Assembly (NCBI RefSeq): GCF_002210295.1
Contig: NZ_MWQH01000008.1
Location: forward strand, 62,001 to 126,000
Length of the DNA stretch: 64,000 bases
Reading direction: 5' to 3'
From: Fibrobacter sp. UWB5
GTDB taxonomy: Bacteria; Fibrobacterota; Fibrobacteria; Fibrobacterales; Fibrobacteraceae
A model generated the notes under the pieces. It worked only from the letters and a program-made list of their open reading frames with translations, had not been told where the DNA came from and ran no database searches. Shown here one piece after another: positions 1 to 64,000 of the stretch (position 1 is the first letter of the stretch; the number at the start of each line of letters is the position of its first letter). Position numbers and translations under genes: made by a program.

Positions 1-29
1 GAAACCGATTCTGGAACCTGAAGATTCTA

Positions 30-779
30 ATGGCTAAGACATATATTATAATAGTGGCGATTGCCGCCGTCATTCTCGGCGTATACTTTGCCTTGCCGGA
101 TCGTCACTTTGTCGATTCCGTGTTCCCGCTGCACGATGGCGCCTCTGTCTTTGAATACGACGACAAGGCCGATGGCGGTTCGTCCGAGGTGACGTTTGCG
201 TTGACGGATTCCTCGGCCTCCTTTAGTTGCATGCTCGGTGCCGATACAGCCAAGAGCGCCTGGTGCGGACTTTTGTTGGACCTCAGTCAAGGCGAGAAGG
301 CGGAATACCGCAACTGGACTTTTGTAGATTCGCTCATTTTTGAATTGGAATCTAGCGGAACCGATGAAATCCTTGTGAAAGTTTGGACGTTTGATCCGGA
401 TGTCACCGACATCTCCAAACCGCGTACGTTCCGCCTGCTCATGAAGGAAATTCCGCTGACCAAGGGCCGCCAGCGTATCGCCTTCCCGTTTGAACAGTTC
501 TACACGCCGGACTTTTGGTATGACGACGAACATGTTGATCGTACGTTGAACCGCCGCCATCAAGAAACAGTGGCCCGCGTCGAAATCGCTCCGGGCTGGA
601 ATCAGCCGCGCGGCAAAAAGTTCTCGCTCAAGTTCTATTCCATTACGGCAAAGGGTGTGAGCAATTTTGCCTTTGGCGTCGTGATGTTCTTAATGCTTGG
701 GCTCATGATTGTGGCGATCGGCCGCACGCATTCGTATAACAAGGAACACGAAGAAAAGTCTGCGGAGCCTCGCGCATGA
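30..779 (+). CDS. Membrane-anchored extracytoplasmic protein, partner of next gene
   Basis: A 249-residue protein that I cannot assign to a named family. An N-terminal hydrophobic segment (about residues 5-22) is followed by a roughly 185-residue polar, beta-rich domain. A second hydrophobic segment (about 212-231) and a short charged tail of about 18 residues close the protein. The central domain therefore probably sits in the periplasm between two membrane helices. The following gene has the same plan and shares short patterns such as FDFSDFDSL-like and VDSLIFEL-like segments, so the two look like diverged paralogues. The stop overlaps the next start by four bases, which implies translational coupling. 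Unlike its neighbour it has no DNA-binding tail. A role as co-sensor or modulator of the next gene is inference only. Confidence 0.75.
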   Translation: MAKTYIIIVAIAAVILGVYFALPDRHFVDSVFPLHDGASVFEYDDKADGGSSEVTFALTDSSASFSCMLGADTAKSAWCGLLLDLSQGEKAEYRNWTFVDSLIFELESSGTDEILVKVWTFDPDVTDISKPRTFRLLMKEIPLTKGRQRIAFPFEQFYTPDFWYDDEHVDRTLNRRHQETVARVEIAPGWNQPRGKKFSLKFYSITAKGVSNFAFGVVMFLMLGLMIVAIGRTHSYNKEHEEKSAEPRA

Positions 780-1708
780 AAAAAATCATCATCGCAACAG
801 CTGCGCTTGTAGTTGTTGTCGCCGTATGGATTTGCCTGTTCGTCAAGTTTAGCGCAACTGAACAAATCCTGTTCCCTGGCGGCACGTTCCAGGTGTATGC
901 CGTTTCTGACGCAAATGTGGGCGGATTCTCGACGGTCGAACTTTCCAATCAGGATTCCGTCATTTCTGCCCACGTGAACATTCGCTCGGGCATGGCTTAC
1001 CCGTATGCAGGTGTGGGCGTTAATTTGCTCTCGGTCAATAATCGCCCGGCAAACGGATTCTTCGATTTTTCGGATTTCGATTCGCTCGTCATCGATGTCG
1101 AAACGGTCCGCATGCAGCGAGTGGGCATCAAGATTCTGAATGACGACCCCGTGTACAGTAAAAAGAATGTGTACCAGAGCTATCGCCCGATGGTAGCCCA
1201 GGCGCCTGTGATTGTTCGCGACCGCGTGAGCCGCGCCTCCGTATCGATGCTCGACTTTAAAGTGCCTGAATGGTGGCTTGCCATGCAGGGCCTCGACAAA
1301 GACGATGGCTTGCGCTACATGAACCGCGGCATGTTCTTTGAAATCTGTAACGGCGAAGGAACCATGCTCGGCATCCCCGACGACATCGTGGTGCGCTCGA
1401 TCAAACTCTGGGGCGAAAACCGTACCTTCAAGGCGCTCATGGTTGTGGCGCTCGTGGTCATGGTTTTGGTGTATGCGGGCATTGTTGCGCTGACGGTTCG
1501 CAATTCCGCAGGCCATATTGCTAGCCGCGAAAAGAAACGTGACGAACTGAAAACTCGCATGGCGCAGGCTGCCAAGCTCTTAAAAGAATCGGACCGCTCG
1601 GTTGCCGAAATCGCGCTTGCCGTAGGCGAAAAAAATCCGGCGGCATTCGAAAAAGCTTTCGCCAAAATCTATGGCGTAAAACCTCTGGAATATAAGGCTA
1701 AGAAATGA
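776..1708 (+). CDS. Membrane-tethered protein with C-terminal half AraC HTH
   Basis: A 310-residue protein with an N-terminal membrane segment (about 4-24), an extracytoplasmic beta-rich domain, a second membrane segment (about 218-242) and a cytoplasmic tail of about 65 residues. The tail reads RMAQAAKLLKESDRSVAEIA, then AVGEKNPAAFEKAFAKIYGV and KPLEY. This is the pattern of the second helix-turn-helix of AraC/XylS regulators (LL..T..SI.EIA..VGF.....F...FK...G..P..YR). The first AraC HTH is not evident, so only half of the usual domain of about 100 residues is present. The likely role is a one-component transmembrane regulator that senses something outside the membrane. It overlaps the preceding partner gene and the following permease gene by four bases each, so the three are probably one operon. 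Confidence 0.75.
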   Translation: MKKIIIATAALVVVVAVWICLFVKFSATEQILFPGGTFQVYAVSDANVGGFSTVELSNQDSVISAHVNIRSGMAYPYAGVGVNLLSVNNRPANGFFDFSDFDSLVIDVETVRMQRVGIKILNDDPVYSKKNVYQSYRPMVAQAPVIVRDRVSRASVSMLDFKVPEWWLAMQGLDKDDGLRYMNRGMFFEICNGEGTMLGIPDDIVVRSIKLWGENRTFKALMVVALVVMVLVYAGIVALTVRNSAGHIASREKKRDELKTRMAQAAKLLKESDRSVAEIALAVGEKNPAAFEKAFAKIYGVKPLEYKAKK

Positions 1709-2832
1709 GACGTATTTGGACTGTAGACCGCGTGATGCGGCTTTTGATTATGGCCGCCGGTGTCGGCATTCTACTTTGGGTGCTGCATTATTTGAGTGGC
1801 GTGCTCGCTCCGTTTTTTGCGGCGTTCCTTATCGCCTACATTTTCGATCCGCTGGTTACAAAAATTCAGAACAAGGTCAAGTTTCGCATTGCCGCTGTCA
1901 TAGTGGTGCTTACGCTCATGATTCTTGTGGTGGGTGGAGCCTTGTGGCTTTTTATCCCGATGGTGGTTGGCGAAATCAGGCACTTGGGCGAACTGATTCC
2001 AAAACTGTTTAACGATTCTACATGGGCTGAACGCTTGTCAATGTTCGTGCCGAAAAACTTGTGGCAAGAAATAAAGACGTTCATTTCTTGGAACAAGGTT
2101 GCCGTCGCCATGCAAACTCTCGATTTCTGGAATGCCGCGCAGTCCGTGGCCGGAAAGGTTTTGCCGAGCGCATGGAACGTACTTGCCAAGACTTCTAATT
2201 TGTTTGTATGGCTTTCCGGCGCGATCCTTATCTTTATGTACCTTGTGTTCATCATGCTTGATATGCCTAAGCTTCGCGGCGGTATCAAGAAGCTGTTTCC
2301 GACAAGGTATAAAGAGGGCGCTTCTGATTTTGCAAAGAAGATGGACGTGTTCATGGGTAGCTATTTCCGTGCGCAATCCTTGGTCGCATTGACGGTCGGT
2401 ATTTTGTATGCAATCGGCTTTGGAATCATCGGACTGCCAATGGGAGTCGCCTTTGGCTTGTTCTCTGGCGCACTGAACATGGTGCCGTACTTGCAGCTGG
2501 CGACAATCCCTGTGGCCTTACTGCTAGCGGTGGTCTATGCTCTCGACAAGGGCATGCCGTTCTGGGAAGTTGCTTTGCTTGTGAGCGCTGTTTACTTGAT
2601 TGTGCAAATCATTGAAGACATGTTCTTGGTGCCAAAGATTGTCGGATCGTCGATGGATTTGCCGCCCGTAGGCATTCTCCTTTCGCTTTCTATCTGGGGA
2701 AAGCTGCTTGGTTTCCTCGGCTTGATCGTTGCGATTCCATTCACTTGTTTGTGTCTGGTGTATTTAGACAAAATTCAGAAGAAAGCAGACACGATTGTAG
2801 AGTCGGAAGGCGAACCACCGCCCGAGGCTTGA
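1705..2832 (+). CDS. AI-2E/PerM family transporter
   Basis: A 375-residue polytopic membrane protein of the AI-2E family transporter/PerM type (family length 340-380). It shows the expected layout: an N-terminal pair of helices with an FFAAFLIAYIFDPLV stretch, a long soluble excursion (about 90-150), then a C-terminal bundle. That bundle has glycine-rich GFGIIGLPMGVAFGLFSGAL and a conserved block with VQIIEDMFLVPKIVG and PPVGILLSL, typical of the family signature. Substrates vary within the family (autoinducer-2 export, Na+/H+ exchange, unknown), so none is assigned. Its start overlaps the stop of the half-AraC gene (ATGA), so it may be the target or effector of that regulator pair. Confidence 0.88.
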   Translation: MRRIWTVDRVMRLLIMAAGVGILLWVLHYLSGVLAPFFAAFLIAYIFDPLVTKIQNKVKFRIAAVIVVLTLMILVVGGALWLFIPMVVGEIRHLGELIPKLFNDSTWAERLSMFVPKNLWQEIKTFISWNKVAVAMQTLDFWNAAQSVAGKVLPSAWNVLAKTSNLFVWLSGAILIFMYLVFIMLDMPKLRGGIKKLFPTRYKEGASDFAKKMDVFMGSYFRAQSLVALTVGILYAIGFGIIGLPMGVAFGLFSGALNMVPYLQLATIPVALLLAVVYALDKGMPFWEVALLVSAVYLIVQIIEDMFLVPKIVGSSMDLPPVGILLSLSIWGKLLGFLGLIVAIPFTCLCLVYLDKIQKKADTIVESEGEPPPEA

Positions 2833-2938
2833 TTTTATAAGGATTTTTCAAAAATTTTTCAAAAAAAGTGTGCCGCGACGCAAAAAAAAAAGTATAATAT
2901 CACTATAAAATTCTTAACCTACTCAAGGAGTTAATAAA

Positions 2939-3241
2939 ATGAATAAGCAAGATCTCATCGACGCCATCCTCGCTAACAAGGAAGCTGGCATTGAATCCAA
3001 GGCTGCCGCTGGCCGCGCTGTTGACGCCGTTCTCGACGGTATCACCGCTGGTATCAAGAAGGACGGTCTCGTTCAGTTGATCGGTTTCGGTACCTTCACT
3101 GTTAAGGAACGTGCTGCACGTACCGGCCGCAACCCGCAGACTGGTGCTACGATCAAGATCAAGGCTTCCAAGACTGTTTCCTTCAAGGTCGGCGCTGGCC
3201 TCAAGGAAACCGCTAAGAAGACCAAGGTTGCTAAGAAGTAA
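2939..3241 (+). CDS. hup: DNA-binding protein HU
   Basis: A 100-residue bacterial histone-like protein. HU/IHF proteins dimerise and bend DNA non-specifically, compacting the nucleoid. The start MNKQDLIDAI, the helix-rich first 45 residues, GFGTFTVKERAARTGRNPQT (the beta-arm entry with the RNPQTG motif carrying the intercalating proline) and the Lys-rich end all match HU. The C-terminus has a short Ala/Lys extension (KETAKKTKVAKK). An AAGGAG ribosome-binding site lies eight bases before the ATG. The gene stands alone, with a strong terminator just downstream and a possible -10 (TATAAT near 2893) upstream. The codon choice looks strongly biased, as expected of an abundant protein. Confidence 0.96.
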   Translation: MNKQDLIDAILANKEAGIESKAAAGRAVDAVLDGITAGIKKDGLVQLIGFGTFTVKERAARTGRNPQTGATIKIKASKTVSFKVGAGLKETAKKTKVAKK

Positions 3242-3266
3242 TTTTGCTCTAAAGCGATTTGCTTTT

Positions 3267-3297
3267 GCACTCGGGACTCCCGGGTGCTTTTTTTATT
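3267..3297 (+). terminator. Terminator of the HU gene
   Basis: GCACTCGGG, loop ACT, CCCGGGTGC (one G-T pair), followed by seven T. It lies 25 bases after the HU stop. Confidence 0.9.
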
Positions 3298-3341
3298 AGG
3301 TGTTCAAAACCGCGGCGCTCGCCTTTTGCATCGCCTTTTAT

Positions 3342-3349
3342 TATATTTA
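3342..3349 (+). promoter_or_regulatory. Candidate -7 box (TATATTTA)
   Basis: TATATTTA resembles the TAnnTTTG box seen before several genes here. It lies about 40 bases before the small lipoprotein start. No clear TTG lies 20 bases upstream. Confidence 0.4.
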
Positions 3350-3388
3350 ATTGTAAGGTGTTGAATATCAATTAATTAGCGAGGTTTT

Positions 3389-3562
3389 ATGATTCGCAAA
3401 TTTATCGGTTTCGTCTCGATTTTGGCCGTTGCGCTCGCTTTTGCGGGTTGCGGTACCGCAAGTTCTGATGCAGATGACCACTGCACTGTGGACCCGAACG
3501 CAGCAGATTGCGCAAACGAAGAACCGGATGAACCTGCTGGTGATCCTGCCGGCGAACCGTAA
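3389..3562 (+). CDS. Small lipoprotein (57 aa), Asp/Glu/Pro-rich
   Basis: A short reading frame encoding 57 residues. It begins MIRKFIGFVSILAVALAFAG and has a lipobox AFAGC, so it is predicted to be lipidated at Cys22 and exported. The mature part of about 36 residues is acidic and proline-rich (ending DEPAGDPAGEP) with two further cysteines (HCTVDPNAADC). I recognise no family. A TATATTTA box lies about 40 bases upstream and GAGG stands close before the ATG. It is too short for most gene callers. The signal peptide, lipobox and clean stop make a real gene more likely than chance, but the function is unknown. Confidence 0.6.
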   Translation: MIRKFIGFVSILAVALAFAGCGTASSDADDHCTVDPNAADCANEEPDEPAGDPAGEP

Positions 3563-3595
3563 GCCGAAATAATTTTTCATTTTTTGGTTTTTGCC

Positions 3596-3626
3596 TTGAA
3601 AGCGTTACATTTTTTGTCTATATTTG
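3596..3626 (+). promoter_or_regulatory. Promoter of the carB leader (TTG-N20-TATATTTG)
   Basis: TTG at 3596-3598, a 20-base spacer, then TATATTTG at 3619-3626. This matches the Bacteroidota-type -33/-7 promoter layout. It predicts transcription starting near 3631, giving carB a leader of about 200 nt. Confidence 0.65.
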
Positions 3627-3630
3627 CGCA

Positions 3631-3833
3631 AGTTTAAACCTTGAGCAATTTAGACAGGAAGATGAACAAAAATCTTGCAATGTCGAAGCCCCAGAGCTGC
3701 GAGACCTGCGCAATCCACTGCGCAACTGCAACGGGTTTTTCCAAGGTTGATAATTTTTCTGATTTTATTTTTGTCGAGCCGTTTGGTTCGACATTTTTTT
3801 TAGGATTTAATTAATACAAACGGAGAAAACAAA
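3631..3833 (+). promoter_or_regulatory. carB leader, candidate transcription attenuator
   Basis: A roughly 200-nt stretch between the promoter and the carB start. It contains an intrinsic terminator (3773-3801) ahead of the gene. An upstream segment, AATGTCGAAGCC (3679-3690), is nearly the same as the 5' arm of that terminator and can pair with its 3' arm (GGTTCGACATT). A short frame at 3662-3814 (50 residues, with three Cys in SCETCAIHC) could be translated but runs through the terminator. It has no Arg run that would mark a classic leader peptide. Attenuation of carB by pyrimidines or arginine is a reasonable inference; the signal is not visible. Confidence 0.5.
3773..3801 (+). terminator. 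Terminator inside the carB leader
   Basis: GTCGAGCC, loop GTTT, GGTTCGAC (one G-T pair), then ATTTTTTTT. It is placed between the promoter and carB, 32 bases before the start codon. Confidence 0.75.
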
Positions 3834-6800
3834 ATGAAGATTGAAGGCATCGACAAAGTCCTTATCATCGGTTCTGGCCCGATCGTGATCGGTCAGGCTT
3901 GCGAATTCGACTATTCCGGCACCCAGGCTTGCAAGGCCCTGCGCGAACAGGGTTACAAGATTGTGCTCGTGAACTCCAACCCGGCTACCATCATGACCGA
4001 CCCGGTCATGGCCGATGCCACCTACATCGAACCGCTGAACGTCGCCCGCCTCACCCAGATTATCGAAAAGGAACGCCCGCAGGCCCTCCTCCCGAACTTG
4101 GGCGGTCAGACTGGCCTGAACCTCGCCTCTGCTCTGAGCAAGGCCGGCGTGCTGGACAAGTACGGCGTGAAGGTCATCGGTGTGAACCTCGACGCTATCG
4201 AACGCGGCGAAGACCGTGAAATCTTCAAGGAAACCATGCAGAAACTCGGCATCGACACCCCGCGCTCCGGCATTTGCCACTCTGTGGAAGAAGCCGAAAA
4301 GATCGTTGCTGAAATCGGCTACCCGGTGGTGGTTCGCCCGGCATACACCATGGGTGGTGCAGGCGGCGGTTTCTGCTACAATGTGGAAGAACTCCGCACC
4401 ATTTGCTCCAACGGTCTTGAACTCTCCATGACGCACCAGTGCCTCATCGAAGAATCCATCCTCGGTTGGGAAGAACTCGAAGTTGAAGTGGTTCGCGATT
4501 CCAAGAACCAGATGATCGCCATCTGCTTCATCGAAAACATCGACCCGGTGGGCGTGCATACCGGCGACTCCTTCTGTGCCGCCCCGTTCCTCACCATCGA
4601 CAAGAAGCTCGAAGAAGAACTGAAGGAAAAGGCCTTCAAGATTGTGGAATCCATCGGCGTGATTGGCGGTACCAACGTGCAGTTCGCTCACGACCCGAAG
4701 ACCGGCCGCGTGGTGATTATCGAAATCAACCCGCGTACCAGCCGCTCTTCCGCTCTCGCTTCCAAGGCTACCGGCTTCCCGATCGCCCTCATTTCTGCAA
4801 AGCTCGCCGCAGGCCTTACCCTCGACCAGATTCCGTACTGGCGCGACGGAAGCCTCGAAAAGTACACCCCGAGCGGTGACTACGTGGTGCTCAAGTTCGC
4901 TCGCTGGGCATTCGAAAAGTTCCGCGGCGTCGATGACTGCCTCGGCACCCAGATGAAGGCCGTGGGCGAAGTCATGGCTATCGGCAAGACCTACAAGGAA
5001 ACCCTCCAGAAGGCTATCCGCGGCCTCGAAAACGGTCGCTCCGGCCTCGGCTTTGCGAAGGACTTCAACAAGAAGAGCAAGGAAGAACTCCTTGAAATGA
5101 TGAAGACCGCTTCTTCCGAACGCCACTTCCAGATGTACGAAGCCATCCGTAAGGGTGCTACCGACGAAGAAATCTTCGCCGCCACCTACGAAAAGGCCTA
5201 CTTCGTGCAGCAGATGCGCGAACTCGTGGAACTCGAAGAAGAAATGCTCAAGACTCCGGGCCGCCTGCCTTCTGACGAACTCCTCATCAAGGCCAAGAAG
5301 GACGGCTTCAGCGACAAGTACATCGCTAAGATTCTCGGCATCCGCGAAAAGGACGTGCGCAAGAAGCGTACGGAACTCGGCGTGGTCGAAGGCTGGTGCG
5401 CAGTGCCGGTGAGCGGCGTGAAGGACCAGTACTACTACTACAGCACCTACAACTGCAAGGACGAATCTACCGCTTCCAACAACCCGAAGAAGATCATGAT
5501 TCTCGGCGGTGGCCCGAACAGAATCGGCCAGGGTATCGAATTCGACTACTGCTGCTGCCACGCTGCCATGGCCCTCCGCGAAATGGGTTACGAAACCATC
5601 ATGGTCAACTGCAACCCTGAAACGGTTTCTACCGACTACGATACCAGCGACAAGCTGTACTTCGAACCGGTCAGCCTCGAAGACGTTCTCCAGATTTACC
5701 ACAAGGAAAAGCCGGCTGGCGTGATCGTGCAGTTCGGTGGTCAGACTCCGCTGAACATCGCCCGCGCCCTCTCCGACGAAGGCGTCAAGATTCTCGGTAC
5801 GAGCATCGACTCCATCGATATCGCTGAAGACCGCGACCTGTTCCGCAAGATGATGGATCAGCTCGGCATCCCGATGCCGGAAAGCGGCATGGCCACGAAC
5901 ATCGACGAAGCCCTCGCTTGCGTCAAGCAGATCGGTGGCTACCCGGTGATGATCCGCCCGAGCTTCGTGCTTGGCGGCCGCGGCATGGAAGTCATCTACG
6001 ATGAAAACATGCTCCGCGAATACGTTGCCAAGGCTGTCGGCGTGACCCCGGATCGTCCGCTCCTCATCGACCGCTTCCTCCACAACGCTCTCGAATGCGA
6101 AGCTGACGCCCTCTCTGACGGCGAACACGTTTACATCCCGTCCGTGATGGAACACGTGGAACTTGCCGGTGTCCACTCCGGTGACTCCGCTTGCATTATC
6201 CCGCCGGTAACCATCACGAAGGAAAACTTGGCAACCATCAAGGATTACACCAGGAAGATTGCTGAAGCCCTCCACGTTTGCGGCCTCATGAACATGCAGT
6301 ACGCCATCGAAGACGGCAAGGTGTTCGTTCTCGAAGCCAACCCGCGCGCCTCCCGTACGGTGCCTCTGGTCTCCAAGGTCTGTAACACGCAGATGGCCCG
6401 CCTTGCGACCCGCCTGATGCTCGGTGCCAAGCTCGAAGACTTGAAGCTCAAGGACAAGAAGTTCAACCACCACGGTGCCAAGGAAGCGGTGTTCCCGTTC
6501 GACAAGTTCCCGAAGGTGGACCCGGTTCTCGGCCCCGAAATGCGCTCCACCGGCGAAGTCCTCGGCCTTTCCGACGACTACGCCCTCGCTTACTACAAGA
6601 GCCAGGAAGCCGCAGGTTCCTTCCTCCCGTCCGAAGGCGCTGTGCTCATCAGCCTTTCTGACAAGGTGAACCTCTCCGAACAGGCGATTGAAATCGGTAA
6701 GGAATTCCAGAAGCTCGGCTTCAAGATTTACGCTACCGAAGGTACCGCCAAGTTCTACGAAGCCGCCGGTGTCAAGTGCGAAGTGGTGAACAAGATCGCT

Positions 6801-7052
6801 GAAGGCCGCCCGAACGTTCTCGATATCATCCTGAACAAGCAGGTGAACCTCATCATCAACACGCCGTGGGCAAAGCGCGACGCCATCAAGGACGAAAGCG
6901 CTATCCGCAAGGCCGCCATTAAGTACAAGGTTCCGTACATCACGACCCTCGCCGGTGCTTACAACACCGTGAAGGGCATCGCCGCTGCCCGCAACGGCCA
7001 CGGCGCTGTGAAGAGCCTCCAGGAATACCACGCTTCTATTGAAGAAGTGTAG
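3834..7052 (+). CDS. carB: Carbamoyl-phosphate synthase large subunit
   Basis: At 1072 residues this is full length for CarB. It makes carbamoyl phosphate from bicarbonate, ammonia (from the CarA glutaminase subunit) and two ATP, for arginine and pyrimidine synthesis. Two homologous ATP-grasp halves are visible. The first starts VLIIGSGPIVIGQACEFDYS and the second IMILGGGPNRIGQGIEFDYC (about residue 556). Each half has its ATP-grasp core (EINPRTSRSSALASKATGFP; EANPRASRTVPLVSKV). The C-terminal allosteric MGS-like domain (about 935-1072) carries the GTAKFY and NTPWA motifs. CarA is not in the window. The gene is monocistronic with its own terminator and an attenuator-like leader. ArgF, which consumes the product, lies 3.5 kb downstream on the other strand. 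Confidence 0.98.
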   Translation: MKIEGIDKVLIIGSGPIVIGQACEFDYSGTQACKALREQGYKIVLVNSNPATIMTDPVMADATYIEPLNVARLTQIIEKERPQALLPNLGGQTGLNLASALSKAGVLDKYGVKVIGVNLDAIERGEDREIFKETMQKLGIDTPRSGICHSVEEAEKIVAEIGYPVVVRPAYTMGGAGGGFCYNVEELRTICSNGLELSMTHQCLIEESILGWEELEVEVVRDSKNQMIAICFIENIDPVGVHTGDSFCAAPFLTIDKKLEEELKEKAFKIVESIGVIGGTNVQFAHDPKTGRVVIIEINPRTSRSSALASKATGFPIALISAKLAAGLTLDQIPYWRDGSLEKYTPSGDYVVLKFARWAFEKFRGVDDCLGTQMKAVGEVMAIGKTYKETLQKAIRGLENGRSGLGFAKDFNKKSKEELLEMMKTASSERHFQMYEAIRKGATDEEIFAATYEKAYFVQQMRELVELEEEMLKTPGRLPSDELLIKAKKDGFSDKYIAKILGIREKDVRKKRTELGVVEGWCAVPVSGVKDQYYYYSTYNCKDESTASNNPKKIMILGGGPNRIGQGIEFDYCCCHAAMALREMGYETIMVNCNPETVSTDYDTSDKLYFEPVSLEDVLQIYHKEKPAGVIVQFGGQTPLNIARALSDEGVKILGTSIDSIDIAEDRDLFRKMMDQLGIPMPESGMATNIDEALACVKQIGGYPVMIRPSFVLGGRGMEVIYDENMLREYVAKAVGVTPDRPLLIDRFLHNALECEADALSDGEHVYIPSVMEHVELAGVHSGDSACIIPPVTITKENLATIKDYTRKIAEALHVCGLMNMQYAIEDGKVFVLEANPRASRTVPLVSKVCNTQMARLATRLMLGAKLEDLKLKDKKFNHHGAKEAVFPFDKFPKVDPVLGPEMRSTGEVLGLSDDYALAYYKSQEAAGSFLPSEGAVLISLSDKVNLSEQAIEIGKEFQKLGFKIYATEGTAKFYEAAGVKCEVVNKIAEGRPNVLDIILNKQVNLIINTPWAKRDAIKDESAIRKAAIKYKVPYITTLAGAYNTVKGIAAARNGHGAVKSLQEYHASIEEV

Positions 7053-7076
7053 TCTCCTTCAATCCTAAAAATATTA

Positions 7077-7113
7077 CACCTCGTCGCCAAAAGCGGCGGG
7101 GTGTTTTCTTTTG
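7077..7113 (+). terminator. Terminator of carB
   Basis: CACCTCGTCGC, loop CAAAA, GCGGCGGGGTG (with G-T pairs), followed by TTTTCTTTT. Confidence 0.88.
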
Positions 7114-7127
7114 TTTGCAAGGAAATT

Positions 7128-7135
7128 TATATTTG
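7128..7135 (+). promoter_or_regulatory. TATATTTG -7 box next to start codon
   Basis: TATATTTG ends five bases before the ATG at 7141, so transcription should begin at or next to the start codon. The -33 position lacks a clear TTG. Confidence 0.55.
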
Positions 7136-7140
7136 CCACC

Positions 7141-7944
7141 ATGAATCATTTGATTGCTAGAAGAATCTTTGCTTTGCTCGCTATGGCGGCATTTATGCTC
7201 TCTTTTACGGGGTGCGCTGTCACTTCTTCTGGAAACATGCTGGGGGAGGCGGCGGTTCTCAAGTATTCGAAAGGGGATAACAAATACCGCTTTATTGACG
7301 TGGGGATAATGTCGGTGTCATCAGACGACGATCATATGATTTCTTCTCCGCATTATAGCACTACGGTGGGAGGCTTTTCGGCCAAGGCGAACTTTAACCT
7401 TTGTTCGTTTGATTATTCGCTCGCGGGGCAAAAAGGAGGCCTGTTCCTGTCTGTTCCGGTAACGATCCCGATGGATGTCGGCTTTAGGCCGAGTTTTGTG
7501 CAGTGGGTTGGCCCGTTCTATTTGGGGGCGGGAGCCTCTTTTGTGGGCGGCTATTATTCCAACAAGCAGAAAGAATACTATGATTCCGAAGTGAGAAATC
7601 CGAAGGGACGCTTTGATGGATTTATCCTGTACAATGTTGGTGGGGGCGCCCTATTCAATCTAGGCGAATCGTTTGCGCTGGGAGCCTATGCGAATTACGA
7701 AAGAATGGCCTTGAATAGTGGTGGCTCTACGGTGGAAAACTATGACCCGATGCCGATAATTTGGGGCGATGGACATGAAAACTATCCGGCCTATGCATTC
7801 CGTAAAAACGTAATGACTCTGGGGGTGAACGCCTTTTTCGATTTGAAGAAACCGTTTGGTTTTTATATGGAGTACAGCCCGGAATCCTTGATGTATAATG
7901 ACGGCTGGTCGAAATTCAGTTGGGGCGCCATCATTCTCTATTGA
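7141..7944 (+). CDS. Outer-membrane lipoprotein, beta-barrel-like
   Basis: A 267-residue protein without a family I can name. The N-terminus MNHLIARRIFALLAMAAFML with lipobox SFTGC predicts lipidation near Cys25. The mature part alternates Gly/aromatic and polar residues (GPFYLGAGASFVGGYYSN, GGGALFNLGESFALGAYANY) and ends in IILY. This is the look of antiparallel outer-membrane strands. ATG 7141 is preferred over an upstream TTG because it starts the signal peptide and follows a TATATTTG box by five bases, which also suggests a leaderless mRNA. The next two genes (7960, 8790) follow closely and are also exported, so the three probably form a surface operon. Confidence 0.7.
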   Translation: MNHLIARRIFALLAMAAFMLSFTGCAVTSSGNMLGEAAVLKYSKGDNKYRFIDVGIMSVSSDDDHMISSPHYSTTVGGFSAKANFNLCSFDYSLAGQKGGLFLSVPVTIPMDVGFRPSFVQWVGPFYLGAGASFVGGYYSNKQKEYYDSEVRNPKGRFDGFILYNVGGGALFNLGESFALGAYANYERMALNSGGSTVENYDPMPIIWGDGHENYPAYAFRKNVMTLGVNAFFDLKKPFGFYMEYSPESLMYNDGWSKFSWGAIILY

Positions 7945-7959
7945 TGAATTGAAGCATTT

Positions 7960-8790
7960 ATGAAATTCTGTGCTGCTTTAATTGTTCTTTTGTGTGCCAT
8001 GCTTTGGGCGAAACCAAACGTGTGCATTCCCACTGTGGAATTGGACGGAGTGCATCAGGATTATGCCGATAAGCTTGTGCGCTTGACCAAGGAATCCCTG
8101 ATAGATAAAAATGAGGTGCAGGTAGTTGAAGGTGAATCCGAAAGCGACTTCGTTTTGCAAATCAAGATGCTGAGCTGGGAAAATGGCATCGTGATTGTTT
8201 ATAGTTTGATGGATTCCGACGATAAAGATGTAATCTGGACGTGCAAGCACATGGCCTATACGCCAGAAGATCTTGCCCCTGTTGCAAATTTAGTCGTGAA
8301 TACAAAGAAGTTTGATCAGGAGGACCGTTTTAAATTGGGCGTTGGCCTTGGTGCAATCGGGTTCGCTGCTCCGGAGTTTGCTGCCGCGCCATCGGTTGAT
8401 TTGGTTGCGAATTACCTTCGCAAGGACCTCCTTTTGTCGCTAGATGTAAACTGGGGCTTTGACGAAGGGCTGGGTGACGATTTTAGTTATTTGGGCGCGT
8501 TTCTTTCGGCTGCCTATGTGTTTGATGGCCGAACAGTTTCTCCTTTTGTGGGGCCTGGTGCCGGCTTAATTTATCTTGACTACGATTCTAAAAAGTACAA
8601 GATTGACGAAGCTCCCGAAGGCTTTGCCTTTTTCTTGAAGACGGGTGTTCTTTTTAAACCTGTCGATTATAAAACGGTTTTCGCTTTAGATGTCCGTTAT
8701 CTGTACAACTTCTGCAATCTTGAGAAAAAGTCTGATGACGGCTATAACAATGCCCATGGGTGGAGTGCTAGCGTGCAGGTGTGGTGGTAA
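7960..8790 (+). CDS. Secreted outer-membrane barrel-like protein
   Basis: A 276-residue protein with a signal peptide (MKFCAALIVLLCAMLWAKP). A first domain of about 95 residues (about 20-115) looks like the small alpha/beta domain found before some barrels, with LVRLTKESLIDKNEVQVVEG. A C-terminal part of about 165 residues has barrel-like strands (KLGVGLGAIGFAAPEFAAAP, DLLLSLDVNWGFDEG, FVGPGAGLIYLDY) and ends in the aromatic-rich WSASVQVWW. It belongs to no family I recognise. It starts 16 bases after the preceding lipoprotein gene, and its stop overlaps the following start (TAATG). Confidence 0.68.
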   Translation: MKFCAALIVLLCAMLWAKPNVCIPTVELDGVHQDYADKLVRLTKESLIDKNEVQVVEGESESDFVLQIKMLSWENGIVIVYSLMDSDDKDVIWTCKHMAYTPEDLAPVANLVVNTKKFDQEDRFKLGVGLGAIGFAAPEFAAAPSVDLVANYLRKDLLLSLDVNWGFDEGLGDDFSYLGAFLSAAYVFDGRTVSPFVGPGAGLIYLDYDSKKYKIDEAPEGFAFFLKTGVLFKPVDYKTVFALDVRYLYNFCNLEKKSDDGYNNAHGWSASVQVWW

Positions 8791-9326
8791 TGATGAAATC
8801 TGTTATTGCATTGTTGTTGACAATAGTACTTGTGGGGTGCTCGGGGCATTCTTGGAAGAGTGTTTCTGAAAATGGTTTCTGGGTGACGGTTTCTGAAGGC
8901 AATGATTACGATTTTTACCAGAATGGCAAATTAGTCTGCGAATCGGCCCACAGCTGCAGATTTGACCGCACTTTCGATAAGGAAATCCTTCTGGAAATCC
9001 GTAAGGGAGACGTTGTGTACGGCCATTTGCTTGTGGCCCGTAAAGACAGCGAATTCGGCAAGCGCATGATGAATGCAGTCGAGTCGACGAATACTGCAAG
9101 GCGTGATGCCGAAGAAATTGCGAAATTTTTGCCGGTGCTTACCGGTAAAAATACAAAGCTTGAAACATTTGTGGGCGGGTCTTTAGTTGTGGCCAGTCTT
9201 TTCGCTTTTCCTATTTCGCTTGCGTTGAATGTTCCTGATCAAGCTCCGGAAAACAGGACCATCTCTATAGGCGCTGGCGATAGTTCCGCGGTCGCCTTCC
9301 CCTGGAATCAACCTGCGAAAGAATAA
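8790..9326 (+). CDS. Putative lipoprotein
   Basis: A 178-residue protein starting MMKSVIALLLTIVLVGCSG. The lipobox VLVGC predicts lipidation at Cys17. The middle contains a compact domain resembling a cap or Ig-like fold (VTVSEGNDYDFYQNGKLVCE), followed by a stretch that could form a late membrane helix (SLVVASLFAFPISLALNVPD, about 132-151). ATG 8790 overlaps the stop of the upstream gene (TAATG), which suggests translational coupling. An in-frame ATG three bases later is equally possible. The function is unknown. Confidence 0.66.
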   Translation: MMKSVIALLLTIVLVGCSGHSWKSVSENGFWVTVSEGNDYDFYQNGKLVCESAHSCRFDRTFDKEILLEIRKGDVVYGHLLVARKDSEFGKRMMNAVESTNTARRDAEEIAKFLPVLTGKNTKLETFVGGSLVVASLFAFPISLALNVPDQAPENRTISIGAGDSSAVAFPWNQPAKE

Positions 9327-9354
9327 AAAATCCCGGAGCGCATTGCGTCCGGGA
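9325..9354 (-). terminator. Strong terminator, minus strand
   Basis: Read on the minus strand: TCCCGGA, inner CGC-AAT-GCG, TCCGGGA, then six T. It lies 10 bases beyond the T tract of the candidate RNA and would stop any read-through coming from bioB. Confidence 0.75.
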
Positions 9355-9364
9355 AATGGAGTAC

Positions 9365-9468
9365 AAAAAAAGCCGCTCTGGTGGGTCTGTCTCGTCTAGA
9401 GACTTGCGGCTCGCGTTTGCTGACTGGAACGGCTGCGATGCCGGCGCTTCTTATCCACCAGAAGGGCT
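9365..9468 (-). ncRNA. Candidate structured small RNA downstream of bioB
   Basis: On the minus strand an element of about 96 nt is closed by a basal helix. GCCCUUCUGGUGGAU pairs with ACCCACCAGAGCGGC at 13 of 15 positions, and seven U follow at once. Inside are possible hairpins CGGC-AUCGCA-GCCG and GUCUC-UAGAC-GAGAC. A TATATTAG box (9475-9482) ends seven bases before the helix, where a start site would be expected. I tested it by eye against signal-recognition-particle RNA: the conserved GGAAG..AGCAG core is absent. It does not resemble tmRNA, RNase P or a tRNA. The paired ends, promoter-like box and U tract support a transcript; identity unknown. Confidence 0.45.
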
Positions 9469-9474
9469 CAATCA

Positions 9475-9482
9475 CTAATATA
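9475..9482 (-). promoter_or_regulatory. Candidate -7 box for the small RNA (TATATTAG)
   Basis: Minus-strand TATATTAG, one mismatch to TAnnTTTG. It stands seven bases before the basal helix of the RNA. The -33 region holds no TTG; a palindrome fills the spacer instead. Confidence 0.35.
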
Positions 9483-9504
9483 CCACTTTATTTCTAAAGT
9501 GGTA
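9481..9504. repeat. Perfect 10-bp inverted repeat
   Basis: TACCACTTTA, four-base loop, TAAAGTGGTA. It lies between bioB and the small RNA. A second perfect inverted repeat, ATATTCCAA-G-TTGGAATAT, stands at 9523-9541 next to the bioB stop. Either may be a weak bioB terminator or an operator for the RNA. Confidence 0.6.
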
Positions 9505-9542
9505 CGATTTTCTTTGTTTTCGATATTCCAAGTTGGAATATA

Positions 9543-10514
9543 TTAGCCGATAAACCCGTGCGGGGTAAAGCCGAGGCCTTTAACCAGCTCGAAGTCCTTG
9601 CAGCTGTTGACGCCGGCGGTGGTAAGCATGTCGTCGGTGATGGCTGCGTTGGCGCCGCTCTTGAAGGCGCGTTTGCCGTCGTCGCCCAGTACACCGCGGC
9701 CGCCCGCGAGGCGGATGAATGCCTTCGGGTTGATGAATCGGTAGATGGCCACGATGCGGCAGAACTCGTCGTTCGTGAGTTTCGGAAGGTTCTCGTAGGG
9801 CGTGCCCGGGATGGCGTTCAGCACGTTCACCGGCGTGGACTTGACGCCGAGTTTGCGGAGGTCAAGGCACATGTCGATGCGGTCTTCCATGGTTTCGCCG
9901 AGGCCCATGATGCCGCCGCTGCAGATTTCAAGACCTGCGGCAAGGGCGTTTTGCAGAGCGCCAATCTTGTCGTCGTAGGTGTGCGTGGTGCACACGTCCG
10001 GGAAGTGCCTGCGGTAGGTTTCAAGGTTGTTGTGGAAGCGGGTGAGGCCTGCTTCTTTGAGCTTGTCGAACTGCTCGCGGTTCAAGAGTCCTGCCGAAAG
10101 GCATACGGAAAGTTTTGTTTCTTTCTTGAGGCGGCGAATGGCTTCGCCAATCTGTTCTACGTCGCGGTTTGAAAGCGTACGGCCCGAGGTCACGATGGAG
10201 TAACGCGGAATGCCCGCGGCTTCTTTCTTCTTGGCATCAGCCACGATTTCGTCGGCGCTGAGGAGCTTGTATTCGGGGGCACCGGTATGGTAGTAGCTGC
10301 TCTGGGCGCAGTACTTGCAGTTTTCGGAGCAACGCCCACTGCGGGCGTTCACGATGGAGCAAAAATCGAAGTCGTTTCCGTGGAATTTTTCGCGAATCTC
10401 GTTCGCGGCATCGCAGAGTTCCTGCAAATCTTCGCTCAAAAGCTGGATAGCCTCTTCGCGAGTAATTTCGTAACCGCCTAAAACTTTTTCTTTAAGATCT
10501 TGAACGAAGGACAT
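9543..10514 (-). CDS. bioB: Biotin synthase
   Basis: A 323-residue radical-SAM enzyme that inserts sulfur into dethiobiotin to make biotin. The radical-SAM cysteines are present as RSGRCSENCKYCAQS (CxxxCxxC). The family blocks HNLETYRRHFPDVCTTHTYD, SGGIMGLGE and RLAGGRGVLGDD are all there, and the length is normal. MSFVQDLKEK (start 10514) is chosen: the frame stays open upstream but would translate a palindromic repeat, and AAGGAA stands at the right distance before this ATG. It follows argF on the same strand, 67 bases apart, separated by that repeat. No other bio gene is in the window. Confidence 0.97.
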   Translation of the reverse strand: MSFVQDLKEKVLGGYEITREEAIQLLSEDLQELCDAANEIREKFHGNDFDFCSIVNARSGRCSENCKYCAQSSYYHTGAPEYKLLSADEIVADAKKKEAAGIPRYSIVTSGRTLSNRDVEQIGEAIRRLKKETKLSVCLSAGLLNREQFDKLKEAGLTRFHNNLETYRRHFPDVCTTHTYDDKIGALQNALAAGLEICSGGIMGLGETMEDRIDMCLDLRKLGVKSTPVNVLNAIPGTPYENLPKLTNDEFCRIVAIYRFINPKAFIRLAGGRGVLGDDGKRAFKSGANAAITDDMLTTAGVNSCKDFELVKGLGFTPHGFIG

Positions 10515-10526
10515 TTTTGATTCCTT

Positions 10527-10562
10527 AAAAAAGGAGATGCCCGCACAAGGCGGGCATGACAA
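10527..10562. repeat. REP-like palindrome, copy 1
   Basis: GGAGATGCCCGC-ACAAG-GCGGGCATGACA, 3' of argF and 5' of bioB. A close relative stands at 52979-53012. On the minus strand the hairpin is followed by CTCCTTTTTT, so it could also end argF transcription. Confidence 0.7.
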
Positions 10563-10581
10563 TTTTAACTTTTTCCCGCTA

Positions 10582-11541
10582 TTAGGCGTTGAATGGCGGC
10601 ATGACCTGCCAGAGAACAGCCTTATGAGCGTGCAAACGGTTTTCGGCTTCTTCGAAGCTCATGTTCACGTCGAGGTTGTCCATCACGGAGTCCGTGATTT
10701 CTTCACCGCGGTGAGCCGGCAGGCAGTGGCTGACCTTGCAGTGAGCCGGAGCGAGCTTCAAAAGTTCGTCGTTGATCTGGAACGGCAAGAAGTGAGACTG
10801 CTTCGTAGCCTTTTCACCTTCCTGGCCCATGGAGACCCACACGTCGCTATAAAGAATGTCGGCGTCCTTGACGGCTTCCTTCGGATCGTGGAATACGCGG
10901 TACTGGCAACCGTGCTTCTTGAGGCCTTCCTGAGCTTCTTCGACAACCTTGGCGGGCTGTTCGAAACCCTTTGGGCAGGCGAGCGTGAAGTTCATGCCCA
11001 CCTTGGAGGCGAGGGCGAGGAAGGAGTTGGCGACGTTGTTGCCGTCACCGATGAAGGCGACAGTCTTCGGCTTGCCATCGGCGTTCTTGAAACCGCCGAG
11101 GTTTTCGCAAATCATCTGGGCAAAAGCGATTGCCTGACACGGGTGATAGTCGTCGGTCAAGGCGTTCACGACCGGCACGCTACCGTATTCGGCGAGCTGT
11201 TCCACCAGGTCCTGCTTGAAGCAGCGGACCACGATGGCATTCACCCAGCGGCTGAGGCAACGGGCGACGTCCTTGACGCTTTCGCGCTTGCCAAGGCCAA
11301 TGGAATCGGGGGCGAGCAATACGGCGTGGCCGCCGAGCTGGTTCATGCCTACCTGGAATGTGGTGATAGTTCGCAGCGAGGGCTTTTCGAAGAACATGGC
11401 GATGTTCTGGCCGTGCAGGCGGTCAGACACCTTGCCGGCGTGGACTTCTGCCTTCAGGCGAGAAGCGATTTCGATAGTTTCCAGGATTTTTTCTTCGCTC
11501 CAGTCCATGAGGCGGAGGAAGTGCTTGTTGCGATCAATCAT
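10582..11541 (-). CDS. argF: Ornithine carbamoyltransferase
   Basis: A 319-residue enzyme that joins carbamoyl phosphate and ornithine to give citrulline in arginine synthesis. Visible motifs are EKPSLRTITTF (the SxRT phosphate-binding loop), HPCQAIAFAQ (HPxQ) and HCLPAHRGEEI (HCLP, ornithine site). These separate it from aspartate and N-acetylornithine carbamoyltransferases. MIDRNKHFLRL (start 11541) is preferred, with AAAGGAA about ten bases before it. The carbamoyl-phosphate source CarB lies upstream on the opposite strand. A REP-like hairpin follows the gene, then bioB. Confidence 0.96.
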   Translation of the reverse strand: MIDRNKHFLRLMDWSEEKILETIEIASRLKAEVHAGKVSDRLHGQNIAMFFEKPSLRTITTFQVGMNQLGGHAVLLAPDSIGLGKRESVKDVARCLSRWVNAIVVRCFKQDLVEQLAEYGSVPVVNALTDDYHPCQAIAFAQMICENLGGFKNADGKPKTVAFIGDGNNVANSFLALASKVGMNFTLACPKGFEQPAKVVEEAQEGLKKHGCQYRVFHDPKEAVKDADILYSDVWVSMGQEGEKATKQSHFLPFQINDELLKLAPAHCKVSHCLPAHRGEEITDSVMDNLDVNMSFEEAENRLHAHKAVLWQVMPPFNA

Positions 11542-11579
11542 TTTTTGATTCCTTTGGGCAAGCCCGTAAAACAAAAAAA

Positions 11580-11607
11580 ATTAAAAAACGGAGCTTTTAC
11601 ACTCCGT
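11580..11607 (-). terminator. Terminator of the mS38-like gene
   Basis: Minus strand ACGGAG, loop TGTAAAAG, CTCCGT, then TTTTTTAATTTTTTTT. It separates the ribosomal-protein gene from argF. Confidence 0.82.
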
Positions 11608-11643
11608 CTTTAACAGGAAATCACAATAGAATGCTAACGGATA

Positions 11644-11739
11644 TTAGCGAAGTTTCTTTTTGTGACGGTCACGACGACGGCGCTTCTTACGCTTGTGAGT
11701 CGCAATCTTCCTGCGCTTTCTTTTCTTTCCGCAAGGCAT
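11644..11739 (-). CDS. mS38-like (AURKAIP1/COX24 domain) small ribosomal protein
   Basis: A 31-residue, extremely basic peptide that starts MPCGKKRKRRKIATHKRKKR and ends HKKKLR. It matches the short AURKAIP1/COX24-domain proteins of Bacteroidota and relatives (typical core GKKRKRHKIATHKRKKRLR), which are bacterial counterparts of the mitochondrial ribosomal protein mS38. A GGAGA ribosome-binding site precedes the ATG and a clear terminator follows the stop, so it is a single-gene transcript. It is far below usual gene-calling length and easily missed. Confidence 0.88.
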   Translation of the reverse strand: MPCGKKRKRRKIATHKRKKRRRRDRHKKKLR

Positions 11740-11866
11740 GTTGTTTCTCCGTTAAGGGTTAAACTTGAAAATGTGCCTCCAAATAGAGAAAATTTTAGGG
11801 GCTTTGTCAAGGTGAACGACCCTTAAAAAAGGTAAAAACGCATAAAAATATGCAAAAAGAGCATGT

Positions 11867-11899
11867 AAAAAAGCCCCCCAGCTTGCGCCGAAGGGCTTT
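11867..11899 (-). terminator. Terminator of the CE15 gene
   Basis: Minus strand AAAGCCC, 16-base interior with further pairing, GGGCTTTTTT, about 25 bases after the CE15 stop. Confidence 0.72.
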
Positions 11900-11924
11900 C
11901 GAGGTGTCTGGTTTTCTAGGGGAG

Positions 11925-13556
11925 CTAGTTCAAAGTGGGTGTTTCCCAGTCGATCCATTCGGACTTGTTGAAGTTGATGGTCTGGGTGTTCTTGCTGTAG
12001 TCGATCTTGCCCGTCTTGGCGTCCTTGCCGAGCAGGAACTTGTTCATAAAGTCCTTGACTTCGTCGAACTGTCCGTTCGGGAGCGAACAGTGCGCGTGGC
12101 CGCCTTCCTGGCTATAGGTGTAATTTTCCGTCACGCCGAGAGCCTTGTAGGTTTCGAGAGAAGCCTGGCCGCAGTAGTTCGACGGCACTTCGCCCAGCCA
12201 TTCCTGGCCCGCGTTGTCAATGATGAGGAGCGGACGCGGAGCGACCATGCTTACGAGCATGTGCTGGTCGAACGGGAGCGTGTTTTCCTTGCCATCGTAG
12301 TTCTTGAACGACTTGATCATCCAGTTACCTTCGGAACCCGCGCTATTCAGACCCTGCACAAACTGCTTGCCCTTCTGCTTGTTGACCTGGGCGCCTACAC
12401 GCCAAAGCGATGCGCCGCCCGAACCGGATTCCTGCGGAATGGTGAGCGCGATGCGTTCGTCAAAAGCGCCGATGGCGAGGGCTGCCTTACCCAGGCGGGA
12501 ACAACCGCTAACAGCCAGGTGCTTGACATCGATGCCTGCATCGGGGTCTTTTTCCAAAGCGTCGATCAGACGGCTCACTCCCCATGCCCAGGCGATAATG
12601 GTGCCCTGGCCGCCGTTGTAAAGCTGGAAGAACTTGCCGCCACCGTTTTCGGGAGCGACATTGTTCGTATTGAAGGTTATCATGGCGATGTCCAAGCCAT
12701 TGGTCGAGGAGCCGAGGCTTCCGCATGAGCCAAATCCCTGGTCCAGGCCGATGAGGGCCGGCTTCGGCTTGTCCTTGGTGCCGGCGCTGTTGATGGTGAC
12801 GTCGAAGGAGGCGGACTTGCCCTTGTCGGTAACGGTGACGGTGTACTTGTTGCCGGACTTCTTGCCCTCGACCTTTTCGGGATTGCGCGGCTTTTCGCCG
12901 AACATGAGTTTTTCGTACATGGCGCCGATTTCTTCGCGACGGCACTTCCAATCGGCCTTGCTAGAAATACGCTTGCCGTCAAGTCCCATGAACGGGTCCG
13001 GGAGTTTGGCGTTGTTCACGCTCGTCGGGATGTTACCGATCTGGCATTCGCTGCGGTGGTCTTCCACGAAGTCGTTGCCGGGTGTCGGCGGAATGACTTC
13101 TTCTTCGCTGGAACTGGATTCGGCGGGTTTCACGTCGCCTGCAGAGCTGCTAGAAGTGTGGTGATGGTGTCCGCTGCTCGAAGATCCGACAACGGGTTCT
13201 GAGGTCAAAGAACTTGAAGATGTGTAAGAATTATTTGGAATAGAGTCGTTTTGAGCATTGGCGAGACTATCCGTTTGGCTGGAATCTTGAGGCGTTACGA
13301 CCGGTTCCTGGGTGGTTGCTCCCGAAGAGTCTGACGGAACGTCAATCACGTTCGGCCCTTCGTTAATTTCAAAGTCGATTGTCTCGACAGGCGTCTGCTG
13401 ATTGGCTAAATTTGCCGAATCTATGTTAAATTCGCCATATTTGTCAATGAGACACTGCTCTGTGGTACATTCGGTAGCGGTCGTGTTCTCGTCGCCGCAT
13501 GCCCAAAAACCGGTGGCAATAATTGCCACTGGCAACAAGTATTTATATTTCTTCAT
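11925..13556 (-). CDS. CE15 glucuronoyl esterase, Ser-linker lipoprotein
   Basis: A 543-residue protein in the manner of carbohydrate esterase family 15, which cleaves ester bonds between lignin alcohols and 4-O-methyl-glucuronic acid of xylan. The family signature GCSRLGK is at 351-357 (nucleophile Ser353), PQESGSGG at 374-381 supplies the acid, and GGHAHC near 485-490 the histidine. An N-terminal lipobox (ATGFWAC, Cys20) predicts surface anchoring. Residues about 75-165 form a low-complexity Ser/Thr/Pro linker that contains four consecutive histidines. No CBM is visible. It stands alone with its own terminator. An AT-rich upstream region (TATATTTT on the minus strand near 13616) is a candidate promoter. 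Confidence 0.9.
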   Translation of the reverse strand: MKKYKYLLPVAIIATGFWACGDENTTATECTTEQCLIDKYGEFNIDSANLANQQTPVETIDFEINEGPNVIDVPSDSSGATTQEPVVTPQDSSQTDSLANAQNDSIPNNSYTSSSSLTSEPVVGSSSSGHHHHTSSSSAGDVKPAESSSSEEEVIPPTPGNDFVEDHRSECQIGNIPTSVNNAKLPDPFMGLDGKRISSKADWKCRREEIGAMYEKLMFGEKPRNPEKVEGKKSGNKYTVTVTDKGKSASFDVTINSAGTKDKPKPALIGLDQGFGSCGSLGSSTNGLDIAMITFNTNNVAPENGGGKFFQLYNGGQGTIIAWAWGVSRLIDALEKDPDAGIDVKHLAVSGCSRLGKAALAIGAFDERIALTIPQESGSGGASLWRVGAQVNKQKGKQFVQGLNSAGSEGNWMIKSFKNYDGKENTLPFDQHMLVSMVAPRPLLIIDNAGQEWLGEVPSNYCGQASLETYKALGVTENYTYSQEGGHAHCSLPNGQFDEVKDFMNKFLLGKDAKTGKIDYSKNTQTINFNKSEWIDWETPTLN

Positions 13557-13693
13557 ACATCCAATCCCAATTAGAGTGTAGTGAATTCTGCACTCGTAAA
13601 TGTGTAAATAAAATATATTCTTTTTTTAAAAGTGGAAACTTTTGTTCCGATTTTTTACGTTAATTTTTATCAACAGGGCGTGTCGCTTGCTTT

Positions 13694-14599
13694 TTAGCGC
13701 CTAATTTGCGCGAAAACGATAGCGACCATCATGATGGCGCAACCGCAGATTTCGCGGGCTGAAAGTTGTTCCCCTAGAATTGCCCAGCCCGCAAGCACGG
13801 CGAAAACCGATTCCAGGCTCATCGTAAGCGAAGCGATGGTGGGTTTTACTTTGTCTTGAGCAACAATCTGTAACGTGTAGGCGATTCCGCTAGAGCAGAA
13901 GGCGGCAAAGCAAAGTCCTGCGACGGCTCTTGGATTGACAAGCGCGGCAGCAATCGTGCTAAATTCCATAACAGGGAATTTCATGTCGAAAACAATCATG
14001 AGCGGTGCCGTCAAAACGCCGATAGTGAGGAACTGGATCGCCGAAACGCAAATCGGATCAACACGATTCACGAACTTGTCGATGACCAAAATATGGATTG
14101 AAAAGGCGAGGGCGCACAGCAGCGAAACACCATCCGAAAGTTCCAATGAAAAACCGTCCTTGATGCAGAGCAGGTAAAGCCCGAAGGTCGTGATGACGAC
14201 GCATAGCCAAGTCTTGATTGAAGTCTTCTTGCCAATGAATAAGCTGACGATGGGTACAAGCACGATATAGCATGCGGTAAGGAAACCGGACTTTCCGGCT
14301 GGGGTGCCGAGAAACATTCCCAGCTGTTGCAGGTTCATGGCCGTGCACAAGGCGAGCCCGCAAAAGAATCCGGCTTTCCAGTGTAGAATCCGCTCCTCGC
14401 GGTTGTGAGGCCTGCGCGGACTTTTGCCGAAAATGTCGAGAATCTTGAAAATCAGGGCCAAAAAGCCAGCCGCGATAAAGCAACGTATGCACGAAAAGGT
14501 GAACGGCCCGAAGGCGTTGCCCTCAATTTGGGCTACAAAGCCCGACCCCCAGATGGCGGCGGTTAGAACGAGTAAAAGCGTATACCATAAATTGGTCAT
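13694..14599 (-). CDS. EamA/DMT-family transporter
   Basis: A 301-residue membrane protein with ten hydrophobic segments, arranged as two EamA repeats (drug/metabolite transporter superfamily). The first repeat opens LVLTAAIWGSGFVAQIEG, the usual W-G-x-x-F/Y entry. The second closes with SLESVFAVLAGWAILGEQLS, the typical end motif with E-x-x-x-G-E. Substrate unknown. I start it at MTNLWYTLLL (14599): a TATATATG box ends five bases upstream, whereas longer forms add a non-hydrophobic tail. It is divergent from coaX with about 70 bases between the two starts. Confidence 0.88.
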   Translation of the reverse strand: MTNLWYTLLLVLTAAIWGSGFVAQIEGNAFGPFTFSCIRCFIAAGFLALIFKILDIFGKSPRRPHNREERILHWKAGFFCGLALCTAMNLQQLGMFLGTPAGKSGFLTACYIVLVPIVSLFIGKKTSIKTWLCVVITTFGLYLLCIKDGFSLELSDGVSLLCALAFSIHILVIDKFVNRVDPICVSAIQFLTIGVLTAPLMIVFDMKFPVMEFSTIAAALVNPRAVAGLCFAAFCSSGIAYTLQIVAQDKVKPTIASLTMSLESVFAVLAGWAILGEQLSAREICGCAIMMVAIVFAQIRR

Positions 14600-14604
14600 G
14601 TATA

Positions 14605-14612
14605 CATATATA
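14605..14612 (-). promoter_or_regulatory. Candidate -7 box (TATATATG) next to the EamA start
   Basis: Minus-strand TATATATG followed by TATAC and the ATG. It is a weaker match to TAnnTTTG with the same five-base spacing seen at other putative leaderless genes. Confidence 0.35.
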
Positions 14613-14669
14613 GAAATCCTCAAGATTTGAAAAAAAATTATATCTTTTAAGGAAAAGACTATTTTACAG

Positions 14670-15509
14670 ATGAAAAAGACTGCTGAAAAGAAGAATACGA
14701 TTTCCTTTGTGGTCGATGTGGGCAACTCCCACACGGTGATTGGCATTTTTAAGGATACCAAGGTTGTTGATTATTGGCGCCTGACCACCCGCAAGGAAAC
14801 CACCTCTGATGAAGTGATGAATAAAGTGGGCGGCCTATTGAGGTTCTCCAAGATTAAGTCCGAAGAGATTACCCACGTGGGACTTTCTACCGTGGTGCCC
14901 GCTTTGGAACGCCCTTGGATCAAGGCTTTGGATTCCTTGCTTAAAAAACGTGTGCAGGTGGTGAATTCCAAGAACTGCATGGGTTTGCAGATTAATTACC
15001 AGAACCCGTCTATGGCCGGTGCCGACCGTTTGTGCAATGTGGTTGCCATGCGCGAGGCTGGCTTCAAGAATGCGATTGTCGTGGATATGGGGACCGCTAC
15101 CACTTTCGACGTCATGAAGGATGGCGCCTTTGCGGGTGGCGTGATTATTCCCGGCATTAACGCAAGCCTGGATGCCTTGACGGAAAAGGCCGCGCGTCTT
15201 TTGCCTGTGACGATTGAATGGCCCGATGCTGTAGTGGCGGACAATACCGATGACGCAATCCGCGCTGGTCTTCTGTATGGATTCCTTGCTCAGTTGGAGT
15301 TCCTGATCGGAAAAATCAAGAAGGAAATGGGCTGCGATGACATGCCCGTCTATGCGACCGGTGGTTGGGGGAAAACCATCGCTCGTAGAACATCCTTGAT
15401 TGATAAATACGATCCGTTTTTGACGCTGCGAGGGATTCGTCTGGTAGCGTTGAACGGGACGGCAACTTCTGCTTACAGCGAAGAGTCGCGGGACGCCGAG
15501 GAAGAATAA
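14670..15509 (+). CDS. coaX: Type III pantothenate kinase
   Basis: A 279-residue ASKHA-fold kinase for the first step of coenzyme A synthesis (pantothenate to phosphopantothenate). DVGNSHTVIGIF (phosphate-1), MAGADRLCNVVA (GADR pantothenate site), VVDMGTATTFDV (phosphate-2) and GGVIIPGINASLDALTEKAA are the defining CoaX motifs. It is slightly longer than the usual 255-260 residues because of short Lys-rich N-terminal and acidic C-terminal ends. It heads a same-strand run into the GGDEF gene, 29 bases downstream. Confidence 0.95.
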   Translation: MKKTAEKKNTISFVVDVGNSHTVIGIFKDTKVVDYWRLTTRKETTSDEVMNKVGGLLRFSKIKSEEITHVGLSTVVPALERPWIKALDSLLKKRVQVVNSKNCMGLQINYQNPSMAGADRLCNVVAMREAGFKNAIVVDMGTATTFDVMKDGAFAGGVIIPGINASLDALTEKAARLLPVTIEWPDAVVADNTDDAIRAGLLYGFLAQLEFLIGKIKKEMGCDDMPVYATGGWGKTIARRTSLIDKYDPFLTLRGIRLVALNGTATSAYSEESRDAEEE

Positions 15510-15538
15510 TTTTTCTCAAGTAAGAAGGGGAAAGACAT

Positions 15539-16561
15539 ATGCCAAAAAAGATTCTCGAAAATCTTTCGGAGAATCGGACCTTAATCTTTTTGATTATGTG
15601 TCTGTGCGTCCACGTTTTTAACGTGTTCCTGTTCTGGGAATTTGGACTGTATCCGTTGGTCGTTTTGAATGCCGTCAGCTCTGCGATATACGTTATTTTC
15701 TTGACTTTTTTTAAGAACGAAAATCTCAGAATTTCTTTCGCCTACTTTGAAATCATTATATTCTCTGCCATGACGGAATTGATTTCTGGCGGCCATTTTG
15801 GTACCTTGACTTTTGTTATTGGCATGGAGGCGGTGATTTTCTTTATGCTGCCTTATTCCAACAGGAAAAAACACATATATCAGCTTATTGGTGCTGCGCT
15901 TGCGGTTGCAATTAGCTTGATTTCCGTTTTTAATTATTCCCTTTATCCAGAACTGATGGATTTGGTTCTGCTTCACAGCTCTTTTGTGAAAGTCTTGAAC
16001 TTGATCATTACGCTGTTCTCGCTGTTCTATTTGACCAACCTTTATTTGGTGGAACTGAGAACCACTCGTGAAAAGTTGGACTACAACAGTAATCATGACA
16101 TGCTGACCGGACTCTATAACCGTCGATTCTTTGAAGGTATCATGAAACGTAGCAAAGAGGAAAAAGAAACCTCTTACTCCGTGGCTATGTTGGATGTGGA
16201 TGACTTCAAGAAAATTAACGATACATACGGCCATGAAACGGGTGATAAGGTTTTGGCTGCGGTGAGCAAGTGTATTGAAAGTTGCCTTCCCCAGAATGGC
16301 GTGGCAGTTCGTTGGGGTGGTGAAGAATTTGTGCTGTATTTGCCGCAGGCGGATAGTGCCCAAGCTGAGGGTATTTTGAACTGTTTTAGAACCAAACTTT
16401 CGGAACAGGTGATTTATCATAGGGGGACTCGCGTCTCCATTACGGCGACGATCGGCCTTTGCACGGGTGAAAGTATTGCTGACTACGAGGAATACATCCG
16501 CCAGGCGGACGAAAAGCTGTACTGGGGTAAACAACACGGCAAGAACCAGATCGTTAAATAG
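15539..16561 (+). CDS. Membrane diguanylate cyclase (GGDEF)
   Basis: A 340-residue protein. Five to six hydrophobic segments (about 15-170) form an N-terminal membrane sensor of unknown type. A GGDEF domain (about 180-340) follows, with LDVDDFKKINDTYGHETGD and active-site motif RWGGEEFVLY, so it should make cyclic di-GMP from two GTP. The RxxD inhibitory site that usually precedes GGEEF is not visible, so product inhibition may be absent. GGGG-type ribosome-binding sequence (AAGGGGAAAG) lies before the ATG. It follows coaX closely; a shared transcript is likely but a shared function is not obvious. Confidence 0.93.
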   Translation: MPKKILENLSENRTLIFLIMCLCVHVFNVFLFWEFGLYPLVVLNAVSSAIYVIFLTFFKNENLRISFAYFEIIIFSAMTELISGGHFGTLTFVIGMEAVIFFMLPYSNRKKHIYQLIGAALAVAISLISVFNYSLYPELMDLVLLHSSFVKVLNLIITLFSLFYLTNLYLVELRTTREKLDYNSNHDMLTGLYNRRFFEGIMKRSKEEKETSYSVAMLDVDDFKKINDTYGHETGDKVLAAVSKCIESCLPQNGVAVRWGGEEFVLYLPQADSAQAEGILNCFRTKLSEQVIYHRGTRVSITATIGLCTGESIADYEEYIRQADEKLYWGKQHGKNQIVK

Positions 16562-16592
16562 CTATATTATGCTCATATAATTGGAGCTTAAT

Positions 16593-17534
16593 ATGCGCTG
16601 TCTAGTTACTGGTGGGGCTGGTTTTTTGGGAAGTCACTTGTGTGAACGTCTTTTGAACGACGGACACGAGGTTATTTGCCTTGACAACTACTTTACGGGT
16701 CGTTTGATGAATGTCGACCACCTGCGCGACAATCATCGCTTCGAACTGATCCGCCACGATGTGACAGAACCGATTCTGTTGGAAGTGGACCGCATCTTTA
16801 ACTTGGCATGCCCCGCAAGCCCCATCCATTACCAGTTTAATCCGGTAAAGACCATCAAGACGAGCGTGATGGGTGCCATCAACATGCTTGGCATGGCCAA
16901 GCGCGTAAAAGCACGCATCTTGCAGGCAAGCACCAGCGAAGTCTATGGCGATCCGGCCGTGCATCCGCAGACCGAAGACTATTGGGGAAACGTGAACCCG
17001 ATCGGCATCCGTAGCTGCTACGATGAAGGCAAACGCGTCGCCGAAACCCTGTTCATGGATTACCACCGCCAGAACAATGTGGATATCCGCATCGTGCGAA
17101 TTTTTAACACCTACGGCCCGCGCATGCTCATGAACGATGGCCGCGTCGTCAGTAACTTTATTGTGCAGGCGCTCAAGGGCGAAGACATCACCATTTACGG
17201 TGACGGTAGCCAGACCCGTAGCTTCTGCTATGTAGACGACTTAATCGAAGGCTTTATCCGCATGATGAACCAGGACAAGATTATTGGACCGGTCAACATC
17301 GGAAACCCCGGCGAATTTACGATGCTTGAACTTGCTAAAGAAGTTCTTGAACTCACGAGTTCCAAAAGCAAGATCGTGTACAAGCCGCTTCCGGGTGATG
17401 ACCCTAAGATGCGCCGTCCGAACATTGACCTTGCAAAATCCGCTCTCGGCTGGGAACCGACGATTCCCTTGCGTCAGGGCCTCGAAAAGACGATTGTGTA
17501 TTTCGACAAGCTTTTAAAAGACAATAAACAATAA
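16593..17534 (+). CDS. UDP-glucuronate decarboxylase (UDP-xylose synthase)
   Basis: A 313-residue extended short-chain dehydrogenase. It has the Rossmann motif [11 protein letters not shown], the CPASPIHYQ block and [12 protein letters not shown] (YxxxK), plus [10 protein letters not shown]. The CPASP-HYQ and YDEGKR forms are typical of UDP-glucuronic acid decarboxylase, which makes UDP-xylose for surface glycans. Related dTDP- or UDP-sugar dehydratases have different motifs. The ATG at 16593 starts the Rossmann strand directly (MRCLVTGG) and has GGAGCT before it; an upstream TTG is less likely. The next gene, trpS, begins 16 bases downstream. Confidence 0.93.
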
Positions 17535-17550
17535 ACCCTAAAATCGTTCC

Positions 17551-18546
17551 ATGAAAAAAATTTCACTCACGGGCATCAAGCCCACCGGCACTCCTCACTT
17601 GGGTAACTACTTGGGCGCAATTCGCCCGGCTCTTGAACTTTCGAAGACCTACGATACGGTATACTTCATTGCCGATTACCATGCTTTGACTACGGTGCAG
17701 AACGGCGCCGAAATGCGCGCCAACATCTACAAGATTGCTGCAACCTGGCTTGCTCTCGGCCTGAACCCGGAAGAAGGCTTGTTCTACAAGCAGAGTGATA
17801 TTCCTGAAATTTTCGAACTCAGCTGGGCTTTGAGCTGCTTTACGCCGAAGGGTTTCATGAACCGCGCTCACGCTTACAAGGACAAGGTGGCGAAGAACGA
17901 AGCCGCCGGCGAAGATCCGGATGCCAACGTGAACATGGGTCTTTACTGCTACCCGTGCTTGATGGATGCCGACATTTTGATGTTCAGCGCAGACATCGTG
18001 CCGGTCGGCAAGGACCAGAAACAGCACGTGGAATTTGCCCGCGATATCGCCATCAAGTTCAACAAGCATTTTGGCGAAGACGTGTTCACCATTCCGGAAC
18101 CCGTGTTCCAGGAAACCACGGGTATCATCCCGGGCCTCGATGGCCGCAAGATGAGCAAGTCCTACGACAACGTCATCGACATCTTCCTCGAAAGCAAGGC
18201 CTTGAAGAAGAAAATCGGCAAGATCGTGACGAACTCCCAGGGCATCGAAGAGCCCAAGGATCCGGATACTTGCAACGTGTTCAAGCTGTACAAGCTGTTT
18301 GCAACTCCGGAACAGACTGAGGCTTTGGCTGCCCGCTACCGCGCTGGCGGCATGGGCTGGGGCCACGCCAAGCAGGAACTCCAGAACGTTCTCGAAGAAC
18401 ACCTCGGCCCTGCTCGCGAAAAGTACTTCTACCTGCTCAGCCATACCGAAGAAATCGACAAGATTCTTGCCTACGGTAAGGAGAAGGCTCGAGTTAAGTC
18501 TAAAGCTATGATGGAAAAGGTTCGCAGCCTTCTTGGAACGTACTAA
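17551..18546 (+). CDS. trpS: Tryptophanyl-tRNA synthetase
   Basis: A 331-residue class Ic aminoacyl-tRNA synthetase that charges tRNA-Trp. The ATP-binding motifs are PTGTPHLGNYLGA (HIGH variant HLGN) and GRKMSKSYDN (KMSKS). Length and layout are normal for bacterial TrpRS. It lies 16 bases after the UDP-xylose synthase gene, with no Shine-Dalgarno sequence evident before its ATG, and ends in a strong terminator. Confidence 0.97.
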   Translation: MKKISLTGIKPTGTPHLGNYLGAIRPALELSKTYDTVYFIADYHALTTVQNGAEMRANIYKIAATWLALGLNPEEGLFYKQSDIPEIFELSWALSCFTPKGFMNRAHAYKDKVAKNEAAGEDPDANVNMGLYCYPCLMDADILMFSADIVPVGKDQKQHVEFARDIAIKFNKHFGEDVFTIPEPVFQETTGIIPGLDGRKMSKSYDNVIDIFLESKALKKKIGKIVTNSQGIEEPKDPDTCNVFKLYKLFATPEQTEALAARYRAGGMGWGHAKQELQNVLEEHLGPAREKYFYLLSHTEEIDKILAYGKEKARVKSKAMMEKVRSLLGTY

Positions 18547-18581
18547 TTCGTCTATAAGCTTCGCAATATTGTATATGAGAA

Positions 18582-18609
18582 GACCCTCGGTTGTCCGAGG
18601 GTCTTTTGT
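18582..18609 (+). terminator. Terminator of trpS
   Basis: GACCCTCGG, loop TTGT, CCGAGGGTC, TTTTGT. It lies between convergent trpS and the OLD gene. Confidence 0.88.
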
Positions 18610-18613
18610 CTAA

Positions 18614-20407
18614 TTAATTTCCGCGGCTGCCTTCAATAATCCAATTACACAGTTCCTCGATACTTGCGTAGTCGGGGAGAGTTTTTATAAAGTTCGATGA
18701 TTTGCTGCGTTCGATGAACTTGCTCCAAGCCTGTTCATTCTTGGCTTCGAGACCCAAGTGTTCTTCGATGGCGCCGCGCGTCCACACCCAAATGCCTTGG
18801 TTGCGGAGCTTGGCGTGAATGCTGCGGATGGGTTGCTGCGCTTCTTCCATTTCGGCCATCATGGCATAAGCGGTGGAGGCGCTAATGTTACTGTGCTTGT
18901 TGACGGGCAGCCCGTTTACCAAGCGCAAATGATTGTGGAAGGCGAGTTCGCGGAACAGGTCGCGGCAATACTTGATGTCGGGATCGTTCGGTTCCAGGAA
19001 TCCGTCGCGGGTCGCGGTGGTGAATGCGTAATCAAGGTCCACGATGGCGCGCACGGGCATGTCCATGGCATCGAGCACCTGCATGCTCTTGCGGGTGTTG
19101 CTTACGCCGCCTTGGCGGACCAAGGCGCATTTGATGAGGGCGAAAGACTGCCCGGTAATGCGTTCGAACAAGGCGGGAAGCACGCGCCATTCTGTTTTAC
19201 CTTCGGTCAAAAGTACATAGTCGGCAAACAGGAGCTCGTTGCTGTTTGAAAGGCTGAACAGCATCTGCAGCTGGCTGGGAGCATCTTGCACCACCTGGTG
19301 CACGGCGTCTTCCATTCGCTTGCGCATGTAGGTGCCGCGTTCCTTGTTCTTGCGGATGAGTAGCGAGGTGCTTACGTCTTCGCTGGTAACCATCTGGGCG
19401 CTGTGGGTGGCAAATACCACCTGGTAGCCTTCGTTCGAAAGGTTCTTGAGAGCCACGCGCACGAGTTCTACTGCTTGCGGGTGCAGGTAAAGTTCCGGCG
19501 AATCGATGAGCAGCAGCGTGCGGCTAAGGTAATGGTTGTGGTGGTGCTTCTTGACATCGGCTAGATAACGCACCAAAGCCATCTGGATGGCGCGCTTGCT
19601 GCCTTCGCCCATGCGGCTAATGTCGCGTTCAAAGCCGTCGTCTTCGTCGATGACTTTGAGGCTTGCGCTCTTGAGGAATGTTTCAAGGGTCGGCATGGGA
19701 ATGTCGAATTCCACTTTGACGCTTGGGAACAGCGGCGAAAGCTTTTCGTTGACTTCTCGGTCAAAGGTCTCGATTTCGGCGGCGCGGTTTTCGCTGTCGG
19801 GCGAAAGCAGGTCGCTGAATTTGTTCAAAAGCGTGTTGATTTCGTTGCCGAAACGGCGTTCCAGCGGCTTGAAAATTTCGTGCAGGAGCTTGGTGAACGC
19901 CTGGTTCCCTTCAAAATCCCAAATGGCGATCGATTCGGGGAACATGCGGTGGTAAGCGAACTTGAACGCTTCACTGGGGCGAACCCATTCGCGTTTGTCG
20001 CCCTTGCGGTGATTGCTCGGCACGAATACGAAAAGCTCGAGCGCTTCCGGATTTTCGTTGGGAATGCGCTGCACTTTTTTGACGCGCAGGCGGCCAGGGC
20101 CTTGCGGCGTGTTCTGTAAAAACGGTCGCACTTCGGCGGCGTATTCTTCGCCCAAACGGTTCAGGACCTGTTCCGTAATGCCGTCAAAAACGCCAGTGAC
20201 TTCTACGGGGTCGTTGGGGTCGTCAAAATACGAAATATCCAGCGAAAATTTGGACAAAAGCCAGCGAATACCCATCAAGATGTTCGTTTTGCCCGCATTG
20301 TTGTAGCCGATGAGCGCGGTAAAGCTACTGAGAGGAAACGTCTGCCTCTGAATAGAACGCAGATTCGAAATAGTAATCTCGGATAATCTCAGTGCTTGTT
20401 GTGTCAT
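18614..20407 (-). CDS. OLD-family ATPase/TOPRIM nuclease
   Basis: A 597-residue overcoming-lysogenization-defect (OLD) family protein. The N-terminal ABC-type ATPase has Walker A GYNNAGKT (34-41), a signature-like SRMGEGSKRA (264-273), Walker B TLLLIDSPELYLHP (297-310) and the H-loop ATHSAQM. The C-terminal TOPRIM domain shows LLTEGKTE (Glu402) and VDLDYA (DxD, 457-459), the metal-binding acids of the nuclease. Some OLD proteins act in phage defence, others in unknown DNA metabolism. No UvrD/GajB-like helicase, reverse transcriptase or other defence gene is adjacent, so it resembles stand-alone class 1 OLD. The gene is divergent from bamA, and their 5' ends nearly touch. Confidence 0.88.
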   Translation of the reverse strand: MTQQALRLSEITISNLRSIQRQTFPLSSFTALIGYNNAGKTNILMGIRWLLSKFSLDISYFDDPNDPVEVTGVFDGITEQVLNRLGEEYAAEVRPFLQNTPQGPGRLRVKKVQRIPNENPEALELFVFVPSNHRKGDKREWVRPSEAFKFAYHRMFPESIAIWDFEGNQAFTKLLHEIFKPLERRFGNEINTLLNKFSDLLSPDSENRAAEIETFDREVNEKLSPLFPSVKVEFDIPMPTLETFLKSASLKVIDEDDGFERDISRMGEGSKRAIQMALVRYLADVKKHHHNHYLSRTLLLIDSPELYLHPQAVELVRVALKNLSNEGYQVVFATHSAQMVTSEDVSTSLLIRKNKERGTYMRKRMEDAVHQVVQDAPSQLQMLFSLSNSNELLFADYVLLTEGKTEWRVLPALFERITGQSFALIKCALVRQGGVSNTRKSMQVLDAMDMPVRAIVDLDYAFTTATRDGFLEPNDPDIKYCRDLFRELAFHNHLRLVNGLPVNKHSNISASTAYAMMAEMEEAQQPIRSIHAKLRNQGIWVWTRGAIEEHLGLEAKNEQAWSKFIERSKSSNFIKTLPDYASIEELCNWIIEGSRGN

Positions 20408-20449
20408 ACCCTGAATGTATATAAAAAGTGTGGGGTGCGAACACTAAAA

Positions 20450-23326
20450 ATGCCGTTTTTTTTACTTTTTGGAAAGGTCGGCATAGGTCTCCCGCTTATA
20501 ACTTTTGTATTTTTGTCCCGAATTTTGTTTATAGGTAGGTTTATTCTGCGCTTTCGCTGGCTGTTTTTTATTGCTGTGTTTGTAGGGCTCGCTCAGGCCC
20601 AGCTTTTGGACATGTCCGAAATGTCCGAGAGCTATATGGTCGAAAATAAGATCCATAAGGTCAAGGTCGAAGGTACCGTCCACATGGACGATCGCGCTGT
20701 CCTTAGCCGTATCGGGATTCGTGATGGTCAAAGCTATTCTCCGACGGCCCTGACCGAAAAGGTGCAGTCTTCGGTGACTTCCCTTTACAAATCCGGCCTT
20801 TTTGACGATGTGACCGCCTGGATCGACTACGTGGGCGATGGCACCGATGTCGACCTCATTTTCAAGATTAAGGAACTCCCGGCTTTGGATACGGCCGTAT
20901 TCGAAGGTTGCGACGAAGAATCCGAAGAAGATTTGAAACTCAAGATCCGCATGATTCCGGGTCAGGTGTATAGCAAGAGCCAGTTGGAACGCGACCGTCA
21001 GGCTATTTTGGACTTCTACCGCGCCGAAGGCTACCTGTTGGCCGAAGTGGGCTACCGCGAAACGCCGGTCGACGAAAACAAGAATATGGTGACCTTCCTT
21101 ATCCGCGAGGGTGAAAAGGTCAAAGTCCGTCAGTTCGATATCCAGGGCAACGACCATGTGCCCGCCGAAGATATCATGGAACACATGGTTACAAAGCTTG
21201 ACCAGTGGTGGGGCGGCGGCGAATTCAAGGAAAACATTTTTGAGGCTGACCGCGACACGGTGTTGAACGCAATTCGCCATTTCGGTTACCTGGATGCAGA
21301 ATTGACTGAATACAGCGCCGAATACCTGCCGGACTCCACCTGCTTGTTCTATATGGGCCGCATGGTTCCGCTGGGCGAAAACCTGGAAGTCCTTTACAAG
21401 CAGTTGAACCTCGCTTTGGGTGACTCCGCGACGCCGCTTTACAAGATGGCGGGTAAGCCCACCATGCAGGTGACTCATTTCTTCCGCAGGCACCGCGAAG
21501 TGGGCGAAATGCCGTGGGTGTCTAGACCTAAGGTCACGGTTAAGGCCGAAGAAGACGCCTGGAAGATGCTGAACGACATTATCCGCTACGAAAATGCCCG
21601 TAAGGAATTCCTGGACATTGTCGATGGTCGCAAGTGGAAGAACCCCAAGATCGATTCTTTGCGCAAGGTCAAGAAGCGTTCTACCTATCAAGAAAAGTTG
21701 ATGGTCCGCTACATGATCGAAGACATGTTCCCGGTCCTCAACAAGTACGACAATATCAAGACCTCCAGCTCGATTCTCATTCATATCCACATGATTGAAG
21801 GTCGCAAGTACTACATGGGTGGCTTGCACTTCTCAGGTAACGAAGTGCTCAACGACAAGATGCTTGCCTATGCCTATCGCCTCGACAGCGGTGAAGTCTT
21901 TGACCAGTACAAGTACGACGCTTCCCGCAAGGCCCTTCTGGATGCCTACCGCGAAGACGGCTACCTGTTTGCCCAGTACGAAGAAACCCGTACGTTCGAA
22001 AACGATTCTATTGTGAACCTGTCCTACAGGATGACCGAAGGCCTGCCTGCCCAGATTCACAAGGTGCATATTCACGGCAATACCAAGACCAACGAAAAGG
22101 TAATCCGTCGCGAAGTCCGCCTGTATCCGGGCGATACTTACCGCCAGTCCCTGTTGGAACGTAGCTTCCGTGAAATCATGCAGCTCAACTACTTCGACAT
22201 GGTCGTGCCCGACATCAAGGTGGTGGGCGAGCAGGACGTGGACCTCGACTTTACCGTGCAAGAAAAGGAAGCTGGTACCGGCCAGTTCAGCTTGGGCGTG
22301 TCTTATAGCGAAAGCGACGGTGTCGTGGGTACGGCTAGCGTGTCTATTCCGAACTGCTGTATGGGTGACGGCCAGGCCGCATCGTTCAGCGTGGAATACG
22401 GTGCCGACAAGAAGAGTGCTTCTATCAGCTTCCAGGAACCCTGGTTCATGGATAAGCCGATTACCTTGGGTGCAAGCCTTAGCTACTCCTGGTGGAACAT
22501 GTCCAAGTATGACGACCCCGACATTACCCGTTACGGCGGTTCTGTCTACCTGGGTAAGCGCCTCAAGTGGCCCGATGACTATTTCTACGGCCAGATCGGT
22601 TACAGCTGGCTCATGAACAAGCAGGGCCCCAACATTGACGACAGCTACGTGGTTTACACCGGTGTGGAATCGGCCTTGAACTTCCGCCTGTTGCGTGACG
22701 ACAAGAACCTGCCGCAGTTCCCGACCGAAGGTTCTCGCTATGTGCTCGATATCCAGTGGGCAGACGACGTGCTGTTCAGTGACTTCAACTTCGTGAAGAC
22801 AGAACTTACGGTGAAGTGGTGGTTCCCGCTGTTCCGCGACCGCTTGGCCATTGCCCTTACGAACCAGTACGGTGTGATCTTTGGCGACCAGTTGCAGTAT
22901 CGCACGCTTTACACTATGGGTGGCGTGATGGGCTACGAAGGCATGATGCGTGGTTACAGCTCGGGTTCTATCGGCTATCGCCGCTTGGGTCGTAGCTACC
23001 AGTACACGGGTGCTGAACTGCAGCTCGGTCTTGTACCGCAGACCTTCTACCTGTTGCCGTTCTTCTTCGATGCCGGTAACGTGTTCGGTGAACGCTACAA
23101 CCCGCGTACCAAGGTGCCCGAACCCTCCAGGAACCCGCTCAACGAATGGGATCCGACGAGCCTCAAGAAAGATATCGGTTTCGGTTTCCGCGTGATTGTT
23201 CCGATGCTCGGTATTATCGGCTTCGACTTTGCTTGGCCGCTTGATGTGGGCGAAACCTATAGCGGTACTCAGCGCACCGAAGTGGGCGACATGCAGTTCA
23301 ACTTTGTCATCGGCCAAGGATTCTAA
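20450..23326 (+). CDS. bamA: Outer-membrane assembly factor BamA with POTRA3 insertion
   Basis: The pore of the BAM complex, which inserts barrel proteins into the outer membrane. Counting from ATG 20450 (958 residues): signal region to about 51, POTRA1 66-146, POTRA2 147-226, POTRA3 from 227, POTRA4 457-538, POTRA5 540-620, then a 16-strand barrel that ends in Phe. POTRA3 is split: its first part ends near 291, its last strand (ILIHIHMIEGRKYYMG) comes only at about 441, and about 150 charged, helix-rich residues lie between. The start is uncertain. TTG 20525 gives a more usual signal peptide (FILRFRWLFFIAVFVGLAQA), and TATTTTTG (20508-20515) precedes it. Skp follows nine bases downstream, the classic pairing. 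Confidence 0.92.
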   Translation: MPFFLLFGKVGIGLPLITFVFLSRILFIGRFILRFRWLFFIAVFVGLAQAQLLDMSEMSESYMVENKIHKVKVEGTVHMDDRAVLSRIGIRDGQSYSPTALTEKVQSSVTSLYKSGLFDDVTAWIDYVGDGTDVDLIFKIKELPALDTAVFEGCDEESEEDLKLKIRMIPGQVYSKSQLERDRQAILDFYRAEGYLLAEVGYRETPVDENKNMVTFLIREGEKVKVRQFDIQGNDHVPAEDIMEHMVTKLDQWWGGGEFKENIFEADRDTVLNAIRHFGYLDAELTEYSAEYLPDSTCLFYMGRMVPLGENLEVLYKQLNLALGDSATPLYKMAGKPTMQVTHFFRRHREVGEMPWVSRPKVTVKAEEDAWKMLNDIIRYENARKEFLDIVDGRKWKNPKIDSLRKVKKRSTYQEKLMVRYMIEDMFPVLNKYDNIKTSSSILIHIHMIEGRKYYMGGLHFSGNEVLNDKMLAYAYRLDSGEVFDQYKYDASRKALLDAYREDGYLFAQYEETRTFENDSIVNLSYRMTEGLPAQIHKVHIHGNTKTNEKVIRREVRLYPGDTYRQSLLERSFREIMQLNYFDMVVPDIKVVGEQDVDLDFTVQEKEAGTGQFSLGVSYSESDGVVGTASVSIPNCCMGDGQAASFSVEYGADKKSASISFQEPWFMDKPITLGASLSYSWWNMSKYDDPDITRYGGSVYLGKRLKWPDDYFYGQIGYSWLMNKQGPNIDDSYVVYTGVESALNFRLLRDDKNLPQFPTEGSRYVLDIQWADDVLFSDFNFVKTELTVKWWFPLFRDRLAIALTNQYGVIFGDQLQYRTLYTMGGVMGYEGMMRGYSSGSIGYRRLGRSYQYTGAELQLGLVPQTFYLLPFFFDAGNVFGERYNPRTKVPEPSRNPLNEWDPTSLKKDIGFGFRVIVPMLGIIGFDFAWPLDVGETYSGTQRTEVGDMQFNFVIGQGF

Positions 23327-23335
23327 GGAGGCATT

Positions 23336-23851
23336 ATGCTTAAGCGTCTGCTGATTGTTTTGGTTCTCGCGTTTGCGACCGTCTCGTTTGCCGAAGACGG
23401 GCTCCGCATTGCGCATGTGGATTCCAAGCTGATCTTTGACGGCTACAAGGGCACCAAGCGCGCCCAGGAAGAATACGACCGTCAGGTGGCTAAGTGGGAA
23501 CAGCAGGGCAACTTGCTGCAGAAGGAACTTGCCGCCATCAAGGAAAAGCTCGACAAGCAGGTGCTGATGCTCAGCGACGAAAAGAAGCGTGAGCTCGAAG
23601 CCGAATACAACAAGAAGGACATGGAACTCAAGAACTTTATTGACCGCGTGTATGGCCGTAAGGGTGAACTGATTTCTGAAAACGAAAAGGTGAGTGGCCC
23701 GATCATTCAGTTGATTCGTAAGGCCATTAACGAAATTGCCCTGCAAGAAGGCTACGATATGGTGGTCGACCGTGCAACGGGCGCCGTAGTGTTCTGGAAA
23801 AAAGAAAACGACCTGACCCAGAAAGTGCTTGACTACCTGAACAACAGATAA
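23336..23851 (+). CDS. skp: Periplasmic chaperone OmpH/Skp
   Basis: A 171-residue chaperone that holds unfolded outer-membrane proteins on their way to BamA. A cleavable signal peptide (LLIVLVLAFATVSFAEDG) precedes IAHVDSKLIFDGYKG, the usual OmpH opening. A long charged coiled-coil arm (about 45-115) and a C-terminal strand segment (GYDMVVDRATGAVVFW) follow. AAGGAGG gives a near-ideal ribosome-binding site. It lies directly after bamA and ends at a bidirectional terminator. Confidence 0.94.
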   Translation: MLKRLLIVLVLAFATVSFAEDGLRIAHVDSKLIFDGYKGTKRAQEEYDRQVAKWEQQGNLLQKELAAIKEKLDKQVLMLSDEKKRELEAEYNKKDMELKNFIDRVYGRKGELISENEKVSGPIIQLIRKAINEIALQEGYDMVVDRATGAVVFWKKENDLTQKVLDYLNNR

Positions 23852-23875
23852 TTTCCGAAAAGTCCGAAAAAATTT

Positions 23876-23905
23876 AAAACCTCGCGATGAGCGAGGTTTT
23901 CTTTT
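23876..23905. terminator. Bidirectional terminator between skp and a sugar transferase
   Basis: AAAACCTCGC, loop GAT/GA, GCGAGGTTTT, with T-rich ends on both strands. It sits between convergent genes. Confidence 0.82.
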
Positions 23906-23950
23906 GTGAAATATTTTCAGGAATGTTCATCTCACATTTCACATTACTAA

Positions 23951-25123
23951 TTAGTACGCGCCTTCGCCCTTGAACACGACCTTGAAGGTCTTTAAGATGA
24001 GCGAGACGTCGTCGCTCAGTTTGCCGTTGCGCTTGATGTAGTCGTTGTCCAAACGCATCTGACCTTCGAAGCTGATGTTGCTGCGGCCGCTGACCTGCCA
24101 AATGCAGGTGAGACCTGGCGTTACGGAAAGACGCATGCGGTGCCAGGGCTCGTATTCCGCCACTTCGGACGGAATCGGCGGACGCGGGCCCACAATAGAC
24201 ATGTCGCCCTTGATGATATTGAAAAACTGCGGGAGTTCGTCGAGGCTGAACTTGCGGAGCACGTGACCGAACGGATAGATGCGCGGGTCGTTCTTCATCT
24301 TGAACGTCTTGCCGCCCGTTTCGTTCTGGGCCATCAATTCCTTTTTGCGTTCTTCGGCGTCCACGTACATGCTGCGGAACTTGTACATGGTGAACAGCTT
24401 GCCGTTCTTGCCTACGCGGGTCTGCTTGAAGATGACAGGACCCTTCGGGTCGCTAATCTTGACCGCGGCGGCGCAGAACAGGAGCAGCGGGGAACAGAGT
24501 ACGATTGCAATGCTGGTGCAAGTCACGTCGACAATGCGCTTGACCATGTGGCGGTAGCGAATGGTGTGCGGGTGTTCCCAAATGTGGTCGAGGTTCAAGC
24601 GGCTAAGCGAGAAGAAACGGCCGTTGGCGCTGTTGAAATCCTTGATTTTGTCAGCCAGCTCCAGGTTGTCTTTTTCCTGGTAGCCCGTGTAAAGGTAGGC
24701 TTCGAAAATCGGGCGCTTCGGGTTGATGCGGAGCGTCTGGATAAGGCCTGCGTCGTTCAACTTGTGCAAGATTTCTTTGCGAATAGATTCCAACACCGAG
24801 AGGTCGGAATTCAGCAAGATAATGCCGAGACCGCTACCATCGGAAAGGTAGCCCAAAACATCGATAAAGCGCAAGTGCGAAAACATGGTCAAAATGCTGA
24901 TTCGCCAGGTGTTTTCGACGGTCTTGTTCGGGCTGCCCCAACCAAAGAAGTCGTACTGGTGCGAATACATCTTGATGTACAGGAACGGCTTGCGTGTGCG
25001 GTTCGCACGCATAAATTCTTCGTTCAAACGCGTTCTAAAGAGCTTTGCCGGGTAGACAATGTTCTTTAGCTTTTGCTCGTCGAGAATAGAGCCAATTGCC
25101 GGGTTAACGGATTCCTGTTCCAT
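23951..25123 (-). CDS. Polyprenyl-phosphate sugar-1-phosphate transferase
   Basis: A 390-residue bacterial sugar transferase of the WcaJ/WbaP type, which puts the first sugar-phosphate on undecaprenyl phosphate for exopolysaccharide or O-antigen. An N-terminal soluble domain of about 180 residues, which I cannot identify, precedes one membrane helix (TCTSIAIVLCSPLLLFCAAA). The catalytic domain has KFRSMYVDAEERK, LRKFSLDELPQFFNIIKGDM, SIVGPRPPIP and TPGLTCIWQVSGRS. MEQESVNPAIG is chosen as start because a TTG-N20-TATATTTA promoter ends five bases before it; this suggests a leaderless mRNA. No other glycan gene is adjacent. Confidence 0.9.
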   Translation of the reverse strand: MEQESVNPAIGSILDEQKLKNIVYPAKLFRTRLNEEFMRANRTRKPFLYIKMYSHQYDFFGWGSPNKTVENTWRISILTMFSHLRFIDVLGYLSDGSGLGIILLNSDLSVLESIRKEILHKLNDAGLIQTLRINPKRPIFEAYLYTGYQEKDNLELADKIKDFNSANGRFFSLSRLNLDHIWEHPHTIRYRHMVKRIVDVTCTSIAIVLCSPLLLFCAAAVKISDPKGPVIFKQTRVGKNGKLFTMYKFRSMYVDAEERKKELMAQNETGGKTFKMKNDPRIYPFGHVLRKFSLDELPQFFNIIKGDMSIVGPRPPIPSEVAEYEPWHRMRLSVTPGLTCIWQVSGRSNISFEGQMRLDNDYIKRNGKLSDDVSLILKTFKVVFKGEGAY

Positions 25124-25128
25124 GTCGC

Positions 25129-25159
25129 TAAATATAGTTACTTGTAACTGCTTAGGCAA
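25129..25159 (-). promoter_or_regulatory. Promoter of the sugar transferase (TTG-N20-TATATTTA)
   Basis: Minus strand: TTG (25159-25157), 20 bases, TATATTTA (25136-25129), then GCGAC and the ATG. The geometry matches the promoters at 3596, 35279 and 60097. Confidence 0.62.
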
Positions 25160-25216
25160 AGTTGAACTTTCAATTATTGTATCTTTCTATTGTTAATCGT
25201 ATAAGAAGGAATTATT

Positions 25217-28200
25217 ATGAAACACGTCCTTTCGGCAACTGTTGGGGTCCTGTTTGCAGCCCTGTCTGCAAGTGCGGCAACTATCTTTCCCAAAACCCCG
25301 ACTTTATCAGGGGGGTGTTACGAAATTTCGGATGCGCGAGAGCTTTATGGCTTTGCTGCAATCGTGAACGGAACTGATGGCAATGTCAAGAACAAGTCTG
25401 CTTGTGGCAAGCTTACAAAGGATATCGTTGTCAACGATATAGAAGACGTTTACGATATAGATATTAATGATGTCGATGCTGTAGTTCAGTGGAACCCGTT
25501 AGACACCTTTGCGGGAACGTTCGACGGGAACGGGCACACCATTTCGGGGCTTGTTCGGAACGTGGCTCAAGAAACCGATCCTCAGGATGTGGGCTTTATT
25601 CGCGTGCTGGTTGCCAACCCCGAAACCCCGACGGTCGTCAAGAATTTGGGACTTGTAAAATCAATGTTCTATGCAAAAAATTCGGATGTTGCCATGGGGA
25701 TTTTTGCAGTTCGCGTTGTTGATTCCGATTTAGAAGATGGAGCGGATTCCTATGCTCAGATAGTCAATTGCTTTAACCAGTCTGTGGCTTACTTTGAAAA
25801 AAATGGTGAACGTTCTTACTTGGTGCGCTATGCCGATAGACATGTTATACTGACTATAGAGAATAGCTATAATGTGGGGGAAGGGCAACTGTTTGGCAGT
25901 AGTTCGGATACTGTCATTGTCAAGAATTCTTATCAGTTGGATAATAAAGAGTCAATGGACTCAGATGGTGTTAAGCATGCGACCGAGAAACAGTTCAAAA
26001 GTGGCGTTGTGGCGTATGTTTTGCACGAAGCGGATCCTGTTTGGGGACAGGACGTGGGGACTGATGTATACCCGAATTTTTCGGGCACTATCAAGAATTC
26101 CAAGGTGGATCGCTACAAGGTAACGTTCCATACTTTTACGGGAGATACAGCAACTTATTTCGATAGTTACATTTCTGGATTTACTTATGATTTACCCGAT
26201 ACGGTTGCCAAGGAAAAAACGATTTTCCGTGGTTGGTTCAAGGACAAGGAATTCAGTGGGGAGCCTGATAAATTTATTGATGCTAGTACATCGGGCAATC
26301 TTGAGTATTGGGCGAAATTGGAAAATTTCTATGAAATAACGTTCCATCTTGATGGCGGGCGTGTTCGTCAGGATTGGTATACCAATTATGGTTCTGTATT
26401 CAGTAATGATTGTGAGTTTTGGCGTAACAATGAAACTACATCCTGTAAATATGTGGAAGGCTTTAAAGGTAATCTTCCAACTGCAAATAATGCCTTTAAA
26501 GAGGGCTATTTTCTTGAAGGATGGTACGATAACGCCGAATTGACGGGGAACCGGATTGACTCTATGAGCGATACGGATGCTGGCGATAAGGATTTCTATG
26601 CAAAGTGGGTCAAACTGAAAACGCCTACATTGGATGCCGCAGACAATTGCTATGAGATTTCGGATGTGGCAGAACTCTATGGCTTTGCTCAAATGGTAAA
26701 CGGAATGGACAGCCTCGATCGAGTGGGGCCGTATGCTAACCTATGCGCTAAACTTACGAAAGATATTGTGGTAAATGAAAATGTCTTGAAGTCGGATGGA
26801 ACTCTTGATAAGTCAAGAGCGAATAAGTTCTTGCATTGGTTGCGGATATCTCAATTTTGGGGAACGTTTGATGGCCAGGGACATAGTATTTCGGGTCTAT
26901 ACATGTTTGACTCTTTCGGAATGATAGACAATATTTTGTCAAAGGCCGATGGAACACCCTCCGTTATTCGCAATCTGACGATTGTCGATTCCTATTCTGT
27001 GGGCAGCGGCATCGTTGCGTCTTTGTATAATCCGCTGATTGTGGATAACTGCCATTTCAAGGGCAATATTGATGTCAGAAAGAGTATTTGTTATGGATAC
27101 AGGTGTAGCTTGCCTAGAATTGGAGGCGTAGGCGGACTTGTCGGACATTCCGAAACCAATCTCGTTGTTAAGAATAGCAGTTTTGAAGGCAAGATGATCG
27201 CGAAAGAAGAAGCGAATATGGGAGGCCTTGTGGGGAGCAGTTATGGAGAATTGACTCTCGTACAGAATTATAGTAAGGGGGCCGCTTATCTGGAAAACGA
27301 ATCGACTGACGATTATATTTTTATTAATGCAGGATCTCTTGTTGGGCATCTTCTCGGGAACGCTCTTATAGTGAATAATTACAGCGTCTTTGATATGAAC
27401 GGAGAGGGGAGAGGTTTGCTTGGTGGCTTAATTGGAAACAACGCTAGCTTTTTCATAGCATCTAAGAAAGATAGAATAGAATATAAACCATTGCAGTCAT
27501 ATATACTGAACAATTACAATATGGGATCTTTCTCGGATGGATATACGATTTCTCGGCCTGCTGACGTGTGGGCCATAGAAAACGTTTTCTATAAGGCTGC
27601 GGAAGGGGTCGATGTTGACGGCGCCCAGTCGGTTGCGGCAAGTGGTTTTAAAGATGGTTCGCTCGCGACAACTTTGCATGACTATGTGCAGAAGGACTCT
27701 CTGGGTAATGCGATTGCGGGGGGTGTCGATGGCAAAGTCTGGAAACAGGGCGATGACTATCCTGTGTTTACCCAAAAGGATGAACGGTATATCGCGGCTC
27801 TCCATACGGATACCACGGGTTCGTGTGCTTATCTTTTCTACACGCCCGGAGAGACGCTTACTTTGCCGGAACAGAAACGTGAAGGCTATACGTTTGAAGG
27901 CTGGTACATGTCACCAAAATTCTTGAGTGACGAACTTGTTACCGAAATTGCTGCGACTGATTTCGGCTACCTTAATTTCTATGCAAAGTGGAGTATAATC
28001 ACTGTAACTGTTCGGGCTACTGCGGAAGATCCTGATGCGGGTCGTGTTAAGGTTGGAAACACGTGGTCCAATCTGTCTAACCCCACTGCTTATGGAACCT
28101 ATGATTATGGGACAACGGTTTATGTACAGGCTATACCTTATGATGGTTACCGTTTTGTGGAATGGGATAACCTGTGCGGAACGAAGTCCTATTGTTCCTT

Positions 28201-28735
28201 TAGCGCAACGGAAGATGTCAATCTCGTAGCAATCTTTGAAGAGGCTCCTTCGAGCAGTTCAGTTACATCTAGTTCTAGTGAATCGTCATCGAGCGTTGCG
28301 TCTAGTTCTTCTGCGGAGCCGCCGAAATCGAGTAGCAGTTCCGTGAAGTCGTCGTCGAGCGTTTCGAGCAGCAGCGCAAAGAGCAGCTCTTCTGCAAAGT
28401 CGAGCTCAAGTTCTGCAAAATCGTCTAGTTCTGCGAAGTCTTCTTCTAGTGCAAAGTCTAGCTCGAGTGGAAAGTCGGACAATTCTTCGAGCAGCGGAAA
28501 GAAGGACTCGTTTGAACAGATTCCTGTGCCGCAGTTTAGTGTGAGCGTTGTAAATCGCACCTTGCAGGTGGCGGGAGCCCGTACGGGCGACAGGTATGTA
28601 TTGTTCGATATGCAGGGCAATGTGGTGCTCCGTGGAACCGCAAATAGCGCGAATTTCAGCATCGCGGTGCCTGTTTCGGGTCATTATGTGCTCCGAATCG
28701 GTTACGGAACTCGCAAGGTGGCTGTGGGAAACTAG
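25217..28735 (+). CDS. Giant secreted repeat protein with Ser-rich linker
   Basis: A 1172-residue exported protein with signal peptide (VLSATVGVLFAALSASAA). Two similar blocks open with CYEISDARELYGFAAIVNG and CYEISDVAELYGFAQMVNG. They contain GLUG-like turns (GGVGGLVGHSE, MGGLVGSSYGE) as in adhesin beta-helices. Listeria/Bacteroidota-type repeats with FRGWFKDKEF, LEGWYDNAEL and FEGWYMSPKF, each followed by an FYAKW or YWAKL end, come between and after. A linker made almost only of Ser, Lys and Ala (about 1040-1105) leads to a C-terminal beta domain resembling a sorting domain (VNRTLQVAGARTGDRYVLFD to GTRKVAVGN). A surface adhesin or glycan-binding role is inference. The region uses AT-richer codons than its neighbours, compatible with a different history. 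Confidence 0.85.
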   Translation: MKHVLSATVGVLFAALSASAATIFPKTPTLSGGCYEISDARELYGFAAIVNGTDGNVKNKSACGKLTKDIVVNDIEDVYDIDINDVDAVVQWNPLDTFAGTFDGNGHTISGLVRNVAQETDPQDVGFIRVLVANPETPTVVKNLGLVKSMFYAKNSDVAMGIFAVRVVDSDLEDGADSYAQIVNCFNQSVAYFEKNGERSYLVRYADRHVILTIENSYNVGEGQLFGSSSDTVIVKNSYQLDNKESMDSDGVKHATEKQFKSGVVAYVLHEADPVWGQDVGTDVYPNFSGTIKNSKVDRYKVTFHTFTGDTATYFDSYISGFTYDLPDTVAKEKTIFRGWFKDKEFSGEPDKFIDASTSGNLEYWAKLENFYEITFHLDGGRVRQDWYTNYGSVFSNDCEFWRNNETTSCKYVEGFKGNLPTANNAFKEGYFLEGWYDNAELTGNRIDSMSDTDAGDKDFYAKWVKLKTPTLDAADNCYEISDVAELYGFAQMVNGMDSLDRVGPYANLCAKLTKDIVVNENVLKSDGTLDKSRANKFLHWLRISQFWGTFDGQGHSISGLYMFDSFGMIDNILSKADGTPSVIRNLTIVDSYSVGSGIVASLYNPLIVDNCHFKGNIDVRKSICYGYRCSLPRIGGVGGLVGHSETNLVVKNSSFEGKMIAKEEANMGGLVGSSYGELTLVQNYSKGAAYLENESTDDYIFINAGSLVGHLLGNALIVNNYSVFDMNGEGRGLLGGLIGNNASFFIASKKDRIEYKPLQSYILNNYNMGSFSDGYTISRPADVWAIENVFYKAAEGVDVDGAQSVAASGFKDGSLATTLHDYVQKDSLGNAIAGGVDGKVWKQGDDYPVFTQKDERYIAALHTDTTGSCAYLFYTPGETLTLPEQKREGYTFEGWYMSPKFLSDELVTEIAATDFGYLNFYAKWSIITVTVRATAEDPDAGRVKVGNTWSNLSNPTAYGTYDYGTTVYVQAIPYDGYRFVEWDNLCGTKSYCSFSATEDVNLVAIFEEAPSSSSVTSSSSESSSSVASSSSAEPPKSSSSSVKSSSSVSSSSAKSSSSAKSSSSSAKSSSSAKSSSSAKSSSSGKSDNSSSSGKKDSFEQIPVPQFSVSVVNRTLQVAGARTGDRYVLFDMQGNVVLRGTANSANFSIAVPVSGHYVLRIGYGTRKVAVGN

Positions 28736-28745
28736 CGCAAAATTC

Positions 28746-28753
28746 TATATTTG
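28746..28753 (+). promoter_or_regulatory. TATATTTG -7 box of hom
   Basis: TATATTTG, 31 bases before the hom ATG. There is no TTG at the -33 position. Confidence 0.5.
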
Positions 28754-28784
28754 TGCGCGTAAAAATTTAAAATGGAGACGCCTT

Positions 28785-30074
28785 ATGCTGCGTATTGGTC
28801 TTATTGGTACTGGAACCGTTGGTGGCGGTGTTATCCAGATTCTGGAACAGAAGATTGCCGAGTACAAGGAAAAGCTCGGTGTTGAACTCGAACTCGCCTG
28901 CATCTGCGCGAAGTCCGAAGAAGAAGTTGCCCCGTACAAGGCAAAGGGCTACAAGGTTTCGACCAACGCCGACGAGATGATTGCCGGTAACGACATTGAC
29001 GTGCTCGTGGAACTTGCCGGCGGCTACAACATGCCGCGCAAGTGGATCCTCGCTGCCCTTGAAAGCGGCAAGCACGTGGTGACTGCCAACAAGGCTCTTC
29101 TCGCCAAGTACGGTCACGAAATTTTCCCGCTTGCAGCCAAGAACGGTCTGCATGTGCTGTTCGAAGCCGCTGTTGGCGGTGGCATTCCTATCATCCGTAG
29201 CCTGCAGGAAGGCCTGCTCGGCTCTACGGTGGAACACCTGAGCTGCATCATTAACGGTACTTGTAACTACATCCTCAGCCGCATGGCCGACGAAGGCCTG
29301 GACTTCGACGTGGTTCTGAAGGATGCCCAGAAGCTCGGCTTTGCCGAAGCTGACCCGACCTTCGACATTGAAGGTATCGACTCCGCCCACAAGACTGCCT
29401 TGCTTGCTAGCCTCTGCAGCGGCCACCGCGTGGACTTCGAAAAGATTCACGTGACGGGTATTTCCAAGATTACCGCCCAGGATATCGCATTTGCCAAGGA
29501 ACTTGGCTGCTGCGTGAAGCTCCTCGGCATCTATCACCGTGACGGTGACCGCGTGGACGCCCGTGTCCATCCGTGCTTCGTTTCTAACGAAAACCTGCTT
29601 TCTAACGTGAACGGCGTAATCAATGCCGTGTACCTGAAGTGCGACAACCTGGGCGAAACGGTTCAGACTGGCGCCGGTGCAGGCCGCTTGCCGACTGCTT
29701 CTGCTGTCGTAGCCGACCTCGTTTCCTTGGCCCGCTCTGTGGATCAGGGTAAGCGCAAGGCTCTCCCGATGGGCTGGTTCAACGTCGACAACTCTGCAAC
29801 GCTCGTTCCGATTTCGGAAACCTCTGCCCGCTACTACCTGCGCTTCACCTCTCGTGACGCTTGCGGTGTGCTCGCCAAGATTACCAGCATTCTGGCCGAA
29901 AACAAGATTTCCATCGAAACCATTATCCAGAAGAACGTGAAGGATCCGGGTAAGGTTTCTATTGTGGTAATCACCGAAAAGACCCAGGATTGCAAGACCT
30001 CGAAGGCTGTCGACGCTATCGATGCATTGCCCGAAATCGTCGAAAAGAGCCAGGTGATTCGTTTCCTTGCCTAA
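28785..30074 (+). CDS. hom: Homoserine dehydrogenase
   Basis: A 429-residue enzyme that reduces aspartate semialdehyde to homoserine, the branch point to threonine and methionine. It has the Rossmann motif GLIGTGTVGGGVIQ, the substrate block with ELAGGYNMPRKWILAAL, and NGTCNYILSRM with GFAEADPTFDIEGIDSAHK (the HDH signature). A C-terminal ACT domain (about 345-429, LRFTSRDACGVLAKITSILA) should allow amino-acid feedback control. The frame stays open far upstream, but MLRIGLIG at 28785 with GGAG before it fits the family start. The TATATTTG box confirms that the gene begins after the preceding stop. Confidence 0.96.
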   Translation: MLRIGLIGTGTVGGGVIQILEQKIAEYKEKLGVELELACICAKSEEEVAPYKAKGYKVSTNADEMIAGNDIDVLVELAGGYNMPRKWILAALESGKHVVTANKALLAKYGHEIFPLAAKNGLHVLFEAAVGGGIPIIRSLQEGLLGSTVEHLSCIINGTCNYILSRMADEGLDFDVVLKDAQKLGFAEADPTFDIEGIDSAHKTALLASLCSGHRVDFEKIHVTGISKITAQDIAFAKELGCCVKLLGIYHRDGDRVDARVHPCFVSNENLLSNVNGVINAVYLKCDNLGETVQTGAGAGRLPTASAVVADLVSLARSVDQGKRKALPMGWFNVDNSATLVPISETSARYYLRFTSRDACGVLAKITSILAENKISIETIIQKNVKDPGKVSIVVITEKTQDCKTSKAVDAIDALPEIVEKSQVIRFLA

Positions 30075-30129
30075 AAACGGCACCGAACGGAAAATCTGAA
30101 ATTCTGTAATTTGGTAATTTAGGGCTGTT

Positions 30130-31581
30130 ATGATTCGCGCCGCAACATTGGAACGCATTCTCGTTGTCCTTTCGGACTTCGTGGCGTTGTCGATTTGCTT
30201 TGTACTCGCTTTCTGGGTGCAGTTCCACAGTGGTTGGATTGCCGATAAGTTCGATCCGAGCAAGTCGTTTGCCGACTATGCCCATATGGGCCTCGTGCTG
30301 AATATGGGCTGGCTTGTGCTGTTCACTTGCGCCGGGCTTTACCGTTCATGGCTGTTGATGTCGCGTACGCACCAGGTTTTGCGCGTGTTGCGTGCGGTGC
30401 TCATTGGCATCGTGCTTGTAATTGCAGTCCTGTTCGGTGCAGAATTTATCGGTAAGGTCATGGTGAACGAACCGCTCAACCAAGGCTACCTGTACGGTTC
30501 TCGATTCCCCTGGATTTTTATTTATGGCGGCTTTGCGCTGTTCCTGGTGATTCTCTTCAGAATGCTCATTTACCGCTGTCTGCGTAGGCTCTTGAGCCTT
30601 GGCTTTGGTGCGAATAACATTCTGGTGCTGGGTGCAACCGAAGCCGGCAAGAATATTGCCGAAGCGCTTGCGAAGACTCCTGAACGCGGCCAGCGTGTGG
30701 TGGGCTTTGTCGATGAACGTTTCCAGGTGATGGAACATGAGTTTGCGAATGTTCCGGTGCTTGGCAAGTATTCTGATCTTGCGTCTCTTATCAAGAAGTA
30801 CAAGGTAACGGGCATTATTATTGCGCACGAAAGTTCTTCGCCGCAAGAAATCATGCGCGTGCTCGTGTGGGTTTGCGACCAGCCGGTTCACATTTACCTG
30901 GTGCCCGAACTTTATAGCGTGATTAACGGCCAGTTCAAGGCGAATTTGGTTTACGGCTTTGAATTGCAGGAACTGTTTGCGTTTACCATGCCTTTGTGGC
31001 AGGTTCGCGTCAAGCGCATTATCGATATTCTGTTTGGTGCATTCCTCGGCTTGATTTCGTTCCCGGTATGCGTGCTCGCTGCCATTGCAATCAAGCTCGA
31101 AGATCATGGACCGGTGTTCTATTCCCAGGAACGCATTGGCCTGTACGGCAAGCCCTTTACGGTTTACAAGTTCCGCACCATGCGTACCGATGCCGAAAAG
31201 TTTGGCGCCCAGTGGGCCACCAAGGACGACCCCCGCATTACCAAGGTGGGTAAGTTCTTGCGCAAGACCCGTATCGATGAACTTCCGCAGATTTTGTGTG
31301 TGCTTAAAGGCGACATGAGCATGGTGGGCCCGCGCCCGGAACGTGCCGTGTTCATTGCCAAGCTTCGTGAAGAAATACCGTTCTATATTAGCCGCCTGAA
31401 AATGAAGCCGGGTCTGACCGGTTGGGCTCAGGTGTGCCACCATTACGATACTAGCACCGAAGACGTGAAAATCAAGTTGCAGTACGACATGTACTATTTC
31501 GAAAACATGAGCTTGTTGCTTGATTTCCAGATTCTGATGCGTACGGTTTATGTTGTTTTAACTGGTAAGGGAGCGCAGTAA
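30130..31581 (+). CDS. Polyprenyl glycosylphosphotransferase, full WbaP type
   Basis: A 483-residue enzyme of the exopolysaccharide polyprenyl glycosylphosphotransferase family. Four N-terminal membrane helices, a Rossmann-like central domain (NILVLGATEAGKNIAEALAK) and one further helix precede the catalytic domain (about 290-483). That domain has KFRTMRTDAEKFG, LRKTRIDELPQILCVLKGDM, SMVGPRPERA and KPGLTGWAQV. It starts glycan repeat-unit synthesis by moving hexose-1-phosphate to undecaprenyl phosphate. It is the second such enzyme in the window; the other (23951) has a different N-terminal half. Its stop overlaps the nadC start (TAATG), which links an otherwise unrelated pair in one operon. 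Confidence 0.93.
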   Translation: MIRAATLERILVVLSDFVALSICFVLAFWVQFHSGWIADKFDPSKSFADYAHMGLVLNMGWLVLFTCAGLYRSWLLMSRTHQVLRVLRAVLIGIVLVIAVLFGAEFIGKVMVNEPLNQGYLYGSRFPWIFIYGGFALFLVILFRMLIYRCLRRLLSLGFGANNILVLGATEAGKNIAEALAKTPERGQRVVGFVDERFQVMEHEFANVPVLGKYSDLASLIKKYKVTGIIIAHESSSPQEIMRVLVWVCDQPVHIYLVPELYSVINGQFKANLVYGFELQELFAFTMPLWQVRVKRIIDILFGAFLGLISFPVCVLAAIAIKLEDHGPVFYSQERIGLYGKPFTVYKFRTMRTDAEKFGAQWATKDDPRITKVGKFLRKTRIDELPQILCVLKGDMSMVGPRPERAVFIAKLREEIPFYISRLKMKPGLTGWAQVCHHYDTSTEDVKIKLQYDMYYFENMSLLLDFQILMRTVYVVLTGKGAQ

Positions 31582-32444
31582 TGTACGGTGACAATTCGAC
31601 TCCGATTTTTCCGACCGAAGATGCTTTGACCATGATCCGTCTGGCTTTGGCCGAAGATGTTCGCACGGGCGACGTGACGAGCGAATGGACGATTCCTGCC
31701 GACCAGAAGCAACATGCCCGCTTGATTGCCAAGGAAGATGGCGTGCTCGCAGGCCTCCCGGTGATTGAACTTGTGTTCCAGGAACTCAAGGCAAACGTGA
31801 AGGTGACCCTCCACAAGAAAGACGGCGATGTCGTGAAGAAGGGTGACCTGATTGCCGAAATGGACGGCACGACGCACGAACTCTTGACGGGCGAACGCAC
31901 GCTTTTGAATTTTATCCAGCAGCTTTCCGGTGTGGCAACGGTTGCCCATACCTTCCAGGAAGCTTTGAAGGCAGGCAAGACCAAGGTTCTCGATACCCGC
32001 AAGACGGTTCCCGGTTTTCGCACTTTGCAGAAGTACGCCGTTCGCGTGGGTGGCGGTTCCAACCACCGCATGGGTCTCTTTGACATGGTGCTCGTGAAGG
32101 ACAACCACATTGCTGCAGCAGGTGGTGTGCTCCAGGCCCTCGAAGTCGTGAAGAAGAACAACAAGCAGAACTTGATGGTCGAAATGGAAGTCGAAAATTT
32201 CGATCAGCTGCGCGCACTCCTGAACAAGGGTGTGGACGTGATCATGCTTGACAACATGAGCAATGAAATGATGGCCGAAGCTTTGAAGATTATCAAGGAA
32301 AGCGGCGACAAGTGCCTGGTCGAAGGTTCCGGCAACATGACGCTCGAACGCGCCAAGGAAATCGCGACCCTGGGTCTTGACTATATTTCGGTTGGCGCCC
32401 TTACACATAGTGTAAAGGCTCTCGACATCTCTATGAGAATATAA
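31581..32444 (+). CDS. nadC: Nicotinate-nucleotide pyrophosphorylase
   Basis: A 287-residue quinolinate phosphoribosyltransferase, the last step to nicotinate mononucleotide in de novo NAD synthesis. The conserved blocks are LAEDVRTGDVTSEWTIP, ERTLLNFIQQLSGVATVA, DTRKTVPGFRTLQKYAV, GGGSNHRMGLFDMVLVKDNH and VEGSGNMTLE. Its ATG overlaps the preceding stop. The tandem 93-nt repeats start on the base right after its stop codon, so they could be its 3' untranslated region. Confidence 0.97.
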   Translation: MYGDNSTPIFPTEDALTMIRLALAEDVRTGDVTSEWTIPADQKQHARLIAKEDGVLAGLPVIELVFQELKANVKVTLHKKDGDVVKKGDLIAEMDGTTHELLTGERTLLNFIQQLSGVATVAHTFQEALKAGKTKVLDTRKTVPGFRTLQKYAVRVGGGSNHRMGLFDMVLVKDNHIAAAGGVLQALEVVKKNNKQNLMVEMEVENFDQLRALLNKGVDVIMLDNMSNEMMAEALKIIKESGDKCLVEGSGNMTLERAKEIATLGLDYISVGALTHSVKALDISMRI

Positions 32445-32537
32445 GACCGTTCGCGCCCAATCAGATAAGTACGTCCCCAGAGCGCTCACTCTCGCAACCG
32501 CCCCAGCTTAACGCCTGGGGCTTTGTTGCTCACGGAA
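32445..32537. repeat. 93-nt structured repeat, copy 1
   Basis: It starts GACCGTTCGCGCCCAATC directly after the nadC stop. A shared block TACGTCCCCAGAGCGCTCAC then TCTCGCAACC leads into a 7-bp hairpin (GCCCCAG / CTGGGGC), followed by GTTGCTCACGG. GCAAC and GTTGC can pair around the hairpin, and CCGT with ACGG at the ends. Copy 2 has the same frame with a different hairpin sequence. Strand of action unknown. Confidence 0.7.
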
Positions 32538-32629
32538 GACCGTTCGCGCCCAATCTAGTTAAGTACGTCCCCAGAGCGCTCACTCTCGCAACCACGCCTC
32601 GTTAATACGAGGCGCCTGTTGCTCACGAA
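32538..32629. repeat. 93-nt structured repeat, copy 2
   Basis: It begins GACCGTTCGCGCCCAATC again, exactly 93 bases after copy 1. The outer parts are nearly identical to copy 1. The hairpin is replaced by CGCCTCG / CGAGGCG, so pairing is kept while the bases change. The loops of both copies include TTAA. Confidence 0.7.
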
Positions 32630-32701
32630 TCTAATAGTAAAATATGGCCTAAAAAGGGCGTTTTGGCTCCCTTTGGACGTCAAAAAAATACATCTTTCTT
32701 A

Positions 32702-32740
32702 AATGGGTACAAAAATCTTTACAGTACCCATTGCTTTTTT
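32702..32740 (+). terminator. Inverted repeat with T tract, terminator or operator
   Basis: AATGGGTAC, 13 bases, GTACCCATT (9 bp perfect), then GCTTTTTTT. It could end transcripts from nadC or the repeats. It also fills the -33 to -7 spacer of the maeB promoter, so it might be an operator. The rest of the gap (32630-32701) shows nothing clear. Confidence 0.55.
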
Positions 32741-32748
32741 TATATTTG
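32741..32748 (+). promoter_or_regulatory. TATATTTG -7 box of maeB
   Basis: TATATTTG, with TTT rather than TTG 20 bases upstream. It gives maeB a leader of about 50 nt containing AAGGAG before the ATG. Confidence 0.55.
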
Positions 32749-32804
32749 GGCGCGAAAATTGAACTTTCGCGGCTTTAGATGCTGGCGAAAACAAGGAGAA
32801 AAGA

Positions 32805-35126
32805 ATGAGCAAGGACTTAAAGGAAAAAGCTCTCGAATATCACGCCATGGGCAAGCCCGGCAAAATCGAAATCGTGCCGACCAAGCCGCATAGCACGCAG
32901 ACCGACTTGGGCCTTGCATACACTCCGGGTGTAGCTGTTCCTTGCTTGGAAATCGAAAAGGACAACAACCTTGCTTATGAATACACCGGTAAGGGAAACC
33001 TCGTTGCTGTGATCAGTAACGGTACGGCAGTGCTTGGCCTCGGAGACATTGGCGCCCTCGCTGGTAAGCCGGTGATGGAAGGTAAGGCTCTCCTCTTCAA
33101 GATTTACGCCGGTATCGATGTGTTCGACATCGAAATCAACGAAAAGGATCCGAAGAAGTTTATCGAAATCGTGAAGGGTATCGCCCCGACGTTCGGCGGT
33201 ATCAACCTCGAAGACATCAAGGCTCCGGAATGCTTCGAAATCGAAGATACCCTGAAGGCTGAACTCGACATCCCCGTGATGCATGATGACCAGCACGGTA
33301 CCGCAATCATTTCTTCTGCAGGCCTCTTGAACGCAATTGAAGTGGCTGGCAAGAGCATTCGCAACGTGAAGATGGTGGTGAACGGTGCGGGTGCAGCCGC
33401 TTGCGCCTGCACGCGACTCTACTTGTCGCTCGGTCTCAAGAAAGAAAACTTGGTGATGTGCGACAGTAAGGGTGTCATTCGCAAGGACCGCAAGGGCCTT
33501 ACCGAAGCGAAGGCTTTCTTTGCGACCGACCGCACCGATATCGAAACGCTTGAAGACGCCATGAAGGGCGCCGATGTGTTCGTCGGCCTCTCCAAGGCTA
33601 ACGTCCTGACTCGCGAAATGGTCCGCAGCATGGCCGACCAGCCGATTGTTTTCGCTCTCGCTAACCCGAACCCCGAAATCAGCTACGAAGAAGCCATGGC
33701 AAGCCGTGGTGATCTGATTTTTGCAACGGGCCGCAGCGACTATCCGAACCAGGTGAACAACGTGATCGGTTTCCCGTACATTTTCCGCGGTGCCCTCGAC
33801 GTTCGCGCTACCTGCATTAACGAACACATGAAGCACGCCGCCGTGCGCGCCATTGCAGCCCTTGCCCACAAGCCGGTTCCGGATGTGGTGAACATTGCTT
33901 ACAACTCCCAGCGCTTTACCTTCGGTAAGGAATACTTGATTCCGAAGCCGCTGGATCCGCGTCTGTTGACCGACGTGTCTATCGCTGTGGCCAAGGCCGC
34001 TATCGAAAGTGGCGTGGCCCGCAAGCCGATTACCGATTGGGACGCCTACTACGACCGTCTGCGCGACATGATGGGTTACGACAACAAGCTTATCCGTCAG
34101 TTCAGCGATACGGCTCGCAGCAACCCGAAGCGCGTGGTGTTTGCCGAAAGCAACCTCAACATGCTCAAGGCTGCGGTGCAGGCCAAGACCGAAGGCGTTG
34201 CACACCCGATTCTGCTCGGCAACCCCGAACGTATTCAGATTATTGCCCAGCGCGAACAGCTCGACCTTACGGGCATCAAGATTGTGAACCCGCGTTCTCC
34301 GGAAGAATTCGAACGCCGTCGCAAGTATGCTGAAATCTACGCCGAAGAAAACGGCCGTAACGGTGTTACGCTCGACGAAGCTCGCGACGACATGTTTGAA
34401 CCGAACCACTTCGGTATGATGATGGTGAAGGTTGGCGATGCTGACGCCCTCATTTCCGGTGGTTACTCCAAGTATTCCGAAACGATTGAACTCGCCAAGG
34501 AAATCATCGGTATCCGCGAAGAATACAAGCATTTCGGTGCTATGCACATTTTGAGCACTCGCAAGGGTACGTTCTTCCTGGCCGATACGCTGGTGAACCG
34601 CGACCCCGATGCAGAAACCCTCGTGGATATCGTCAAGCTCACTCACGACGCCGTGCGCTTCTTTGCTCACGAACCGGTGATGGCCATGCTCAGCTACGCT
34701 AACTTCGGTAGCGACAAGGGAGCTCCACGCGGAACGTCCAACACTGCCCGCGAAGCCGTGCGCATGATTCACGAACAGTATCCGGATTACGTGATCGACG
34801 GCGAAATGCAGGTGAACGTGGCGCTCGACAAGGATCTTCGCGATACCAAGTACCCCTTCAACAAGATCAAGGGCCAGACTGTCAATACGCTCATCTTCCC
34901 GTGCCTCTCTTCTGCAAATACCACTTGCAAGATGCTCCTCGAAATGGGCGTGGGCGAATCTATCGGTCCTGTGCAGATGGGCCTGAACAAGCCGGTGCAC
35001 TTCACCGACTCCGACGCCTCTGTGCATGATATCTTCAACCTGACTGTTGCCGCCGTGATTGACGCCATCGTTCAGGAAAAGAAGGATGAAGAAAAGAACC
35101 GCAAAAAGTTCGACAAGATGTGGTAA
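32805..35126 (+). CDS. maeB: Malic enzyme with phosphotransacetylase-like domain
   Basis: A 773-residue MaeB-type malic enzyme that decarboxylates malate to pyruvate, usually with NADP+. The N-terminal part has [51 protein letters not shown] and the nucleotide loop [12 protein letters not shown]. The C-terminal third (about 430-773) is a PTA/PTB-like domain ([30 protein letters not shown]) that regulates rather than acetylates in known MaeB. Length is normal for the fusion. AAGGAG precedes the ATG. In a succinate-producing fermenter it could run at the C3/C4 node; that is inference. Confidence 0.96.
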
Positions 35127-35151
35127 TTTGGGGGCATAAAGCCTGATTCAG

Positions 35152-35184
35152 TCGCCGCGGGGGTCCCTTCGCGGCGATTTTTAT
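35152..35184 (+). terminator. Terminator of maeB
   Basis: TCGCCGCG, ten-base loop, CGCGGCGA, TTTTT. Confidence 0.88.
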
Positions 35185-35278
35185 GATACGTGTGTATCAT
35201 ATAGTGCAAAAATACGTTTGTGTTTTTAATGAAAATGCGTAAAAATGAATAAAAATTAAAATTTTGTACTATAAACTA

Positions 35279-35309
35279 TTGACTTTAGCTTTTTTAGAGT
35301 GTATATTTG
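35279..35309 (+). promoter_or_regulatory. Promoter of the TIGR02147 gene (TTG-N20-TATATTTG)
   Basis: TTG 35279-35281, 20 bases, TATATTTG 35302-35309, six bases before the ATG at 35316. This is the cleanest match in the window. Confidence 0.65.
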
Positions 35310-35315
35310 AGATGT

Positions 35316-36149
35316 ATGAAACCGATTGTAGAATATCAAGATTATCACGCCTTCATGAGCGATTACTATGAAGAACGCAAAAGGACTTCGGCGTTCTCGT
35401 GGCGTGAATTTGCAAAGATTGCCGGTTTCATTTCGCCTACTTACCTTAAATTGGTTTGCGAAGGAAAAAGCAATCTGAGCAAAGTGGCCATGGGCCGCGT
35501 GGCACGGGCGATGGGGCTTGTGGGGCACGAGGAAACTTACTTTGAGGCGATGGTCCAATTTGGAAACGCCAGAAAAGACGACCAGAAGAAAAAATTCCTG
35601 GAACAAATGCAGTCGATGGCGCTCTCGCATAAAGTGCGTGTTGTCGACAAGGATGCTTTTGAATATTACGAGACCTGGAAAAATTCGGTGGTGCGCGAAC
35701 TTGCTCCCATGATGCCGGGGGCCATGCCGGGCGAGATTGCCAAGATGTGTACGCAAGAGGTCTCTGCTCTGGAAGTTCGCAAGTCGTTGCAGTTCTTGGA
35801 ACGGGCCGGATTCTTGAAGCAGACGACGGAAAACGTTTACGAGCAAACTGAAAAGTCCGTGGAAGGCTCCAAGGAAGGCTTGCCGCTTGCGATTCGTGCG
35901 ATGCACCGCGAAATGGGCAACCTGGCCGTTGATTCTCTGGACCGTTTTACGGCGGATGAACGCAACGTCACTGGCGTTACCATGGGCGTTAACCGCGAAA
36001 CCTATGAAAAAATTGTCGAAGAACTCGACGCCTGTCGCAAAAAAATTGTGGCCATTGCGTCGGAATGCAAGGACATTTCACAGGTTTATAGACTAAATTT
36101 ACAACTATTCCCCCTTAGCAGGGACTTCAAGAAAGTCGAGGAGGCTTAA
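35316..36149 (+). CDS. TIGR02147-type protein
   Basis: A 277-residue soluble protein that matches the TIGR02147 family, known largely from Fibrobacter paralogues. It opens IVEYQDYHAFMSDYYEERKR, followed by SWREFAKIAGFISPTYLKLV and GRVARAMGL, which look like a helix-turn-helix of the XRE sort. A C-terminal helical part (about 100-277) is shared by the family. A DNA-binding regulator is therefore likely but not proven. ATG 35316 follows the TATATTTG box by six bases, so the mRNA may be leaderless. The next gene, a lipoprotein, starts two bases after its stop, so the two are cotranscribed. The C-terminal cysteine-poor helices could read a signal from that partner; this is speculation. Confidence 0.85.
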   Translation: MKPIVEYQDYHAFMSDYYEERKRTSAFSWREFAKIAGFISPTYLKLVCEGKSNLSKVAMGRVARAMGLVGHEETYFEAMVQFGNARKDDQKKKFLEQMQSMALSHKVRVVDKDAFEYYETWKNSVVRELAPMMPGAMPGEIAKMCTQEVSALEVRKSLQFLERAGFLKQTTENVYEQTEKSVEGSKEGLPLAIRAMHREMGNLAVDSLDRFTADERNVTGVTMGVNRETYEKIVEELDACRKKIVAIASECKDISQVYRLNLQLFPLSRDFKKVEEA

Positions 36150-36150
36150 A

Positions 36151-37179
36151 ATGAAACGGAACTTTTATTTGGTTTTCGCTGCGGTAGCCGCTGCGTTTGT
36201 GGGCTGTGCCGATGAGTCGGCAGTCAGCGGAACGTCGGTAGAACCGAATACGCTTGCGGAACTTTCTTCAAGTTCGGAACTCGATATTCCGAATAGTTCG
36301 GAAGATGTTGTTCAGGAAAGTTCTTCCAGTGAAGTGGTTAATGTCTCCTCTAGCTCGGAAATCCCGATGTTGTCATCGAGCTCGGAAACACCGATGTCGT
36401 CATCAAGTTCGGATGCTCCGGTGCAGTCTTCAAGTTCTAGCGATCCTTCTTGGGTGTTTTCTAGCGCCTATATTCCGCCTATTAACTGCAAGGTTGGTGG
36501 TTATGGCGGTTGCGTGGTTTCTTATTATGGTGATTTGTGGAGTGGTGAAGAAACGATTGATACGGTACAAACGAGCGCATTTGCCGAAGATAAATCCCAG
36601 TTCGGGATAAATGCGGGAAAATGGTTCTTGGATGGAAATCCTTTTGATGAAGGTGGTAAATCGACAATCCAGTGGGCGGTTCCTGTTGGTGACGAAAAGG
36701 ATTCTACTTCGCTTCGTCCTGTGATAGAAAATTGCAATGGACTTTGCGGAACCTTTGAACTGAATAAGGGATCGTTGACTTATAATCCATTTGTTGAGGT
36801 CGGTTTCTATGTGGCAGGCTTTGATTCCAATGGAGTGATGCTATCGGCCGATGTTTCGAACTGGACTGGAATTTGTGTGATGTACTCTTCTTCAATTCTT
36901 GGCTCTTTGGTGCTTGATTTAGGTGATTCGCTTAATCAGGTTTTGAAATATGATGTGCCTTCTGTAACTCTATCTAAGTCGCTATCGGGAACGTCCAAGT
37001 GTTTTGAATGGCGCAAGTTCAAACGTGCGGGCTGGGGCGCTAAAGTGGAAGGCTGGGAAGATGAAAATGCCGGTGAAATGGCTGCACAGCACCTTGCCAA
37101 GGTCGTGTTCCGGTTCCAAGATAAGGATGGAACGAAAGGCGAATTCAACATTCATGCTATAGGCACGGCTCTAGAATAA
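36151..37179 (+). CDS. Ser-linker lipoprotein paired with the TIGR02147 gene
   Basis: A 342-residue lipoprotein (AAFVGC lipobox, Cys15). Residues about 30-108 form a linker of repeated SSSSE, SSSSD and similar units. The rest (about 110-342) is a single beta-rich domain with NCKVGGYGGCVVSYYGDLWS, VGFYVAGFDSNG and ADVSNWTGICVMYSS. It looks like a jelly-roll of the kind found in carbohydrate-binding modules, but I can assign no family. It begins right after the TIGR02147 stop and ends before a bidirectional terminator. A surface-exposed binding protein is the best guess. Confidence 0.8.
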   Translation: MKRNFYLVFAAVAAAFVGCADESAVSGTSVEPNTLAELSSSSELDIPNSSEDVVQESSSSEVVNVSSSSEIPMLSSSSETPMSSSSSDAPVQSSSSSDPSWVFSSAYIPPINCKVGGYGGCVVSYYGDLWSGEETIDTVQTSAFAEDKSQFGINAGKWFLDGNPFDEGGKSTIQWAVPVGDEKDSTSLRPVIENCNGLCGTFELNKGSLTYNPFVEVGFYVAGFDSNGVMLSADVSNWTGICVMYSSSILGSLVLDLGDSLNQVLKYDVPSVTLSKSLSGTSKCFEWRKFKRAGWGAKVEGWEDENAGEMAAQHLAKVVFRFQDKDGTKGEFNIHAIGTALE

Positions 37180-37209
37180 AGCGAAATGATTCGTCGCTAG
37201 CGATTTGCA

Positions 37210-37250
37210 AAAAAAATACCGCATGCAGTAAATGCTTGCGGTATTTTTTT
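37210..37250. terminator. Bidirectional terminator between convergent lipoprotein genes
   Basis: AAAAATACCGCA, 13-base loop, TGCGGTATTTTTTT; A/T tracts on both sides. Confidence 0.85.
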
Positions 37251-37276
37251 ACAAGGTTATTTAGCTGAAAACCGGA

Positions 37277-37885
37277 TTATTTCGTCCAGAATTTCTTGAT
37301 AAACTTGTTGTAGTAGGTGCTAGCAGCAGTTTCGTTGCTAAAGCCCTTTGACGTCGTAATCAGAACGGTGTCCTTTCCGTGAATGACGCGGTGAACGCCG
37401 ATGAATGCGAGATACTTGGAGCATTCGGTGTAATGGCGTGCCGTGGCGACGTTGTTGCCGTGATTAACACCGCTGCGAGCGTCATCTAGGAACTTGTTGA
37501 GATTTTTCGTGTTGACCGGGTAAATGTGGCTTTCGATATCGGGGCTACTGTACGGAACCATTGCTCCGACTCTGCTGTCGTAGACTTCGACTGTGGTCGT
37601 GGTTGTACCGAGAATGTCGTAGCAGCCGATTTCCGGGTCGTAAGTTGTAGAGATGCTTGTAGATGCATGCATTCTTACGGGGAACTGCGTGACCGTCCTG
37701 GATGCTGCAAAATTTGCGGTGTAGTAGCTCATCTTTGCCAAGGCGACATCGTTGTTGATGTTGCCGACAGAAGCGATGCTTTCACCAGTCGTTTCTTCGG
37801 TGATGCTGGCTTCTGTTCCGAGGCTAGATTCCTGCGAACAGGCGAACAGGAATGCAGATAAAGCTAACAGGGAAATATATTTCAT
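37277..37885 (-). CDS. Lipoprotein of unknown function
   Basis: A 202-residue protein with a lipobox FLFAC (Cys16). The mature part has an Asp/Thr-rich stretch and a compact domain with a conserved-looking HYTECSKYLAFIGVHRVIHG segment. It shows no family I recognise. A TATATTTA box stands on the minus strand at 37922-37929, 37 bases before the ATG, and AAAAGGAG is a good ribosome-binding site, so this gene has an ordinary leader. It is convergent with the TIGR02147 pair. Confidence 0.7.
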   Translation of the reverse strand: MKYISLLALSAFLFACSQESSLGTEASITEETTGESIASVGNINNDVALAKMSYYTANFAASRTVTQFPVRMHASTSISTTYDPEIGCYDILGTTTTTVEVYDSRVGAMVPYSSPDIESHIYPVNTKNLNKFLDDARSGVNHGNNVATARHYTECSKYLAFIGVHRVIHGKDTVLITTSKGFSNETAASTYYNKFIKKFWTK

Positions 37886-37921
37886 TTGTCCTAACTCCTT
37901 TTGTTAAATTGTAGGTAAAAT

Positions 37922-37952
37922 TAAATATAAATGAATTAAGTAGATTTTGTAA
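37922..37952 (-). promoter_or_regulatory. Candidate promoter (TTA-N20-TATATTTA)
   Basis: Minus strand TTA 37952-37950, 20 bases, TATATTTA 37929-37922, ahead of the lipoprotein at 37277. Same geometry as the TTG-N20 promoters with one change in each box. Confidence 0.5.
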
Positions 37953-38133
37953 GCTGGTCAAAAAGGAAAAAATATAAATGTAATAATTGAAAAGAAGCGG
38001 TTGTATTACGATGTGGTTGAATTGAAAATTGTTGTAATATTGCCTTGCTTTGGCTCAAAATTTGATTGCTTTGGTATGACAATAGTGGAAAAATGTTATC
38101 TTTCCTGCAGTAATATGTTAAAGGGGGGCCGGA

Positions 38134-40263
38134 ATGGCTATCAAAAAGTTTAGTTCGCTTCTTATTGCGGGTGCACTGTCTGCTTTTATTTTTGCATGCT
38201 CGAATGGAGCCGATTCGTCTGACGAAAATCGGGACGAGATTCTGACGAGTTCGTCTTCGGAGTCGGATGATCCTGCGGAAGAACCGGAATCGTCCTCTTC
38301 GAAAGTTTCTGACTCGACGGATGAGGATTCCTCTTCTTCGGACGCATCCTCTACGGATGTTCCCTCTTCGGATTCGCTCGGTTGGAAGGCGGGGGATACC
38401 ATCACCCTTTCGGGCTATGTGAACAGGGGCCTTGTAAAGCTCGCTACTCCGGTCACGATCTATGAATTGAACGAAAATCTTGAAGAAACGGGTGTCGTGT
38501 ATAGTAGCTTTGTTAATGATTCCCTCGGTTTTTATTTCGTGCATGATGTTGTACTTTCTTCGCCGTACGTTTATATTAAAATGGAAAATGTGGCTGCGAA
38601 CTACGTTTGCGAAGAGGGCACTGCGACGAGGCAGCCCATTGAGGCGTTGCTTGACTTGCGTGAGGGACTCGATGCTAATTTGAATATTTTGACTACGTTG
38701 CAGGCATGGCGCACCAAGCATTTTATGAAAAAAGGGAAGAGCTTTGCCGAAGCGAGAAAGCTGGCTTACGATGAACTGCGCACTGAATTTATGATGGATT
38801 CGCTCCAGTTGCGCTTTGAACAGATTTCGATGGCGGAATCGATTGTGGATAATTATTACTTGCTGGGTGTCGAGGCGATGTCCATCTACGAGACGGATTT
38901 CGGTCCTTTCAAAGAAGTAAATTTCCAAGAAGATACCATGAACCTGGACTATTTCTGGGACGTTGCCTACGCCAGGACGGCGGGTCAATTTTGTTTTAAG
39001 CTCGAGGAGCATTCCAAGGCCTGGCATTACAAGGTCAAGTTGACGCAGACCAAGGAATACATAAAGCAAGTTTATGAAGCGCGATTTGATTTTGGTAGTT
39101 GTTCCGCCGAAAATTATGCCGAAGTAAAGACGCCGCGCTATCAGCAGGGTTATGAAAACAAGAGTTCCTATTATTGCGACTCTACCAAATGGATTCACTT
39201 GAACCAATATAATTGTATAAGTCTGGATCAACTTGTTATCGATACGCTGCATGGCGAAATCGGTGACATGGTAGAAGGCGCTTACTGTAAGGGACGGTTC
39301 TACAAATATGTGGATTTTGATGGTTGGAAAACAGCCACGGAACTGGATGTCGGCTTAAAACAGCCTTGCACCTCTAAGGCGGTCGGGTATAAGGCGAGTG
39401 GCCGTAAGTGCTATGCTTGCGACGCAAACGATTGGAAGGAAGTTTCGCTTCCTAAGGACGATTGTGACGAACTATTGCATGAATGCGAAGAAGATGACGG
39501 AACGATTTTCAAGGGCTACTTTAACCAGGATAGTTCCTATGTGTGCGATGGTTCCAAGGCCCGCCGTATCAATGAACGCGAAAAGCTCTTTAATTCGGCC
39601 TGTGTTTCTACAAGCGAAAAGAAATCGTTCGAGGTCGGCCTTTCGACGTTCAACTGCGAAAAGGGAAAATGGAGCTTGACTTCGGGCGATTCTGCCGCCA
39701 ATGCATTGCTCGATGAACGCGACGGTCAGGTTTACCGCACCGTGGGGCTCGGGACCCAGCGCTGGATGGCCGAAGAACTGAACTACTATGATACCGTGTC
39801 TTCGGAATATCTGGTGGGGAATATCTACAGGGTTTCCCAGGAATCGGATGAGTATACCATTACGCTTTATTCTGCCGTAGCCAAGGCCTCTAGTGTTTGC
39901 CCGGCGGGGTACCATGTTCCCACGCAGGATGAATGGCAGACTCTCTTCCAGTTTGCAGACAAGTACCGCCTTGCGAGCGATGTTGTCGCAAGCCTCAGTT
40001 CCCAAGACCATAACAACATTCCTTATTATTCGGACTATTTCGACGAATACGGCTTTTCGCTAAATGCGTACGGTTTTGTGAATGGCCAAGGACAGTATAC
40101 GCAGAATTTGAATGAGGTTTATCTGTGGGCGGCGGACTCCGTTGATGGTCAGAACGTCATGTTCTTTACGAGCCGTACTGCTAAAGAACCCAAATTCATT
40201 ACGAGTTCCATTGCGGCTCACCGGGCCTCAATCCGGTGCGTAGAAGACCGTAAAGAAGAGTAG
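38134..40263 (+). CDS. FISUMP-domain lipoprotein
   Basis: A 709-residue lipoprotein (AFIFAC lipobox). After a Ser/Asp/Glu-rich linker (about 28-85) comes an Ig- or carboxypeptidase-regulatory-like domain (DTITLSGYVNRGLVKLATPV) and a helical segment. Several short Cys-pair modules follow (SSYYCDSTKWIHLNQYNC, GRKCYACDANDWKEV, SSYVCDGSKARR), where each Cys is followed by a Trp-like site. The C-terminal part is the Fib_succ_major/FISUMP domain: DGQVYRTVGLGTQRWMAEEL, SVCPAGYHVPTQDEWQTLF and AHRASIRCVED. FISUMP domains are abundant in Fibrobacter surface proteins; their function is not established. The gene stands alone. TATCTTTC (38097) is a weak -7 box. Confidence 0.9.
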   Translation: MAIKKFSSLLIAGALSAFIFACSNGADSSDENRDEILTSSSSESDDPAEEPESSSSKVSDSTDEDSSSSDASSTDVPSSDSLGWKAGDTITLSGYVNRGLVKLATPVTIYELNENLEETGVVYSSFVNDSLGFYFVHDVVLSSPYVYIKMENVAANYVCEEGTATRQPIEALLDLREGLDANLNILTTLQAWRTKHFMKKGKSFAEARKLAYDELRTEFMMDSLQLRFEQISMAESIVDNYYLLGVEAMSIYETDFGPFKEVNFQEDTMNLDYFWDVAYARTAGQFCFKLEEHSKAWHYKVKLTQTKEYIKQVYEARFDFGSCSAENYAEVKTPRYQQGYENKSSYYCDSTKWIHLNQYNCISLDQLVIDTLHGEIGDMVEGAYCKGRFYKYVDFDGWKTATELDVGLKQPCTSKAVGYKASGRKCYACDANDWKEVSLPKDDCDELLHECEEDDGTIFKGYFNQDSSYVCDGSKARRINEREKLFNSACVSTSEKKSFEVGLSTFNCEKGKWSLTSGDSAANALLDERDGQVYRTVGLGTQRWMAEELNYYDTVSSEYLVGNIYRVSQESDEYTITLYSAVAKASSVCPAGYHVPTQDEWQTLFQFADKYRLASDVVASLSSQDHNNIPYYSDYFDEYGFSLNAYGFVNGQGQYTQNLNEVYLWAADSVDGQNVMFFTSRTAKEPKFITSSIAAHRASIRCVEDRKEE

Positions 40264-40289
40264 AAAGAGCCTTGTATTTCTGTTAAATT

Positions 40290-40314
40290 TTTGCTCAAAT
40301 GAGCAATTTTTATT
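40290..40314 (+). terminator. Terminator of the FISUMP gene
   Basis: TTGCTC, loop AAAT, GAGCAA, TTTTTATT. It overlaps a second, longer inverted repeat (GCAATTTTT / AAAAATTGC, 40303-40326) that abuts the next gene's -7 box. Confidence 0.6.
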
Positions 40315-40326
40315 GCGAAAAATTGC

Positions 40327-40334
40327 TATATTTG
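40327..40334 (+). promoter_or_regulatory. TATATTTG -7 box next to the SNF2 start
   Basis: TATATTTG, seven bases before the ATG at 40342. The inverted repeat at 40303-40326 occupies its upstream side. Confidence 0.55.
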
Positions 40335-40341
40335 GGCGACT

Positions 40342-43300
40342 ATGGAATATGGTGTTTATGGAAGTACCTGGTGGAGCAAGCAGTGGCTAGACCGCTTGCT
40401 TGCGGGTGCTTCTGAACGCGATATCGATTACGCCTTCAAGTACGTGGGGCGCGGGCAGGTTCAGCCTTTTACGGTGAACGATAACCGCGTCATGGCCGAG
40501 GTCAAGGGCCCGAATGGGGGCTTGCACAATGTGTACCTCGTGTTCCCCAAGTTCGACAAGGAACGGGGCGAAGCCTTCGTGGGGCTTTTAAAGCAGCAAC
40601 CGGTCGAGCTCATGGCGCTTTCGAATGGCGCCCTCAATCCGTCCATAGAATTGATTCTGTCGAAATGTGGGCTTTCGTTGTTCGAAGGCTTTGACCAGGT
40701 GAACATGAATTGCGACTGCAAGGACGCCTTGCCTTGCCGTTACGTGATTTGCGTGTGCCTGAAGTTGGCCGAAATGGCGTCTGCCGATCCGTTTTTGTTG
40801 TTCAGGCTGCATGGGCTTGATATTGCCTACCTCAAGGATTACAAGCCCGAAGAACCGGTAGAATCGGATGTGCCGCGTGAATCGACTTTGGTGCGAATTT
40901 TGCCGGTGAATAACCGCAGCGCGGCCCCGCGCGTGCCCATGTTCAAGTTCGAGGAATGGCGCGACTATTCGCATGTGTTGCCGGCCATGCTCAAGAACTT
41001 CCCGGATTTTTGCCCGGCGGGGAACTTTAAGAAGAGCTTTGTCGACGAACTGGCTCGCTGCCGGGAATTCTACAACCACTTCGAAAATTTTGGCCAGTTT
41101 GCGCAGGATTTTGGCATTTACCATGCCCGAACCTTCTTGATGGAACAGGAACGCTTGCAACTGATTCACGCTCGCCCCTGGCAGTGGACTTTTGACCAGA
41201 TGGTTGAAGATACCGTGGTGGCCTCTGCGCTTTCGGTTGAAAACGTGATGGGCGCCCTTTGCCGCCTGAACCAGGATTGCGTTTGGCATAACCATGTGAC
41301 GGTCCGCTTTTTGCACCAGCTTTTGCAGGTGGCATATTACCTGGTGCGCTGCGGGGCGATTTACCCGCAGGTATTCTGGCTGAATAACGTGACCGCGCAG
41401 GTGCGCTGGCTGCCTGCGGAAATGCTGCCCGATGTGCTTGCGATTGTGGCTGAACTCGAAAAGTCCGTGCCCGATGATTTTGCTTTTACGGTACGCGATG
41501 GGTCGCGTGAAGAAAATTCTCGCGAAGAAAAATCTCGTGAGGATCTGGATGCGGCGGCCGAGCATATTCTTTCGATTTTTATCGGTAAGCTATTGCGTTT
41601 TGCCCGCACCGCCCAAAGTTACAAGAAGGGTCCGCACGAAAACTTGCTCGGATTCTTTTTCGATTGCAAGTCGGGCAAGCTTGCTGCCAACGGCCTCAAG
41701 ATTCCGTCCAAGATTCAGGCGTGGTTCTCGGTCTACAATTCGCTAGAATTCAACCACAAGATTGTATTTGTCTGCTCGGAGCTTGGCAAAGAAATTGCGT
41801 TGAATGTCTTTATTGAAGATGCTTCGGGCCGCGTGCCGCTTGCGCAGCTGTTCCGCGATAGCGATCCGAGGCTCTTGTCGCTCTTGAATGTGCTGAACTG
41901 CATGGCCGAAATCTTTAAGCCCATGAAGGCCTACCTTGAAAACCATGCGACAGAGCCTGTGGTAATGCATGGTGCCGAACTCAAGGAATTCGTGAATTAC
42001 ACGGTCAAGAAGTCCGAAGTCTTTGGAATCGTGACCGAAATTCCGCGCTCGCTTTTGGAACGTACTCGCCCGAAGACCCAGATGAAGTTGAAGGGTAGCC
42101 TTGGAATCGGCGCGTTTACCGCAGGCGACTTGTTGGACTTTGACTGGGAAGTGGCTCTCGGCGAAGACAAAATTTCGGCTGAAGAATTCCTGAAGCTTGC
42201 CCGCGATGCCGAAGGCTTGCTCAAGTTCAAGGATCGCTATATCGAATTCAATAAAGATGACTTGGATTTGTTGCAGCAGCGCTTGGACGAACGCGAAAAA
42301 GAGAAGGCGAAAAAGCAGAAAGCAGATGATTCTGACGATGTCGAAGTCATCGATGGCGCCGAGAATGCGGAATCGGCCGAGGCTGCAGAACAGTTTATTC
42401 CGTCTACCGCCAAGCTGGTGCAGGCATGCCTTACCGGCAAATGCGATGACATTACGGTGGACATGACCGATGGCCTGAAGGACCAATTTGACGCCTGGCG
42501 CAGCGAGACAAACTGCTCGTTGCCCGAAGATTTGAACGCGACACTCCGCCCGTATCAGGAACGCGGCTATTCCTGGATGTACAAGAACCTGCAAATGGGT
42601 TTTGGCTGCATTCTGGCCGACGACATGGGCTTGGGCAAAACATTGCAGGTGATTGCTTTCTTGCTCAAACTAAAGCAAGAAGGGCGCCTTGCCGAGAACC
42701 GCGCGCTTGTGGTGGTGCCGGCGGGCCTTTTGCTGAACTGGCAGATGGAAATCAAGAAGTTCGCGCCCGCGCTGACCGTGTTTGCCTACCATGGCGCCAA
42801 CCGCAAACTTGAAAAGTTCGATGCCGATTTGCTGATTACAACCTACTCGACATGCCGCCTCGACTTTAAGAAGCTGGAAAAGCTGAATTGGCAAGTGGTG
42901 GTGATTGACGAAGCGCAGAATATCAAGAATGCCGACAGCGAACAGAGTCGCCGCATTCGCGCATTCCGTGCGCCCATGAAGATTGCCATGAGCGGTACGC
43001 CGGTCGAAAATCGCCTTATGGAATTCTGGACGATTATGGACTTTTGCAACCGCGGCTTTTTGCCCTCGGCAAACGAGTTCCGCGATAAGTTCGAAACGCC
43101 AATCCAGAAGAACGCGAACCAGGCAGTGGCCGAGCATTTCAAGAAGATTACGGCGCCCTTTATGCTGCGCCGCATGAAGACGGATAAGTCTATCATTAGT
43201 GACTTGCCCGACAAAATCCAGCAGAATGAATACGCCGAACTCACGCGCACGCAGGCAGCCTTGTACAAGCGTACGCTCGACGAATTCATGAAGCAGTTGG

Positions 43301-44028
43301 AACTTTTGGCCGAGGGCGCCTCGCTTGACATTAATGATGATGTGCTTGCGGCTGCCGCAGGCGATTCTCTGGATGCCGGCGAAGGTTCCGGTGGTCACAA
43401 TCTCTTCAAGCGCAAGGGCTTGATTCTGCAGATGATTCTCGCGCTCAAGCAGATTTGCAACCACCCGCGCACGTATTTGAAGGCGGGGGAGGCCCGCGTC
43501 GAAGATTCCGGCAAGCTTGGCATGTTGCTCGATTTGCTCAAGTCCATCGAAGAATCCGGCGAAAAGACAATCATCTTTACGCAGTTCCGCGAAATGGGCG
43601 AATTCCTTCAAGAAACGCTCGACCGCGAGCTGTCGATTAAGGCGGATTTCTATCACGGCGGCTGCACGCAGAACCAGCGTAACGAAATGGTCCGCAAGTT
43701 CCAGGAAGATCCGGAAGTCAAGGTGCTAATCTTGTCGCTGAAGGCGGCTGGAACCGGCCTGAATCTGACTGCGGCCTCGCAGGTGATTCATTACGACTTG
43801 TGGTGGAATCCGGCGATTGAGGCGCAGGCAACCGACCGCGCCTTCCGTATCGGGCAAACCAAGAACGTGCAAGTGCACCGCTTTATTACCAAGGGCACCT
43901 TCGAAGAAAAAATCGACGCCCTGTTGCAGGCCAAGAAGGCTGTCGCCGACATGACCGTGAACGCCGGCGAAACCTGGCTTGCGAACATGGACGACAAGCA
44001 ACTCACCGAAATCTTCAATCTTGATTAA
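40342..44028 (+). CDS. SWIM-SNF2 family helicase
   Basis: A 1228-residue SNF2-type DNA translocase fused to a SWIM-like region. The N-terminal 170 residues match the SWIM protein head (STWWSKQWLDRL) and its finger NCDCKDALPCRY with DPFLLFRLHG. The usual CxH end of the finger is CRY here, so the last ligand is missing. The middle is unassigned, with an acidic Lys/Glu-rich stretch (about 645-690). The SNF2 motor has DDMGLGKTLQ (Walker A, about 760), VIDEAQNIKN (DEAQ), SGTPVENRL, FTQFREMGEF and LKAAGTGLNLT. Such proteins remodel or repair DNA; a specific role cannot be read off. A TATATTTG box seven bases before the ATG suggests leaderless translation. Confidence 0.93.
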   Translation: MEYGVYGSTWWSKQWLDRLLAGASERDIDYAFKYVGRGQVQPFTVNDNRVMAEVKGPNGGLHNVYLVFPKFDKERGEAFVGLLKQQPVELMALSNGALNPSIELILSKCGLSLFEGFDQVNMNCDCKDALPCRYVICVCLKLAEMASADPFLLFRLHGLDIAYLKDYKPEEPVESDVPRESTLVRILPVNNRSAAPRVPMFKFEEWRDYSHVLPAMLKNFPDFCPAGNFKKSFVDELARCREFYNHFENFGQFAQDFGIYHARTFLMEQERLQLIHARPWQWTFDQMVEDTVVASALSVENVMGALCRLNQDCVWHNHVTVRFLHQLLQVAYYLVRCGAIYPQVFWLNNVTAQVRWLPAEMLPDVLAIVAELEKSVPDDFAFTVRDGSREENSREEKSREDLDAAAEHILSIFIGKLLRFARTAQSYKKGPHENLLGFFFDCKSGKLAANGLKIPSKIQAWFSVYNSLEFNHKIVFVCSELGKEIALNVFIEDASGRVPLAQLFRDSDPRLLSLLNVLNCMAEIFKPMKAYLENHATEPVVMHGAELKEFVNYTVKKSEVFGIVTEIPRSLLERTRPKTQMKLKGSLGIGAFTAGDLLDFDWEVALGEDKISAEEFLKLARDAEGLLKFKDRYIEFNKDDLDLLQQRLDEREKEKAKKQKADDSDDVEVIDGAENAESAEAAEQFIPSTAKLVQACLTGKCDDITVDMTDGLKDQFDAWRSETNCSLPEDLNATLRPYQERGYSWMYKNLQMGFGCILADDMGLGKTLQVIAFLLKLKQEGRLAENRALVVVPAGLLLNWQMEIKKFAPALTVFAYHGANRKLEKFDADLLITTYSTCRLDFKKLEKLNWQVVVIDEAQNIKNADSEQSRRIRAFRAPMKIAMSGTPVENRLMEFWTIMDFCNRGFLPSANEFRDKFETPIQKNANQAVAEHFKKITAPFMLRRMKTDKSIISDLPDKIQQNEYAELTRTQAALYKRTLDEFMKQLELLAEGASLDINDDVLAAAAGDSLDAGEGSGGHNLFKRKGLILQMILALKQICNHPRTYLKAGEARVEDSGKLGMLLDLLKSIEESGEKTIIFTQFREMGEFLQETLDRELSIKADFYHGGCTQNQRNEMVRKFQEDPEVKVLILSLKAAGTGLNLTAASQVIHYDLWWNPAIEAQATDRAFRIGQTKNVQVHRFITKGTFEEKIDALLQAKKAVADMTVNAGETWLANMDDKQLTEIFNLD

Positions 44029-44055
44029 AGTCGCGCTGCCGCGCGTTTTTAGTTG

Positions 44056-44088
44056 CAAAAAAATCCGGCCCCATGTAGGACCGGATTT
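44056..44088 (-). terminator. Terminator of GH5 gene 1
   Basis: Minus strand ATCCGGTCC, loop TACATG, GGGCCGGAT, TTTTTTT. Two further hairpins (44090-44107 and 44109-44135) lie between it and the GH5 stop. Confidence 0.8.
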
Positions 44089-44153
44089 CGCTGCTTTTCC
44101 AAGCAGCTCCCGGCGAGACACTCCAACCTGCCGGGATCCACACCAGATTCGTT

Positions 44154-46244
44154 TTACTTCAGAATCACCTTCTGCATGTAGCGCTGGCTGCCCTGGCGAA
44201 CCATGAGCATTGCCGGACCGCGGTAGTTGCTAGAAAGTTCAACTGTGTTCATTCCCTTGTTGGCAGTAAAGTTCTGCTGGGCAATCACCTGACCGAGGCT
44301 GTTCATGAGCGTGGCCTTTGCCGGAGCAGTCTTTGCTGCAACAAAGTGGGCGCTCACCATGCCGGGCTGCACGTTCACGAGCATCTTGCTTGCTGCTGCG
44401 ACAGTTGCGGTCTTGATGGCTTCAGTGCCGTTGAGGGCGACAACCTTGCCGCTTGCGGTGCCTTCGAGCTGCGGTTTCTTGTCAAAGTCGTCAATGATTT
44501 CGGTGGAACCGTCGGCCTTGATGCCCTTGATGTAGTCAAAGGTAATGGTGCCGGTGACCTGCGTGCCATAGAGGTTCAGACCGATGGCGTTTGCAGAGTT
44601 GAGACCGGTCGGTTCAGAGCGGAAGTCTTCCCACTTAACTTGGATTGTCTGGAATGCGTCTGCGTCGAGGTCCTTGTCGGCCTGTTCCACAACAGAGGCG
44701 TCGAACCAAGCCCAGCTTTCACCCGTCATCATGAAGAGGTCCATGGAGGTCCAGCCGTATTCGCCGCAACCATCGCTTGCGCCAGAGCAGGGGCCTGCAG
44801 TAGCAACTTCGCCCTTCAAGCGAACTTCAATACCCACATACTTGGAAAGATCTTTCTTGGAACCCTGAAGGTTGATGCGCAATGTTCCCACTTCGCTAGA
44901 GTCAGAAGTTACAGTTTGGTAAGTCACCTGGACGCCCTTGCCAGCTGCGGTTTCGGGAATGTCCGGGTTCTGGGTAACGATAGAATCAATGCTGTTGCCC
45001 GGGAGAGATGCCTGTCCATAAGCTTCACGCATGGCGTTCAAAGTTTCAACGTCGGTAATGTCGCCCACGTTGCCGCCGAACTTGTTCACCTGGCGGCGAA
45101 TAATGGTGAAGTTGCCGTCGCCTTCGTCGCCGGTATCCCACACGCAAGGAACGAGGCCATTCTTCTTAGCTGCGGCGACCGTGTAGCCGTACCATGCGGC
45201 GCGTGCCTTCAGGTGAACCTTCAGGTTATCGCCGGTGAGGACTCCGAGACGCTTGACGGCACCCATTTCACCGATCACAACAGGAATGCCCTTGTCGTAG
45301 AAACGGCTCTTGAGTCCGCTGAACAATTCATCGATCGATTTTTTGGAACCGAGGGCGGAGCCGGAACAGGTGTGTGCGGCATCGTTACCCGGAGTCTGGT
45401 CTTCCCAGTAGTAGAACATCTTGCCCCAGTCTTCGTCACCGCTGGTCATCAAGGAGAACTGATACGGGTAGAAGTGGACTTCGGCCATGGTGTAGCCTTC
45501 GCCTGCCGGGTCAGTCGGGTACATGGACGCGAGCAACGGAGACTTGTCAATTTCGGTACGCGGAGACTGCACGACCACGATACGGGTGGCGTTGTTTCCG
45601 CCGGTAGAACGCACTGCCTTAAGGCATGCTTCATGATAGCTCTTGAGAACCTGCATGCGGGCTTCGTCGAATGCCCACTGACCATTGTCGGAACCGCCGT
45701 TCCACGGGTCGTTCACGCCCGGTTCGTTGGCAGATGCAAAAATCAGGTGTTCGTCGTATTCGGCGAACTTGGTTGCAATCTGCTTCCAGTAGCTTTCCTG
45801 CTTGGCGGCGATCTCGGCTGCAGAAACAGTCACTTCGCCGGTCTTGTCGAAGCCCTTGCCGTCAAAAACGTGGTCTTCGAGCCAACCTTCGTCCCAGTGG
45901 CTGTTCAAAATGGCGTACATGCCGTTGCCAATCACGAGGTCGACAACAGTCTTTACGGAGTCGAGCCAGCCTGCGTTAATGGTGCCGTTAGAGGCATGGC
46001 TGTTCCAGGCGCAAGGAATACGGACGGTATTGAAGCCGGCGTCTTTGATGGCCTTCACATAAGCGGCATCCGGGAATGGATTGCCCCAGAGCGTCGGGTT
46101 CTTGGGCACTTCCATGGTGTTGCCGATGTTGTAGCCGAGACCCATGTCGGGGTAGATCTCGGTCGCCTTGGGGAGAGCGAACGCTGCGGTGCTTGCGAAG
46201 AGTGTCATTCCGCAGGCGATGCCGAAAAGTCCGTAAAGCTTCAT
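44154..46244 (-). CDS. GH5 cellulase-like enzyme with CBM and C-terminal sorting domain
   Basis: A 696-residue secreted glycoside hydrolase family 5 enzyme, probably an endoglucanase. Signal peptide (FASTAAFALP); fold starts GLGYNIGNTMEVP. The acid/base is in ASANEPGVND (Glu174) and the nucleophile in VVIGEMGAV (Glu326). A beta-sandwich of CBM11-like appearance (about 445-600) with YGWTSMDLFMMTGESWAWFD and TGTITFDYIKGI follows. The last 90 residues (MNSLGQVIAQQNFTANKGMN to YMQKVILK) resemble the C-terminal domain of type IX-secreted proteins. MKLYGLFG is chosen as start with AAGGAG before it. Its leader carries GC-rich hairpins. It lies downstream of a second GH5 gene in the same orientation. 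Confidence 0.92.
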   Translation of the reverse strand: MKLYGLFGIACGMTLFASTAAFALPKATEIYPDMGLGYNIGNTMEVPKNPTLWGNPFPDAAYVKAIKDAGFNTVRIPCAWNSHASNGTINAGWLDSVKTVVDLVIGNGMYAILNSHWDEGWLEDHVFDGKGFDKTGEVTVSAAEIAAKQESYWKQIATKFAEYDEHLIFASANEPGVNDPWNGGSDNGQWAFDEARMQVLKSYHEACLKAVRSTGGNNATRIVVVQSPRTEIDKSPLLASMYPTDPAGEGYTMAEVHFYPYQFSLMTSGDEDWGKMFYYWEDQTPGNDAAHTCSGSALGSKKSIDELFSGLKSRFYDKGIPVVIGEMGAVKRLGVLTGDNLKVHLKARAAWYGYTVAAAKKNGLVPCVWDTGDEGDGNFTIIRRQVNKFGGNVGDITDVETLNAMREAYGQASLPGNSIDSIVTQNPDIPETAAGKGVQVTYQTVTSDSSEVGTLRINLQGSKKDLSKYVGIEVRLKGEVATAGPCSGASDGCGEYGWTSMDLFMMTGESWAWFDASVVEQADKDLDADAFQTIQVKWEDFRSEPTGLNSANAIGLNLYGTQVTGTITFDYIKGIKADGSTEIIDDFDKKPQLEGTASGKVVALNGTEAIKTATVAAASKMLVNVQPGMVSAHFVAAKTAPAKATLMNSLGQVIAQQNFTANKGMNTVELSSNYRGPAMLMVRQGSQRYMQKVILK

Positions 46245-46411
46245 TTTATGCTCCTTTTGGGGTTGCCCCCGTTGAAACCCAGTATTCATCCCAAACTGGG
46301 GTTGTTCCTTGCTTGAAATTAAATTCTGCCAAGACGCATGTAAATAAAATACTGCTAGTGTTGAAAATTTGCGGTGCAGATTTCTCAACAAATGTAAACT
46401 TGCAGTTACGT

Positions 46412-46454
46412 TTAAAAATGAAAATTGCCGATTTTTAGCTAAAATCGGCAATTT
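46412..46454 (-). terminator. Terminator of GH5 gene 2
   Basis: AAATTGCCGATTTT and AAAATCGGCAATTT form a 14-bp stem, followed on the minus strand by TTTTCATTTTT. It lies 40 bases after the GH5 stop. Confidence 0.78.
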
Positions 46455-46491
46455 CTGTTAATGAGGAAAGATTTGTTTGGTGTAGAGGTTT

Positions 46492-48078
46492 TTATTTCAC
46501 ATCAACAAGCAACGTCTTGTTGGCGCTCTTGGCCAGGTATACGCCCTGATGGAGTCCTGCGAGCGAAAGTTCGGCGCGTCCGGCGCTCTTTTTGGCCGAG
46601 CGAATCTGGTTTCCGTTGATGTCGAACAGGCGGATGGGCTTGTTGGAATAAAGCATGCTGCCGTTGCGGGTGAACTGCACCGTAGAATTCAGGCCGGCGA
46701 TGATTGTCGTCGTGGGGGCGCTCGAACTAGAAACGGCTTCGCTGGAACTGGAAGCGACTTCGCTAGAGCTAGAGGCAACAACGCTAGAGCTAGATGCTGG
46801 TTCGCTGTTGCCGCCGGTAATAAAGTCTTCGACATGGGTGACGCCGGTGTTGTTGTAGTTGCCGAGGCTGTACACGCTACGCATGGCGTTGATCACGTCG
46901 ACTTCGAGCACCTTGCCCATCGGGGAAGACTGACGGCGAATGTAGGCCATGTTGTCGTAGGTGCTGTTGCTTTCGTTGCCCATGTCCCAGAGAATCGGGG
47001 TGAGGCCGTACTGCTTGGCGGCAGAAACCACGTCTTTGTGCCATTGCACGCGGCCCTGCTTATGGGTGTTCAGGTCATTACCGCTCAATTCCGGGCTGCG
47101 GACGTTGGCGCCGAATTCACCTACGATGACCGGGTAGCCCTTGTCCACGTAGTTCGTCTTCATCTTGGCGAATTGTTCTTGTGGGTGCACAATGCTTCCG
47201 AGCTTGGAATCTACGGAGCCTGCCCAGGCGTTGTAACCGGCGTTGCGTTTGGGTTCGCTGGCCTTGGTATAGTCACCGTAGTAGTACTGCGGCAGAATGG
47301 GTTCGCTTGCGCCCCAGTCCTGCTGGCTCGTCATGAGCGTGTACTGGTACGGATCGTAGTAATGCACTTCGAACATCAAGCGGCCTTCGACCTTGTCCTT
47401 CGGGAAGGTGCTCACCGGAGCGTTTGCGACAGACTTGTCGATGTCGGTGTTCAAGCCCTGAATAATCAAGGTGCGGGTTTCGTTGTTTCCGCCTGTAGCA
47501 CGCACCGCGTCAATAAAAGTCTGGTAGTAGTGCATAAGGGTGGACACATGCTGCGATGTCCACGTATTCACATTAGGACCGGGTTCGTTGGCGCCTGCAA
47601 ATAGCAAGCGTTCGTTGTAGTTCTTGAACTTGTTTGCAATCTGCGTCCAGTAAGTCTTCATCTTGTTATCGATCGTCTGGTCAACGCTTGTACCGATGTT
47701 GCTCTGGAACCAGCCGCCTTCACCTTCGTGGTGAATGTTCAAAATCGTGTAGAGGCCTGCGCGCATGGCGTAGTCGACCACCGTTTTCACGGAGTCAAGC
47801 CAGGTTTCGGTGACCTTGCCGCCACTGGTGTGGCTGTCCCAAGCGCAGGGAATTCGGACCGTGTTGAATCCTGCCGCCTTCACGGAATCGAGCAAAGCCT
47901 GAGTCGGGTAGGGGTTGCCCCAAGCCGTGGGGTTGTTCGGCACTTCCATGGAGTTGCCGACATTGAAACCCATGCCCATTTTGGCTTGGACTTCCTTGGC
48001 GGTGGGGAGCGTCGCTGCGGTCGCAGAAAGGGTTCCTGCGAGGGCAAAGAGGGCGGTTTTGGCAAGAATATGCTTCAT
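46492..48078 (-). CDS. GH5 cellulase-like enzyme with Ser linker
   Basis: A 528-residue GH5 enzyme, paralogue of the next gene on the same strand. The first 110 residues of both align almost without gaps (MGMGFNVGNSMEVPNNPTAW). Catalytic Glu165 lies in FAGANEPGPN and Glu321 in PVIVGEFGANV. In place of a CBM there is a short SSSSE-type linker (about 435-460) and a C-terminal beta domain of about 70 residues (PIRLFDINGNQIRSAKK to KTLLVDVK). MKHILAKTAL is the start, with AAAAAGGACC before it. Activity on beta-glucans such as cellulose is expected from the family; exact substrate unknown. Confidence 0.92.
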   Translation of the reverse strand: MKHILAKTALFALAGTLSATAATLPTAKEVQAKMGMGFNVGNSMEVPNNPTAWGNPYPTQALLDSVKAAGFNTVRIPCAWDSHTSGGKVTETWLDSVKTVVDYAMRAGLYTILNIHHEGEGGWFQSNIGTSVDQTIDNKMKTYWTQIANKFKNYNERLLFAGANEPGPNVNTWTSQHVSTLMHYYQTFIDAVRATGGNNETRTLIIQGLNTDIDKSVANAPVSTFPKDKVEGRLMFEVHYYDPYQYTLMTSQQDWGASEPILPQYYYGDYTKASEPKRNAGYNAWAGSVDSKLGSIVHPQEQFAKMKTNYVDKGYPVIVGEFGANVRSPELSGNDLNTHKQGRVQWHKDVVSAAKQYGLTPILWDMGNESNSTYDNMAYIRRQSSPMGKVLEVDVINAMRSVYSLGNYNNTGVTHVEDFITGGNSEPASSSSVVASSSSEVASSSSEAVSSSSAPTTTIIAGLNSTVQFTRNGSMLYSNKPIRLFDINGNQIRSAKKSAGRAELSLAGLHQGVYLAKSANKTLLVDVK

Positions 48079-48144
48079 TTTCGGTCCTTTTTCAAAATTC
48101 GCCCTTAATCTATACCGAAAAAATTGAAACATATCATATAATGT

Positions 48145-48177
48145 GTAAGGCCGTTCAAAAACTATTGAACGGCTTAC
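48145..48177 (-). terminator. Hairpin at the end of polA
   Basis: GTAAGGCCGTTCAA and TTGAACGGCTTAC pair over 12-13 bp. No long T tract follows, so it is a weaker terminator candidate, placed 24 bases after the polA stop. Confidence 0.6.
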
Positions 48178-48200
48178 AACGTACGAAAAGATTTGGTTAC

Positions 48201-51011
48201 TTAATGCGCTTCGAGCCAGTTCTCGCCGAAGCCGACGCTTGCAACGAGCGGAACCTTGAGCTGCATGGCGCCTTCCATTTCAGCCTTGACCATTTGCGAC
48301 ATGGGTTCCACCTGGTCGCGGGGGCATTCGAATACGAGTTCGTCGTGCACCTGCAGCATCATCTTGAGCGGCAAATGCTCTTCGTTGATTCGCTTCTGGA
48401 TGCGGATCATTGCAATCTTGATGAGGTCGGCTGCAGAGCCTTGGACGGGAGTATTCACGGCCATGCGCTCGGCCATTTGTGATTCCATGCGGTCGCTGCT
48501 ATCGATGCCTGCGATATAGCGGCGGCGGCCCGAAAGCGTTTCCACGTAACCGTCGCGGTGGGCGGCCGCCTTGATGTCTTCGATGTATTGCTGCACGCCT
48601 TTGTACATGTCGAAGTAGCCGGTGATAAAATCCTTTGCCTGTGACATCGGAATTTTCAGATCGCGGCTTAAGCGGAAGGCGGTCATGCCGTAGAGCACGC
48701 CGAAATTCACCACCTTGGCGTCGCGGCGCATGTCGCTGTTGACTTCGTCGAGACCCACGCCGTAAATTGCGGCGGCGGTGCGGGCGTGAATGTCGATGCC
48801 TTCCTTGTAGCTTTCGATGAGAGCTTCATCGCCACTGAGGTGCGCAAGCATGCGGAGCTCGATCTGCGAGTAGTCCACCGCAAGAATGACGTTATCCTTG
48901 CTCTGTGGCACGAATGCGGCGCGGATTTTTTTGCCGAGATCGCTACGAACGGGAATGTTCTGCAGGTTCGGATCGCGGCTAGAGAGGCGACCCGTTGCAG
49001 TGCCCCACTGGATAAAGCTCGTGTGGATGCGCTTTGTATCCGGGTTCACCAGCGTCGGGAGCACCGTGATGTAAGTGCTCTGCATTTTCTTGAGTTCGCG
49101 GTATTCAATGACGGCGAAAACGATCGGGTGCGGAGCCTTGAAACTGAGTTCTTCGAGAACGACGGCGTCGGTACTGCGCTTCTTGATTTCAGGGAGTCCG
49201 AGCGTATCGAAAAGGACTTCGCCGAGTTGTTTGGGCGAGCCGATGTTGAATTCGAAACCAGCCATGTCGCAGATTTCTTTTTCCAAGTTTTCGATGCGGC
49301 GCTGAAGTTCCTGCTCTAGCGTCTTGAGGGAAGGAACATCAATCGCCACTCCCACGGATTCCATCTGGAAAAGTACCTTCAAGAGCGGCATTTCTTGTTC
49401 GAAGAAATACTTCACGTAATCGAGCTTTTCAAGTTCGCGGCGGAGCGGTTCCCACAGGCGAAGCGTGTAGACCGCGTCTTCGGCGCCGTATTCTGTCGCG
49501 TCCTTGATGTTTACGCGGTTGAAGGTAATCTGGTTCTTGCCGCGACCAATCAAGTTCTCGATGGGAATCATTTCGTGCTGCAGGCGTTGCATCACCTGGT
49601 TGTCGAGGCCAAGGCCCGACTGTCCCGGCGAAAGCATCCAAGCCGCAATCAGCGTGTCGATGAGGTTTGCGTTATCGATGGCGCTCTGCGGAATCTTGAA
49701 GGTGCGTGCCAGCACATGCAAGTCAAATTTCGCGTTATGGAAAACGAGTTCGCGAGAATTGTCGGCGATAAATTCGCTGAACCATGCCTTGACCTTGTTC
49801 AAGTCGTAATTGCCCTTGGGGCCTGTCGGCAACGGGAATCCGATTTCGTCGGAATGTCCCAGCGGAATGTAGTAGCCCTTGGCGGGGTCTGCCGAAAGGC
49901 AAAGTCCTACGAGGTTACATTGCATCGGGTCCAGGCCGTCGGTTTCGGTGTCGATGCCTACAGTGCTTGCGGCGGCAAATTCGGCCTTCATCTGCTCGAA
50001 GATTTCATCGGTGTCAACGCAAATGTATGTCGGCAGAACATCGACCGGGAAATCTGCACTTACTACGGCGTCACCGTTCGCTCCATCGGCGCTTCCGGTG
50101 CCGTCACTTTCGCGCACAAAGCCCGTCTTGCTGGGAATGCCTTCCAAAAGGCGGAGCAGACTGTTGATTTCGTGATCCTTGAACATCTGCGCCAAGGTAT
50201 CCACGTGCAGTCCGTTATATTCCAGCGTGTCAAGGTTTCCGCTAAAGGCTCTCTTCGTCTGGAGTGTCACCAGTTCGCGGCTGAGGAATGCTTTTTCGCG
50301 ATTGTTTTCCAAATTGTCATGCAAACCCTTCTTGGTCACTTTATCCAAGTTTGCGTAAAGGTTGTCCATGTCGCCGAAATCGTTCAGCAACTGGATAGCG
50401 GTTTTGGGGCCTACTTTCGGAACACCGGGGACGTTGTCGCTGGCGTCACCCATGAGCGCCAGGTAGTCGCGGATTTTTTCGGGCGGAAGACCGTATTTTT
50501 CGAGCACCTGTTCCGGGCCAAAGTCAATGCCGTCGGCGCCTTTGGTCAGGTGGAAAAGATGGATCTTGTCGGTTACAATCTGCGACATATCCTTGTCTTT
50601 ACTTAAAATCACCACATGGTCAAAGCCCGCTTCGACCGCAGCCATGGCGGTACTTGCCATCACGTCGTCCGCTTCGTAACCCGGTTCCGATAAGAGCGGG
50701 ATTCCGCTTGCTTCCAAACTTTCGCCAAGGAGCGGCATCTGTGCCGCCATTTCTTCGGGCATGGGCCCGCGATTGGCCTTGTAGTCGGGGTAAAGTTCGT
50801 GCCTGAATGTCTTGGTGTGCGCCACGTCGCGTGCAATGGCGAAATGCGTCGGCTTGTGCTTTGCAAGAATGCGGAGTACTGCGCCCCAGTAGCCGTGCAT
50901 CATCGAAACCTCTTCGCCCTGGCTGTTTTTCAGCGGGTTCTGCGAATAGGCGTAAAACATGCGGAACGCAAGCGCGTAAGAGTCGAGCAAAAGTAAGGTC
51001 TTTTCAGGCAT
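48201..51011 (-). CDS. polA: DNA polymerase I
   Basis: A 936-residue repair and Okazaki-fragment polymerase with all three activities. The 5'-3' exonuclease (about 1-290) starts LLLLDSYALAFRMFYAYSQN with YEADDVMA. The 3'-5' exonuclease is intact: VGIDTETDGLD, HNAKFDLHVL and YGAEDAVYTL supply the DxE, NxxxD and YxxxD acids. The polymerase has DYSQIELRMLAHLSGDE (motif A), RRDAKVVNFGVLYGM (O helix) and LQVHDELVFE (motif C). MPEKTLLLLDS is the start. The SIMPL gene is divergent with 53 bases between. Confidence 0.97.
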   Translation of the reverse strand: MPEKTLLLLDSYALAFRMFYAYSQNPLKNSQGEEVSMMHGYWGAVLRILAKHKPTHFAIARDVAHTKTFRHELYPDYKANRGPMPEEMAAQMPLLGESLEASGIPLLSEPGYEADDVMASTAMAAVEAGFDHVVILSKDKDMSQIVTDKIHLFHLTKGADGIDFGPEQVLEKYGLPPEKIRDYLALMGDASDNVPGVPKVGPKTAIQLLNDFGDMDNLYANLDKVTKKGLHDNLENNREKAFLSRELVTLQTKRAFSGNLDTLEYNGLHVDTLAQMFKDHEINSLLRLLEGIPSKTGFVRESDGTGSADGANGDAVVSADFPVDVLPTYICVDTDEIFEQMKAEFAAASTVGIDTETDGLDPMQCNLVGLCLSADPAKGYYIPLGHSDEIGFPLPTGPKGNYDLNKVKAWFSEFIADNSRELVFHNAKFDLHVLARTFKIPQSAIDNANLIDTLIAAWMLSPGQSGLGLDNQVMQRLQHEMIPIENLIGRGKNQITFNRVNIKDATEYGAEDAVYTLRLWEPLRRELEKLDYVKYFFEQEMPLLKVLFQMESVGVAIDVPSLKTLEQELQRRIENLEKEICDMAGFEFNIGSPKQLGEVLFDTLGLPEIKKRSTDAVVLEELSFKAPHPIVFAVIEYRELKKMQSTYITVLPTLVNPDTKRIHTSFIQWGTATGRLSSRDPNLQNIPVRSDLGKKIRAAFVPQSKDNVILAVDYSQIELRMLAHLSGDEALIESYKEGIDIHARTAAAIYGVGLDEVNSDMRRDAKVVNFGVLYGMTAFRLSRDLKIPMSQAKDFITGYFDMYKGVQQYIEDIKAAAHRDGYVETLSGRRRYIAGIDSSDRMESQMAERMAVNTPVQGSAADLIKIAMIRIQKRINEEHLPLKMMLQVHDELVFECPRDQVEPMSQMVKAEMEGAMQLKVPLVASVGFGENWLEAH

Positions 51012-51064
51012 ACTTTGAATGTAGAAAATTTGTATATTGGATTTATGTAAAAAAGGAGTTGGAT

Positions 51065-51766
51065 ATGCAATCAAGAGTTAAAGAGGCTCTCATTCTGGCG
51101 TTTGCCATTTTGTGCCTGGGTGCATTTTTCTATCGCGCCCAAATTGACGTTAAAGACCGCGACCGCGTGGTGTTTGTACGCGGACTTGCCGAACGCGAAG
51201 TTTCGGCTGATTTCGTGATTTGGCCGATTGTGTACAAAGAGGTGGGCAACGATCTAGCCGAACTTTCGGCGACGTTACAGTCCAAGTCGCAGATACTTGA
51301 AAAGTTCCTGCTCGAAAACGGCGTGAAAAAAGAAAATATCACTTACTCGACCCCGGCCATTGTCGATGCCGATGGCGAATTGTACAGCGGTGGCAAACAT
51401 GCTTATCGTTATGTCGCGACGGTTGTGGCAACGGTGGCCACGAACAATGTGGAACTTGTCCGTAAGGCCATGGAAAAACAGGGCGAACTCCTGAAGCATG
51501 GAATCGCTTTTAGCGGTAGCGATTACCAGTACCGCACCGTCTATAGCTTTAATGGTCTCAACGAAATCAAGCCCGCCATGATTGACGAGGCTACTAAGAA
51601 TGCAAGAAGTGCCGCCGAAAAGTTTGCGAAGGATTCCGATAGCAAACTCGGCAAAATCAAGACGGCAACGCAGGGCGTGTTCTCCATCGAAGACCGCGAC
51701 GAAAATACGCCGTACATCAAGAAAGTGCGCGTCGTAACGAACGTGCAGTATTTCTTGGAAGATTAA
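51065..51766 (+). CDS. SIMPL-domain (DUF541) protein
   Basis: A 233-residue protein with an N-terminal membrane anchor or signal (about 7-24, LILAFAILCLGAFFYRA). A SIMPL/DUF541 domain follows, recognised by VRGLAEREVSADFVIWPIVY, the VKKENITYSTP segment and the end FAKDSDSKLGKIKTATQGVF. SIMPL proteins are exported and of unclear role, some linked to stress. ATG 51065 with AAAGGAG about nine bases upstream is chosen; the open frame before it overlaps polA. It ends 51 bases before the flavodiiron gene. Confidence 0.9.
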   Translation: MQSRVKEALILAFAILCLGAFFYRAQIDVKDRDRVVFVRGLAEREVSADFVIWPIVYKEVGNDLAELSATLQSKSQILEKFLLENGVKKENITYSTPAIVDADGELYSGGKHAYRYVATVVATVATNNVELVRKAMEKQGELLKHGIAFSGSDYQYRTVYSFNGLNEIKPAMIDEATKNARSAAEKFAKDSDSKLGKIKTATQGVFSIEDRDENTPYIKKVRVVTNVQYFLED

Positions 51767-51817
51767 AAATCATTTCCAAAGAAATTGTTAAATTCTTTGC
51801 GAAATTAAGGAGTCTCT

Positions 51818-52975
51818 ATGAAGAATTTTAGCGAAAATATCAAGTACATCGGTGTCGATGATCGCGACATCGATTTGTTCGAAGGCCAGTACGTGGTGCC
51901 CGAGGGCATGGCGTACAATTCCTATGTGATTGTAGACGAAAAGATTGCCGTAACCGATACGGTCGATGCACACAAGGTGAATGAATGGCTTGCTAATCTG
52001 GAAGCGGCTCTCGCTGGCCGCAAGCCGGATTACTTGGTGATTCACCACTTGGAACCGGACCATGCTGGCGGCATTGCTGATTTTGTCGCGAAGTACCCGG
52101 AAACAACGCTCGTTTCTTCGGCGAAGGCTTTCGCACTCTTGCCGCAGTTCATGGCGCTCCCCGAATCGGTCAAGAAGCAGACTGTGAAGGAAGGCGATAC
52201 GCTTTCGCTCGGTGCGCACACTTTGCAGTTCATCGGAGCGCCGATGGTGCACTGGCCCGAAGTGCTGTTCAGCTACGAGCAGAGCGAAAAGGTACTGTTC
52301 GCGGCCGATGCGTTCGGCAAGTTCGGCGTGTACGATGCCGACCCGGATGACTGGGCGTGCGAAGCCCGCCGCTACTACTTCAACATTGTGGGCAAGTACG
52401 GCAACCAGGTGCAGGCAGTGCTCAAGAAGGCGGCGACGCTTGACATCAAGACGATTTGCCCGCTGCATGGCCCGGTGCTCACCGAAAACCTTGGCTACTA
52501 CATCGACAAGTACAACACCTGGAGCAGCTACGCTCCCGAAGACAAGGGCGTGCTTGTGGCATTCGCCTCGATCTATGGTGGAACCAAGAAGGCCGCGGAA
52601 GTACTCGGCGAAAAACTCAAAGCTGCCGGTGTCGAGAAGGTCGTTGTTTCTGACCTTGCCCGCAGCGACATGGCCGAAGTCATTGAAGACGCCTTCCGCT
52701 ACGACCGCATGGTGGTGGCCGCTCCTACTTATGATGCGGGCCTCTTCCCGGTCATGGAAGATTTCCTCAACCACCTGAAGGCAAAGAACTATTCCAACCG
52801 CAAGGTGGGTGTCATGGAAAACGGCACCTGGGCTCCGATGGCTGCCAAGAAGATGACCGAAATCCTCGCCACGCTCAAGAACTTGACGCTCGCCGAAACC
52901 GTGGTGACGGTGAAGTCTACGCTCAGCGCCGAATCCGAAGCTGCGCTTGACAAGCTGGTTTCTGAACTACTTTAG
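51818..52975 (+). CDS. Flavodiiron protein (FprA family)
   Basis: A 385-residue A-type flavoprotein. A metallo-beta-lactamase-like diiron domain (1-250) has HHLEPDHAGG (HxExD-H), SAKAF and LHGPVL. A flavodoxin domain (about 250-385) has FASIYGGTKKAAEVLGEKL. Flavodiiron proteins reduce O2 to water or NO to N2O, so in a strict anaerobe the expected role is scavenging. The electron donor is not in the window. AAGGAG precedes the ATG. A REP-like palindrome follows the stop. Confidence 0.95.
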   Translation: MKNFSENIKYIGVDDRDIDLFEGQYVVPEGMAYNSYVIVDEKIAVTDTVDAHKVNEWLANLEAALAGRKPDYLVIHHLEPDHAGGIADFVAKYPETTLVSSAKAFALLPQFMALPESVKKQTVKEGDTLSLGAHTLQFIGAPMVHWPEVLFSYEQSEKVLFAADAFGKFGVYDADPDDWACEARRYYFNIVGKYGNQVQAVLKKAATLDIKTICPLHGPVLTENLGYYIDKYNTWSSYAPEDKGVLVAFASIYGGTKKAAEVLGEKLKAAGVEKVVVSDLARSDMAEVIEDAFRYDRMVVAAPTYDAGLFPVMEDFLNHLKAKNYSNRKVGVMENGTWAPMAAKKMTEILATLKNLTLAETVVTVKSTLSAESEAALDKLVSELL

Positions 52976-52978
52976 TAG

Positions 52979-53012
52979 AAAAGGAGATGCCGCATCAAGT
53001 GCGGCATGACAT
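52979..53012. repeat. REP-like palindrome, copy 2
   Basis: GGAGATGCCGCA-TCAAG-TGCGGCATGACA between convergent flavodiiron and nnrDE genes. It shares the flanks GGAGATGCC and GGCATGACA with copy 1 at 10527 but has a different stem. On the minus strand it is followed by CTCCTTTTC, so it may end nnrDE transcription. Confidence 0.7.
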
Positions 53013-53020
53013 TAGTAGTC

Positions 53021-54661
53021 TTAGCAGCCAAAGGCTGCGGGCAACATTTCAATGACATCAGTCGGGAGCATGCCAAATGCTCCCATTTTTTCGCGGGTCA
53101 AACGGCCTGCTTTCTGGTGCAAGAGCACGCCGAGTACGGCTGCTTCTGCGGTGGGCAAACCCTGTGCGAGTAGTGCGGTGATAATGCCGGTAAGCACATC
53201 GCCTGCGCCGCCCTTGGCAAGTCCGGAATTGCGGGCCGGAATCACGTACACGCGTCCGTCGGGAATGGCCACGTAAGTGGGGCAACCCTTCAGCACGATT
53301 GTAATCTTGAACTGCGTTGCAAACTGCTGCAGGTATTCCGGATAGAAACTTTCGTTTGCCGGAAGCGGACCGAAGTTGCGTTCCCATTCGCGCTTGTGCG
53401 GCGTGATAATCGCATTCGCGGGGCCGCCTTCCATGCAGAAATATGCCGAGCCGCAGGCGTTAATGGCGTCGGCGTCGACAACCACGGGAATCTGCAATCC
53501 GGTCAAGAACATGCGGACTGCATCTTGCGTTTCGGTGTCGGTTCCAAGTCCGGGACCGATGGCAATGGCGTTCTGGTGCGTCGCGATATCCTGCAACTGC
53601 ATCAAGTGCATAATCGAAAGCTTGTCGGTGGTCCTGTCGCCGATTCCGTAGAATACGGGCTCGTCAAGCTTGGATTGCAGTGCCGGGAGCAAAGCCTTCG
53701 GCGTCGCGGTCGTGACAAGGCCTGCGCCGCTTCTTAAAACAGCCTTGGTACAAAGGGCGGCTGCCCCGGTCATATTGCCGGAACCTGCAATCACCATGGC
53801 TGTACCTTGGCTACGCTTGTCGCCAAATTCATCGCGGTCGGGGAGCAATGCCGGAATCATGTCTTCGGTGGCGAGGAATACGCCCGACAGGACTTTGTCA
53901 ATCAGGTTTTCGGGGTAGTCGAGCGGTTCGACCGTCGTCTTGCCGAAAACGCGAGCGCCTTCGTTGGTGTAGGCATCCAAGCGGGGGAGCCCGAAGACGA
54001 GCGTCTCGGTGGCTTGAATGCAGTTTTCGCCGCAGCGGTGTTCCGAAGAATCAAAACCGGTAGGGGCGTCTGCTGCAAGAATCGGAATGTTCCATTCGTT
54101 CAAGTTGATGACGACTCGAGCAAAGGCCGGGCGCAGTTCGCCCGAGGCTCCGTTGCCGAGCATGCAGTCCACGGCAAGAGCGAATTTCGGTTCATGTACG
54201 GGGAGGTCATTAATGACAATGAGCTTTCCGCCGCTTTCCGAGAAATCCTGGTACGCCATGGCCGCTTCGTTCTTGAAGGTTTCGGCCTTGGCGAGCGAAT
54301 AGACGGTACAGGGAATGCCTGCTTCAATCAGCAATTTGGAAAGAACGAGGCCGTCGCCGCCGTTGTTTCCGCCGCCGACAAATACGGCGACCGATTTACC
54401 TTCGCGGCTTTCGCCGAGCATGGCAATCGTTTTTTCAAAGAGCTTCTGACCGGCCAATTTCATCAAGCCGTATCCGGCATCGATGGCGGTAGCGAATCCA
54501 TCTACGAATTCTGCGTCAATATCGGTCTGAGGTTCCCAAAACGGTGGAAATCCGGCGCTAGAAACGCGGCTCCTCTTGGTGTCGCCATCCAAGAAGCGCA
54601 TGGCCTCTGCAGTCACTACAGGGGCACATTCCTTGAAAGTCAGGTTCGAAAGGAGTTTCAA
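53021..54661 (-). CDS. nnr: Bifunctional NAD(P)H-hydrate epimerase/dehydratase
   Basis: A 546-residue fusion that repairs hydrated NAD(P)H. The N-terminal epimerase (YjeF_N/NnrE) has FVGGGNNGGDGLVLSKLLIE. The C-terminal ADP-dependent dehydratase (NnrD, ribokinase-like) has AGSGNMTGAAALC, ITPHKREWERNFG and the KGGAGDVLTGIITAL active-site loop. The frame begins with TTG at 54661, immediately after the stop of the gene before it. An in-frame ATG at 54601 would cut away residues before the usual NnrE opening (VVTAEAMRFLDG), so the TTG start is favoured. The two genes are likely coupled. Confidence 0.9.
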   Translation of the reverse strand: MKLLSNLTFKECAPVVTAEAMRFLDGDTKRSRVSSAGFPPFWEPQTDIDAEFVDGFATAIDAGYGLMKLAGQKLFEKTIAMLGESREGKSVAVFVGGGNNGGDGLVLSKLLIEAGIPCTVYSLAKAETFKNEAAMAYQDFSESGGKLIVINDLPVHEPKFALAVDCMLGNGASGELRPAFARVVINLNEWNIPILAADAPTGFDSSEHRCGENCIQATETLVFGLPRLDAYTNEGARVFGKTTVEPLDYPENLIDKVLSGVFLATEDMIPALLPDRDEFGDKRSQGTAMVIAGSGNMTGAAALCTKAVLRSGAGLVTTATPKALLPALQSKLDEPVFYGIGDRTTDKLSIMHLMQLQDIATHQNAIAIGPGLGTDTETQDAVRMFLTGLQIPVVVDADAINACGSAYFCMEGGPANAIITPHKREWERNFGPLPANESFYPEYLQQFATQFKITIVLKGCPTYVAIPDGRVYVIPARNSGLAKGGAGDVLTGIITALLAQGLPTAEAAVLGVLLHQKAGRLTREKMGAFGMLPTDVIEMLPAAFGC

Positions 54662-55582
54662 TTAGATAATCCAGTAGCTGAGACCGACCTTGAACTTCAT
54701 CATTCTTGCGCCAGACATATCAACCAAGGAGTAATCACCCGTAGCGAATTCCAGGTCGTCCAAGGTCTTCACGTCGGGGTAGAGTTCCGTGATGCCCATG
54801 TAGAAGCGGAAGTCGAAGAACAGACCTGCGACAATGTTGACGCCTGCACCGGCTACAATGCCGAATCCGAATGTTGCCTGTTCAACCTTTTCGTTGCTTT
54901 TGACCGAGATGTTCAAGGTGGCGTTTTCGACAGCGTCAATCTTGGCTTCGCTGCTCAAAGTAAAGTTGAACTGGGCACCGCCGGTCACATAGAACCTGTT
55001 GGCAATGACGCCGCGCATCAGCAAGGGAAGTTCCAAGTCCGTAGTAGAGTATTTGCGCTTGTGGCGCATGAATTCGTGTTCGGTGGTAATGTGGGCGATG
55101 TTGACTTCGGGGGTGAAGTACAGGTTCGGGATCATCTGGATGCGGAACATGAGGCCGCCGTCAAAACCGATGCCCGACGGAGTTCCGTCGATGTCGCTAT
55201 CGTTGTCGAGGTCTTCCTTGAAGCCGAACATTCTGCCGTAATTGAAGGCGAACCTCAGACCGAAGCCGAAGAAGGGCGTATTGTTCGTATTTGCCGGAGC
55301 GTATTCGTCGTTCTGGGCGCTTTCCTGGGTGTTTTCCTGAGCGCTGGCCTGGTACGGAGCCGGAGCGGGGGCCGGAGCAGGTTCTTCTGCTACGTTAGCC
55401 TTTTCTTCTACAGGTTCAGCAACCTGTTCCTGTTCGGCGGGTTGCTCTTCAGCTTGTTCTTCGGGCTGTTCGGCGACCTGTTCTTCAGCCTGATCGGTAT
55501 ATTCAGGGTCAAAGTCGTCTTGGGCAAATGCGACGGAAGCGACCAACATGGTGCTTGCAATGAGCGTCCAAAGCTTTTTCAT
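54662..55582 (-). CDS. Outer-membrane beta-barrel protein with Pro/Glu-rich segment
   Basis: A 306-residue protein with signal peptide (LIASTMLVASVAFAQ). Residues about 22-95 are low complexity, rich in Glu, Gln, Pro and Ala (EQPEEQAEEQPAEQ, PAPAPAPAPY). The remaining 200 residues show barrel-type strands (FFGFGLRFAFNYGRMFG, DGGLMFRIQMIPNLYFTPEV, GFGIVAGAGVNIVAGLFFDF) with the last strand ending SYWII. It resembles general outer-membrane porin-like (OMP_b-brl) proteins. Its stop is directly followed by the TTG start of the nnr gene. Function unknown. Confidence 0.82.
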   Translation of the reverse strand: MKKLWTLIASTMLVASVAFAQDDFDPEYTDQAEEQVAEQPEEQAEEQPAEQEQVAEPVEEKANVAEEPAPAPAPAPYQASAQENTQESAQNDEYAPANTNNTPFFGFGLRFAFNYGRMFGFKEDLDNDSDIDGTPSGIGFDGGLMFRIQMIPNLYFTPEVNIAHITTEHEFMRHKRKYSTTDLELPLLMRGVIANRFYVTGGAQFNFTLSSEAKIDAVENATLNISVKSNEKVEQATFGFGIVAGAGVNIVAGLFFDFRFYMGITELYPDVKTLDDLEFATGDYSLVDMSGARMMKFKVGLSYWII

Positions 55583-55792
55583 ATTTTCTCCAAACTAGAT
55601 GTTATTTGCGTAATAAAATAGTATATTCCGACGCTTTCATTGTTCTAATTGGCCTAAAATGGCCATAAAACGCATTTTCTGTAAAGATTCCTAAACCCCT
55701 TTTGGATATTTTGTCCAAACCAATTGCCTTTCGGCGTGAACAATGGCTCCCTTTTGAATTTATTTTCCATAAAAGCAATATAAGGAGCTACT

Positions 55793-57217
55793 ATGAAAAA
55801 GAGTGTTTGGGAATCTCTGGCTCTCGCTTGCGCAATGGCTGTATCGGCTAGTGCCTTTACGCTTACGGGCAAAGTGAGTGACGAACAGGGCGGCGCGGTA
55901 AGCGGTGCATCTGTTTTACTGGTCAAAAATGGCCTTTCCACCAAGACCGACGACAAGGGCGAATTTAAATTCCATGAAGACGGTATGTCTATCATGAATG
56001 ATCGCGTGTTGCCGGGCTATATCAGCGTCAATAACGGCGTGCTTTCGTTTTCTCAACGTTCCAGCGAACCCGTACAGGTCCAAATCTTCGACATGATGGG
56101 TAACCGCTTGATGAGCGAGACCCTTTATGGCTCGGGCAGCCTCGACTTGCAGGCATGCGTCAAGGCCCAGGGGGCTTACTATGCGAACGTGAAAATCGGC
56201 TCGGCTCAGCGCAGCATCCGCTTCACTTCGAACGGTAATTACGGAGCCTCTTTCGCTAACGGCAAAAAGGCGGCTCTTGCAAGGCTGACGACCAACGAAA
56301 CGCTCAAGGTCATTGCCGATGGTTTCGACACCCTCTCGGTGATTTTGAATAACCTTGACACGAATCTTGCTCTTACGGTCAAGAAACCGAAGGCTGAACC
56401 GCAGTATGCTTACGGTTGGGGCCTCAAGAACGATCCGGTGCCCACGCGTGGTTGCGGCAAGACTTGGAGTCGCGTCAAGTCCGGCAGCTACGAATTCCAG
56501 TGGAGCAAGGGCAAACGCACCATCCGTATCGACATTCCTGACAATTACGACAACAAGAAACCGTACAAGCTCATATTCGGCATGCACTGCATGGGCGGCT
56601 GGGCCGGTGGTGTGCAGCAAGAAGGCTACTATGGTTTGAAACCGCTTGATACCCAGAAGACGGCAATCTTTGTCGCTCCTGAAGGTAACGGAAACCAGGC
56701 CCCGTGGGGTCAGGATGACTACCTGCTCTTCGATGAACTTTTGGCCGATTTGGAAGGCAATCTCTGCATTGACTCTAGCCGCGTGTTCTCTACAGGCTTT
56801 AGCTACGGCTCCATGTTCAGCAACGGTCTCTCTTGGAACCACCAGGATGTGCTTCGTGCTGTAGCCGTGTATGAAACCGCCGAACGTAACATCTGGCTCC
56901 CGCAGCGTCAGAATAAGGGCGTGGGTTGGATGGGTGTGCTCGGCCTGCAGGACAACCTTTGCACTCCGCAGATGGGTCGCGCCGCTCGCGATATCATCTT
57001 GACGCTCAACTCCGAAGGCGGCAAGGCCAAGAATGAAAAGGCTCAGGAATATGGCGGCAGCGGTCCGCACGTGTGCTACGACTATACCACGGTTGAAGAA
57101 CGATTCCCGGTTCGCTGGTGTACGCAGAATGGCGGCCACATCTGGGACCACAAGGATCCCGGCCAGCAAAAGTCCTGGGTTCCGCAGGCCACTTGGGATT
57201 TCTTCAGCAAATTCTAA
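55793..57217 (+). CDS. Secreted CE1-like esterase with internal sorting-like domain
   Basis: A 474-residue exported hydrolase (signal peptide ACAMAVSASAF). Residues about 20-60 are a carboxypeptidase-regulatory-like domain (FTLTGKVSDEQGGAVSGASV). About 75-145 resembles the C-terminal sorting domain of other secreted proteins here (QIFDMMGNRLMSETLYGSGS, GAYYANVKIG), but it stands internally. The catalytic part (about 205-474) is an LpqC/feruloyl-esterase-like alpha/beta hydrolase. It has GMHCMGGWAGG, nucleophile GFSYGS and NGGHIWDHKDP with the histidine. The acid is less certain (GLQDNLC). Substrate could be ferulate or acetate esters on xylan. AAGGAG precedes the ATG; it has its own terminator. 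Confidence 0.85.
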   Translation: MKKSVWESLALACAMAVSASAFTLTGKVSDEQGGAVSGASVLLVKNGLSTKTDDKGEFKFHEDGMSIMNDRVLPGYISVNNGVLSFSQRSSEPVQVQIFDMMGNRLMSETLYGSGSLDLQACVKAQGAYYANVKIGSAQRSIRFTSNGNYGASFANGKKAALARLTTNETLKVIADGFDTLSVILNNLDTNLALTVKKPKAEPQYAYGWGLKNDPVPTRGCGKTWSRVKSGSYEFQWSKGKRTIRIDIPDNYDNKKPYKLIFGMHCMGGWAGGVQQEGYYGLKPLDTQKTAIFVAPEGNGNQAPWGQDDYLLFDELLADLEGNLCIDSSRVFSTGFSYGSMFSNGLSWNHQDVLRAVAVYETAERNIWLPQRQNKGVGWMGVLGLQDNLCTPQMGRAARDIILTLNSEGGKAKNEKAQEYGGSGPHVCYDYTTVEERFPVRWCTQNGGHIWDHKDPGQQKSWVPQATWDFFSKF

Positions 57218-57236
57218 AGCTTCCTATAACACATCC

Positions 57237-57279
57237 AAAAAATCCCCTACTGCAAAGCGGCAGGGGATTTTTCTTTTTT
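57237..57279 (+). terminator. Terminator of the esterase gene
   Basis: AAAAATCCCCT, 13-base loop, AGGGGATTTTT, CTTTTTT. Confidence 0.9.
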
Positions 57280-57298
57280 ATAAAGTGACCATATTTTC

Positions 57299-57306
57299 TA
57301 AATTTG
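57299..57306 (+). promoter_or_regulatory. TAAATTTG -7 box next to the ABC start
   Basis: TAAATTTG, then GGCGC and the ATG at 57312. Another putative leaderless start. Confidence 0.5.
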
Positions 57307-57311
57307 GGCGC

Positions 57312-58697
57312 ATGGAATTCAAGCGTTTTGAGGCCTTAATCGAGATGTTCCCGCAGGTGCAGATTTTCAGCACCGAGGGCGAAGATCTTGACAGGGTCAT
57401 TACCCATTTTTTGAATCAGCAAGAAAATGTCTCCACCATGTCGGAGGCAATGCAGCGTAAGATTCAGCATGCGCTCGCACCGTTCTTTCAGCAGCGCTTT
57501 ATTAGCCTGCACGACGAAGAAGCCCCGTTGGTGCGTCACTTGCTCTTGAAAAAGAAATTCTTTTTGCAGACCGACCGCTATATCGACGATATGGCGTGGC
57601 CCGAAACCGACCCCGACAAGCTGGGCGAGGCCTTGAAGATTGCCGACCTTTCCGAGGAAATTCTCGACCGCAAGTTGCTGAGCCTTTCGAACGGGGAACT
57701 GCGCCGCGTGTTGCTTGCGCGCATGTGGATGGAAAAGCCCGAGTGGGTTTACTTTAACGATTTGTTCGGAGGCCTCGATCCTGAATATCGTAGGCACTTG
57801 GCTGCCAGCGTGGTTCAGCTTTCAAAACGCGATGGCTTGAAGGTGGCGGTGCGCCTTGCCCGCGAAGATGAACTTCTACCCGAAATTCCGGCGTTCGTTT
57901 ACGCCAACAAGACTTTTGCTCCGTATGCAGGCGAACTTCCGCAAGAAATCGCGGCTCCCAAGTATTCCAAGAAAGAACTCAAGGATTACGAGATCGTGAA
58001 TCTCGGCACGCCCGATACTTCGGACCCGGAAATCCTTTTCGAACTCAAGAACGTGAATGTTCGTTTTGGCGAAACTGATGTGCTCAAGAATCTGAACTGG
58101 ACGGTTCGCAAGGGCGAACATTGGGCGGTCATGGGCGAAAATGGTGCCGGCAAGAGTACGCTGCTCGGTATGCTTACAGCCGACCATCCGCAGATTTACA
58201 ACAATGACATTACCCTTTTGGGCGAACGCCCGGGCCATGGCCTGAACATTTGGGACCACAAGGCGAAACTCGGATTCTTCTCGCCGGAACTCGCACTCCA
58301 GTACCGCGAAGACCTTAGCTTGTCCGAAGTCTTGTGCACGGGCTTTACCGCAAACCTTTGCAAGGCCGACAATACCACTTGGGAAGAACGCGCAAAGGCC
58401 AAGGAATGGCTCAACTATTTGGGCTTTGAAGACGTGGATGCGCGCTACCGTGACCTGTCGCCAATCGACAAGCGCGTGGTGCTCATGGCGCGTGCCGCTA
58501 TCCGCCCGCCCAAGGTGCTTTTGCTTGATGAACCGACTCAGGGCCTCAAGGGCGAATACCGCGAAAAGATTTTTAACTTGTTGCAGTTGCTTTCGAAAGA
58601 AACGACAATCATTTTGGTTAGCCATTACGAAGAAGAATGGCCGCCTTGCATGACGCACCTGCTCCGCATGCCTAAATTCTCGATGGAGAAAACGTAA
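57312..58697 (+). CDS. Dual-NBD ABC ATPase, ModF-like, first half degenerate
   Basis: A 461-residue protein with two ABC nucleotide-binding halves and no membrane part, as in ModF/PhrA-like proteins. The second half (about 245-461) is nearly complete: Walker A GENGAGKST, Walker B VLLLDEPTQGL and an H-loop (LVSHYEEEW), but its signature is LSPIDKRVV instead of LSGGQ. The first half keeps a signature (LSNGELRRVLLARM) and a D-loop-like FGGLDPEYR but shows no Walker A, and its Walker B lacks the catalytic Glu (WVYFNDLFGG). The two halves may make one working site. No transporter partner is nearby. Its stop overlaps the mrp start by one base. Confidence 0.85.
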   Translation: MEFKRFEALIEMFPQVQIFSTEGEDLDRVITHFLNQQENVSTMSEAMQRKIQHALAPFFQQRFISLHDEEAPLVRHLLLKKKFFLQTDRYIDDMAWPETDPDKLGEALKIADLSEEILDRKLLSLSNGELRRVLLARMWMEKPEWVYFNDLFGGLDPEYRRHLAASVVQLSKRDGLKVAVRLAREDELLPEIPAFVYANKTFAPYAGELPQEIAAPKYSKKELKDYEIVNLGTPDTSDPEILFELKNVNVRFGETDVLKNLNWTVRKGEHWAVMGENGAGKSTLLGMLTADHPQIYNNDITLLGERPGHGLNIWDHKAKLGFFSPELALQYREDLSLSEVLCTGFTANLCKADNTTWEERAKAKEWLNYLGFEDVDARYRDLSPIDKRVVLMARAAIRPPKVLLLDEPTQGLKGEYREKIFNLLQLLSKETTIILVSHYEEEWPPCMTHLLRMPKFSMEKT

Positions 58698-59821
58698 TGC
58701 AGTTGAATGAACAGACTATTATGACGGCTTTGCAGGCGGTTCAAGATCCGGACCTGCACAAGAATATTGTCGAATTGAACTTCGTCCAGAATCTTAAGAT
58801 TGATGGCGACAAGGTGAGCTTTGATCTTAGGCTTACAACGCCGGCATGCCCAATCCGCGACAAGTTCAAGGATCAGTGCATTACGATCGTGAAGTCTCTT
58901 GGCGCAAGCGAAGTGAATGTGACGTTTACCGCCCAAGGCCGTGTGGATAGCTCCAATACGGCGGCGCAGGCTCCCAAAGTTTCGTACATCGGCGATGTCG
59001 CCCATGTGGTGGCGGTCGCAAGCGGCAAGGGTGGCGTGGGCAAGTCCACCGTGACCGCAAACCTCGCTATGGCGTTGAGCCTCTCGGGTGCCCGAGTGGG
59101 CATTCTGGATGCCGACATTTACGGCCCGAGTATGGGTCTCATGTTCGGTATTGACCGCGCTCCCGAAGTTTTTGAAGACAATACGATCGCCCCGGTCGAA
59201 GCAAAGGGCGGCATTAGCATTGTGTCTATGTGCATGTTCGCCGATAGCGACAAGGCGACCATCTGGCGTGGCCCGATGGTATCGCAGATGATACAGCATT
59301 TTATCCATCATGTGCGTTGGGGCAAGCTTGACTACCTGTTGGTAGACTTTCCTCCTGGAACGGGTGACATTCAGCTGACCTTGACGCAAAATTGCCCGAT
59401 GGCCGGTGCCGTCGTGGTGACGACACCGCAAGAGGTGGCTCTTGCCGACTGCCGCAAGGGTCTTGCCATGTTCGATTCCGTGGGCGTTCCGGTGGTGGGC
59501 GTCGTCGAGAACATGAGCTACTTTATTTGTGATGAATGCGGCAAGCACCATCATATCTTCCGCGAAGGCGGTGGAGACCGCATTGCCAAAAGTTGGGGCG
59601 TGCCGGTCATTGCGAAGGTCCCGCTCGAACCCGCCGTTGCCGATTGTGGCGACCAGGGAACTCCTGCTGTGCTCCGTTACCCCAATTCCGAATCGGCCAA
59701 GGCGTTTATGCAGGCTGCCGATGCCATGGTGCGCACGCTCTCGGTATTCAAGACCGAAGGCGACGGCGTACTCAAGACGTTCAACTATGAATTTGCAGAA
59801 CTCCCCGAGGAGGATGTATGA
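58697..59821 (+). CDS. Mrp/NBP35-type iron-sulfur carrier ATPase
   Basis: A 374-residue P-loop ATPase of the Mrp/ApbC/NBP35 class, which carries and transfers Fe-S clusters. An N-terminal MIP18/DUF59 domain (about 1-85, ALQAVQDPDLHKNIVELNFV) precedes the Walker A SGKGGVGKSTVTANLA, DADIYGPSMGLM and DFPPGTGDIQLTL. The C-terminal CxxC (FICDECGKHH) can bind a bridging cluster. It overlaps both its neighbours: the ABC gene before it and the DUF971 gene after it (ATGA). DUF971 domains are sometimes found fused to Mrp, which fits joint use. Confidence 0.94.
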   Translation: MQLNEQTIMTALQAVQDPDLHKNIVELNFVQNLKIDGDKVSFDLRLTTPACPIRDKFKDQCITIVKSLGASEVNVTFTAQGRVDSSNTAAQAPKVSYIGDVAHVVAVASGKGGVGKSTVTANLAMALSLSGARVGILDADIYGPSMGLMFGIDRAPEVFEDNTIAPVEAKGGISIVSMCMFADSDKATIWRGPMVSQMIQHFIHHVRWGKLDYLLVDFPPGTGDIQLTLTQNCPMAGAVVVTTPQEVALADCRKGLAMFDSVGVPVVGVVENMSYFICDECGKHHHIFREGGGDRIAKSWGVPVIAKVPLEPAVADCGDQGTPAVLRYPNSESAKAFMQAADAMVRTLSVFKTEGDGVLKTFNYEFAELPEEDV

Positions 59822-60114
59822 TCCAGCCCAAGAAAGTATTTAGGACAAAGGATGGCCGTCTCGGATTTGAATGGAACGATGGCAGCCGCGGTGCATGCGC
59901 CATTCGCGATTTGAGACTGGCGTGTCCGTGTGCTTTGTGTGTCGATGAACATACAGGCGAAAAACTTTTGGACGAATCGACCGTGCCTCAAGATATTACG
60001 CTTGTCAAAGTGCAGTCGATTGGCCGCTATGCCGCAGGCCTTACCTTTAGCGATGGCCACAATTCGGGAATTTACCCTTACGAAAAGTTATATAACTTGA
60101 CGAAAACAAAGTAA
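59818..60114 (+). CDS. DUF971 domain protein
   Basis: A 98-residue protein that consists of one DUF971 (gamma-butyrobetaine hydroxylase N-terminal-like) domain. It has FEWNDGSRGACAIRDLRLAC, then PCALCVDEHTGEK with a CPCxLC cysteine cluster that suggests metal or Fe-S binding, and GRYAAGLTFSDGHNSGIYPY. Its start overlaps the Mrp stop (ATGA), so the two are translated together. The likely role is an accessory of Mrp in Fe-S assembly; this rests on neighbourhood and on known fusions. Confidence 0.9.
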   Translation: MIQPKKVFRTKDGRLGFEWNDGSRGACAIRDLRLACPCALCVDEHTGEKLLDESTVPQDITLVKVQSIGRYAAGLTFSDGHNSGIYPYEKLYNLTKTK

Positions 60115-60127
60115 AAAGACATATTTG
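60097..60127 (+). promoter_or_regulatory. Promoter of the sigma gene (TTG-N20-CATATTTG)
   Basis: TTG 60097-60099, 20 bases, CATATTTG 60120-60127, about 50 bases before the sigma start. It overlaps the end of the DUF971 gene. Confidence 0.55.
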
Positions 60128-60176
60128 GATAGTCTTCAAGGAAATTTCCTATGAAGAATTGAAGGTATGTATTTCT

Positions 60177-61028
60177 ATGAGTGATGCAAACGAAGCGCTT
60201 TATTTTAGGGACCTCAACAGGTTTCCGACCCTGAGTCCTCAGGAGGAAGAGGCTCTTCTTGCGATTATCAAGAGCGACCAGGCGGAAGAAATCCGCAAGT
60301 CGGCCTTGCAGCGCCTGATTCGGGGTAACCTCCGTTTTGTGGTGAGTGTCGCAAGAAAGTACCAGGGGCGTGGACTTTCCCTGCTTGATTTGATTAACGA
60401 AGGAAATATCGGGTTATTCAAGGCGGCAAAACGCTTTGATATGGGAAAGGATGTCAAGTTTATTTCTTACGCGGTCTGGTGGATTCGCCAGTCTATCCAG
60501 AAAGCCCTGTTTGAACAGGTGGGCGCGGTCCGAATTCCGCCCAACAAGCTTGCCTTGGTGAACCGCTTTAAACGGGCCTTGATGCAGAACGACGGTGACT
60601 ACGATCGTACCATAGCCATGGACGAATTCGCACCGTTCGAAAAGGACATTGTCGAGGTCATGGAAAAAATCGTGGACATTTCGCTGGATGCCCCCATTGG
60701 CGACAGCACGAATGTCGGCGGTAGCGGTGACACGGTCAGTACGCTTATGGATGTCTTGGGATCCGACGGTAACCAGGACGAAGACATGGAAAAGGATGAA
60801 CGCAAGAAACTCATCCAGGAAACCTTGTCCGCCCTGCCGCAGCGCGAAGAAGAAATCCTTCGCATGTTCTATGGTCTTGATACGGTTGAAGATACGACGC
60901 TCAAGGATATCGGTGAAGATTTGAAACTGAGCCGCGAACGCGTGCGCCAGATCAAGAACAAAACCTTGCGTCGTTTGCAGAAGAGCAAGGAACATAAAGA
61001 AAAACTGGCTGATTTCTTGGAAAAGTAA
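60177..61028 (+). CDS. Short sigma-70 factor, primary-type
   Basis: A 283-residue sigma-70 factor, about the length of the primary sigma of Bacteroidota (about 287) and without region 1.1. Region 2 is intact: RGNLRFVVSVARKYQGRGLS, LLDLINEGNIGLFKAAKRFD, KFISYAVWWIRQSIQKAL. Region 3 is diverged. Region 4 has LPQREEEILRMFYGLD and LKLSRERVRQIKNKTLRRLQ for the -35/-33 element. It could be the housekeeping sigma that reads the TTG-N20-TAnnTTTG promoters in this window, or an alternative member of the same family. ATG 60177 is chosen over an upstream TTG. The next gene overlaps the stop (TAATG). Confidence 0.92.
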   Translation: MSDANEALYFRDLNRFPTLSPQEEEALLAIIKSDQAEEIRKSALQRLIRGNLRFVVSVARKYQGRGLSLLDLINEGNIGLFKAAKRFDMGKDVKFISYAVWWIRQSIQKALFEQVGAVRIPPNKLALVNRFKRALMQNDGDYDRTIAMDEFAPFEKDIVEVMEKIVDISLDAPIGDSTNVGGSGDTVSTLMDVLGSDGNQDEDMEKDERKKLIQETLSALPQREEEILRMFYGLDTVEDTTLKDIGEDLKLSRERVRQIKNKTLRRLQKSKEHKEKLADFLEK

Positions 61029-62743
61029 TGGCGTATTCGTCTTCGGCAGCCCGCAGGGCTGCATACTTGTTTTTGACGCTTTGTTGCGGAGTCCTGCTTG
61101 CATTTGTGGGATTTCGCGTTTATGATATTTATGGCCCCAGTAAAATTTCGGTAGGCGGGATTCCTTATGGTCTTCCGGCCGGTTCGACCGTTGCTCGCGG
61201 TGACACCCCGGACTTGACGGCCGACGTTGCCAAGGTGCCGGTGCAGGTGCAGACCGAACTTCGCCGTGCGACGGAGCTTGCCCGTTCGGGCTCTTACCAG
61301 GCTGCCTACGATATTTATGACGGCGTAATTGTTCTTTACCCGGACCTTTTGCCGGCCCTCCTTGGACAAATTAATACTTTGTTTGAAATGGGCTCGCTTA
61401 CGGAAAATCAGCAGGACCGCCTTTCCCTTTTGATTGGAAAACTGCAAGCCCGTTTGCCGGGCTCTGGCGTGGCCACCTATGTCGAAAGCCGCAAGATTTA
61501 CCAGGCCGGTAACGCCTCTGCTGCGTTGGAACTGGCCCGCGTGGCTTCTGAACGTGCTCCCGCCTTGTACCAGACTCGCCTTTGGTACGGCAAGCTCCTG
61601 ATGGATAACGGACGTTTCTTGCAGGCTGCCAACGAATTCAAGACGGTGGTGAGCCTTTCGGGTGGCGATGTGCCTGCCGCCTACGAAAATCTTGCCGAAC
61701 TTTACCACCGTAGCGGTCAGCTGGACAGTTGCGCTGCCGTTGTGGAATACGCCCTTTCGCAGTACCCGGTCAACGTGAAGCTTTTGCTGTTGCAGGGTTA
61801 CATGGACGAATACCAGGGCCATTTCGATGCCGCCGAAAAGATTTACCAGCGCATTCTGGCCTTTATGCCCGATTACGCTCCGGCACGCGAAGCGGTCTCT
61901 ACATTGGGAGAAAAGTCTCCTCCGGGGCCGGGTAACGGCGTGGTGCTCTCTCCGCAAGACCGTGCTCAGACTGCCCTCGATATTTTGGAACCCATGGTCG
62001 ACAAATATCCCGAAAACTTGCCGCTCAAGGAAGCTCTCGGCCGCGCTTATTTGAAGGGCCGCCAGTTTGACCTTGCCCGCAAGCAGTTCCAGGAAATCCA
62101 GAAGATCGATCCGGAATACCCCGACATTCAGCAGCGCATTCAGGAATCGAACATTACGAGGCCCGCTCCCATTAACAAGAACGATGGCTTGACCGCGAAC
62201 TTGAACCGAGCCGTGGACAGCCTGCGCGAAACGATGGCTCCGTCTGCCGTTCATGATTTCTCGACGATGCTTGGCCACTATGTGGTGCGCTACGGTGCAA
62301 CCCCCAAGGAATTCTTCAAGAAATACTCGATTGGAAACTTCAGGCCCGTGGCAAAGAACGTATGGCAGGAATCGTTCTTTATCGCTCCCTACATGCACAC
62401 TTACACGGTTGTCTTTGATTCCCTGAATCATTTCCGCGAAGTCCACGTGGTCGTTTACGATTCTTCGTCTAGTTCGAACCATTTCGGAATCGCTCCTGAA
62501 ATCTACACGAGACTCCTGAAACAGAATTCCAGAATTTCCGGCATTGGCAACAGCACGGGTGAAACCGATTGCGGCGATGGCCTGATTATCGATGCCGCCG
62601 TGTGGGAAACTCAGGATAACTTCGAAATGCTTGCCCGCGTGGTGGGTAAACCGGCCGAAGTCCGCATGGTCCGCTTTGACAAGTCCGCACTCCCGCCGGG
62701 CCTCAAACTGTGCGATTACACCAAGTATCTGAATGAATTCTAG
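61028..62743 (+). CDS. Membrane-anchored TPR protein
   Basis: A 571-residue protein with an N-terminal membrane segment (about 11-30) and a long extracytoplasmic part. Residues about 75-385 hold several tetratricopeptide-like units (ARSGSYQAAYDIYDGVIVLY, GHFDAAEKIYQRILAFMPDY, GRQFDLARKQFQEIQKIDPE). The last 180 residues form a separate domain with VWQESFFIAPYMHTYTVVFD that I cannot name. Start overlaps the sigma stop. TPR proteins usually scaffold complexes; the partner is not known. Confidence 0.85.
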   Translation: MAYSSSAARRAAYLFLTLCCGVLLAFVGFRVYDIYGPSKISVGGIPYGLPAGSTVARGDTPDLTADVAKVPVQVQTELRRATELARSGSYQAAYDIYDGVIVLYPDLLPALLGQINTLFEMGSLTENQQDRLSLLIGKLQARLPGSGVATYVESRKIYQAGNASAALELARVASERAPALYQTRLWYGKLLMDNGRFLQAANEFKTVVSLSGGDVPAAYENLAELYHRSGQLDSCAAVVEYALSQYPVNVKLLLLQGYMDEYQGHFDAAEKIYQRILAFMPDYAPAREAVSTLGEKSPPGPGNGVVLSPQDRAQTALDILEPMVDKYPENLPLKEALGRAYLKGRQFDLARKQFQEIQKIDPEYPDIQQRIQESNITRPAPINKNDGLTANLNRAVDSLRETMAPSAVHDFSTMLGHYVVRYGATPKEFFKKYSIGNFRPVAKNVWQESFFIAPYMHTYTVVFDSLNHFREVHVVVYDSSSSSNHFGIAPEIYTRLLKQNSRISGIGNSTGETDCGDGLIIDAAVWETQDNFEMLARVVGKPAEVRMVRFDKSALPPGLKLCDYTKYLNEF

Positions 62744-62755
62744 CGAAGAACGTTA

Positions 62756-62836
62756 ATGAGTGATGTGAAATGTGGAGTGTGTAATGAATAATTTTACATC
62801 ACTCATCACACATCGCACATCTCACATTTTTTTTAG
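62756..62836 (+). repeat. Inverted-repeat-rich intergenic segment
   Basis: ATGAGTGATGT (62756-62766) pairs with ACATCACTCAT (62796-62806). AAATGTG can pair with CACATTT directly before a run of T (62827-62834), so it may also act as terminator of the TPR gene. The end CATCTCACATTT recurs at 23927-23938 in another intergenic gap. Confidence 0.55.
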
Positions 62837-62848
62837 CCTGCATTTTTG

Positions 62849-62856
62849 TATCTTTA
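62849..62856 (+). promoter_or_regulatory. TATCTTTA -7 box next to the last gene start
   Basis: TATCTTTA, then CACC and ATG at 62861. It belongs to the group with a -7 box 4-7 bases from the start. Confidence 0.42.
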
Positions 62857-62860
62857 CACC

Positions 62861-64000
62861 ATGATGTTCCGTTTTTTGGCATTAGCTATTGTCGCCCTCG
62901 TGTTCGAGGGGTGTACTTGCTGTGCCTACCTGAACCACATGTTCAATGCGGAACGCCTGGATGAGCAGGCTGCCGAAATGCGTGCCGCCCGACTCGACAG
63001 TATTCCGGATAGCGAAAATTCCCTGCCCGGTTCTGAAGAACGCCAGAAATACGACAGGATTATCGAAAAAGGCTCCCGCGTGCTGGAACGTTTCCCCAAG
63101 AACAAGAAACGGACCGCCGAGGCCGTGTTCCTGATCGGTGAAGCTTTCCGCCACAAGCACGAATGGGGCAAGGCCATTACCAAGTACGACGAATTTGAAC
63201 GCTATTTTGCCGACCATGATTCCATGAAGGCGGTGGAATACCAGCGTGCCTATTGCCTTTACCGCAACCATGAATTCAACATTAGCCGTTTTGCCTTGGA
63301 ACCGGTGATCGCCTCCAAGGACCACCCGTATTATTTCCAGGGATTGAACCTTCTTTCCCTTCTGGATGAACAGGCCGAATTCCCGGACCAGGCGATTGCT
63401 TCTTTGGAAGCGGTGCTGGCCGATACGGCGGGTACGCCCTTTATGCGTGGCAAGGCGCACTTTAGACTTGCTGGCCTGTATTTCAAGAAAGAAAATTGGG
63501 ACAAGGCTCGCGAACATTATACCGCCAAGGAAATCAAGGAACTGAACGCGCGCGAACAGCAGACGGCGGGGGAACAGGCTGCAGAATGCCTTGCTTACCG
63601 TAAGGAATACCTGAAGGCCGCCGACGAATACAAGGAACTGTACAAGAATCCCGAAAACGAGTCCAAGCAGCCGGAATACCTGGTTCGCATTGGCGAATTG
63701 ACCATGTTGGGCGGCCGTTATCCGGATGCGATTATCATTTTGCAGAAGGTGAATACGGAATACCCGCGTTCCGAGTTTGCATCGCGCAGTTATTTCTGCC
63801 TGGGCGACTACGAACAGCACAAGACGATTGATTACGACAAGGCCGTTGTCTATTACGATAGTAGCTTTATTTCTCGCACGATTAGTAAGTGGGGCCAGGA
63901 AGCCCGCGAACGCCGCGATGCTTTAAAGCGCTTGATTGCCATGCGTAACCAGAACGACAAGGAACGCAAGGATTCGATTCCGAACGTGGATAACTTCTTC
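62861..64000 (+). CDS. TPR lipoprotein, 3' end beyond window
   Basis: An open frame of 380 codons that runs off the window. MMFRFLALAIVALVFEGCTC carries a lipobox (VFEGC, Cys18). The rest contains TPR-like helical pairs (GEAFRHKHEWGKAITKYDEF, LYFKKENWDKAREHYTAKEI, EYLKAADEYKELYKNPENES, LGGRYPDAIIILQKVNTEYP), as in outer-membrane assembly lipoproteins of the BamD/YfiO sort, though much longer. Its close place after another TPR protein suggests related work. The C-terminus cannot be judged. Confidence 0.82.
   Translation, partial: MMFRFLALAIVALVFEGCTCCAYLNHMFNAERLDEQAAEMRAARLDSIPDSENSLPGSEERQKYDRIIEKGSRVLERFPKNKKRTAEAVFLIGEAFRHKHEWGKAITKYDEFERYFADHDSMKAVEYQRAYCLYRNHEFNISRFALEPVIASKDHPYYFQGLNLLSLLDEQAEFPDQAIASLEAVLADTAGTPFMRGKAHFRLAGLYFKKENWDKAREHYTAKEIKELNAREQQTAGEQAAECLAYRKEYLKAADEYKELYKNPENESKQPEYLVRIGELTMLGGRYPDAIIILQKVNTEYPRSEFASRSYFCLGDYEQHKTIDYDKAVVYYDSSFISRTISKWGQEARERRDALKRLIAMRNQNDKERKDSIPNVDNFF

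Follow-up and report, generated by a model that had tools for sequence, protein, structure and literature searches.

A Fibrobacter-wide dispersed repeat with two sequence-variable hairpins, found as a tandem pair behind nadC

What are two tandem, structured repeats doing directly behind the stop codon of nadC, and do they belong to that gene at all? The window analysed here, a stretch of 64,000 nucleotides from Fibrobacter sp. UWB5, holds this pair between nadC and a malic enzyme gene (Table 1). An initial annotation of the DNA had described direct repeats of 93-nt period beginning right after the nadC stop, each carrying, inside common outer arms, a 7-bp hairpin with TTAA in the loop whose stem differs completely between the two; both descriptions are borne out to the base. 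Each unit measures 89 nt, the first base of unit 1 is the base directly 3' of the nadC TAA, and the four-base linker gives a period of exactly 93 nt; linkers differ by locus, those of other arrays being GGTAA, AAAA or TATACA. Upstream of the hairpin that had been noticed (P2) lies a second and equally important one that the annotation had not described (P1, in GACCG-TTCGCGC...GCGCTCA-CTCTC). A scan of the window against Rfam 15 finds no family above the gathering threshold, and what appears at relaxed scores is at chance level; the annotation had likewise recognised no RNA family. By score the P2 of unit 1 resembles a terminator, with a TTTGTT tail, a result near chance level (one found against 0.6 expected); the P2 of unit 2 has no such score.

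Table 1. Features of the tandem pair and its neighbouring genes, in window coordinates.
Feature	Position	Strand	Match or remark
nadC, stop TAA immediately 5' of unit 1	31581..32444	+	TIGR00078, 326 bits against a cut-off of 198
Unit 1 (89 nt), GACCG-P1-CTCTC-P2-TCAC	32445..32533	+	Covariance-model match G000:C8:94445-94533, 69.3 bits
Unit 1, P1 foot, 5' arm TTCGCGC	32450..32456	+	Pairs with GCGCTCA except at the TC/TC step
Unit 1, P1 foot, 3' arm GCGCTCA	32482..32488	+	
Unit 1, P2 hairpin	32494..32529	+	Outer GCAAC/GTTGC, inner GCCCCAG/CTGGGGC (32500-32521), loop with TTAA
Linker GGAA joining units 1 and 2	32534..32537	+	
Unit 2 (89 nt)	32538..32626	+	Covariance-model match G000:C8:94538-94626, 79.3 bits
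Unit 2, P1 foot, 5' arm TTCGCGC	32543..32549	+	
Unit 2, P1 foot, 3' arm GCGCTCA	32576..32582	+	
Unit 2, P2 hairpin	32588..32622	+	Outer GCAAC/GTTGC, inner CGCCTCG/CGAGGCG, loop TTAATA
Malic enzyme gene	32805-35126		178 bases downstream of unit 2

The two nadC units are one tandem array of a dispersed repeat of about 89-93 bp that is found only in Fibrobacter, a membership that goes beyond the annotation. With the unit as query, a DNA search of the UWB5 genome finds 21 places, the query's own included, and a covariance model built from an alignment of 23 copies finds 36, of which 35 lie at E <= 0.001. Under strict filters the model recovers 2-69 copies per genome in 37 of 37 Fibrobacter genomes (88 in one genome under laxer filters); the further copies that the annotation had suggested looking for are thus present in the genome itself and in every Fibrobacter genome searched. 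In 24 genomes from the rest of the order, class and phylum the model finds none, an absence that is not absolute, since this model (R1) is biased towards the types of the UWB5 genome and, the P1 arms being read differently between types, under-scores those with other P1 loops. No copies were found on phage records, plasmid records or viral contigs, and spread by any of these was rejected; the three viral pattern matches sit in unrelated sequence and lack the second half of the element. An autonomous version behind the enrichment of copies at contig ends was also rejected, since that enrichment is accounted for by rRNA operons and by a repeat resembling an insertion sequence where the contigs break. 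Two contig ends from different genomes (L041 and L059) share the same break sequence, with the perfect hairpin AACCACCAGCTAGGCTGGTGGTT, which probably represents an insertion-sequence end. A search of the accessible literature found no Fibrobacter repeat of this kind.

The skeleton of the unit is constant, GACCG, P1, CTCTC, P2 and TCAC following one another, and the stems that it carries take nearly any sequence. The foot of P1 comprises 6-8 pairs (CTCGGC/GCCTCG, TTCGCG/CGCTCA, AATCCG/CGGATT, GACTGG/CCAGTC, GAATGG/CCATTC and CGCGAG/CTCGCG are examples), the outer stem of P2 occurs as GCAAC/GTTGC, GCCAC/GTGGC, GCCTC/GAGGC, GTCGC/GCGAC and others, and the inner stem of P2 has mostly 8-9 pairs closed by a TTAA-type loop. 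Copies were collected by regular expression (n=208, some false positives such as L216 included) and the main tests were rerun on 176 confident copies, which hold 35 distinct P1 feet and 33 distinct outer P2 stems; these copies are related by descent, and counts among them are not counts of independent events. Two-sided changes occur at 17 of the 28 modelled pairs. The covariation score is 0.355 against 0.151 +/- 0.013 in shuffles and exceeds all 500 of them, a significance that shuffle-based controls overstate because the copies are related; it falls to 0.036-0.087 when the partner is slid by 1-3 bases. Pairing is therefore kept where sequence is not, which is what the covariation test proposed in the annotation was to reveal. 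Between close pairs of copies, 14 stem changes are two-sided and 10 are one-sided, beside 131 changes outside the stems, proportions compatible either with strong selection or with the copying of one arm from the other in a single step; they include a change from C-G to A-T with no intermediate. At two unrelated genes of one genome, near-identical copies (L013 and L016) differ by two nucleotides that form one base pair. Short variants also exist (L019 4984-5048, L023 4984-5049 and L053 96-159), in which most of P1 is missing and the GACCG or TACCG, CTCTC-like, P2 and TCAC-like motifs are retained.

The element also has a preferred position relative to genes. Among the 93 arrays with enough upstream sequence to be testable, 53 have their 5' end within a few bases of a same-strand stop codon that closes an open reading frame of 100 codons or more, with a peak of distances from -2 to +3 nt; at the 3' end, 1 of 120 adjoins a stop on the opposite strand. 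Some elements furnish the last one or two bases of the stop codon itself, as in the citrate synthase gene of G029 (T|GACC), and many of the copies that are not at a stop sit behind T-rich stretches resembling terminator tails (TTTACA|GACC, for example) or behind rRNA terminators. Among the host genes are those for fructose-bisphosphate aldolase, citrate synthase, phosphate acetyltransferase, rubrerythrin, NuoN and methylmalonyl-CoA decarboxylase, and a separate terminator-like hairpin, judged by eye, often follows the element. At two contig starts of the UWB5 genome (L053 and L056), elements lie behind the terminator of what appear to be 5S rRNA gene ends, a set that includes a short unit with reduced P1. 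A gene for a Xer-type recombinase is followed directly by an element or by an array of three units in two genomes (G036:C22:16970-17246 and G019:C3:205694-205780), an adjacency that is probably a coincidence.

Orthologous gene ends were compared across twelve other Fibrobacter genomes, at the level of species, and the element varies freely among them. Orthologous sites are empty, occupied by another type or half-swapped at the genes for fructose-bisphosphate aldolase, citrate synthase, phosphate acetyltransferase (pta), rubrerythrin and NuoN and at L057. Behind the aldolase gene, G009 has the same unit as UWB5, G028 combines a different P1 with an almost unchanged P2, G025 has a pair of units of yet another type, and no unit is present in G004, G007 or G024; behind pta, G009 joins a different P1 to an identical P2. 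At L057 the element stands between ATAA and ATAA in UWB5 and G029, and the site is empty in G004 and G009. A 4-nt direct repeat flanks 8 of the 73 arrays with isolated ends, against 1.8 expected (P=0.0008), and most insertions have none; these repeats peak in the exact register, with 0-3 cases when the 5' register is shifted, a weak signal that hints at insertion accompanied by duplication of a short target. The nadC site itself carries a mere 5' scrap in G009 and G029 (GACCGTTCGCGCC and GACCATTCGCGCC) and nothing in G004, and no full element stands there in any of the other species compared. This, together with the presence of the same element at the stops of many unrelated genes, speaks against the proposal that the pair is a tandem regulatory RNA for nadC or maeB; the units look like a new variant of small palindromic mobile repeat, not a private regulator of nadC, which comes near to the annotation's other option of a mobile repeat with a barcode-like stem.

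Structure may be kept in RNA or in single-stranded DNA, and the two differ in the mismatches that they tolerate. A stem selected as RNA should show G-U clearly in excess of A-C, and it does not: the P1 core and the outer and inner stems of P2 contain 3183 Watson-Crick cells, 18 G-T and 25 A-C, and the feet and outer stems of the 176 confident copies contain 6 G-U and 12 A-C, which argues against folding at the level of mRNA. Steps 2-3 of the P1 foot read TC/TC in 156 of 208 copies and are otherwise mostly Watson-Crick; read on the opposite strand, TC/TC is a tandem G-A. In all 156 of these copies k1 on the top strand is C or T and k4 a purine, which places the bottom-strand step in the context Py-GA-Pu, whereas copies with Watson-Crick steps 2-3 are free of this rule and also allow A or G at k1. 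The Py-GA-Pu context is associated with stable sheared G-A pairs. The bottom strand also folds better in 134 of the 176 confident copies with RNA parameters and in 142 with DNA parameters. Pointing the other way, 42 of 84 copies of the most frequent P1 type have a G-T pair on the top strand in their apical part, which for that part indicates the mRNA-sense strand. Taken together, the lack of a wobble excess, the Py-GA-Pu tandem G-A and the better folding of the bottom strand favour DNA-level over mRNA-level folding, the bottom strand, opposite to the host mRNA, being the probable single-stranded form as judged from sequence. Of the annotation's selected RNA or single-strand DNA structure, the structure is thus upheld, and of its two forms the DNA fits better than the RNA.

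The family would accordingly be understood, with about an even chance of being right, as a genus-specific, non-autonomous mobile DNA repeat of REP/MITE-like character; insertion polymorphism, expected of mobile elements, is seen in its presence and absence across species at several genes. Recognition of such an element would take place on a folded single strand, most probably the one opposite to the mRNA of the host gene, through its structure together with constant unpaired motifs, a mode of recognition that would let the stems drift while still pairing. It would copy itself into the region of a stop codon or terminator tail, leaving a target duplication of about 4 nt; tandem duplication and deletion would afterwards lengthen and shorten the arrays, and copies could swap their P1 and P2. 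The enzyme need not be encoded by the element. A bolder version, which we regard as doubtful, has mobile DNA recognised chiefly from the way one of its strands folds (into two hairpins of whatever sequence, in Watson-Crick or tandem sheared G-A pairs), put in one orientation at stops or behind terminators by a host enzyme, with its stems rewritten in single hairpin-copying steps. It is unlikely, though still to be taken seriously, that the element is a 3'-UTR RNA of highly expressed genes, whose hairpins block exonucleases, aid termination or bind a protein and whose pairing is kept by selection: the codirectional position downstream of genes of central metabolism, often ahead of a separate terminator-like hairpin, the terminator-like P2 of unit 1, the apical G-T of P1 and the proposal that REPs elsewhere stabilise mRNA (PMC3733652) all agree with it, but the covarying stems have no G-U excess, TC/TC is a destabilising mismatch on the mRNA strand and is kept nevertheless in about three quarters of copies, copy number ranges from 2 to 69 with orthologous genes freely doing without the element, and the terminator count is near chance.

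Nor would transposition be needed if slippage, unequal recombination, gene conversion and template-switching at hairpins had passively distributed and remodelled an old family, an account that is improbable. An arm copied from its partner keeps a stem perfect without selection for function, as the two-sided changes between close copies and the direct C-G to A-T step would have it, and tandem arrays with locus-specific linkers, half-swaps at one locus and microhomology-like deletions (L200) are all of this kind; it leaves unexplained the abutment to stops in a fixed orientation, the conserved unpaired motifs and the 4-nt flanking repeats, and arm copying should turn TC/TC into TC/GA, yet TC/TC persists. 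The annotation's small-RNA array may be entertained too. A small antisense RNA family, transcribed from the bottom strand, folding and acting on the overlapping mRNA end, would suit the better folding of that strand, its tandem G-A and its slight, non-significant lean in wobble pairs (25 against 18). It is very improbable, as wobble pairs stay below 1% and no bottom-strand promoter-like site was found in the window region; usual RNA helices have a far higher wobble frequency.

A mobile repeat calls for a mover, and the usual candidates do not fit. The Y1 transposase (PF01797; IS200/RAYT-type) is absent from the UWB5 genome (G000) and from the copy-rich G025, G032 and G029, and reverse transcriptase is absent from the UWB5 genome and several copy-rich relatives; both were rejected as movers, since they occur in a minority of genomes, UWB5 not among them, and their presence does not follow copy number. 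A copy of the element (L110) lies at one of the eight Y1 or reverse transcriptase loci searched. No integron integrase (TIGR02249) scores over the cut-off in any of 38 genomes of the genus, and matches below it occur also in 14 of 14 controls, as expected of Xer-type recombinases. The mover may be an enzyme of the host or an element since lost; alternatively, the family may have no mover and spread by recombination and hairpin copying.

Known systems offer partial likenesses. The integron attC site follows a gene stop, has stems free in sequence yet paired, and functions as a folded bottom strand. The Fibrobacter element shares the post-stop site, the free but paired stems and, by our reading, probably the folded bottom strand; membership was nevertheless rejected on the integrase and on the RYYYAAC/GTTRRRY core, which it lacks, its P2 outer arms varying freely, and it does not lie in cassette arrays. 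With MITEs it has in common that it is short, non-autonomous and dispersed, with a possible short target duplication, but its GACCG and TCAC ends are not the terminal inverted repeats of the DDE type and no matching transposase was found. GTAG-REPs, recognised by RAYT as folded single-stranded DNA in a strand-specific manner and carrying stem mismatches (PMC8266576), are likewise short, dispersed extragenic palindromes in many copies, often at or overlapping stops; REP ends can even supply a TAG stop codon (PMC3733652). The bottom-strand preference proposed here would parallel that recognition. Membership fails on the tag and the Y1 transposase: the Fibrobacter element has no GTAG at the foot of its stems, its flanks being GACCG, CTCTC, TCAC and their complements, it consists of two unlike hairpins in fixed order with stems fully variable within a genome, it has a possible 4-nt target duplication, and its genome encodes no Y1 enzyme. 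REPINs resemble it in their two-part unit, common compensatory changes, tandem arrays and dispersal through extragenic space, but each consists of a single conserved REP present in two inverted copies (PMC3116915); the Fibrobacter halves are unlike and not inverted, and the variable part is the stems here and the spacer there. CGTC-tagged palindromic repeats (PMC3733652) are also palindromes without a dedicated transposase, and differ in the CGTC at the stem foot, which the larger two-hairpin unit does not have. By behaviour the element is nearest to REPs and REPINs; it is not filed with them because it has no GTAG or CGTC tag, no RAYT and two unlike hairpins.

A genus-wide repeat family, unnamed in the databases and literature searched, is thus present in main fibre-degrading bacteria of the rumen, where it marks gene ends and varies between species. 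Its dozens of independent-looking two-sided stem variants make the choice between RNA and single-stranded DNA directly testable and, if it is mobile, it points to an as yet unknown mobiliser with a preference for stop codons. A second structured repeat family of the form GAGCCGAGTGTCGCG, variable hairpin (often with a CTTGCA loop) and ATGACCGAGGC also adjoins stop codons; a DNA query with one of its copies gave no match in the UWB5 genome. It occurs 3' of rubrerythrin (L131, L129, L137 and L139) and nested within the P2 of the first family, at TTAA|AA or GCAA|AA (L123, L124, L126, L198 and L089).
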